Shown: positions 1 to 29,638 of the stretch, in pieces
Numbering within the stretch: position 1 is the stretch's first letter
How the letters are laid out: each line of letters opens with the position of its first letter
Source: a virus
IMG/VR virus record: IMGVR_UViG_3300021959_000265
Span: 1 to 29,638 of that record
DNA length: 29,638 nt
Reading direction: 5' to 3' (one strand)
The notes under the pieces: model-generated
The model's input: only the letters and a program-made list of their open reading frames with translations
Databases searched by the model: none
What the model was told of the DNA's origin: nothing
Made by a program: the position numbers and the translations under genes

Positions 1-130
1 CGGGGCTCGCATTTATTACAAGCTCGGAAACCACGAGGCGCGATGGGAGCTGTACCTCTGGGAAAAGGCGGGGGAGATGGCCAAAGCCCTCGAGATGGAG
101 TTCGGGCAGTCGCTCGGCTTCGCCCACTTC
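1..130. repeat. Terminal redundancy, left copy
   Basis: This stretch is the same as the last 130 bases of the window except at position 3 (g against a) and position 130 (c against t). Both mismatches lie at or next to an end, which is typical of assembly edges. The repeat falls inside a coding region and its frame is preserved, so the sequence is best read as a circular or circularly permuted genome with a unique length of about 29,508 bp. A true short terminal repeat is less likely because it would cut a gene. Confidence 0.93.
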
Positions 131-520
131 CTACACCTTGAGGAGCACGGCATCACCTACATACCCGACAACCAACAAATCAAGGCGGGCAAGCTGAACA
201 TCATCCACGGCCACGAGTTCGGGGGGAGCTTCTTCAACCCGGTCAATGCAGCGCGGGGGCTGTTCATGAGAGCAAAGGCGTCAGTCCTTGCAGGGCACAA
301 CCATCAGACGAGCGAGCACCAAGAGGGCAACATCAACGGGGACGCTATCGCCTGTTGGAGTACTGGATGCCTCTGCGAACTTGCCCCAGAGTACCGCCCT
401 TTCGCTTTTACCAAGTGGAACTTGGGCGCGGCATGGGTTGAGGTCTACGAGGACGGGAGCTTCATGGTGGATAATTTCAGAATCATCGAAGATGCAGACG
501 GACTTTACTCGATCCGATAG
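2..520 (+). CDS. Metallophosphoesterase, C-terminal part (5' end at 28952)
   Basis: This is the 3' portion of a calcineurin-like metallophosphoesterase whose start lies at the other end of the window. Joined across the overlap the protein has 358 residues and contains the complete metal-binding set: DVH (residues 117-119), NGD (146-148), GNHE (195-198), HGH (255-257) and GHNH (284-287). The last three sets are encoded here. Enzymes of this fold hydrolyse phosphomono- or diesters with two metal ions; the substrate cannot be told from sequence. The upstream in-frame ATG at position 77 is internal and not the start. The stop overlaps the next small gene by 29 bp, which suggests co-transcription. 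Confidence 0.93.
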   Translation, partial: GARIYYKLGNHEARWELYLWEKAGEMAKALEMEFGQSLGFAHFLHLEEHGITYIPDNQQIKAGKLNIIHGHEFGGSFFNPVNAARGLFMRAKASVLAGHNHQTSEHQEGNINGDAIACWSTGCLCELAPEYRPFAFTKWNLGAAWVEVYEDGSFMVDNFRIIEDADGLYSIR

Positions 521-665
521 GGAGCGCGTCCCTGTCGCTTGCCACCTCTTCCACAAGGGCTGCGACTGCGCACCAACGGAGGCCATGAAGTGCCACAGCG
601 TGGAGCTCGAGAGGCGGAGGAAGGTGGACATCTCCACCATTAAGCAGCCAAAGGCAGGGCAATGA
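492..665 (+). CDS. Small Cys-rich hypothetical protein (57 aa)
   Basis: The gene starts at an ATG inside the last codons of the metallophosphoesterase (29 bp overlap) and ends 55 bp before a terminator, so it is the last gene of that short transcript. The protein is basic and has four cysteines and nearby histidines in the pattern C-H-x3-H-x2-C-x-C, then C-H about ten residues later. This could bind one zinc ion. I do not recognise a named family. It could be a modulator or partner of the phosphoesterase, but only proximity suggests that. Confidence 0.68.
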   Translation: MQTDFTRSDRERVPVACHLFHKGCDCAPTEAMKCHSVELERRRKVDISTIKQPKAGQ

Positions 666-720
666 TGGAAAGAGCCACCTCAAGGGCTTAATCCACAGAC
701 CCTTTCAATAAGTTAAACCA

Positions 721-747
721 AGCCCCTCAATGTAGGGGTCTTTTTTT
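721..747 (+). terminator. Rho-independent terminator after the phosphoesterase unit
   Basis: A short GC stem pairs CCCCT (723-727) with AGGGG (734-738) around a 6-nt loop, extended by a G-U pair (722/739), and is followed by seven T residues (741-747). It separates the phosphoesterase pair from the scaffold-capsid block. Confidence 0.78.
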
Positions 748-751
748 ATCT

Positions 752-759
752 GACCTTTG
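752..759 (+). promoter_or_regulatory. Weak candidate -7 element ahead of the scaffold gene
   Basis: GACCTTTG matches the Bacteroidota -7 consensus TAnnTTTG at five of six fixed positions and is followed by TGAC, as at the other candidate promoters of this phage. It lies between a terminator and the start at 778. No TTTG is present at the expected -33 spacing, so this is tentative. Confidence 0.4.
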
Positions 760-777
760 TGACATTAAACTCGACCT

Positions 778-1461
778 ATGTCCATCATCCAGAAAATATT
801 TTCAGCCCTGAACGCTGACGAAAAGCAAGCGGTCAAGACTGAACTCGCTCAAGCAGAACTGAAGGAAGGCACAACCATCGAGGCGGACAGCTTCGAGGAG
901 GGTCAAGCCGTTTTTATCATCACCGAGGACGGGGAGAAGATTCCGATGCCCGAAGGCACATACGAGCTTGAGGATGGCCGCAAGGTTGAGGTGAACGACA
1001 GCAGCATGATCGTCGCCATCGGATCGGGCGAAGAGGAGAAAGCCGAAGAGATCGAGCAGGAGGCGAAGGAAGAGATGAGCGAAGAGGCCGAAGGCGAAGC
1101 CCCTAAGGAAGAGGAGCTGAAGGAAGACGAGAAAGAAGAGATGGGCGACATGGACAAGCTCCGCGAAGAGCTACGCCAATACGTCCGCGAGGTGGTCATG
1201 GAGGCCATGCAGGAGAAGGAAGAGATGAGCAGCGAGGAAGGCGAAGCCAAGACTCAAGAAGCCGCTCCCGAGGCAGTAGCTGAAGAGACTGAAGAGAAGG
1301 CCGACAAGGCCGAGGAGGTCGCTGTCGAAGCGTCTGCCCAGAAGGTCAGCGCGAAGATCAAAGTGAAGCCTGAAGGCACTCGCCCCGACTCCATCGACTG
1401 GTTCAAGCCGCAGATGCGCAGCACCACGATGGGCAACGTATTCAAACACATTAACAAGTAA
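778..1461 (+). CDS. Acidic scaffold-like capsid assembly protein
   Basis: A 227-residue, extremely acidic protein. Residues 1-80 form a compact region with short strands (EGTTIEADSFEEG, then FIITEDGEKIPMPEGTYEL and a VNDSSMIVAI strand). Residues 83-180 are a Glu/Lys-rich helical or coiled-coil segment, and the C-terminus is conserved-looking with IDWFKPQMRS. Size, charge and the position two genes upstream of the major capsid protein fit an internal scaffold or capsid assembly protein. From memory, Bacteroidota phages carry similar proteins in this place. Cleavage by the XkdF-like protease at 27457 is possible but inferred. There is no enzymatic signature. The gene follows a terminator and a weak promoter. 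Confidence 0.72.
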   Translation: MSIIQKIFSALNADEKQAVKTELAQAELKEGTTIEADSFEEGQAVFIITEDGEKIPMPEGTYELEDGRKVEVNDSSMIVAIGSGEEEKAEEIEQEAKEEMSEEAEGEAPKEEELKEDEKEEMGDMDKLREELRQYVREVVMEAMQEKEEMSSEEGEAKTQEAAPEAVAEETEEKADKAEEVAVEASAQKVSAKIKVKPEGTRPDSIDWFKPQMRSTTMGNVFKHINK

Positions 1462-1479
1462 AAACCAAAAAATCCCGAT

Positions 1480-1893
1480 ATGTCCACGACTATCAACGTT
1501 TCAAATGATGTCACGCGCATCTTTGACAAGACAGAAACCCTGACAGGGGCTTACTCTGTTGAGCATGCCGACAGCGGCAAAACTTTCTTTTTGAACGCAG
1601 CAAATGGCGCAGCGATCTCCATGCCCGCATTAAAGGCAGGAGCGAACTACAAGTTCGTTGTGGCTGCCGCTTTTGACACCGCTGACTGGGTGGTCACTCC
1701 TTCCGACGCGGGGAAGCTCGAAGGCTCCCTCGTTGTTGCAGGCGACGCTGTTACAGTAGCCGCAGGCAACTCCTTCACCTTTGAACTCGGTGCAGAGAAC
1801 GTCGGTGACTTCGTTGAGGTCACTTGCGACGGATCGACTTGGTTCGTGAATGGTGTCGGCTTGACAAGCAGCTCTATCACAATTCAATCGTAA
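1480..1893 (+). CDS. Putative head decoration protein
   Basis: A 137-residue protein rich in Ala, Gly, Val, Ser and Thr, with alternating beta-type segments throughout and almost no charged clusters. Typical stretches are FFLNAANGAAISMPAL, YKFVVAAAFDTADWVV, FTFELGAENVGDFVEV and STWFVNGVGL. I recall sequences with these motifs next to the capsid gene in other phages, where they are usually called decoration or capsid-associated. The gene lies 18 bp after the scaffold-like gene and 18 bp before the capsid gene, so it is clearly part of the head operon. A beta-jellyroll or trimeric outer-capsid protein is the likeliest role, but this is not certain. Confidence 0.65.
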   Translation: MSTTINVSNDVTRIFDKTETLTGAYSVEHADSGKTFFLNAANGAAISMPALKAGANYKFVVAAAFDTADWVVTPSDAGKLEGSLVVAGDAVTVAAGNSFTFELGAENVGDFVEVTCDGSTWFVNGVGLTSSSITIQS

Positions 1894-1911
1894 ACGCCTT
1901 AAAAGAAAATC

Positions 1912-2862
1912 ATGGCTACAACTAACAGCATCACCACAACATACGCAGGTGAATTTGCAGGCAAGTACATAAGTGCTGCCCTGCTCTCAGGATCGACTCT
2001 CGCGAACAACGAGATCACAATCATGCCGAACGTCAAGTTCAAGGAGGTGGTTCAAAATGTTGCTTCTGGCAACCTGTTGAGCTCTGCCTCTTGCGACTTC
2101 ACACCTTCAAGCTCCGTCACCCTGACCGAGCGCATCATCGAGCCACAAGAGCTTCAGGTGAACTTGGAGCTGTGCAAGAGCAACTACTTGAGCACATGGC
2201 AGGCAATGGAGATGGGCTTCTCTGCATACCATGAGTTCCCCGCTTCCTTCGCTGACTTCCTTATCGCACACGTTGCCGAGAAGGTAGCCGAGGAGATTGA
2301 GAAGAACATCTGGCAGGGAGACACTTCCGGCTCTGCTCCGACCAACCACTTCGACGGCTTTGCCAAGCTGATCGAGGCCGCTTCAGGTGTGAACGATGTG
2401 GACAGCACAAGCGTGACCGCTGCCAATGTAGTGGACGAGCTCGGCAAGATCGTGGACGCTCTTCCTTCTGCTACTTACAGCAAGAGCGATCTGAAGGTCT
2501 ACGTCTCTTCCAACATCGCCCGCGCTTATCAGCGCGCACTCGGAGGATTCGCAGCCATCGGCACAGCCGCAGACACCGTTGCCGGCCCATCTTACCAAGA
2601 CCAGAGCTTCGTGGGCCGCAAGCCGATGAACTTCGACGGAGTTGATTTGGTAATGTGCCCCGGCCTCGCAGACAACACAGCGGTCGCTTCTCCTGCTTCG
2701 AACTTGATGTTCGGAACTGGTCTCTTGAGCGATCAGAACGAGGTTCGTGTCATCGACATGGCCGAATACGACGGATCTCAAAACATCCGCGTCATCATGC
2801 GCATGACTGCGGGCGTTCAGTTCGGAATCGCTGAAGACATCGTTCTGTACAACCCTGCATAA
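1912..2862 (+). CDS. Major capsid protein
   Basis: A 316-residue protein with the composition and layout of an HK97-fold major capsid protein. It has a flexible Ser/Thr-rich N-terminus and then a long-strand region (residues 35-85) with CDFTPSSSVTLTERIIEP. A helix follows (about 115-135, FADFLIAHVAEKVAEEIEKNIW), then an Asp/Ser-rich loop and a helix-turn with VVDELGKIVDALPS. The C-terminal strands contain NIRVIMRMTAGVQFGIAEDIVLY. The order scaffold, decoration, capsid, then a strong terminator is the expected arrangement. I base the assignment on resemblance to capsid proteins of Bacteroidota siphoviruses and on context; no sequence search was possible. Confidence 0.85.
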   Translation: MATTNSITTTYAGEFAGKYISAALLSGSTLANNEITIMPNVKFKEVVQNVASGNLLSSASCDFTPSSSVTLTERIIEPQELQVNLELCKSNYLSTWQAMEMGFSAYHEFPASFADFLIAHVAEKVAEEIEKNIWQGDTSGSAPTNHFDGFAKLIEAASGVNDVDSTSVTAANVVDELGKIVDALPSATYSKSDLKVYVSSNIARAYQRALGGFAAIGTAADTVAGPSYQDQSFVGRKPMNFDGVDLVMCPGLADNTAVASPASNLMFGTGLLSDQNEVRVIDMAEYDGSQNIRVIMRMTAGVQFGIAEDIVLYNPA

Positions 2863-2886
2863 CACAGGCGACTGAATAGACAATTC

Positions 2887-2919
2887 AAGGGGAGGGCGTG
2901 AATCCCTCCCTTTTTTTTT
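2887..2919 (+). terminator. Strong terminator after the major capsid gene
   Basis: A perfect 7-bp stem pairs GGGAGGG (2890-2896) with CCCTCCC (2904-2910) around the 7-nt loop CGTGAAT, followed by nine T residues (2911-2919). It lies 28 bp after the capsid stop and would limit read-through into the tail tube gene. Its core is nearly the reverse complement of the terminator at 3555-3580. Confidence 0.92.
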
Positions 2920-2940
2920 CACTCAAAAAGACAAAAAGAA

Positions 2941-3492
2941 ATGGCTTGCAATTTGACACTCGGACGGAAAGAGCCTTGCAAAGATGTGGTCGGTGGGATC
3001 AAGAAAATCTACCTCATCAACTTCGAGCCCCTGACCTTGACAGAGTCAGGAGGAGAGGTGACAGACATCCAAGACGCTGCCGGAACGGCTGACGTTGATG
3101 CAGTAGTCTACGAGGTGCGCCACGCTTCCTCCCTGACCTCAAACATCAACAGCTCACGCGAGACTGGCACGACCTTCTTCGAGAGCACTCTCGAGCTGAC
3201 CTTCAAGAAGCTCTCACAGGAGGACAACGCAGAGCTCGCGATCATGGCACACGGACGCCCTCACATCGTCGTGGTGGACAACAACGACAACAGGATGATC
3301 GTCGGCCACGAATACGGCTGTGAGGTAACTGGAGGCACTCTGGTGACAGGCAACGCGATGGGCGACCTCTCGGGCTACACCTTGACCTTCACGGCACAAG
3401 AGCGCGCTCTTCCGAAGTTCATGCTCAACACTTTGACAGAGGCAACCTTCGAGGCTCTCCTCGGAACTGTGACTGAAGGAACAAATTCGTAA
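2941..3492 (+). CDS. Major tail tube protein
   Basis: A 183-residue beta-rich protein. The N-terminal pattern LTLGRKEPCKDVVGGIKKIYLINFEPL is one I associate with tail tube proteins of Bacteroidota siphoviruses. Further features are ETGTTFFESTLELTFKKL, a DNNDNRMIVGHEYG hairpin and TGNAMGDLSGYTLTFTAQE near the C-terminus. The gene is isolated between two terminators with no obvious promoter in the 21 bp ahead of its A-rich leader. Expression therefore depends either on incomplete termination at 2887-2919 or on an unseen promoter; high stoichiometric expression would fit a tube subunit. Location next to the capsid gene supports a structural role. Confidence 0.82.
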   Translation: MACNLTLGRKEPCKDVVGGIKKIYLINFEPLTLTESGGEVTDIQDAAGTADVDAVVYEVRHASSLTSNINSSRETGTTFFESTLELTFKKLSQEDNAELAIMAHGRPHIVVVDNNDNRMIVGHEYGCEVTGGTLVTGNAMGDLSGYTLTFTAQERALPKFMLNTLTEATFEALLGTVTEGTNS

Positions 3493-3509
3493 CTTAGCAC
3501 CCGACACAT

Positions 3510-3525
3510 GGAGCTTATCTGCTCC
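3510..3525 (+). other. Small hairpin without T-tract after the tail tube gene
   Basis: GGAGC (3510-3514) and GCTCC (3521-3525) form a 5-bp stem with a 6-nt loop. No T-tract follows, so it is not a terminator by itself. It may protect the 3' end of the tail tube mRNA ahead of the true terminator 30 bp downstream. Confidence 0.4.
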
Positions 3526-3554
3526 TCGTTGGTGTTGGTTTATTGTTTGACAAG

Positions 3555-3580
3555 AGGAGGGTTCACGCCCTCCTTTTTTT
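3555..3580 (+). terminator. Strong terminator after the tail tube gene
   Basis: A perfect 7-bp stem pairs AGGAGGG (3555-3561) with CCCTCCT (3568-3574), loop TTCACG, running directly into a T-tract (to 3580). It isolates the tail tube gene from the portal operon. Confidence 0.92.
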
Positions 3581-3620
3581 ATCAACACCCCCAAGCGCAT
3601 CAACAAGCCTCTGAATGCTT

Positions 3621-3628
3621 TAACTTTG
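3621..3628 (+). promoter_or_regulatory. Bacteroidota-type promoter (-7 TAACTTTG) for the portal operon
   Basis: TAACTTTG matches the TAnnTTTG consensus at all six fixed positions. It lies after a terminator and 19 bp before the ATG at 3648. No TTTG is visible at -33. The 13 bases from TTTG onward (3625-3637) are identical to those at 28934-28946, ahead of the phosphoesterase gene. Confidence 0.75.
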
Positions 3629-3647
3629 TGAAAACCACAAGGGACAG

Positions 3648-4199
3648 ATGCACATCCTGACAAGCTCGCAGACAGACTTGCAGACCATCAAGTTCGCACC
3701 GCGATCCATTGGTGCGCTCCAGTACCTTCTCCACCTTCAGGAGGAGGAGAGCGGCACGACCTTTCAGATGATCGGCTACGGCATACAAGACGACAGCTTC
3801 GTTAGCATCACCCGAACCTTCCCCCTTTATGAGAATTTGTACTACTACCTCCGGGTGTTCAGGCTGCCCTCTGGGGCTTTGTCTTCTACCATGTCAGCCC
3901 TCGACGAGCCGACCATCTACCGGAAGAGGGTGACGGACGACCTCGAGGCGGCAGAGGGATGGGAGGAGAGCGTCTTCCAGTGCGTTTCAAATCTTGTTGA
4001 CCCTTACACGAGCAAGACGAGAAGGCAGGCCAATGAACTCGTAACTTCGTACATGAGCAGCGGGGAGATATTGAATGAGATTTATCGGGGCAAGGTGTTC
4101 TGTACAAACAGCACCGACCTCCAAGACTTCAGCGTCTACGACAAGCAGCCGATGACGCAGCAACCGCTCGACAATACAGCGAAATGGGTGACAATTTAA
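3648..4199 (+). CDS. Hypothetical virion-associated protein upstream of portal
   Basis: A 183-residue protein of mixed alpha/beta appearance. Residues 1-95 look like an antiparallel beta domain (TIYRKRVTDDLE at its end). Residues 95-150 are helical (WEESVFQCVSNLVDPYTSKTRRQANELV). The C-terminal segment has YRGKVFCTNSTDLQDFSVYDKQP. I do not recognise a named domain. It is the first gene behind the promoter at 3621 and overlaps the portal gene by 16 bp, so translational coupling to the portal is likely. A neck or structural accessory role is inferred from position only. Confidence 0.75.
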   Translation: MHILTSSQTDLQTIKFAPRSIGALQYLLHLQEEESGTTFQMIGYGIQDDSFVSITRTFPLYENLYYYLRVFRLPSGALSSTMSALDEPTIYRKRVTDDLEAAEGWEESVFQCVSNLVDPYTSKTRRQANELVTSYMSSGEILNEIYRGKVFCTNSTDLQDFSVYDKQPMTQQPLDNTAKWVTI

Positions 4200-6088
4200 A
4201 GATATTAAAGCTGGCAAGCTACACCTCCCCGAAGGTGAGCGAGAAGCCCCGCAATGCGTGGGTCGAGTACGGAGAGGACAACAACTTCTACCAGTACCTG
4301 ATCGACCTCTTCCACTCTTCGCCAACGAACAACGCAGCGATTCAAGGCATCTCCGACCTCATCTATGGCGAGGGCATGGAGGCAGCAGAGGGGAGCAGCC
4401 TCGAGGCGTATGTGAACTTCATCAAGATATTCCAAGCGGAGGATGTTCGTCGTGTATGCCACGACCTCAAGCTCTTCGGCCACGCATCCTTTCAGCTCAC
4501 CCTCGACAAGGGTCAGGTGGTCGGAGCTTTTCACATCCCCCGCAACTACCTGCGCCCTGCGAAGGTGAACGACGAGGGAGAGGTGGACACCTTCTACTTT
4601 AGCAACGACTGGAGCAAGGCGAAGAGCCCCAAGTTCGCCCCTCAAGCCTTCCCCGCCTTCGGGCATCAGGCAGCAGGCGACGACGTGGCCATCTTGAGCG
4701 TTGAATCATACAGCCCCGGGTCTGTTTACTTCAGCCCTGTGGACTATCAAGGAGGGCTGCAATACGCGGAGCTCGAGGGGGAGATCGCGAACTACCACCT
4801 GAACAACATCAAGAACGGCCTCGCCCCTTCGATGATGATCAACTTCAACAACGGAGTCCCACCCGTCGAGGAGCAGTTCGAGATCGAGCGCGACATCCTC
4901 GCGAAGTGGGGAGGGAGTTCGAACAGCGGCAAGGCCATCATCGCATTCAATGACAGCCCAGACAACGCGGCAACGATTGAGGCGGTGCAGCTATCCGATG
5001 CGCACAATCAGTACCAGTTCCTTTCGGACGAGTGCATCAGGAAGGTCATGGTGGCGCATAGGATCACTTCTCCGATGCTTTTGGGCATCAAGGACAACAC
5101 AGGGCTCGGCAACAACGCGGAGGAACTACAAGTCGCGTATGAGCTTTTTGCGAACTCTGTCATCAAACCCTTCAGGCAACTCATCACCGAGGCGGCCGAG
5201 AGGATAATCAAGCACAACGGCCTCGACATCGAGCTCAACTTCATTGACCTCAACCCTGTGATGGGCGAGCAAGGTGCAGAAGTGGGACAATCATACACAG
5301 GTATACAGGTAAGCTCTGCGATAGACATCATCGCGAAGGTGAAAATCGGAGAGCTGACAGCACAGCAAGCGAGCACGCTCCTCATCTCCATGCTCGGATT
5401 CAACGAGGAGAGCGTCGAGAAGCTGTTCGCAGAGCAAGGCGTGAAGCTATCCATCGAAGCCCCTCACTTCAGCGATACAGCGGAGGAGGCATGGCTCAAG
5501 TACCTCGAGGACAAGGGCGACAAGGTAGACCTCGACGAGTGGGAGCTCGTCCATGAGGAGGAGGTGACAGACCCCGACGAACCCGACGGGGAGGTGTTCA
5601 AATTCTTCAAGAGGTTCAGCGACCCGGAAGAGAAGAGCCGCCACGATGGGGGCGTCTACAAAATCCGCTACCGCTACGACCCAAAGAAAACCAAAGACAA
5701 CAGCCGGACATTTTGCAAAAACATGGTCGCCAACGCAGGGCAGGGCGTATACTACCGACGCGAAGACATCGAGAAGATGAGCAGCGCAGGAGTGAACTCC
5801 GAGTTCGCACCGAAAGGATCGAGCAGCTACAGCATCTGGCGCTTCAAAGGGGGCGTCAATTGTCACCATCGTTGGTTTAGGATGATCTTCAAGCGCAAGC
5901 AAGTGGGCGGCAAGGTCAAGCCACTCGACGAGAGCGAGAAGGGAACAACGAGGCGCGACATCGAGGACAACTACAAGCGCACAAGCGAGGGCACAGCGAA
6001 GAGCGCAGGCGTTCAAAACATGAACCCCGCAGGCTACGATGATGCAAAGACGCGCCCGATTGATATGCCAAACCAAGGGAGACGATGA
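4184..6088 (+). CDS. Portal protein with an additional C-terminal domain
   Basis: A 634-residue protein. Residues 1-430 have the features of a PBSX/SPP1-like portal: WVEYGEDNNFYQYLIDLFHSSPTNNAAIQG near the N-terminus, an NGVPPVEEQFEIERDILAKWGGSSNSGK stretch, then ITSPMLLGIKDNTGLGNNAEELQVAYELF, the usual helical stem and crown sequence. The portal forms the dodecameric ring for DNA entry. Residues about 470-634 are extra: YKIRYRYDPKKTKDNSRTFC, YYRREDIEKMSSAGVN, then SIWRFKGGVNCHHRWFR and a terminal MPNQGRR. I recall this Cys/His-containing module in other Bacteroidota phage head proteins, but its function is unknown to me. The stop overlaps the next start as ATGA. Confidence 0.85.
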   Translation: MGDNLKILKLASYTSPKVSEKPRNAWVEYGEDNNFYQYLIDLFHSSPTNNAAIQGISDLIYGEGMEAAEGSSLEAYVNFIKIFQAEDVRRVCHDLKLFGHASFQLTLDKGQVVGAFHIPRNYLRPAKVNDEGEVDTFYFSNDWSKAKSPKFAPQAFPAFGHQAAGDDVAILSVESYSPGSVYFSPVDYQGGLQYAELEGEIANYHLNNIKNGLAPSMMINFNNGVPPVEEQFEIERDILAKWGGSSNSGKAIIAFNDSPDNAATIEAVQLSDAHNQYQFLSDECIRKVMVAHRITSPMLLGIKDNTGLGNNAEELQVAYELFANSVIKPFRQLITEAAERIIKHNGLDIELNFIDLNPVMGEQGAEVGQSYTGIQVSSAIDIIAKVKIGELTAQQASTLLISMLGFNEESVEKLFAEQGVKLSIEAPHFSDTAEEAWLKYLEDKGDKVDLDEWELVHEEEVTDPDEPDGEVFKFFKRFSDPEEKSRHDGGVYKIRYRYDPKKTKDNSRTFCKNMVANAGQGVYYRREDIEKMSSAGVNSEFAPKGSSSYSIWRFKGGVNCHHRWFRMIFKRKQVGGKVKPLDESEKGTTRRDIEDNYKRTSEGTAKSAGVQNMNPAGYDDAKTRPIDMPNQGRR

Positions 6089-6585
6089 GCGACGTTCTAT
6101 TCATACAACGCGAAGACCTGATCCGCTACACGCTGATAGGTGGCAACGTGGACACCGATAAAATCATCCCGCACATCAAGGTGGCGCAGGACATCCACAT
6201 CCTCCCCATCCTCGGGACGAAGCTCTACGAGAAGCTCCAGAGCGACATCAGCGGCAGCACATTGGCGGGCAACTACTCGACGCTGCTGACCGAGTTCGTG
6301 CAGCCCTGCCTCATCCATCTGGCCGCTGCGGAGTTCTACCAGTTCCACGCCTACGAGGTGAGCAACGCGGGGGTGTTCAGGCATCAGTCAGAGAACGCAA
6401 GCACGCCCTCCATCGACGAGCTTCAGGCGCTCATCACCAAGCAGACGGATGTGGGCGACCACTACAAGAGGCGGCTCGTGGATCACCTCGAATACTATCC
6501 GACGCGCTTCCCGGAGTACACGGCAGCGCAGGAGGATGGTATGCATCCGAATCATTCACGCAGGTCAAATCGTTGGGTCTACTGA
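6085..6585 (+). CDS. Head-tail connector (gp6-like adaptor)
   Basis: A 166-residue, mostly helical protein starting four bases before the portal stop. Its pattern is I-P-H-I-K-V-A-Q-D-I-x3-P-I-L-G-T-K-L-Y-E-K-L, followed by a long helix with LIHLAAAEFYQFHAYEVSNAGVF and a C-terminal YKRRLVDHLEYYPTRFPEY. This matches the layout of the DNA-packaging adaptor/connector family (HK97 gp6-like; DUF6712 type in Bacteroidota phages, from memory). Such proteins form the ring under the portal. Placement right after the portal supports this strongly. Confidence 0.78.
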   Translation: MSDVLFIQREDLIRYTLIGGNVDTDKIIPHIKVAQDIHILPILGTKLYEKLQSDISGSTLAGNYSTLLTEFVQPCLIHLAAAEFYQFHAYEVSNAGVFRHQSENASTPSIDELQALITKQTDVGDHYKRRLVDHLEYYPTRFPEYTAAQEDGMHPNHSRRSNRWVY

Positions 6586-6586
6586 T

Positions 6587-8032
6587 ATGGCGAATTCAAA
6601 CAACTGGGGAGAGATATACAAGTCCACATGGTGGGGGGACGAGGACTGGAGCGCCAACTCTCTGAAGATTGACAGCGCACCTCCGGGCTTTGCGGAGCAG
6701 AACCTTTTGCTCGGCTCTGAAGAGCTCAACAAGGCGCAGGACGGCCAATGGATTCAGAGGCTCATCAGCTCGGTAACTGCGGACGATGAGGTCGCGCCAA
6801 TAGGAGGAGAGACAACAGCGGAGAGCGTGGCCTTCACAGCCAACAAGCAGAGCCGCATCGAGCAGCTCGTCACATTGGTCGCGGGCACGGAGTACACCTT
6901 CAGCGTATGGGCGAAGGCAACGGGTGGATCGCCTCAATCTTTCAGGCTGTCATACTACGACAACACCGCAGGAAGCGGGGCAAGGGAAAACGAGACAGCA
7001 CCCACTTCATGGGATGCAACAACAGGCAGGGCGACGATGACCTTCACCGCTGCAAGCAGTGGCACTTATTGGATGCGCATCCAGAACGCATCGGCAGGAG
7101 CTGCGCAGAGCATCTACTTCTGGGGGGCGATGTTGAACGAGGGAGCAGCAGCAGGCGACTACATCAAGACGACGTTCGCAGTAGGCCCGACCGATCCACC
7201 TGTTGCGAATGCTCAATTCGGTGACAACTTCGGGCGCGTGAGTGCTTACTACTCATTGAGGCAATTCACGACCGCAGAGGAAACCAACGCCATACGGGTG
7301 CGGAGGTCATCTGATGACACCGAGCAAGATATAGGATTCGATGCGAACGGAGACCTTGACACTACGGCTCTGCTTGCATTTGTAGGAACGGGAGGCACAG
7401 ACAACGGAGCGGTCACAACCTTCTACGACCAATCAGGCAACGGCAACGATGCGACCAACGCGACCGAATCCGAGCAGCCTTTGGTAGTGAGTGGGGGGAC
7501 ATTGGTAACAATAGACGGCTATCCATGTTTAGACGGGGACATCGGAGCGGACACAATGCTGCAAGCGTTGGATGTCATTGACACCGTTGGAGATGTTGCA
7601 ATTTTCAGCACATATGCTTTAAAGACCGATGGAACAACTGCCAACCAAATCACCTTCGAGATTGGCAACGGGACAAGCTCACACCGCATCCACGACACGC
7701 TCGGAAGAGGGGGAGCAGGTACATTCGGAATTGACATCCGAGGAGCAACAAACTACGACTTCGGAAACGCTACGGGCGTGGCGGTAGATGACATTTACCT
7801 GAACTCCATCTTGTCGGAGACAAACGGATTTTATATTAACGGAACACAACAAACCTCAAACAATGCGGTAAGGAGTGGTTCAACGGTGGACGCTTTGACG
7901 CTCTTTAATAGGGGAGGGGGTGCTTTTCCATACAAAGGGAAGTTCTTTGAATTTATCTTTTTTGCATCCGACCAATCAAGCAACCGCACGGGCATTGAAA
8001 CGAACATCGACACTTATTTCGACATCGTATGA
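6587..8032 (+). CDS. Tail fibre/adhesin with CBM-like and arabinofuranosidase-B-like beta-jellyroll domains
   Basis: A 481-residue protein. I chose the ATG at 6587, one base after the connector stop, because it begins MANSNNWGEIYKSTWWGD; the longer frame from 6449 lies inside the connector gene. Residues 35-205 resemble a carbohydrate-binding jellyroll (EYTFSVWAKATGGSPQSFRLSYYD, ...TFTAASSGTYWMRIQN). Residues 220-330 match the concanavalin A-like domain seen in alpha-L-arabinofuranosidase B: AYYSLRQF, IRVRRSSDDTEQDIGF, ALLAFVGTGG and FYDQSGNGNDATNA. Phages often use this fold without enzymatic activity to hold surface glycans. It is likely a receptor-binding or capsid-surface adhesin. Confidence 0.8.
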   Translation: MANSNNWGEIYKSTWWGDEDWSANSLKIDSAPPGFAEQNLLLGSEELNKAQDGQWIQRLISSVTADDEVAPIGGETTAESVAFTANKQSRIEQLVTLVAGTEYTFSVWAKATGGSPQSFRLSYYDNTAGSGARENETAPTSWDATTGRATMTFTAASSGTYWMRIQNASAGAAQSIYFWGAMLNEGAAAGDYIKTTFAVGPTDPPVANAQFGDNFGRVSAYYSLRQFTTAEETNAIRVRRSSDDTEQDIGFDANGDLDTTALLAFVGTGGTDNGAVTTFYDQSGNGNDATNATESEQPLVVSGGTLVTIDGYPCLDGDIGADTMLQALDVIDTVGDVAIFSTYALKTDGTTANQITFEIGNGTSSHRIHDTLGRGGAGTFGIDIRGATNYDFGNATGVAVDDIYLNSILSETNGFYINGTQQTSNNAVRSGSTVDALTLFNRGGGAFPYKGKFFEFIFFASDQSSNRTGIETNIDTYFDIV

Positions 8033-8259
8033 GTTGGTACATCGGAACACTTGAGGAGGTTGAAGCCTACAACGCCAAGGTCAACGAGGCCAAGGCGTAC
8101 AAAGGGTCTATCACTTCCAACTGGGCGAACCCACGCCAACACCCTGACGGGAGCAAGTGGGCGATCGCTGCGAACAACTCGATCGAGCCACAAGAGGAAT
8201 CAAATCTTATCTTTGAAGTTCAGCTCTCGGACGACTGGACGCCCGAGGTAGAACTCTAA
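8029..8259 (+). CDS. Small conserved-looking protein between the two fibre genes (76 aa)
   Basis: The protein begins MSWYIGTLEEVEAYNAKVNEAKAY and contains SNWANPRQHPDGSKWAIAAN. I recall short proteins of this pattern beside tail-fibre genes in Bacteroidota phages but know of no function. It starts four bases before the upstream stop (ATGA overlap), which implies coupled translation with the adhesin. It could be a fibre chaperone or small fibre subunit; this is inference from position. Confidence 0.75.
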   Translation: MSWYIGTLEEVEAYNAKVNEAKAYKGSITSNWANPRQHPDGSKWAIAANNSIEPQEESNLIFEVQLSDDWTPEVEL

Positions 8260-8262
8260 AAC

Positions 8263-8994
8263 ATGGCGAACCTTTTCGACTCCGCGAGCTTGTTGCTCGT
8301 CGCTTCAGCATTCAAATCAGCAAAAGCATACAGCGTAATACCGACGGACGGAGACGGAGACTTCACCTTCGCCAGAGCAGCAACCTCCTCACGCACGAAG
8401 AGCGACGGCACGACGGAGACAGGCATCGCCACCAACGTCCCCGCCCTCCACTACGGCACAGCGGGCGACCCCGAGACGTGCCCCTCCTTCCGCGTGGAGA
8501 ACAGCACAGCAGCGGCCACCTTCACCCTCGGCAGCATCGTGACGAAGGGAATCTTGACGGGAACGGCCGGGACGCTGATGATCGAGGGCAAGCTACCCGA
8601 CAGCGTGACAGGATTCATTGACATCGGCTTGAGCAGCGACTTCAACAACAACCGCATCAGAACCCTCAACACAGGCTTCAGCGTCGTGCAGGGGGGCTCG
8701 GTGGTCTCCTCGGACGGGACGATCTTCGACAGCGACGGCACGCACATCGTGACAAGGATAGCGGTCTCTTGGAGTGGAGCAGGCACAGCAGCAAGCGCGA
8801 CCCCGACGATCCTGATCAGCCAGAACGGAGCAACTAAGACGCACAGCATCACCGAGTGGAACGACGCGGACAAGTTCGACGAGATTCGCATCACAGGCAA
8901 GAGCAGCGACGACACGGACGAGATCAAGGTCTTCGCCCTATGGGACACCGCCCTCACGCAGACGGAGCTCAACACCATCACAAGTGGCAGCTAA
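8263..8994 (+). CDS. Second fibre-like protein with concanavalin A/LamG-like fold
   Basis: A 243-residue protein. Residues 1-20 are a helical head (MANLFDSASLLLVASAFKSAKAYS), followed by PTDGDGDFTFARAATSSRTKSDGTTE, a signature I associate with phage tail-fibre head domains. Residues 95-243 alternate strands in jellyroll style: GTLMIEGKLP, FIDIGLSSDFNNNRI, THIVTRIAVSWSG, and a final DEIKVFALWDTALTQTELNTI, typical for LamG-like folds. It probably works with the protein at 6587 in host attachment. Its 3' end overlaps the next start (GTG at 8984). Confidence 0.75.
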   Translation: MANLFDSASLLLVASAFKSAKAYSVIPTDGDGDFTFARAATSSRTKSDGTTETGIATNVPALHYGTAGDPETCPSFRVENSTAAATFTLGSIVTKGILTGTAGTLMIEGKLPDSVTGFIDIGLSSDFNNNRIRTLNTGFSVVQGGSVVSSDGTIFDSDGTHIVTRIAVSWSGAGTAASATPTILISQNGATKTHSITEWNDADKFDEIRITGKSSDDTDEIKVFALWDTALTQTELNTITSGS

Positions 8995-9418
8995 AAAAGA
9001 CGAGATACGCCTCCACCTCATTCGGGAGAAGGAGGACGAGTGGCAGACGACAGGACGGCTCGAAGACCGCAACGGCATCGAGGTCGCCAAAACTCTGGAG
9101 CTGCCGTGGCGAAACAACGAGCGCAACATCTCAAGAATCCCGGGCGGTATTTATCCAGTCATCAAACACATCAGCCCCAAGTTCGGGCAGTCGTTTTGGC
9201 TGCAAGAAACGGGCAGCCGTTCGCAGATACTCATCCATACCGGAAATTATTACAGAGATACCCACGGCTGCATCCTTGTGGGTGAGGGTCTTAAGGATAT
9301 AAACAACGACGGCCACCTCGATGTGTACAACTCCCGCAACACAATCACCAAGATGCTGCGGGCTTTGCCTCGTAAATTTGCAATGAAGATTACCACAATC
9401 GGAAAAGATGAAATTTGA
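8984..9418 (+). CDS. DUF5675 family protein, probable peptidoglycan-active lysis enzyme
   Basis: A 144-residue protein with a GTG start inside the end of the fibre gene; no ATG is available near. It shows the DUF5675 pattern: GRLEDRNGIEVAKTLELPWRNNERNISRIPGGIYPV, then SPKFGQSFWL and ILIHTGNYYRDTHGCILVG. The H85 ... H94-G-C96 arrangement is like the His/His-Gly-Cys active site of L,D-transpeptidase-type folds. No other endolysin is visible and the gene is followed directly by a holin-like gene, so a lytic role is likely. Enzymatic chemistry is not proven for this family as far as I know. It overlaps the holin-like gene by 11 bp. Confidence 0.8.
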   Translation: MAAKKDEIRLHLIREKEDEWQTTGRLEDRNGIEVAKTLELPWRNNERNISRIPGGIYPVIKHISPKFGQSFWLQETGSRSQILIHTGNYYRDTHGCILVGEGLKDINNDGHLDVYNSRNTITKMLRALPRKFAMKITTIGKDEI

Positions 9419-9686
9419 TCTGGACGAGATAGGCATCAACATCGGGCTGATGATCGGGGGATTCTTCGGCAGCCTGATCACCATCAAGAAGAAGCGCGAC
9501 CTGAAGGAGCAGCTCCTCTCCGTCATCACCGGCACAATGTCGGCCAACTACCTCGCTCCTGTTCTGATTGATTGGCTGAATCTCACAGGCTCTTCCCAAT
9601 ACGGCACGGCCTTCATCGTGGGCTTTGGTGGCCTGAAGATGGTGGAGGCGTTCTACCACAAGTTTTTCGATAAGGTCACCAAGTGA
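9408..9686 (+). CDS. Holin-like membrane protein
   Basis: A 92-residue protein with two apparent membrane segments. The first spans about residues 9-25 (IGINIGLMIGGFFGSLITI) and is followed by a Lys/Arg-rich turn. A middle amphipathic stretch SVITGTMSANYLAPVLIDWL follows, and then a second segment FIVGFGGLKMVEAFYH. Small size, basic loops and the position after the DUF5675 gene indicate a holin that permeabilises the inner membrane at lysis. A TAAATTTG sequence at 9373-9380 could act as an internal promoter. The stop overlaps the GTG of the next gene. Confidence 0.75.
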   Translation: MKFDLDEIGINIGLMIGGFFGSLITIKKKRDLKEQLLSVITGTMSANYLAPVLIDWLNLTGSSQYGTAFIVGFGGLKMVEAFYHKFFDKVTK

Positions 9687-9862
9687 ACAAGGCCAAGTTC
9701 ATCGGGGAGTTGATTCAATGGGTGGTCATCGCCCTGCTTGCCTTCTCCATGTTCGCGTGGATTGAGGTGCGTTTCTTCCTCCCGACCCTTGAGCGCGACA
9801 TCGAGAAGCACATCCACCACGACACCATCTACATCGTCAAGGGGGACACTCTGCACCCCTAA
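9683..9862 (+). CDS. Small single-span membrane protein in the lysis cassette (59 aa)
   Basis: The GTG at 9683 overlaps the holin stop (GTGA). The protein has a basic N-terminus (MNKAKFIGELIQ), one membrane helix (about residues 11-31, WVVIALLAFSMFAWIEVRFF) and a short charged periplasmic tail (LERDIEKHIHHDTIYIVKGDTLHP). The N-in single-span topology suits a lysis accessory such as an antiholin, or an inner-membrane partner of the lipoprotein that follows. It is too short to be a standard two-component i-spanin with coiled coil. Confidence 0.72.
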   Translation: MNKAKFIGELIQWVVIALLAFSMFAWIEVRFFLPTLERDIEKHIHHDTIYIVKGDTLHP

Positions 9863-9865
9863 AAA

Positions 9866-9988
9866 ATGAATCCTTGTTATCAGGTCTACGAGGATGGGAG
9901 TCTCTTCCTTGTGTACTTTTGCCTGCACCAATTTGCCCCCGACGATGACAAGGTTCTCTACTTCCAGATACCGCCTGCATACGCCTAA
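9866..9988 (+). CDS. Tiny hypothetical protein (40 aa)
   Basis: An ATG preceded by six A residues and lying three bases after the upstream stop opens a 40-codon frame rich in aromatic residues (CYQVYEDGSLFLVYFCLHQF, then DDDKVLYFQIPPAYA). It has the tight spacing and A-rich start of the other genes here. I do not recognise it. Its 3' end overlaps the most distal possible start of the lipoprotein gene in another frame, so it may be a leader regulating that gene. Confidence 0.5.
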   Translation: MNPCYQVYEDGSLFLVYFCLHQFAPDDDKVLYFQIPPAYA

Positions 9989-10445
9989 CGCCCTTAAACG
10001 CCCCGACAGCGACATCATCAAGGTGCTGATCCTTATCACGGCCATCTGCATCCTGTCGCTCACCTCCTGCTCCGCGAACTGGCACTTGAAGAGAGCCATC
10101 TCAAAAGACCCGAGCATCATGCAACCGCCAGAGGTGGAGATCGTGGATACGACCATCGTCATCGAGGAAATTCGCGCAGAGACGACGTTTGTGTCTCTTC
10201 CGGTGGATACCATCACAATCGAAAAAGAACGTCTCAGAATCAAGATAAAGCGCATACACGACACTCTGGTGGTTGATGGTATGTGCATGACCGACACGAT
10301 CCGCGTCGTTGAGGAGGTGGAGCTTCCTCCAGTCATTCAGTACAAGCCGCGACCGACGTGGCAGACCATCATCGCGTGGCTGTTGGCAGGGCTGTTCGCT
10401 TTCAAGATTGTGCAGCGAGCGATCGACCGCTTCCTCGGGGCGTAA
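9945..10445 (+). CDS. Lipoprotein with C-terminal membrane anchor, candidate u-spanin
   Basis: From the ATG at 9945 the protein has 166 residues: a basic N-region, a hydrophobic core (about 26-40, KVLILITAICILSLT) and a lipobox L-T-S-C with Cys42. A GTG at 10023 is an alternative start giving a minimal signal peptide. The mature part is an extended, strand-rich region with repeated Thr-Ile-Val patterns (IVDTTIVIEEI, VDTITIEKERLRIKIKRI). It ends in a Pro-rich turn and a membrane helix (TIIAWLLAGLFAFKIVQRAI). An N-terminal outer-membrane lipid plus a C-terminal inner-membrane span is the topology of unimolecular spanins such as T1 gp11. Its place in the lysis cassette fits disruption of the outer membrane. 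Confidence 0.72.
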   Translation: MTRFSTSRYRLHTPNALKRPDSDIIKVLILITAICILSLTSCSANWHLKRAISKDPSIMQPPEVEIVDTTIVIEEIRAETTFVSLPVDTITIEKERLRIKIKRIHDTLVVDGMCMTDTIRVVEEVELPPVIQYKPRPTWQTIIAWLLAGLFAFKIVQRAIDRFLGA

Positions 10446-10462
10446 ACTTTTTTCTTTTTTTG

Positions 10463-10493
10463 TTTGGTAGTGTTGAAAAAGGTTTTATATTTG
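10463..10493 (+). promoter_or_regulatory. Consensus Bacteroidota promoter for early genes
   Basis: TTTG (10463-10466) and TATATTTG (10486-10493) are separated by exactly 19 bp. This is a full match to the primary sigma factor consensus of Bacteroidota (TTTG, 19-21 bp, TAnnTTTG). Transcription should start near 10500, giving an A-rich leader before the ATG at 10531. It is the best promoter in the window and probably drives early expression. Confidence 0.88.
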
Positions 10494-10530
10494 ACTTGTC
10501 AAACAGAAACAAACAACAAAAACCAACGAC

Positions 10531-10788
10531 ATGAACTCAATTACTTTTATCATCCCAACAAACGGCACAGAAAAAGTTCTCACAATTGACATTGACAGCT
10601 GGTCGCATAAGGTCGGTAAGACTATCATGGGATTCTTCCGTCACCACTGCACAGATATTTGCCACGACGTCGAAGCTTACGAAGGCGGCAGTGTTAGCAT
10701 CAACAATGATTATGGAGTTTACGAGCTGAAAATCTCGGGAGACAACGGATGCAGAACTTTCGAAAGCGTAGAAACATTCTGCCTGTAA
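10531..10788 (+). CDS. Hypothetical early protein (85 aa)
   Basis: The first gene after the strongest promoter and closed by its own terminator, so it is likely expressed early and highly as a single-gene transcript. The protein starts MNSITFIIPTNGTEKVLTIDID, has a His/Cys cluster (FFRHHCTDICHDVEAY) and ends with CRTFESVETFCL. Codons are noticeably more A/T-ending than in the structural genes, which suggests separate acquisition. I do not recognise a family. An early host-interaction or anti-defence role would fit this arrangement but is speculation. Confidence 0.78.
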   Translation: MNSITFIIPTNGTEKVLTIDIDSWSHKVGKTIMGFFRHHCTDICHDVEAYEGGSVSINNDYGVYELKISGDNGCRTFESVETFCL

Positions 10789-10797
10789 GATTATAAC

Positions 10798-10830
10798 AAG
10801 CCCCCACCTCGGGGGCTTTCTCTTTTTTTA
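10798..10830 (+). terminator. Terminator after the first early gene
   Basis: A perfect 8-bp stem pairs AAGCCCCC (10798-10805) with GGGGGCTT (10811-10818), with a 5-nt loop, followed by a T-rich tract (10818-10829). It isolates the 85-residue gene from the following operon, which has no visible promoter of its own. Partial read-through is therefore likely. Confidence 0.92.
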
Positions 10831-10847
10831 CCTCAAACACCAACACC

Positions 10848-11138
10848 ATGAAAACACTATTCGAAAGGCTACGGCCAGAGCAGCGCAAACGCCTGCAAGA
10901 ACTCAAGAAGGAGATGCCATTCGTGCAGGACGGCCTCGTTAAAATACTCCGACAGCACACCCTCCTCATCCATGTACCCTTTGGCGATGTGATCGACATC
11001 GTCCGCTACTTGGGAGACGGGCGGCACTCCATCGGTGACGGCATTGTCGCGGTTTACAACTGCTTCGAAGACATTGACAAGACAGGCGACGACCCGAGCC
11101 TTCAATCGGATCACAACGCTCAAACAACCAACACATGA
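10848..11138 (+). CDS. Hypothetical protein (96 aa)
   Basis: The protein starts MKTLFERLRPEQRKRLQELKKEMPF with a basic amphipathic helix, followed by a mixed region LLIHVPFGDVIDIVRYLGDG and a polar C-terminus. Its leader is A-rich (accaacaccATG) with no Shine-Dalgarno sequence. It overlaps the SSB-like gene by four bases and is probably coupled to it. I recognise no family. Context places it in the early or replication group. Confidence 0.78.
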   Translation: MKTLFERLRPEQRKRLQELKKEMPFVQDGLVKILRQHTLLIHVPFGDVIDIVRYLGDGRHSIGDGIVAVYNCFEDIDKTGDDPSLQSDHNAQTTNT

Positions 11139-11650
11139 GCAACTTTTCATTCATCCCAGAGGGGCACAAGATGCCATCCTCAAAAGGACGCTACACCAAA
11201 GTCAAGGAGGGCGAGACCCTCAAGCTCCGCGTCCTATCTCTTCAGATCATCGACGGCTTCGTGCGGTGGTCAAACGACAACAAGCCCATCAGGTGGCGCA
11301 ACGGAGAGGACGAGCCCGCAGGCTTCGACTTCCGCGAGGGCGACAAGGCAAAGTACTTCTGGGCTTTGGTCGTATGGAACTACGAGACAGAGCAGTCAGA
11401 GGTGTGGGAGATCACACAGAAGAGCATCCTCGACTCCCTGCGCAACTACGCCACGGACGAGGACTGGGGACACCCCAACACCTACGACCTCAAGATCGCG
11501 CGCACCGGAGCAGGGCTCGAAACATCCTACGCCCTCACCGCCCTGCCACACAAGGCGATGACGAAGAAGGTCGAGGAGGCGATGAACACCAACTTCCCGG
11601 ACGTTCACGCGCTCTTCACAGGAGACGATCCATTCAAAGCTGCGAAGTAA
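11135..11650 (+). CDS. Probable single-stranded DNA-binding protein
   Basis: A 171-residue protein with the features of the phage SSB-like family found near replication genes: EGETLKLRVLSLQIIDGFVRW, a Lys/Arg-Trp rich strand region, KYFWALVVWNYETEQSEVWEITQKSILDSLRNYA, then DEDWGHPNTYDLKIARTGAGLETSYALTALP. The aromatic-rich barrel strands and the pattern W-G-x-P-x2-Y-D-L-K-I-x-R-x-G-x-G-L-E-T are what I recall for gp32/OB-like SSBs of Bacteroidota phages. The role would be to cover ssDNA during replication or recombination. The acidic C-terminal tail expected of SSBs is short here (TGDDPFKAAK). Confidence 0.72.
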   Translation: MSNFSFIPEGHKMPSSKGRYTKVKEGETLKLRVLSLQIIDGFVRWSNDNKPIRWRNGEDEPAGFDFREGDKAKYFWALVVWNYETEQSEVWEITQKSILDSLRNYATDEDWGHPNTYDLKIARTGAGLETSYALTALPHKAMTKKVEEAMNTNFPDVHALFTGDDPFKAAK

Positions 11651-11796
11651 TGGGGGCGAGCCGCGAGCTATTCATCAAAGAGCGGGAGGCGCAGGCCTCT
11701 CGCAATGATGAGGACTACCAGTATTTGCAATGGAGTCTGAAAAAGAACAAGGCCAACAGGCCAAACAAGTCAACCAACCCAAAAAGAAAGAAATGA
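11650..11796 (+). CDS. Small basic hypothetical protein (48 aa)
   Basis: The start ATG shares its A with the upstream stop codon (TAATG), a classical re-initiation overlap. The protein is MGASRELFIKEREAQASRNDED followed by a Lys/Asn-rich tail ending in PKRKK. It also overlaps the next gene (ATGA). The compact overlaps support it as a real gene. Its high charge suggests nucleic acid binding, but nothing specific can be assigned. Confidence 0.68.
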   Translation: MGASRELFIKEREAQASRNDEDYQYLQWSLKKNKANRPNKSTNPKRKK

Positions 11797-12029
11797 AACA
11801 CCTTTCAAAATTGATGGACAGCCCGACCAAGAGGACGGAGCAGTTCAATGTGTTACTCTCGAAGGTCGAGAAGTCAATGGTCGAAGAGATGGCCGAGTTC
11901 TACGAGCTCACGCCCTACAACTTCATGCGCTCCGCTATCCCTGCGCTGTACAAGTTGATGGAGGCAGAGAGGAAGGAGAAGGCGCAGGCGCAGTCGATGG
12001 AGTTGAACCTGAAAACCGACGAGCAATGA
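11793..12029 (+). CDS. Possible ribbon-helix-helix regulator (78 aa)
   Basis: I chose the ATG at 11793, which overlaps the previous stop as ATGA; an upstream in-frame ATG at 11730 would overlap more deeply. The core FNVLLSKVEKSMVEEMAEFYELTPYNFMRSAIPALYKLMEAER has the strand-helix-turn-helix spacing of Arc/MetJ-type proteins, with S/P-x-F-x-R-x-A-I near the second helix. Such proteins bind DNA as dimers and often control phage early transcription. This is a pattern-based guess. A plain helical accessory protein is the alternative. Confidence 0.6.
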   Translation: MKHLSKLMDSPTKRTEQFNVLLSKVEKSMVEEMAEFYELTPYNFMRSAIPALYKLMEAERKEKAQAQSMELNLKTDEQ

Positions 12030-12448
12030 GCCAACCAAACACATACGAGGAAGTGATGGCCAACATGGTCACCGAGATTGAGGAGGGCAACGAGAGCGCA
12101 CTTCAGGCGTTCCTCTCCTTCCGCAACATCGAGAAGATCGCGAAGGAGTGCATGAAGCAGATCGAACCCCTCGCTCTTCAGGAGCTGTCGAGTTACAACG
12201 GAAGGATCGAGCAAGGCGACGTCGTCATCGAATCACGCAGCAGCGCGGGGCGGTGGAAGTTCACCGACGACGCTCACGCGGAACTCAAGCAGCAGCTCAA
12301 GGATGCGGAGGAACTGCGCAAGCAAGCGCACAAGCTCCACCTGAAGGGCAGCGAGGTGATCGACCCAGAGACGGGCGAGATCGTACCGCCTGCCGACTAC
12401 ACGCCCGGCAAGGAGAGCATCTTCATCTCTAAAGCACGGAAGTCATGA
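12026..12448 (+). CDS. Hypothetical protein of the replication operon (140 aa)
   Basis: A mainly helical, charged protein beginning MSQPNTYEEVMANMVTEIEEGNESA. It carries the segment YNGRIEQGDVVIESRSSAGRWKFTDDAHAELKQQLKDAEELRKQAH followed by EVIDPETGEIVPPADYTPGKES. I recall phage proteins with this 'AGRW-F-DDAH' pattern but no function. It overlaps both neighbours by four bases, so it belongs to one translationally coupled operon running from 11135 to 13203. Confidence 0.78.
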   Translation: MSQPNTYEEVMANMVTEIEEGNESALQAFLSFRNIEKIAKECMKQIEPLALQELSSYNGRIEQGDVVIESRSSAGRWKFTDDAHAELKQQLKDAEELRKQAHKLHLKGSEVIDPETGEIVPPADYTPGKESIFISKARKS

Positions 12449-12657
12449 TCAGGCGCTCACTCATGTCCAAGCTCTCGGACACCGACCGACAGAAGGTCGA
12501 GAAGAGCGAGAACAGCACCATCGTGCTCCCTGCCCTGCGCACCCACTCCTTCGCTATGCACCTGACCATCCTCGAGGCTGTCATGGTCTGGCAGATCATC
12601 AAGGGGGGAGACGTGCGCTTCGACTTCGTTGAATTTGCAAACCTCTTCGAGATATGA
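12445..12657 (+). CDS. Hypothetical protein (70 aa)
   Basis: It starts four bases inside the preceding gene and ends four bases into the next. The protein reads MIRRSLMSKLSDTDRQKVEKSENSTIVLPALRTHSFAMHLTILEAVMVWQII and ends FDFVEFANLFEI. The central part is hydrophobic but too polar to be a clear membrane span. A second ATG seven codons downstream is an alternative start. No family recognised. Confidence 0.72.
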   Translation: MIRRSLMSKLSDTDRQKVEKSENSTIVLPALRTHSFAMHLTILEAVMVWQIIKGGDVRFDFVEFANLFEI

Positions 12658-12773
12658 TTCAGCCGATCCTTTTGACCATCGCCCTGTGCTGCGTGATCTT
12701 CTTCTTTGCGAAGGAGGTCAGGAGTATGGCCGCTGATATTCGTGACATCTACAAAGACGCAGACCGTGATTGA
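12654..12773 (+). CDS. Small membrane protein (39 aa)
   Basis: A 40-codon frame with ATGA overlap to the previous gene. The N-terminal half is a membrane helix (residues 3-19, QPILLTIALCCVIFFFAKEV) and the rest is a charged cytoplasmic tail (SMAADIRDIYKDADRD). Operon spacing and a clean single-span profile support it. Phages often have such small membrane proteins for lysis timing or superinfection control; nothing specific can be said here. Confidence 0.62.
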   Translation: MIQPILLTIALCCVIFFFAKEVRSMAADIRDIYKDADRD

Positions 12774-13203
12774 GATCAGACAAAAAGCCGAGCGCAAGTT
12801 CTGCAACATCGGAGGCCTGTGGTACATCTTCCGCAAGCTCCTCTTCGCCCGCGAGGTGGAGGTGCTCATCTACTTCCCCGACGACATGAAGGAGGCCTAC
12901 ATGAGCAAGAAGAGAGCCTACAAATACAAGCCGATCGTCGGATGGCAAGGAAGGGGCAGGTGTCAAGACATCTGCTTCAGGATATTCCAAGAAGGCAACG
13001 TTCTGGAGACAGCCCGAACGCTCGAGGATAACAACAAGATGCACATGAACGTCCGCGAGGAGAAGGCAAGCGCATCAAACGACATCCCCGTGAAGGCGTA
13101 CATGATGACGCGCAGGGCGGGGGAGTGGTTTCCGATCCTCCCGCTGCACCCATATCCGAGCAATTCTTTCCGGTATCGCGTGGCTATCAGGCGGGTGAAG
13201 TAG
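12766..13203 (+). CDS. Hypothetical protein (145 aa)
   Basis: I place the start at GTG 12766, overlapping the preceding stop; the longer frame from 12706 would lie inside the small membrane gene. The protein is basic, with RKFCNIGGLWYIFRKLLFAREVEVLIYFPDDMKEAYMSKKRAY and later CQDICFRIFQEGNV. The C-terminus, EWFPILPLHPYPSNSFRYRVAIRRVK, is strand-like. No domain recognised. The gene ends one base before the promoter at 13204. Confidence 0.7.
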   Translation: MIEIRQKAERKFCNIGGLWYIFRKLLFAREVEVLIYFPDDMKEAYMSKKRAYKYKPIVGWQGRGRCQDICFRIFQEGNVLETARTLEDNNKMHMNVREEKASASNDIPVKAYMMTRRAGEWFPILPLHPYPSNSFRYRVAIRRVK

Positions 13204-13211
13204 TATCTTTG
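13204..13211 (+). promoter_or_regulatory. Bacteroidota-type promoter (-7 TATCTTTG) for replication genes
   Basis: TATCTTTG is a full TAnnTTTG match placed directly after the stop of the 145-residue gene. A transcript starting near 13217 would have a leader of about 105 nt before the ATG at 13322. There is no clear TTTG at -33. Confidence 0.72.
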
Positions 13212-13216
13212 ACCTG

Positions 13217-13313
13217 TGTCCCCTTCGACTATACGGACGCATGAGGTACTAATTAAGCTCTACAATGGAGGCGCGAGGTCGAAGGCGTGCTGAAGTTGTG
13301 GGGCTTCTTTTTT
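13217..13313 (+). ncRNA. Structured leader or small RNA ahead of the replication operon
   Basis: A non-coding stretch of about 100 nt lies between the promoter at 13204 and the ATG at 13322. It holds a perfect 8-bp inverted repeat, CCTTCGAC (13222-13229) with GTCGAAGG (13278-13285), enclosing shorter possible pairs (CAT..GTA at 13240-13248 with TAC..ATG at 13261-13267). It ends in a small GAAG/CTTC hairpin (13292-13307) and six T residues (13308-13313), nine bases before the start codon. This could be an attenuator-type leader or a short RNA. It has no tRNA features. Structure was judged by eye only. Confidence 0.45.
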
Positions 13314-13321
13314 GGACTAAA

Positions 13322-13930
13322 ATGAAAGACGACAAGACAGAAGAGCGCAAGGCGTTCAGCTTCCTGAGAAGCTACTACAAGACACTGCAAGAGCTGCCAG
13401 ATGATAAGCGTCTGCGGATGTTCGACGCGATCGCAGCGTTCGCCTTCGATGGATGCGAGCCGAGCAACCTCGAGGACTGGATCGAGACAGCAATCTGGCA
13501 AGGAATGAAGGGAACGCTCGAGCCCTCCCGCAGGGGGTGGTGCGACAAGATGGGCATCCCTTACGAAGGGGGTGCTGAACCCCCTTGCCAAGGGGTGGAG
13601 GTTACCCCTTACCAACAGAAGAGAAGAGAAGAGAAGAGAGAAGAGGAGGAGAGTAAAGAAGAAAAACAAGTTTTCTTGCCTTTTGAGACTGACACCTTCA
13701 AGGCTCAATGGCAGCTCTGGAAGCAGTACCGCAAACAGCAGCACCGCTTCACCTACAAAAGCCCCGCCTCGGAGCAGGCAGCACTCACCGAGCTCGGCAA
13801 GATGTCCGGCAGTCAGGAGAAGAAAGCCATCGCCATCCTCCACCATACAATGGCGCACGGGTGGAGGGGCTTCGTCGAACCAAAGGAAGAAGAGAACAGC
13901 ACCAACATGATAAACGTCGCAGATATATGA
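13322..13930 (+). CDS. DUF6291/DnaD-like replication protein
   Basis: A 202-residue protein; I use the ATG at 13322 rather than the in-frame ATG at 13265, which lies in the structured leader. Residues 1-85 match the DUF6291 pattern I know from Bacteroidota phages (ERKAFSFLRSYYKTLQELPDDKRLRMFDAIAAFAFDG ... EDWIETAIWQGMKGTLE). Residues 80-123 are a low-complexity linker, with two palindromic 24-nt units and a Glu/Lys/Arg-rich tract. Residues 124-202 are helical, with WQLWKQYRKQQHRFTYKSPASEQAALTELGKMSG and a tail resembling DnaD C-terminal domains (ILHHTMAHGWRGFVEPK). Such proteins help load helicase at phage origins. It overlaps the next gene by four bases. Confidence 0.75.
   Translation: MKDDKTEERKAFSFLRSYYKTLQELPDDKRLRMFDAIAAFAFDGCEPSNLEDWIETAIWQGMKGTLEPSRRGWCDKMGIPYEGGAEPPCQGVEVTPYQQKRREEKREEEESKEEKQVFLPFETDTFKAQWQLWKQYRKQQHRFTYKSPASEQAALTELGKMSGSQEKKAIAILHHTMAHGWRGFVEPKEEENSTNMINVADI
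13566..13613 (+). repeat. Tandem pair of 24-nt palindromic units in the DnaD-like gene
   Basis: Two adjacent 24-nt units (13566-13589 and 13590-13613) each contain a perfect 7-bp stem with a 7-nt loop: AAGGGGG/CCCCCTT (13566-13572, 13580-13586) and AAGGGGT/ACCCCTT (13590-13596, 13604-13610). Loops differ. The unit length is eight codons, so the frame is kept. They lie at the domain linker. Confidence 0.85.
13617..13636 (+). repeat. (AGAAG)4 pentanucleotide repeat
   Basis: Four exact copies of AGAAG are followed by a degenerate purine tract to about 13650. The repeat encodes part of the QKRREEKREEEE linker. A change by one unit would shift the frame of the DnaD-like gene. Confidence 0.85.
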
Positions 13931-14094
13931 GCTTAGACACATACCAAAATTGGCTGCGTACATTGTCGCCCGAAGACCTGCGCACGGAGGAGCACAACCT
14001 CAAGTTCATCATCCGCGAGATGTCAAGCACTCAGGCGCGTTACATAGCAGATGTCAAGCTGATGAAATTGAAATACATAAAAAGCCAAACATGA
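13927..14094 (+). CDS. Small helical hypothetical protein (55 aa)
   Basis: It starts with an ATGA overlap on the DnaD-like gene and itself overlaps the next gene by four bases. The protein reads MSLDTYQNWLRTLSPEDLRTEEHNLKFIIREMSSTQARYIADVKLMKLKYIKSQT, a two- or three-helix profile with a Ser-Pro-Glu-Asp helix cap. Its size and tight coupling suggest a small partner of the replication proteins on either side. No family recognised. Confidence 0.75.
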   Translation: MSLDTYQNWLRTLSPEDLRTEEHNLKFIIREMSSTQARYIADVKLMKLKYIKSQT

Positions 14095-14822
14095 ACCAAC
14101 TTGCACCACTCACCGCTGACATCGTAGCGGCCAAACAAGGGCAGCAGATGAGCTCCCTGAACGATGACGACCTCGGGGCGTTCCTGCGCGATGAGGTGAA
14201 GAAAGCCCTGAACAGACTGGGCAGAAAACAGATCGACCCCGACGTGCTGAAGATAGCCGTCGAGGACATTGCCAACGACCTCCGCACGAAGTACCGCATC
14301 TTGACGATCGAGGAGGTAAGCATCGCCTTCCGAGAGGGGGCACGAAGGAACGAGGAGCACCTCTTCAGCTCCCGCACCCTCGCCCAATGGCTCGAGACCT
14401 ACATGAAGGAGATCAGGGTGAAGGCATTCGACCACAGCATCAAGCCAGAGAAGGCACTCCCGCAGGAGACATTTGACCGGGAGGAGTTCATCACCAAAGC
14501 CTTCGACCGCTTCAACATCGGAGGGGAGCTGTATGGTGCGGAGCGATTATATCACCACCTCGAGAAGATGGGCAAGATCGACATGACCACGATCGAGAAG
14601 TGGCAGGCACTCAAGGACACGATCGAGAAGGAGATGGAGGACACGGCCAACTGCATCAGCAACCCAATACTGCGAAATTCAGCACGCAAAAGGATGGACG
14701 AACTGAAGGCAGCGAAGATCGAGCCGACGAAGGCCGAGGAGTGGATCAGGGTGGCAACGATGCGCCACATCGTGGAGGGCTACTTTCGGAAGTGCTACCT
14801 GTCAAAGGTGTCGCCGGTATGA
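14091..14822 (+). CDS. Replication-region protein, possible helicase loader/accessory (243 aa)
   Basis: I start at ATG 14091 (overlap ATGA); the longer frame to 13950 lies inside the preceding genes. The protein is entirely helical in appearance: DDDLGAFLRDEVKKALNRLGRKQIDPDVLKIAVEDIANDLRTKYRILTIEEVSIAFREGAR, then LAQWLETYMKEIRVKAF, and a C-terminal half with EEFITKAFDRFNIGGELYGAERLYHHLEKMG. No Walker motif is visible, so it is not an AAA+ loader. Its position between DnaD-like, VRR-NUC and DnaA-like genes suggests a replisome-recruiting protein. Function is not proven. Confidence 0.72.
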   Translation: MNQLAPLTADIVAAKQGQQMSSLNDDDLGAFLRDEVKKALNRLGRKQIDPDVLKIAVEDIANDLRTKYRILTIEEVSIAFREGARRNEEHLFSSRTLAQWLETYMKEIRVKAFDHSIKPEKALPQETFDREEFITKAFDRFNIGGELYGAERLYHHLEKMGKIDMTTIEKWQALKDTIEKEMEDTANCISNPILRNSARKRMDELKAAKIEPTKAEEWIRVATMRHIVEGYFRKCYLSKVSPV

Positions 14823-15181
14823 AGCAAGATGAAAGCCGCCTTCAGATGGCCTGCGTGAAATGGTTTCGGATGCAGTACCCGCAGCATCGCAAGCTCCTCT
14901 TCTCTGTCCCGAATGGAGGATATCGAAACCTCGCCACCGCCAAACGCATGAAGCTCGAGGGCGTGGTGGCCGGAGTATCTGACCTCATCCTACTGATCCC
15001 CTCGCACGACTTCCACGGCCTCTGTATCGAAATGAAGACACCAAAGGGCAGGCAGACCGACAACCAGAAGGCATGGCAGACCCATGTCGAGGCTCATGGC
15101 TATATTTACGCCCTCGCCAGATCAGTCGAGGACTTCCAGAACATTGTCAGCGATTACCTAAACCAACACAGCAACACATGA
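14819..15181 (+). CDS. VRR-NUC domain nuclease
   Basis: A 120-residue protein that is a single PD-(D/E)XK-type VRR-NUC domain. Residues 29-36 read SVPNGGYR, then residues 48-60 GVVAGVSDLILLI with the catalytic Asp55, residues 70-74 IEMKT giving E71-x-K73, and Q83 with W86 in DNQKAWQ. These are the conserved positions of the family, which acts on branched or flap DNA. In phages it is thought to serve as a Holliday-junction or replication-intermediate resolvase. The start at 14819 overlaps the previous stop by four bases. Confidence 0.88.
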   Translation: MKQDESRLQMACVKWFRMQYPQHRKLLFSVPNGGYRNLATAKRMKLEGVVAGVSDLILLIPSHDFHGLCIEMKTPKGRQTDNQKAWQTHVEAHGYIYALARSVEDFQNIVSDYLNQHSNT

Positions 15182-15606
15182 ACATCAGCGAAAAGTTCAC
15201 AGACAAGCAGCTCTTTCACTTTGCCCTCCGGGTAAAGTGCGAGCAGGACGACATCCCGCCCGAGGAGGTGGTGATGAAGACAAGGAAGAGGCACATCGTC
15301 GAGGCGCGGATGATGATCAGCAAGCTCCTCCTGAAGGAAGGGCTCACGCTCTCCGAGATCGCCCGCTTCCTGAACAAAGACCACGCGACGATCATCCACT
15401 ACCGCAACCTCCACGACGATCTGATGAAGACGGAGGCGAAGTACAAGCACAAGTTCGACAAGCTCGTCAGCGCGTTCAGGTACGAGATAGTGACAGGCGA
15501 CGCGCAGCAATGGCGCGACTTCGTGGACAAGGCCAATGAAGCATACGACGAGCACGGGTGGGGCGTGGAGATGCTCCAATTTCTCTACGAGATGAAAAAG
15601 GTATAA
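15178..15606 (+). CDS. Stand-alone DnaA domain IV-like DNA-binding protein
   Basis: A 142-residue protein whose residues 33-80 match the C-terminal DNA-binding domain of bacterial DnaA: TRKRHIVEARMMISKLLLKEGLTLSEIARFLNKDHATIIHYRNLHD. The signature K-D-H-A-T-I-I-H-Y corresponds to the DnaA box-binding helix (consensus R-D-H-S/T-T-V-x-H-A). There is no AAA+ ATPase domain; residues 81-142 are an unrelated helical extension. The protein could recognise DnaA boxes and either recruit or block host DnaA. The start overlaps the VRR-NUC stop by four bases. Confidence 0.85.
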   Translation: MNISEKFTDKQLFHFALRVKCEQDDIPPEEVVMKTRKRHIVEARMMISKLLLKEGLTLSEIARFLNKDHATIIHYRNLHDDLMKTEAKYKHKFDKLVSAFRYEIVTGDAQQWRDFVDKANEAYDEHGWGVEMLQFLYEMKKV

Positions 15607-15993
15607 GTGGCGATATTCGACAGAGAGCAACCCATCGGCAAGCGTCTGGACTTCTACGCAAGGGAGGAGGCCAACAAGATGCAGGCATACCTCATCTGCG
15701 CGAAGACCGCCCGCAAGTTCTGGAAGATGTTCACGGCGGAGGAGTACAAGATCAGGCGCATCGCGAACTCGGGCGCACCGATCTCATTCGAGGAGTTCAA
15801 GGAACACGTTCGCTCCCGAATTGATAACTTTGAGCTGTCAAGGGTGCACCACCTCCACGACCTCATCGAAGAGGGGAAGAAGACGGAAGCCATTGACTAT
15901 TTTTTCACAAGCAGAAAAGCATGGATAACAAACCAACCGGACTCGGAGATACTATCGAAAAAATCACGGAGGCGACGGGGATTAAGCAGGTGA
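15607..15993 (+). CDS. Hypothetical protein (128 aa)
   Basis: The GTG at 15607 lies immediately after the DnaA-like stop. The protein is helical and charged: FDREQPIGKRLDFYAREEANKMQAYLICAKTARKFWKMFTAEEYKIRRIA. It ends in a strongly basic tail (SKKSRRRRGLSR) that overlaps the next gene by 73 bp in another frame. This long overlap is unusual for the genome, so the true stop is fine but the last 24 residues may be poorly conserved. No domain recognised. Confidence 0.7.
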   Translation: MAIFDREQPIGKRLDFYAREEANKMQAYLICAKTARKFWKMFTAEEYKIRRIANSGAPISFEEFKEHVRSRIDNFELSRVHHLHDLIEEGKKTEAIDYFFTSRKAWITNQPDSEILSKKSRRRRGLSR

Positions 15994-16310
15994 TCAAACG
16001 ATTCACGAAGGCCACGGGCATCGACTGCGGCTGTGACAAGCGCAAGGAGATTCTGAACGAGATGTTCCCCTACCAGAAGCCCGCCTGCATGAACAGAGCA
16101 CAGCACTCCGTCTGGCAGGATTTCAAGGAGAACAGAGGGCAGAAGATCACCTCCCCCGAGCAGGAGATGGTGGCGCGGATGCACTCCGACCTGTTTCACC
16201 ACAAGTTCACAAAGCCCTGCACCTGTTCGCCCAAGAAGTGGAACGAGTGGATCAGAGACATCGACCGCATTTTTGACACATATGGAAAGACGACCACTAA
16301 AGACGCTTAA
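15921..16310 (+). CDS. Cys-rich conserved-looking phage protein (129 aa)
   Basis: The protein begins MDNKPTGLGDTIEKITEATGIKQVIKRFTKATGIDCGCDKRKEILNEMFPY, a pattern that I recall in many Bacteroidota phages and prophages. It has cysteine pairs C-G-C (about 36-38) and C-T-C (about 99-101) plus nearby His residues, so zinc binding is plausible. Its 5' end overlaps the previous gene and its 3' end overlaps the methyltransferase by 29 bp. Function is unknown to me. Confidence 0.78.
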   Translation: MDNKPTGLGDTIEKITEATGIKQVIKRFTKATGIDCGCDKRKEILNEMFPYQKPACMNRAQHSVWQDFKENRGQKITSPEQEMVARMHSDLFHHKFTKPCTCSPKKWNEWIRDIDRIFDTYGKTTTKDA

Positions 16311-17511
16311 AGCGAACCCCAACAACCCGAGGGTGATCAGGGACGAGAAGTTCAAGAAGCTCGTGAAGTCCATCAAGGAGTTCCCCGAGATGCTCGAGGC
16401 TCGCCCGGTAGTGGTGAACCCCGACATGGTGGTGCTTGGTGGCAACATGAGGCTGAAGGCACTCCGCGAGGCAGGGGTCGAAGAAGCTCCCGTGTACATC
16501 GCATCATGGGATGAAGTCAAGCAGCGGCAGTTCATCATCAAGGACAACGTCGGATTCGGGGAGTGGGACTGGGATGCCCTCGCCAACGAGTGGAACGAGG
16601 AGGAGCTGCAAGACTGGGGGCTCGACATTCCGGGCTTCGAGGAGATGCAGGAAGTGCTCGAGGCAGAGGAGGACGACTTCGATGTCCCCGACGAGATCAA
16701 GACCGACATCGTACCGGGCGACCTCTTCGAGATAGGAGAGCACCGCCTGCTGTGTGGGGATTCGACCGACTCAAAGCTCTGGGAAAAGCTCGAGATCAAA
16801 GACAAGAGCATCTGCTTCACCTCCCCGCCATACAATGCAGGGGCATCTGCAAAACTCACAGGGAACAGATCAGCATCAGAGAAGGGCAACTTCTACGAGG
16901 AGTATCAAGACGACAGCACGAACTACCCCGATCTAATAAGTGAGACACTATCCAACGCGCTCATGTTTACGGATGGAGTCTGCTACAACGTGCAACCACT
17001 TGCAAACAACAAGACGCTCATCATCGACTGGCTCCATCAATGGAAGGACTCGCTCGTCGATATATTGACATGGGACAAAGGACACGCAGCCCCCGCGATG
17101 GCTTCAGGTGTTTGCTCTTCGACTTTTGAGTGGCTCGTTGTTTTCAATTCAAGCAACAACTCCAGAACGATCCCCTTGTCATCTTGGAGGGGAACAATCA
17201 GCAACGTCTACGCAGCACCCCCGCAAAGGCAAAACGAATTTTCAGGCGTTCACGCTGCGACCTTCCCGATACATCTCCCAGAGTTCGTTATCTCTCAACT
17301 AATGGACAAGAGTGAAGGCGTGGTCGATTGTTTCATGGGCACAGGCACGACAATGGTGGCAGCTCATCAGCTCGGGCGCAAGTGCTACGGCATGGAGCTC
17401 GATCCGAAATACTGCCAAGTGATCGTGGACAGGATGCACAAGCTCGACCCCTCGCTCCAGATCAAGCGCAACGGCCAACCCTACGAGGTCAAGAATTTAG
17501 AAACTAATTAG
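16282..17511 (+). CDS. ParB-like nuclease domain/DNA methyltransferase fusion
   Basis: A 409-residue protein from ATG 16282 (a TTG three codons upstream is less likely). Residues 1-110 are a ParB/Srx-type N-terminal domain with NPNNPR (12-17) and VVLGGNMRLKAL (50-61). Residues 140-409 are an SAM-dependent methyltransferase with motif IV TSPPY (180-184) ahead of motif I DCFMGTGTTMVAAHQLG (349-365) and GMELDPKYC, the beta-class order. SPPY is common for N4-cytosine enzymes, but N6-adenine activity cannot be excluded. It probably methylates phage DNA to escape host restriction; no partner endonuclease is present. Confidence 0.9.
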   Translation: MERRPLKTLKANPNNPRVIRDEKFKKLVKSIKEFPEMLEARPVVVNPDMVVLGGNMRLKALREAGVEEAPVYIASWDEVKQRQFIIKDNVGFGEWDWDALANEWNEEELQDWGLDIPGFEEMQEVLEAEEDDFDVPDEIKTDIVPGDLFEIGEHRLLCGDSTDSKLWEKLEIKDKSICFTSPPYNAGASAKLTGNRSASEKGNFYEEYQDDSTNYPDLISETLSNALMFTDGVCYNVQPLANNKTLIIDWLHQWKDSLVDILTWDKGHAAPAMASGVCSSTFEWLVVFNSSNNSRTIPLSSWRGTISNVYAAPPQRQNEFSGVHAATFPIHLPEFVISQLMDKSEGVVDCFMGTGTTMVAAHQLGRKCYGMELDPKYCQVIVDRMHKLDPSLQIKRNGQPYEVKNLETN

Positions 17512-17515
17512 ACGC

Positions 17516-17848
17516 ATGCCCAACCCCGAAAACCTCCGACCCGCCAAAAAAGGCGAAGTGCGAAACCCCAACGGAAGGCCAAAGGGCTCACGCAACCGCA
17601 GCACCATCGCCCGCGAGTGGCTCGAGGTGACGCAGTACATCACGAATCCCATCACAGGGGAGAAGGAGAAGCTGGAGCAGCAGGACATCATGACGCTCGC
17701 CATCATCAAGAAGGCAAGGGACGGAGATGTTGCAGCGTACAAAGCCCTGCTCGATTCAGCATACGGCCAACCCCTTCAGCAGATACAGCAGGAGGTGTCC
17801 AAGATTGACGAGATTGAGATCGTCATCAAAGAGGCGGATGACTTTTGA
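17516..17848 (+). CDS. Small terminase subunit (DUF5681-like)
   Basis: A 110-residue protein with the N-terminal motif KKGEVRNPNGRPKGSRNRSTIAREWL typical for DUF5681 proteins, which occur as small terminase or packaging-associated genes. Helices follow (QDIMTLAIIKKARDGDVAAYKALLDSAYG), with a C-terminal QQIQQEVSKIDEIEIVIKEADDF. It is directly upstream of the large terminase and overlaps its start by four bases, the usual TerS position. It should bind pac DNA and recruit the large subunit. Confidence 0.85.
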   Translation: MPNPENLRPAKKGEVRNPNGRPKGSRNRSTIAREWLEVTQYITNPITGEKEKLEQQDIMTLAIIKKARDGDVAAYKALLDSAYGQPLQQIQQEVSKIDEIEIVIKEADDF

Positions 17849-18996
17849 AAGCACGCCTTGAGACGTCCGGCCTGTTCAGAAAGAACCTCGAGGCCACCGA
17901 ATCCATCGTCGTCAATCAGGGCGGCAGCCGATCGGGGAAGACGTACTCGATCCTTCAGGTGCTCATCATCAAAGCGCACCAGACAACAGGCAAGACGTTC
18001 ACCATCGCAAGGAAGACCCTCAAGAGCTTACGCTCCACAGCGATGCGCGACTTCTTCGAGATACTGGAGAAGGCAGGAATGTACGACCAAAGCCTCCACA
18101 ACAAGAGCGACAACATCTACTTCATCAATGGCAACCGCTTCGAGTTCATGGGGATGGACGACCCCCAGAAGAAACGCGGAGCGAAGAGACACATCCTATT
18201 CTGCAACGAGGCGAACGAATTGGCGAAGGAGGACTTCCTTCAGCTCGAGCTCCGAACGACCGAGCAGATATACATTGACTTCAACCCGTCCGACGAATAT
18301 CACTGGCTGTATGAGGATGTGATCCCCCGCGCCCACTTCATTAAGAGCACATACCGAAACAACCCCTTCCTCGATGCCCTCACCATTCAGCGCATCGAAC
18401 GCCTCAAGGAGACCGATCCCCAAGCGTGGCAAGTGTACGGCCTCGGAGAGAGGGCAATCAGCAGAGACAATGTATTCACCTTCGACGAGAGGGAGATCCC
18501 GAAGGAGGCGAAGCTGATGAGCATGGGCATGGACTTCGGATTCACCAACGACCCGACCGCGTTCGTTGAGGTGTGGCAGCAGGGGGATGACGTTTGGATC
18601 AGGGAACGCATCTACCGCACCGACATGACAAACCAAGACATCGGGCGCGAACTGGCGAACCTGAACATCGATAGACGCGACGCGATCTACTGCGACAGCG
18701 CAGAGCCCAAGAGCATCGAGGAGCTGCGACGCATGGGGTGGAATGTGCGCCCCGCAGACAAGGGCAAGGACAGCGTGAACGCAGGCATCCAACTCATGAA
18801 GACCTTCAAGCTGCACGTCGAGCCCTCGAGCACCAACCTCATCAAGGAGCTGCGCAACTACAAGTGGACGAAGGATAAGGACGGGCGCAACCTGAACAAG
18901 CCAGTCGATGCCTTCAACCACGCCATCGACGCGACGAGATACGCGATCTTCAGCAAGGTGGGCAAGCCGAATCATGGGAAGTATCACCTCAGATAA
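17845..18996 (+). CDS. terL: Large terminase subunit (PBSX-type)
   Basis: A 383-residue packaging motor. ATPase: Walker A GGSRSGKT (26-33), Walker B ILFCNE (117-122), then motif III-like TTEQIYIDFNPSD (138-150). RNase H-like nuclease: MGMDFGFTNDPTA with Asp230, IYCDSAEPKS with Asp284, and VDAFNHAIDATRYA with Asp355 and Asp362. All catalytic positions are present. The start is a TTG at 17845 overlapping the TerS stop, so translation is probably coupled. It cuts and pumps the DNA concatemer into the prohead through the portal. It lies far from the portal gene (4184), which is unusual. Confidence 0.95.
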   Translation: MKARLETSGLFRKNLEATESIVVNQGGSRSGKTYSILQVLIIKAHQTTGKTFTIARKTLKSLRSTAMRDFFEILEKAGMYDQSLHNKSDNIYFINGNRFEFMGMDDPQKKRGAKRHILFCNEANELAKEDFLQLELRTTEQIYIDFNPSDEYHWLYEDVIPRAHFIKSTYRNNPFLDALTIQRIERLKETDPQAWQVYGLGERAISRDNVFTFDEREIPKEAKLMSMGMDFGFTNDPTAFVEVWQQGDDVWIRERIYRTDMTNQDIGRELANLNIDRRDAIYCDSAEPKSIEELRRMGWNVRPADKGKDSVNAGIQLMKTFKLHVEPSSTNLIKELRNYKWTKDKDGRNLNKPVDAFNHAIDATRYAIFSKVGKPNHGKYHLR

Positions 18997-19000
18997 ATTC

Positions 19001-19008
19001 TATCTTTG
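19001..19008 (+). promoter_or_regulatory. Bacteroidota-type promoter (-7 TATCTTTG) for tail genes
   Basis: TATCTTTG fully matches TAnnTTTG. It lies in the only gap between the large terminase stop (18996) and the tail chaperone start (19026). Its predicted start site is near 19013, so the leader would be about 12 nt. The same eight bases occur at 13204-13211. Confidence 0.72.
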
Positions 19009-19025
19009 CACATACCCCTGTGCAA

Positions 19026-19745
19026 ATGCGCGAGATTAAAGTCATAGTCCCCACCTCGTGGGAGGACATCACCCTCGAGGCTTACATGAAGTTCAGCGCG
19101 ATCGACACCGACGCGAAGGAGGAGTTCATCCAAGTGAAAGCCCTCGCCTACTTCTGCGGCATCAACGAGCTCGACGCGATGGACATGAAGGTGAAAGACC
19201 GCGAGGCCATCATCGCCCAGATACTCGAGGTGCTCAACAGAGAGCCCGAGTTCACGCAAGCCTTCAGCCTCTTCGGCAAAGACTACGGCTTCCACCCCAA
19301 CCTTGACGAGATCACCTTCGGGGAGTTCATCGACCTCGAGAAGTACCAGTACAACATGGAGAGCCTCGACAAGATCATGGCGATCCTTTACCGCCCCATT
19401 GTGAGGAGCATGGGCGACCGCTACGAGATCGAGCCCTACAACGCGGACGGGGACAGCGAGGTGATCAAGAAGATGAGCGCAGGGACGGCCATCGCAGCCT
19501 TGCTTTTTTTTTATCGAGTCGGAACTCATTTGTCGATGCATATCCTGAAATCTTTGAGCCCCGAAGTGATGGAGGCATCGGAGGCGACAACTTCCTCAAA
19601 AAGTGGGGGTGGTTTGCAGCGATCCATCGGCTTTGCGACGGAGACCCTACAAGAGCTGATTCCATCACATCACTACCGCTTCATCGAGCGCTGTTCTGGC
19701 TTGCTTACGAGAGCGACCGGGATGAATACGAACGAAGAAGACTAA
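19026..19745 (+). CDS. Tail assembly chaperone, zero-frame product (G-like)
   Basis: A 239-residue protein starting at ATG 19026 (a GTG at 19020 is possible). The start MREIKVIVPTSWEDITLEAYMKFSAIDT, then VKALAYFCGINELDAMDMK and FGKDYGFHPNLDEITFGEFIDLEKY and AILYRPIV, match proteins I know from Bacteroidota siphoviruses ahead of the tape measure gene. After codon 159 the message has a T9 run; the zero frame stays open through FFYRVGTHLSMHILKSL to a polar C-terminus (ATGMNTNEED). Tail chaperones coat the tape measure during tail building and commonly use ribosomal frameshifting, see the overlapping frame at 19511. Confidence 0.75.
   Translation: MREIKVIVPTSWEDITLEAYMKFSAIDTDAKEEFIQVKALAYFCGINELDAMDMKVKDREAIIAQILEVLNREPEFTQAFSLFGKDYGFHPNLDEITFGEFIDLEKYQYNMESLDKIMAILYRPIVRSMGDRYEIEPYNADGDSEVIKKMSAGTAIAALLFFYRVGTHLSMHILKSLSPEVMEASEATTSSKSGGGLQRSIGFATETLQELIPSHHYRFIERCSGLLTRATGMNTNEED
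19503..19512 (+). promoter_or_regulatory. Candidate -1 ribosomal frameshift site (C T9)
   Basis: Zero-frame codons CTT TTT TTT TAT contain the slippery heptamer T-TTT-TTT. Both tRNAs can re-pair perfectly after a -1 slip, moving ribosomes into the frame that reads TTA TCG from 19511. No strong downstream pseudoknot was identified by eye. Confidence 0.65.
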
Positions 19746-19762
19746 AGCAGGCACATGGCTAA
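19511..19762 (+). CDS. Tail assembly chaperone, -1 frame extension (T-like)
   Basis: The -1 frame is open from upstream of the T9 run to a TAA at 19760, just inside the next gene. It contains no ATG, GTG or TTG codon after the slip point, so it can only be made by frameshifting. It encodes 83 residues with a clearly protein-like pattern: DNFLKKWGWFAAIHRLCDGDPTRADSITSLPLHRALFWLAYESDRDEYERRRLK. I recall the motif KKWGW-x-(7)-L ... PLH-x2-L-x2-L-x-Y-E from similar phages. The fused product would be about 245 residues. A sequencing error in the homopolymer is the main alternative. Confidence 0.65.
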   Translation, partial: LSSRNSFVDAYPEIFEPRSDGGIGGDNFLKKWGWFAAIHRLCDGDPTRADSITSLPLHRALFWLAYESDRDEYERRRLKQAHG

Positions 19763-20228
19763 TTTTTACAGAATCACCGGACAGATCAGGCAGGCGATCG
19801 AGGCGACGAGCAGGGTGAACACCATCACCTTCGGCAACCTCGGGGACGTTGATCTGAACAAACAGAACATCTACCCCATCGCCCACATCACCCCGGAGAA
19901 CTGCACCATGAACGGAGCGACCTCGACGTGGAGCTTCAACATCAGCATCTTCGACCAAGTTGATTTTAACAAGGATGACGTGCGGGATGTGCCTGTCTCC
20001 TTCCACGGGACGGACAACGTACAGGACATCTTGAACGACTGCGCCCTCACCTTCCACATATGGCTCGATGAGTTCAGGAGGGGAGATCGCCACGCGGACA
20101 ACCTTCAGCTCGAGGGAGGGGTAACGCTCCAGAGCTTCCTTGAGACACAGACGAACAGCCTCGCAGGGTGGAGCGCGACCATCAGCATCACCGCACCAAA
20201 CGCAACAACGACCGATGGCCTCTGCTAA
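19755..20228 (+). CDS. Tail completion/terminator-like protein
   Basis: A 157-residue protein: MANFYRITGQIRQAIEATSRVNTITFGNLGDVDLNKQNIYPIAHI, then a beta region STWSFNISIFDQVDFNKDDVRDVP, VQDILNDCALTFHIWLDEFRRGDRHADNLQL and a C-terminal LAGWSATISITAPN. This mixed fold pattern, an early helix, paired strands and a helix carrying DILND, is what I recall for the tail terminator or minor tail proteins of Bacteroidota siphoviruses. It overlaps the chaperone -1 frame by eight bases. Position between chaperone and gp10-like gene agrees. Confidence 0.65.
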   Translation: MANFYRITGQIRQAIEATSRVNTITFGNLGDVDLNKQNIYPIAHITPENCTMNGATSTWSFNISIFDQVDFNKDDVRDVPVSFHGTDNVQDILNDCALTFHIWLDEFRRGDRHADNLQLEGGVTLQSFLETQTNSLAGWSATISITAPNATTTDGLC

Positions 20229-20820
20229 ATTCCCACGGCTCGAGGAGGTGCTCGAAGAGATGGGCGACTTCGTTGTCAAGCAAGCGAAGCGCAACCTCAC
20301 CGAGAAGCGGGAGCGCATCAATGTGCGGGCAAAGTGGGAGGACGGCAGGCCGCAGAGCTTCGAGTTTAGGAAGGGCAAGCGCAAGAGCTCCGCATCGGGA
20401 AGGCTCGAGAAGTCGCTCGGCTACGAACTGAAGGAGGACGGGCAGGGCATTCGCGTACATTACAAGAGTCTGGGCTATGGCTTCTACTTGGACAGAGGTC
20501 GATATCCATTTATGAAGGGAGTCGGAGGAGGCAAGGGACTGCCCACGAAAAAGGTCGGAGGACGGCTTGAATCGCCACGCCTCAATCAATGGATCAAGTC
20601 AAAGCGCATACAGCCCCGCGACCTGACGACGGGGCAGTTCATTGAGAAGACGGAGAGCAACATGAGGAGCATGGCCTTCCTGATGAATCGCAAGATCAAG
20701 TGGTTCGGCATCGAGCCCACCCACTTCTTCAGCGAGCCCGAGGAGCAGGCGCGTGACAAGTATGAAGCGAAAATAATTGAAGCCTTCGAGGAGGACATCA
20801 GAAACCAAGTGACAGCATGA
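20215..20820 (+). CDS. HK97 gp10-like tail-joining protein
   Basis: A 201-residue protein from ATG 20215 (14-bp overlap with the previous gene). It has RLEEVLEEMGDFVVKQAKRNLTEKRERI, SASGRLEKSLGYELKEDGQGIRVHYKSLGYGFYLDRGRYPF, then RLNQWIKSKRIQPRDL and a helical C-terminus with EAFEEDIRNQVTA. The motif S-G-x-L-x(2)-S-L followed by Y-G-x-Y/F-x2-x-G-R is characteristic of HK97 gp10-like proteins, which link tail and connector. The similarity is pattern-based. The stop overlaps the next gene by four bases. Confidence 0.68.
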   Translation: MASAKFPRLEEVLEEMGDFVVKQAKRNLTEKRERINVRAKWEDGRPQSFEFRKGKRKSSASGRLEKSLGYELKEDGQGIRVHYKSLGYGFYLDRGRYPFMKGVGGGKGLPTKKVGGRLESPRLNQWIKSKRIQPRDLTTGQFIEKTESNMRSMAFLMNRKIKWFGIEPTHFFSEPEEQARDKYEAKIIEAFEEDIRNQVTA

Positions 20821-22040
20821 CGATCAACCAACAGCCCGGAGGCACGATATACGCCTTGAGCCCTGTGATCTATCACATCAGCGACAGCGCATACAACGAG
20901 GCGAACTTCAGGTATAAGCTCGAGGTGTACATCTGGGAGGGGGACAACCCAAGCGACAAGCCCGGCACGGCCACCTACACCCTCACCAAGCTGCCCGACA
21001 GCAACAGCGTGGGCATCTTTGACATCAGTCAGCTCATCAGGTCGCAGCTCGGCTTTGAAGAGCCCGACGCGCTGCTCAATGCGAACAGCAGCCAAGTGAA
21101 CAACAACACGACGGGGGCGGTGTGGGTGCAAGTGACTGCAACCTACACGAGCGACGACAGCACGGCCACGCCTGTGAACTCGGGCACGCGCCTCGCAGTT
21201 CGTGGCTTCACCAAGTATTCGCAGGGGGTGAACTCAACCCACAGCTCAAGGGCAACGATGAGCAACTTTGTGGACGGACTCGTCATCCCGAACAGCCTCC
21301 AGTTCACGACCTCCTTCCTGACCGCCACCATCGACAACCTCGTCATCGAGGGGGAGCACGGCATCGACTACGCCATCGACATGACAGGGAAGGACACCAC
21401 CGAAACAACCGAGAGCCTCGTCCATGTGCTCCTCGGCTCTGACATCTACGGCCAGACCCTCGAGAAGAGGAGGCAGGACATCGTGGCAGACAGCGGGACG
21501 GTCGAGTCGTTTTCCTGCGTTTACAGCTACGCAACGCAATACAATGACACCTACACCATCATCGCCAAAGATGGTGCAGCAGAGCAGCGGAGGATGAGCG
21601 TCGAGGTGGCCTGCGCTGACAGATACACGCAGTTCTTCATTGGCTTCCTAAATCGCTTCGGAGCTTATGACTACATCCCCGCCCTCAAGGCACGGGAGGA
21701 CAGCGCGACCTTCGAGCGGAGGGAGTTCGACAACAGCTACCTCACGACCGCAGCCCTCGCGGTGAGCTACACCGACACCGAAGGCACGGAGCGCATCTTC
21801 GAAGCCAACGGACAGGAGAGCATCACTATCAACACGGGCTATCAGCCCGAGGACATTTGGGAGATGATCACCGACATGATGCAGAGCGAGAAGGTGTTCC
21901 TCGTCGATGGCACGAACATCACTCCATTGATCCCCTCGAGCGGAGACGTGGCGAAGCAGAAGCACATCAACAACAAGCTCGTCAACTACACCCTCGCCTT
22001 CCGCGTGGCCAATGACCTTAAGAATCTGGTGACGATATGA
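20817..22040 (+). CDS. Virion tail protein (407 aa)
   Basis: The protein starts MTINQQPGGTIYALSPVIYHISDSAYNEANFRYKLEVYIWEGD and continues with TYTLTKLPDSNSVGIFDISQLIRSQLG, features I recall in a structural protein that precedes the large tail-tip gene in Bacteroidota phages. The rest is beta-rich (AVWVQVTATYTSDDSTATPV, GHIDYAIDMT-like strands, YTIIAKDGAAEQRRMSV). It overlaps both neighbours by four bases and so is co-translated with them. A distal tail or tip role is inferred from order, since it lies between the gp10-like gene and the large protein at 22037. Confidence 0.7.
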   Translation: MTINQQPGGTIYALSPVIYHISDSAYNEANFRYKLEVYIWEGDNPSDKPGTATYTLTKLPDSNSVGIFDISQLIRSQLGFEEPDALLNANSSQVNNNTTGAVWVQVTATYTSDDSTATPVNSGTRLAVRGFTKYSQGVNSTHSSRATMSNFVDGLVIPNSLQFTTSFLTATIDNLVIEGEHGIDYAIDMTGKDTTETTESLVHVLLGSDIYGQTLEKRRQDIVADSGTVESFSCVYSYATQYNDTYTIIAKDGAAEQRRMSVEVACADRYTQFFIGFLNRFGAYDYIPALKAREDSATFERREFDNSYLTTAALAVSYTDTEGTERIFEANGQESITINTGYQPEDIWEMITDMMQSEKVFLVDGTNITPLIPSSGDVAKQKHINNKLVNYTLAFRVANDLKNLVTI

Positions 22041-24637
22041 GCAGGGTGAGCCTTATCATCGGAGGAGTCACCGCAGACCTGTACAAGGGCGAAGACATCA
22101 CCCTCGTCAAGCAAGCTAAAGACCTGACCGACCTCGGGGCGACGCGGACGGACTTCAGCCGCCCCTTCACCATCCCCGCGACGGACACGAACAACGGCAT
22201 CTTCACGCACTTTTACAACCTCGACATCGATGACCCCTACCCTGTACACAACAAGTCAGAGGCATCCATCAACGTCAAGGGCGTGCAGATATTCGAGGGA
22301 GTCCTCGAGCTGATGAATGTCACGCTGAAGAACAACATCCCCGACAGCTACGAGGTGAACTTCTACGGAAGGAACAAGCAGCTCACCACCCTCTGGGGGG
22401 ATGACTACCTCCGAGACATCAACATGAACCTCGACCACGCGCTGACCTACACGAACGTCGTGGCATCATGGGGCGGCACTCTGGAGAGCGGAAATGTGCG
22501 CTATCCGATCATTGACTTCGGCAGCAGAGAGCAGGGGGCATGGAACTACTCGACCGCAAAGATGGCGCAGAACAGCATCGCCATAGATGAGGGAGCAATC
22601 CACCCGGCAGAGCTACGCCCTGCGGTGCGATTGAGCACCATCTTGACCAAGTGCTTCACGCATATCAGCAAGACCCTCACGCTCGACTCCTCCATCGACG
22701 ACGACAACCTCTACATGATGGGGATGGAGAAGGTCGGCAAGTTCCTCGACGGCTACGACGCAGAGGTGAACGCGGAGCTCGTTGTGGACATATCAGCGGG
22801 GACATCTTACAACGACCTTGCGGGCTTCACCGAGAACACGGACAACGATGTGAGATTCAACCACACGACGGGCGAGTTCACAGCGGCAACCGTTGGGGAC
22901 TATACGTTCAGGCTCGCCTTCACATCCATCACCTCAGGGCGATCTTTTAACATCCGAACAATGAAGAACGGAGCAGTCGCGCCGAACGCTCCAGTCCAAT
23001 CTTCAGGCACTTCGCAGACCTACACCTTCACCATGTTCTTGCAGCAGGGCGATGTGATCAAGTTCCAAGTGGCAGAGGTGCAGGGGCTCGCCTTCACAGC
23101 CGACCTTGTATACGACCTCATTGACTGGCCGACCCTCAAGACAGGGGCGACCATCTTGATCGAGGACGGGATGCCAGAGCTCAAGATCACCGACTTCATC
23201 AACGGAGTGCTCAAGATGTTCAACGCGGTGCTGACCACCTCCGACGGGGTGGCCTACACCATGAGCCCCCTCACGGACTACCTCAACGCAGGGGCGACGA
23301 AGGAGTGGTCGGACAAGATAGACACCTCCGTGGTCAAGATTGACAAGCAGGAAGTCCCCGAATCGGTCAAGCTGATGCACAAGGAGAGCGAAGACCTCGC
23401 GAACATCAGCTTCAAGAACGCCTTCGCCCGAGACTACGGAGCGGTGAAATACGAGAACGCGGGCTTGTTTGACTTCACGTCCGACGGCATCGAGGTGGAG
23501 AGCCCCTTCGTTATCATGCCGACAACGCTCGAGAATCAGGTGGACACGGCAGGGGTGCGCATAGGGACGACCGACCTCGAAATCTACAAGTTCATGGACA
23601 CGGATGGCGAGCCGATACAGGTCGAGCTATCCCTCTTCTACTGGGCAGGATATGAGGCGACCACCTTCACTTGGAAGATGGTGAACGATTCAGCCGTCGT
23701 GGTGGATCAGACCTCCTTCCCCTACTTCAGGACATGGGATGACAAGCCTGTGGCCTCAACGGACAACTCGATCGCCTTCAGCATTGAGACGCCCCCGAGC
23801 AGAGCGATCACGACGAACACCTTCCTCGAGAAGTATTGGAGGCCGCACCTCGACCGCATCTTCAACCCTGCCATGAGGCGCGTGCAGATGACCGCATACC
23901 TCGACACGACGGACTGGCTGACCCTCGAGATGAACGACACCATCCAGATAGCGACGCGCCCCTACAAGATCGAGAAGATATCCTACAACATGACGGAAGG
24001 GAGGGCGACGCTTGACCTGTTCACCTACGACCAAAAGGCCACAGCCACACCCACCTATGCGGACGACGGCACGCTCACATGGGATCAGACCCCAACGAAT
24101 CAAGAGCTCAAGCTCGCGGGGGCTCTGAAGGTGGGCAGCAACTACCTCATCAAGCCCGACGAACTATATCAGAGCAGGAACAGGAACATCGCACAGCAGG
24201 GAGCGATTCAGCACCTCACCTTTCTGGCGAACCCTCGCGTCTTGGACATGATTATCAACGCGGACGAGGCCATCAGCATGACCACGAGCTACCAAGAAAT
24301 CGGAGGCTACGACACGAGCACCTTCGACCAATGCACCTGCTTCACGAAGAACCTCACGACGGGGCGGTTCACGCAGAACGACAGCTTCATCACCGAGGTC
24401 ATCTTCCACGCCTCCTTCACCAATGAGACGACCAAAGACATCCAGTTCGCCATCCTTGTGAACGGGGTCGAGACTAACTTTGTAGCATTCGAGCCGAACG
24501 GGTCGAGCGAGGTGATGCTTGTCGGGCTCATCAACTTACTCGAGGAGGACACGATCAGCATCGGCATCAAGAAGGTGGCAAGCGGCAACGCCACGCTCAC
24601 GATCGCAGACGCTTCATTCATAGTCAAAAGAGCATGA
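22037..24637 (+). CDS. Large tail-tip/fibre structural protein (866 aa)
   Basis: The biggest gene. Residues 1-160 carry SLIIGGVTADLYKGEDITLVKQAKDLTDLGATRTDFSRPFTIPATDTNNGIFTHFYN and INVKGVQIFEGVLELMNVTLKNNIPDSYEVNFYG, a signature I associate with distal-tail/baseplate proteins of Bacteroidota siphoviruses. Residues about 265-360 (VRFNHTTGEFTAATVGDYTFRLAFTS ... YTFTMFLQQGDVIKFQV) look like a C1q/TNF-type jellyroll. Residues 400-700 form a beta-rich body with MNDTIQIATRPYKIEKISYNM. Residues 745-866 form a second jellyroll. It probably forms the tail tip and contacts the receptor. Four-base overlaps join it to both neighbours. Confidence 0.75.
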   Translation: MSRVSLIIGGVTADLYKGEDITLVKQAKDLTDLGATRTDFSRPFTIPATDTNNGIFTHFYNLDIDDPYPVHNKSEASINVKGVQIFEGVLELMNVTLKNNIPDSYEVNFYGRNKQLTTLWGDDYLRDINMNLDHALTYTNVVASWGGTLESGNVRYPIIDFGSREQGAWNYSTAKMAQNSIAIDEGAIHPAELRPAVRLSTILTKCFTHISKTLTLDSSIDDDNLYMMGMEKVGKFLDGYDAEVNAELVVDISAGTSYNDLAGFTENTDNDVRFNHTTGEFTAATVGDYTFRLAFTSITSGRSFNIRTMKNGAVAPNAPVQSSGTSQTYTFTMFLQQGDVIKFQVAEVQGLAFTADLVYDLIDWPTLKTGATILIEDGMPELKITDFINGVLKMFNAVLTTSDGVAYTMSPLTDYLNAGATKEWSDKIDTSVVKIDKQEVPESVKLMHKESEDLANISFKNAFARDYGAVKYENAGLFDFTSDGIEVESPFVIMPTTLENQVDTAGVRIGTTDLEIYKFMDTDGEPIQVELSLFYWAGYEATTFTWKMVNDSAVVVDQTSFPYFRTWDDKPVASTDNSIAFSIETPPSRAITTNTFLEKYWRPHLDRIFNPAMRRVQMTAYLDTTDWLTLEMNDTIQIATRPYKIEKISYNMTEGRATLDLFTYDQKATATPTYADDGTLTWDQTPTNQELKLAGALKVGSNYLIKPDELYQSRNRNIAQQGAIQHLTFLANPRVLDMIINADEAISMTTSYQEIGGYDTSTFDQCTCFTKNLTTGRFTQNDSFITEVIFHASFTNETTKDIQFAILVNGVETNFVAFEPNGSSEVMLVGLINLLEEDTISIGIKKVASGNATLTIADASFIVKRA

Positions 24638-24786
24638 TCACGGAAATCATCAAGCTGCTCCAGATGGAGGAGCACAAGGGAATAAGTAAAGACGTTGAAA
24701 TCGCGAAGGGGAGGCACTACCTCCCGACCACATGGAGGGGCGCGGTGAAGGCTATCAAAAGAATGACATGGCGAACGAAGTTATAA
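24634..24786 (+). CDS. Small basic hypothetical protein (50 aa)
   Basis: The frame starts four bases before the upstream stop and overlaps the tape measure start by 19 bp. The protein begins MITEIIKLLQMEEHKGISKDVEIAKGRHYLP and ends with a Lys/Arg/Trp-rich segment (TTWRGAVKAIKRMTWRTKL). The ATGA overlap supports translation. I recognise no family. A tape-measure-linked accessory or chaperone fits its place but is speculative. Confidence 0.65.
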   Translation: MITEIIKLLQMEEHKGISKDVEIAKGRHYLPTTWRGAVKAIKRMTWRTKL

Positions 24787-26525
24787 TTGAGCTCATCGCC
24801 CGGACAGAGGCGGCAGAGAAGCAGATGGAGGAGCTCAAGGATCAGATCAAAGACCTGACCGAGAGCCAGAAGAAAGCGCAGAAGAGCACCAACAGCCTCG
24901 TCAAGGGCTTCAAGGGTGTCGGCCTCGCCATGAAGGCGATGGGCATCGGCATCATCCTGAAGCTGTTCGACGCTCTGGGCAGCGCGATGGAGCGAAACCA
25001 AAAGGCAGCCGACCTCCTCACGACTGCGACCACGACCATCCGCATCCTGTTCGACGACCTCATCAAGCTACTCGAACCGCTCACGGACAGCCTCAAGCGC
25101 GTATTCACCGACCCCATCGAAAGCATCAAGAGCTTCGGGCAGACCATCAAGGAGTACCTCCTGAACGGCCTCGAGCAGATGGGCAACGCCATCGGCCACC
25201 TCGGGGATGCACTCACCGCGCTGATCGACTTCAACTTCGGAGGGGCAGCCATCGCAGCAAGGAAGGCAGGCGCGGACATGGTGGACGCATTTGTCGGAGT
25301 GGAAGAGGGAGGCATCGACGTGATCAAGCAGGGGCTCGAGGTGGTGAACGAATACGTCGCAGAACTACCTCAAAGAATCAGCAAGGCAGCAAAGCAAGCC
25401 ATCGAACTCGGCAAGCTAAACAAGGCCGCAGAGCTCGCAGAGGTGGAACGGCAACGCCTTCAGCTTGACTTCCAGAAGAGGGAGGAGCGACTGCGTCAAA
25501 TAAGGGACGACGAGTTCAGGAGCATCGAGGACAGGAAGCAGGCGAATGCTGACTTGTTGGCTCTGTTGAATGAACAAGAACAGGCGGAACGCAAGGCCGT
25601 CGACCTCCGCATCGCAGCGGCTCGGGCGCAGTTCGAGATGACAGGACTCCACGAGGACATGGTAGCCCTCCGTCAGGCAGAGCTCGAACTCATTGACCTC
25701 ACCGAGCGCATCGAGGGGCAACGCTCCGAGGCACTCACCAACAGGGTGGCACTTGAGAAGGAAAGCCTCGAACTGGAGCGCAGCAGAAAACTCACTCTGG
25801 AGGAGATCGCCAACATCGAGGCGCAGGCCGCAGTAGAGATGGAGACGAATAAACTCAAGCAGCTACAGAGTCAGCAGAAGCTCGAGACCGACATCCATAT
25901 GCAGCGGCTTGATCGTATCGGTCAAGAGCGTCTCGCAATGGCAGCAGCAGGGCAACAAGGAACGCAGGCATATCAGGACTTGATCAACGAGCAGAACAAG
26001 ATCGACGCTGAATATGAGGAGAACTCTTTGAAGCGCACCAAGCAGATGGAATCGTTGAAGAAAGAAGCACGGGTCTCACTCGCTCAAGATGCCCTTGGGG
26101 TCATTGGCGACATCTTCGGGCAGGAGAGCGCAGCAGGGAAGGCCGCAGCCGTCGCCTCGGCAACGATCGACACTTACAAGGCATTCACTAACGCCCTCGC
26201 GAACACGCCCCTGCCACCTCCCGGCCCACAGATCGCGGCAGGCTTGACCCTCGCCTCGGGATTCTCACAGGTCAGAAACATCTTGAGCACTCCAGTCCCC
26301 AACGGATTCGGAGGCGGTGGAGGAGGAGGCGCAGGCAGAGGGGGAGCACCCACGCCCACCATGCCGAACGTCTCCATCTTGGGAGGCAATGAAGCCATGA
26401 CGCAGGCCACGAGATCGCTCGCCCAGTTCGGGAAGAAACCCACCCGCGCCTTTGTGGTCAGCGGTGAGATCACAGACAACCAAGCACTCGACAGAAGAAT
26501 CGAACGAAACGCCTCCTTTGGATGA
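24768..26525 (+). CDS. Tape measure protein
   Basis: A 585-residue protein from ATG 24768 (the frame extends to 24732 but that ATG is within the small gene). N-terminal coiled coil (residues 5-45, ARTEAAEKQMEELKDQIKDLTESQKKAQKS) and a hydrophobic segment (50-75, GVGLAMKAMGIGIILKLFDAL). Long coiled-coil helices span about 205-445, with repeated Glu/Arg/Gln heptads. Then comes GKAAAVASATIDTYKAFTNALANTP..GPQIAAGLTLASGFSQVRNILSTPVP, a motif I know from tape measures of Bacteroidota phages, a Gly-rich stretch, and a tail with AFVVSGEITDNQALDRRIERNASFG. It sets tail length; 585 residues predicts a short tail of very roughly 85 nm. Confidence 0.85.
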   Translation: MANEVIIELIARTEAAEKQMEELKDQIKDLTESQKKAQKSTNSLVKGFKGVGLAMKAMGIGIILKLFDALGSAMERNQKAADLLTTATTTIRILFDDLIKLLEPLTDSLKRVFTDPIESIKSFGQTIKEYLLNGLEQMGNAIGHLGDALTALIDFNFGGAAIAARKAGADMVDAFVGVEEGGIDVIKQGLEVVNEYVAELPQRISKAAKQAIELGKLNKAAELAEVERQRLQLDFQKREERLRQIRDDEFRSIEDRKQANADLLALLNEQEQAERKAVDLRIAAARAQFEMTGLHEDMVALRQAELELIDLTERIEGQRSEALTNRVALEKESLELERSRKLTLEEIANIEAQAAVEMETNKLKQLQSQQKLETDIHMQRLDRIGQERLAMAAAGQQGTQAYQDLINEQNKIDAEYEENSLKRTKQMESLKKEARVSLAQDALGVIGDIFGQESAAGKAAAVASATIDTYKAFTNALANTPLPPPGPQIAAGLTLASGFSQVRNILSTPVPNGFGGGGGGGAGRGGAPTPTMPNVSILGGNEAMTQATRSLAQFGKKPTRAFVVSGEITDNQALDRRIERNASFG

Positions 26526-27283
26526 AAGCAAAACTGAAGACAATCCTCGAATCTTACAGCGACTACCCCGAAGCCGTAAGCAACAACGCAAAGAGGGGGA
26601 TCGAGCTCAACGAGAAGGTTGGGAACAAGTGTGCCACCCAAGTCGGGAAAATCAGAGCGCAGCAGCTCGCGCAAAAAAGGCCCATCACAGAGGCTGTGAT
26701 CCGTCGGATGTACAGCTATTTGAGCAGAGCCGAAACCTACTACGACGAGAGCGACACCAAAGCCTGCGGCACTATCAGCTACCTCCTCTGGGGAGGCAAG
26801 GCAGGGAAGCGGTGGGCAGCATCCAAGCTGAAGGAGCTCGGCATCGAACTGGCAGAGATCGGAGAGCGTGGAGGCATCAAGCGCAGCAAGAAAGCACCCA
26901 AGAGCGACACCAAGAACCCCAACCCAAAGCGCGGGAGCGAGAAGAACAAGCCCGGAGCAGCAGCAACCACGCGAGGGCTCAAAGTCCCCGAGGCAGCAGA
27001 GAAGGCACTCCAGAAGAAAGCGGACGACTTCAACGAGCGATACAAGGAAAAGCTCGGCTATGGGGTCACGATCGCCATGCTTCGCGCTGTATATCTCCGA
27101 GGGGTGGGCGCATTCCAGACATCCCACAGCCCTGCGGTCAAGAGCCAAGAGCAATGGGCGCAGGCGCGAGTGAACGCGTTCCTGTACATTGTCCGAACAG
27201 GCAGACCAGAGAACAAGAAGTACACGGGCGACTTTGACCTCCTCCCAAGCAAGCACCCGAAAAGCCCTAAATACAAGAAATGA
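26522..27283 (+). CDS. Structural-block protein with DUF5824-like C-terminal domain
   Basis: A 253-residue basic protein in two parts. Residues 1-110 carry YPEAVSNNAKRGIELNEKVGNKCATQVGKIRAQQLAQKRPITEAVIRRMYSYLSRAETYY and CGTISYLLWGGKAGKRWAASKL, which I recall as a recurring module in Bacteroidota phage head regions. A Lys/Pro/Asn-rich linker (115-155) follows. Residues 160-253, ALQKKADDFNERYKEKLGYGVTIAMLRAVYLRGVGAFQTSHSPAVKSQEQWAQARVNAF, match the DUF5824 pattern. The function of both modules is unknown to me. It overlaps the tape measure by four bases and lies before the protease, so a role in head or packaging is likely. Confidence 0.75.
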   Translation: MKAKLKTILESYSDYPEAVSNNAKRGIELNEKVGNKCATQVGKIRAQQLAQKRPITEAVIRRMYSYLSRAETYYDESDTKACGTISYLLWGGKAGKRWAASKLKELGIELAEIGERGGIKRSKKAPKSDTKNPNPKRGSEKNKPGAAATTRGLKVPEAAEKALQKKADDFNERYKEKLGYGVTIAMLRAVYLRGVGAFQTSHSPAVKSQEQWAQARVNAFLYIVRTGRPENKKYTGDFDLLPSKHPKSPKYKK

Positions 27284-27447
27284 GCTACCAGAAACCCATC
27301 GGCAACAAGTCCCTCACATGGGGGCGTTCAGGCAAGAGAGGAGGGCGCAGGGCGTGCCTCTGTGAGGATGACACCTACAAGATCGAATGCTGTCAGGGCT
27401 ACCTCCTGAACCAAGGCATCGGGGACGTGTACGGAGCTAATGACTAA
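27280..27447 (+). CDS. Small Cys-rich conserved-looking protein (55 aa)
   Basis: The frame starts four bases before the previous stop. The protein has RRACLCEDDTYKIECCQGYLLNQGIGDVYG: C-x-C, then CC nine residues later, and a QGIG motif. I recall short proteins with this C-L-C ... C-C-x-G ... QGIG pattern in other Bacteroidota phages, always of unknown function. A metal-binding or virion accessory role is possible. Its stop codon is built into the promoter sequence at 27445. Confidence 0.8.
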   Translation: MSYQKPIGNKSLTWGRSGKRGGRRACLCEDDTYKIECCQGYLLNQGIGDVYGAND

Positions 27448-27452
27448 TTTTG
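27445..27452 (+). promoter_or_regulatory. Possible promoter giving a near-leaderless protease mRNA
   Basis: TAATTTTG matches TAnnTTTG at all fixed positions and lies only five bases before the ATG at 27457. A transcript from it would start at or next to the start codon. It is less certain than the others because it has no -33 element and also contains a stop codon. Confidence 0.5.
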
Positions 27453-27456
27453 TAGC

Positions 27457-28059
27457 ATGAAGATCATCGAGCTTATCATGATGGAGGACGAGAAGCGTGC
27501 CGGAGTGGACACGATCAGCCTCGTCTACGACCCCGCGATCGAGGAGAACTTTGTCGCCTTATCCAAGCAGCAGGAGGGCAGGGTCGCCCTCTCCTCTGAG
27601 TATATGCGCATGACCTTGAGCGACGCAGACAAGCGCATCGTGACAGGCGCGGCACTCGTCCCGAACAAGCCCATCTACCGCAACGACGGAGGGGATGAAT
27701 ACTACATCTATTTTTCAAAGGACACCACCCGCAAGGCATCGGAGAGCTTCCTGAAGAACGGCTACCAGAGGAGCACCAACCTCGAGCACGAAGAGGGCGA
27801 CAGGCTGAAGGGCGTGAGCGTGGTGGAGAGTTGGATCATCGAGGACGAGGTGAACGACAAGAGCCGCTTCTACAAGATGAACCTCCCCGTCGGCACTTGG
27901 ATGGTATCGATGAAAATCGACAACGATGAGGTCTGGAAGGAGTACATCAAGGAGGGCAAGGTTCGCGGCTTCAGCATCGAGGGGTGGTTCGTCGATAAGA
28001 TGAAGACCAAGGCGCAGCCAAAGACCGAGCAGGCGCGGCTAAAGACCGCAGTATCCTGA
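27457..28059 (+). CDS. XkdF-like prohead serine protease
   Basis: A 200-residue protein matching the XkdF family: YDPAIEENFVALSK near the N-terminus, VTGAALVPNKPIYRNDGGDEYYIYFSKDTTRKASESFL, then NLEHEEGDRLKGVSVVESWIIEDEVNDKS and PVGTWMVSMKIDNDEVWKEYIKEGKVRGFSIEGWFVDK. Candidate catalytic residues are His111 (LEHE) and Ser151 (VSMK), as in Herpesvirus-fold phage maturation proteases. It should cleave scaffold and capsid proteins during head maturation. It is 2.2 kb before the scaffold gene on the circular map, separated by the phosphoesterase and PP-loop genes. Its 3' end overlaps the minus-strand gene by 21 bp. Confidence 0.9.
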   Translation: MKIIELIMMEDEKRAGVDTISLVYDPAIEENFVALSKQQEGRVALSSEYMRMTLSDADKRIVTGAALVPNKPIYRNDGGDEYYIYFSKDTTRKASESFLKNGYQRSTNLEHEEGDRLKGVSVVESWIIEDEVNDKSRFYKMNLPVGTWMVSMKIDNDEVWKEYIKEGKVRGFSIEGWFVDKMKTKAQPKTEQARLKTAVS

Positions 28060-28884
28060 ATCGCAGTCACTGAAGTCGTCGAAGGAGAGCTCCATCTGTA
28101 GCTTTGCTTTGATGATGTCGCGATACTTCACGTCGCTGCGCCATTGACCCTTACGCTCTCTTTCTTCCTGCTTTGCGAACCACTCCATCTTTTCGGGGTG
28201 CTCTTCTGCCATCTTTCGCAAGAATATCGGGTTTCGATGGAAGCACCCGACGCAGTTGTTGAAGGGCGCGAAGTACACGTCTGTGTGCTTATCCCAATAT
28301 GCCTGAATTTCATCCTTGAAGATGCCGTTGTCGATTAAGGGGAAGGACGGCTTCTGCCACTCGACCATCTCCCATTTGTTCTGACCTCTGGCATTTTTGC
28401 CAAAGGTAGCCTTGAACTCGAGCAGGCCGTTCTCGTTTGTCTTTGCCTGCATTGTCTTCGCCCTCTTCCCTTCGTTTGCCCTGAATCCGATCTGCATCCG
28501 TATAGGCTCGCCAATCGTTTCAGCCCACCAGTAGAATATCGGCTTGAGCTTCATCTCTGTGGTGCAGAACCTCGTCACCTTGTTGGGCAGATAGTTCCCC
28601 CGCTTCTCGATCACATCTTCATAAGCGTCACCGCTCACCCAATGGATGTGATGCCCGAGGTGTTGCTCAAGGTCGAGGATGGTGTAGATGATTTCGTCGT
28701 CCTCCAATGTGCCGACAAAGGGCTTCTCGATGTAGTCTTCAATCATCAGCCTGATGTTCCTGTGCGGGAATTGGCAGGACTTGTCCATCGTTCGAACAAG
28801 GGAAAAGACATTGTAGTCGGTCGGATAATTAGCCGCCAGATATGCGGAAGTTCTGCCCCCGCTGATCGATGTGCATGACTTCAT
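28039..28884 (-). CDS. PAPS reductase-like PP-loop (adenine nucleotide alpha-hydrolase) protein
   Basis: The only convincing minus-strand gene, 281 residues. N-terminal PP-loop SISGGRTSAYLA (residues 6-17) binds ATP in phosphoadenosine phosphosulfate reductase/ATP pyrophosphatase-type enzymes. Further features are TRFCTTEMKLKPIFYW (Cys107), IGFRANEGKR (132-141), FNNCVGCFHRNP with Cys211 and Cys214, and a terminal C-D-S-G-Y-C (274-279). The cysteines could hold a metal or Fe-S centre, as in thiolation enzymes of this superfamily. A nucleic acid modification or sulfur-transfer role is more plausible in a phage than sulfate assimilation. It has its own candidate promoter and collides head-on with the protease gene. 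Confidence 0.83.
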   Translation of the reverse strand: MKSCTSISGGRTSAYLAANYPTDYNVFSLVRTMDKSCQFPHRNIRLMIEDYIEKPFVGTLEDDEIIYTILDLEQHLGHHIHWVSGDAYEDVIEKRGNYLPNKVTRFCTTEMKLKPIFYWWAETIGEPIRMQIGFRANEGKRAKTMQAKTNENGLLEFKATFGKNARGQNKWEMVEWQKPSFPLIDNGIFKDEIQAYWDKHTDVYFAPFNNCVGCFHRNPIFLRKMAEEHPEKMEWFAKQEERERKGQWRSDVKYRDIIKAKLQMELSFDDFSDCDSGYCGL

Positions 28885-28912
28885 TGAATAGGGTGTTTTT
28901 TGCTTGACGCTT

Positions 28913-28920
28913 CAAATATC
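28913..28920 (-). promoter_or_regulatory. Candidate minus-strand promoter for the PP-loop gene
   Basis: Read on the minus strand this is GATATTTG, five of six fixed positions of TAnnTTTG, with TTTT at exactly 19 bp upstream in place of TTTG. It lies 28 bp before the start at 28884 and back to back with the plus promoter at 28930, in a gap of only 67 bp. Confidence 0.5.
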
Positions 28921-28929
28921 GCGTTTTTT

Positions 28930-28937
28930 TATATTTG
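28930..28937 (+). promoter_or_regulatory. Bacteroidota-type promoter (-7 TATATTTG) for the phosphoesterase
   Basis: TATATTTG is a full TAnnTTTG match 14 bp before the ATG at 28952. A TTG at 28904 has a long 23-bp spacing. The downstream TGAAAACCA is identical to that of the promoter at 3621. Confidence 0.72.
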
Positions 28938-28951
28938 TGAAAACCAACACA

Positions 28952-29638
28952 ATGGCAGGGAGCGAATCAAAGCCCGAGGGCGAACTCATCAAGAAGTACA
29001 TCGAGAAGCACCTCGACGACCTCAACGACAAGAGCGAACCACTCGGAAAAAAGACGCTCGCCCGCATCATCGTCAGAGATAACCCCGAGATGTTCACCGA
29101 GGACGACGTGGACAAAGTTCGACGGATGATTCGCTACTACACCGGACAGGGGGGAGAGAGGCAAAGGAAGAACAAGATCATCGACGCGCCACCCGCTCAC
29201 AGGGGTGCAGCGCAGATAAGGGGGAAGAGCATCCCCGAGAGCCATGCCCGCAGGCACAAGCCCTTCGAGATTGAGGGCAAGCGCATCGGCATCATCTCCG
29301 ACGTGCATATCCCATACCACGACCCCGCTGCCATCTGCGCAGCTCTGGACTATTTTCAGAAGAAGGAGGTGGACACCATCCTGATGAATGGCGACATCTT
29401 GGACTTTTGGAAGATATCCCGATTCCTGAAGAAAGGGAGCAAGCCTGACCTCGTTGAAGAGATCGAGGCGGGGCGTGAGTTCCTTGAGTGGCTGCGGTGG
29501 CAGTTCCCCGAGGCTCGCATTTATTACAAGCTCGGAAACCACGAGGCGCGATGGGAGCTGTACCTCTGGGAAAAGGCGGGGGAGATGGCCAAAGCCCTCG
29601 AGATGGAGTTCGGGCAGTCGCTCGGCTTCGCCCACTTT
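28952..29638 (+). CDS. Metallophosphoesterase, N-terminal part (continues at window start)
   Basis: The first 229 codons of the phosphoesterase completed at positions 131-520. Residues 1-75 form a separate helical region, KKTLARIIVRDNPEMFTEDDVDKVRRMIRYYTGQGGERQRKN, which resembles a small helix-turn-helix DNA-binding module. I recall this fusion in Bacteroidota phage phosphoesterases. The catalytic domain starts near residue 108 with RIGIISDVHIPYHD, then TILMNGDILDFWK and YYKLGNHEARWELYLW. The enzyme likely acts on a nucleic acid or nucleotide phosphodiester; the DNA-binding-like N-terminus supports that idea. It has its own promoter and an A-rich leader. Confidence 0.92.
   Translation, partial: MAGSESKPEGELIKKYIEKHLDDLNDKSEPLGKKTLARIIVRDNPEMFTEDDVDKVRRMIRYYTGQGGERQRKNKIIDAPPAHRGAAQIRGKSIPESHARRHKPFEIEGKRIGIISDVHIPYHDPAAICAALDYFQKKEVDTILMNGDILDFWKISRFLKKGSKPDLVEEIEAGREFLEWLRWQFPEARIYYKLGNHEARWELYLWEKAGEMAKALEMEFGQSLGFAHF
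29509..29638. repeat. Terminal redundancy, right copy
   Basis: This is the right-hand copy of the first 130 bases, with two mismatches. Reading through it, codon 229 of the metallophosphoesterase begun at 28952 continues directly into position 131 of the window. The overlap is therefore an assembly overlap of a circular map and not a second gene copy. Confidence 0.93.

Follow-up and report, generated by a model that had tools for sequence, protein, structure and literature searches.

The window analysed here, by which we mean the whole stretch of 29,638 bases of a virus record, contains a gene (19026 to 19745) in which a run of nine thymines (T9) is followed by two reading frames that are both open over the same DNA. 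We put at roughly two in three the probability that this is a G/GT-like tail assembly chaperone gene of a tailed phage of Bacteroidota, in which a slip chooses between two selected C-termini. If no slip occurs, translation would give a 239-aa protein consisting of an N-domain and a zero-frame tail of 77 residues. Slipping by -1 on T TTT TTT (19505-19511) would give a 245-aa protein in which the same N-domain is joined to an 83-residue helical C-domain. Judged from sequence conservation both proteins are probably made. By analogy with lambda, the products would chaperone the tape measure and the -1 C-domain may recruit tail-tube subunits, as the T domain does there.

The gene also seems to represent a widespread family of Bacteroidota phages, a broader view which we favour with somewhat less confidence. 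In this view one protein of tail morphogenesis would have two C-terminal domains, both functional and each under its own selection, encoded in overlapping frames over 55 to 77 codons. The slip would choose between proteins of similar length (almost the same in the clade of the window) instead of adding an extension to one of them.

Gene, slip run and genomic context

The window carries a direct terminal repeat of 129 bases (1-129 and 29509-29637, 99% identical), so that the record probably represents a tailed-phage genome in full, either terminally redundant or a circular assembly. The features of interest are:

17845..18996, + strand: terminase large subunit (PHROG terminase matches, best E=7e-39), directly upstream of the slip gene
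19026..19745, + strand: zero-frame gene, 239 aa, comprising a 162-residue N-domain and a 77-residue zero-frame tail, stop included
19504..19512, + strand: T9 slip run, with the in-frame heptamer T TTT TTT at 19505-19511
19511..19762, + strand: -1 frame C-terminal extension, 83 aa, predicted helical, stop included, without a start codon in the window
19512..19745, + strand: dual-coded stretch (zero-frame tail over -1 extension), with purifying selection on both frames in the window clade and the main clade
19755..20228, + strand: next gene, PHROG 30964 (unknown function), its ATG overlapping the end of the -1 frame
24732..26525, + strand: tape-measure-like protein (PHROG tail length tape measure E=3e-17, virion structural E=3e-20)

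An earlier note on this DNA had claimed two open frames past T-TTT-TTT, leading to products of similar length. Both claims are borne out: the zero frame runs to 19745 and the -1 frame to 19762, and the predicted products measure 239 aa and 245 aa (162 + 83 residues for the -1 fusion). As they differ by 6 residues only, a gel would miss the second one. The T9 run is preceded by C and followed by A (zero-frame codons CTT TTT TTT TAT), and the heptamer stands in the phase required for a -1 slip. The open stretch of the -1 frame begins at 19307 in the window and is devoid of ATG, GTG and TTG throughout. This agrees with the claim that the -1 frame has no start after the slip point, and an independent start in the window was rejected. 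Start-less -1 expression is not universal across relatives, as some ATG, GTG or TTG giving at least 60 aa in the -1 frame is present in 29 of the 103 representatives (<90% identity).

From base composition 0.005 T9 runs are expected on the + strand of the window, and one other is present. This second run (2911-2919) is intergenic, lies soon after the probable major capsid gene (1912-2862) and is perhaps part of a terminator.

For many long-tailed phages the earlier note placed such a gene just before the tape measure gene. Here it follows the terminase and is separated by four genes from the tape-measure-like gene at 24732. A location between the major tail protein and the tape measure gene, which is a G/GT-type feature, is not seen in the window; the distant homologue in Cellulophaga phage Ingeline lies nearer to the tape measure. 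In many relatives a counterpart of the gene at 19755..20228 is likewise found downstream of the slip gene.

Conservation of the slip site

Profile scans of IMG/VR returned more than 570 relatives each, and the 80 best of every scan were retrieved. The N-domain and the C-domain were each searched by their own HMM among the retrieved loci. A C-domain match was obtained in 218 of the 223 N-domain loci, in the -1 frame in all 218, and within this close family none of the two-domain loci is an in-frame fusion. Of the five N-domain loci without a C-domain match, four extend no further than the junction, and the fifth (L045) has an open -1 tail which the HMM did not reach. A frameshift, proposed in the earlier note as the way to express the -1 domain, is the only visible route to it.

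All 163 distinct junctions have poly-T as their slip site (T9 or T10, once T8). Among the 103 representatives 77 have T9, 25 have T10 and one (L031) has T8, and the further relative L045 has exactly T7. The -1 tail measures 79 to 93 codons in nearly all relatives. In 11 further IMG/VR contigs closely related to the window, mostly from different metagenomes, the T9 run is identical. The zero-frame stop of the window is kept in the 10 of these that are long enough (the eleventh, L006, ends inside the gene), and the length of the zero-frame gene is equal in all close relatives that cover it completely.

The pattern extends to cultured phages: the protein of the Nonlabens phages P12024L and P12024S is about 30% identical and has C-T9-A at the homologous codon. 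The slip site and the downstream domain in the shifted frame are thus kept at about 30% protein identity. Two Flavobacteriaceae assemblies (L234, L235) also show T9 with two open frames. A single-protein scan of genome contigs yielded one MAG locus, and a sample of 792 Flavobacteriaceae and Bacteroidota genomes gave few matches.

In P12024L (L027:5001-5695) and P12024S (L028:5010-5704) the gene is deposited as two hypothetical CDS with no frameshift annotated. The -1 half of the gene is likely missed by annotation pipelines in many Bacteroidota phages.

Length and openness of the zero-frame tail

The length of the zero-frame tail falls into groups: 77 codons in the clade of the window, about 55 codons in the main clade (with the same stop column in 116 of 155 aligned genes) and 16 to 25 codons in the P12024-like clade. 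At one main-clade locus (L201:1136-1636) the zero frame stops 6 codons past the slip, against 55 in its relatives, which reflects either an error or a natural loss of the zero tail. Because the length differs between clades (16-25 codons in one, and 6 in L201), a long zero tail is not needed everywhere.

Openness was evaluated by recoding the -1 protein with synonymous codons according to genome usage and comparing the zero-frame length. For the window alone the zero frame is open over 77 codons in 19% of the recodings, which is not significant (P=0.19), and chance stands as an explanation here. For the family it was rejected: the zero tail exceeds the length obtained by recoding at P<0.05 (median P 0.0075) in 89 of 102 representatives, most of them AT-rich, though these representatives are related and hence do not form 89 independent tests. 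The median number of third-frame stops over the dual stretch is 7, and in none of the 103 representatives is this frame open. The long zero tail in the family is not due to chance, and its significance comes from the relatives, not from the window alone.

Selection on both frames

For the main clade, rates were derived from codon-aligned pairs, not from a full phylogenetic model, and the counts of doubly silent changes are small. Relative to the expectation from the N-domain, synonymous change in the -1 frame amounts to 0.38 within the dual stretch and to 0.69 after the zero-frame stop, a ratio of 0.59 (bootstrap over columns 0.42-0.83). When the changes between close pairs are sorted by their effect on the -1 and the zero frame, in that order, the rate is 0.129 for those silent in both (SS), 0.0245 for those silent in -1 and changing zero (SN) and 0.0027 for those silent in -1 and making a zero-frame stop. 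It is 0.0142 for those changing -1 and silent in zero (NS), and 0.0064 for those changing both (NN). Omega was estimated at 0.17 (0.07-0.27) in the zero frame and at 0.11 (0.04-0.18) in the -1 frame.

The window clade shows 39 column changes, of which 23 are silent in -1 only, 11 in zero only and 4 in both, while one changes both; the corresponding weighted opportunities are 288, 295, 11 and 442. Variable -1 third positions number 20 of 75, against 90 of 135 in the singly coded N-domain (P=3e-8), and variable zero-frame third positions 15 of 75 (P=9e-11). None of the -1 third positions varies in the first 12 codons past the slip, whereas later both kinds vary; it seems that the frame under tighter constraint shifts along the dual stretch (P=0.03). 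A BLOSUM direction test shows no trend in the main clade (z=0.9). Its value of z=9 in the window clade is based on 14 changes only, with a variance that is probably underestimated, and is not relied on. Downstream RNA structure is not supported as the cause of the synonymous constraint, and would leave unexplained why stops are avoided in one frame.

Because synonymous sites are depleted, zero-frame stops are avoided and the codon-position patterns differ from those of singly coded DNA, both C-termini are seen to be under purifying selection in the main clade and the window clade, the groups with enough sequences to test. The suggestion that the same DNA codes for two conserved C-termini agrees with all three lines of evidence, and substitution rates in both frames give no sign that homologues conserve one frame only. 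With more than 150 distinct sequences, the family offers a large natural data set on one DNA stretch that would code for two helical domains.

Two other explanations of the paired frames have to be considered. As errors are common in homopolymers and the -1 tail clearly represents a conserved protein domain, it might be argued that the true T count is a different one and that the gene continues directly into the -1 tail, the homopolymer length error which the earlier note gave as its alternative. The relatives speak so clearly against it that we attach next to no probability to this explanation: T9 is shared by the window, the 11 close contigs, the cultured phages and the Flavobacteriaceae assemblies, the -1 relation is universal among the 218 two-domain loci with no in-frame version in the close family, and the zero tail itself is under selection. 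A search for T8 or T10 runs that make one frame continuous, carried out on the sequences of the relatives, did not refute the frameshift either. More weight, though still little, should be given to a real frameshift with the zero tail as a by-product, left open by the -1 protein and its codon use and inheriting its conservation from the -1 frame. Zero-tail motifs (such as NGxGINQ) and the shared stop indeed follow in part from the -1 motifs KWGWYQ and TKLN, and the window result (P=0.19), the clades with zero tails of 16-25 codons and the flat direction test in the main clade all fit such a by-product. Nevertheless, for 89 of 102 representatives a zero frame that stays open is a rare outcome when the -1 protein is kept and its codons are recoded. 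Also, changes silent in the -1 frame are depleted, those making a zero-frame stop even more so, the depletion is weaker past the zero-frame stop (ratio 0.59, 0.42-0.83), and in the window clade the -1 third positions vary far less than those of the N-domain. Taken together, a by-product is improbable, and the preferred reading is that of two selected C-termini.

Ribosome or RNA polymerase

We lean towards a slip at the ribosome rather than at RNA polymerase. Polymerase slippage on T9, giving an mRNA with U10, would also reach the -1 frame with the same outcome for the protein, and is a serious possibility, if the less probable of the two. At least nine Ts are found in 102 of 103 representatives, even where Ser, Thr or Ala precedes the phenylalanines and does not force the run, and nine is a run length at which slippage of bacterial polymerase on A or T has been described (PMC5009743); a further bacterial case was described on 11 As (PMC4256274). 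Conserved downstream structure is also lacking: among ten relatives, nine of the stretches of 90 nt past the slip, compared as pseudoknot-free folds, are no more stable than shuffles. The ribosome is favoured by L045 with exactly T7 and L031 with T8, by the phase of the heptamer, which is canonical for a tandem -1 slip on the ribosome, and by the residues [LVI]FF[YW], which alone extend the T TTT TTT heptamer to T9. Many -1 ribosomal frameshift sites have no downstream stimulatory structure. The sole unusually stable predicted fold past the slip among the ten relatives is at L062:4012-4101 (z=-3.3).

Function of the products

The zero-frame product matches PHROG 32199 (unknown function, E=7e-17), and 13 relatives weakly match PHROG 166 'tail protein'. 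The parts of the two products were folded separately, and the AlphaFold model of the -1 C-domain is all helical (pLDDT 82.5). For neither domain was a Pfam, PDB-sequence or convincing fold match obtained, including any to a known chaperone. The fold searches gave no PDB relative, and their VIA list (Z 4.9 or less, long helices) points neither to a relation nor to a new fold. A match in BFVD to an annotated tail assembly chaperone is weak (E=1.1, prob 0.47). By profile comparison the N-domain family has homologues among the single-ORF proteins of Duneviridae (hhalign 97%, E=1e-10); in Cellulophaga phage Ingeline two genes separate the homologue from the annotated tape measure.

The 'tail chaperone' label of the earlier note is less secure than its other claims: position in the structural module and architecture argue for it, and no fold or family match backs it up. 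A chaperone pair of the G/GT type is probable and the likeliest function, because a slip-split product is encoded in the structural module, the window shows no competing candidate directly before the tape-measure-like gene, and there are weak 'tail protein' matches. That the gene directly follows the terminase, that the tape measure is not adjacent in this genome and that known chaperones give no fold or family match could also mean that the two slippage products serve otherwise, for instance as connector, neck or minor tail proteins. We regard this as unlikely, albeit less so than the by-product explanation. A short and a slip-extended product from a tail module form the classic chaperone arrangement (PMC5009743), the single-ORF homologue in Ingeline lies two genes off an annotated tape measure, and directly 5' of the tape-measure-like gene no rival candidate is seen.

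Comparison with known systems

The N-domain has homologues in the single-ORF proteins of Duneviridae (PHROG 25418; Flavobacterium phages FPSV-F7 and laban6-1, Cellulophaga phage Ingeline), and the alignment ends at the slip-site residues. Unlike the split frames of the window, these homologues have one continuous frame of about 290-300 codons, and their C-part, though collinear with the -1 C-domain, shows no significant similarity to it (prob 3.8%). In Flavobacterium phage 6H (L246:498-1351) a stretch that is locally scrambled in comparison to FPSV-F7 splits the single-ORF homologue into two frames, owing either to a sequencing error or to a real disruption.

P12024L and P12024S (Inhavirus; genes _40/_41 and _38/_39) share a homologous N-domain, C-T9-A at the same codon and a homologous -1 C-domain. 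Their zero tail has 25 codons only, against 77 in the window, and the parts are deposited as two separate hypothetical proteins. In the papers searched, all from the open-licence literature, we found no description of a chaperone gene whose unshifted tail is as long as in the window and main clades (55-77 codons) and under selection.

The gene resembles P2 gpE / gpE+E' in its -1 slip, which in P2 is annotated in a tail gene before the tape measure. P2 E ends about 6 codons past the annotated shift site and has no long dual-coded tail, unlike the window gene. In lambda gpG/gpGT a -1 slip at a heptamer likewise yields a short and a C-terminally extended form from a structural module, although no sequence relation to the window gene was detected and the lambda G/T gene adjoins the tape measure, whereas the window gene is four genes away. 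The unshifted frame of lambda ends 5 codons past G GGA AAG; that of the window continues for 77 codons past T TTT TTT and is under selection. The early end of the unshifted product, common to lambda and P2, is not found here (77 codons in the window, about 55 in the main clade).

Overall, the gene likely works like a G/GT gene and belongs to that functional class. Its zero tail, judged by the substitution patterns, is a second selected C-terminus and not a remnant, unlike in lambda G/GT. The textbook picture of a short versus an extended protein stems from lambda and P2, where the unshifted chaperone stops within about six codons. In the family described here the dual-coded length, with both endings kept by selection, is about ten times that of lambda and P2, and the slip would become a choice between two C-termini.
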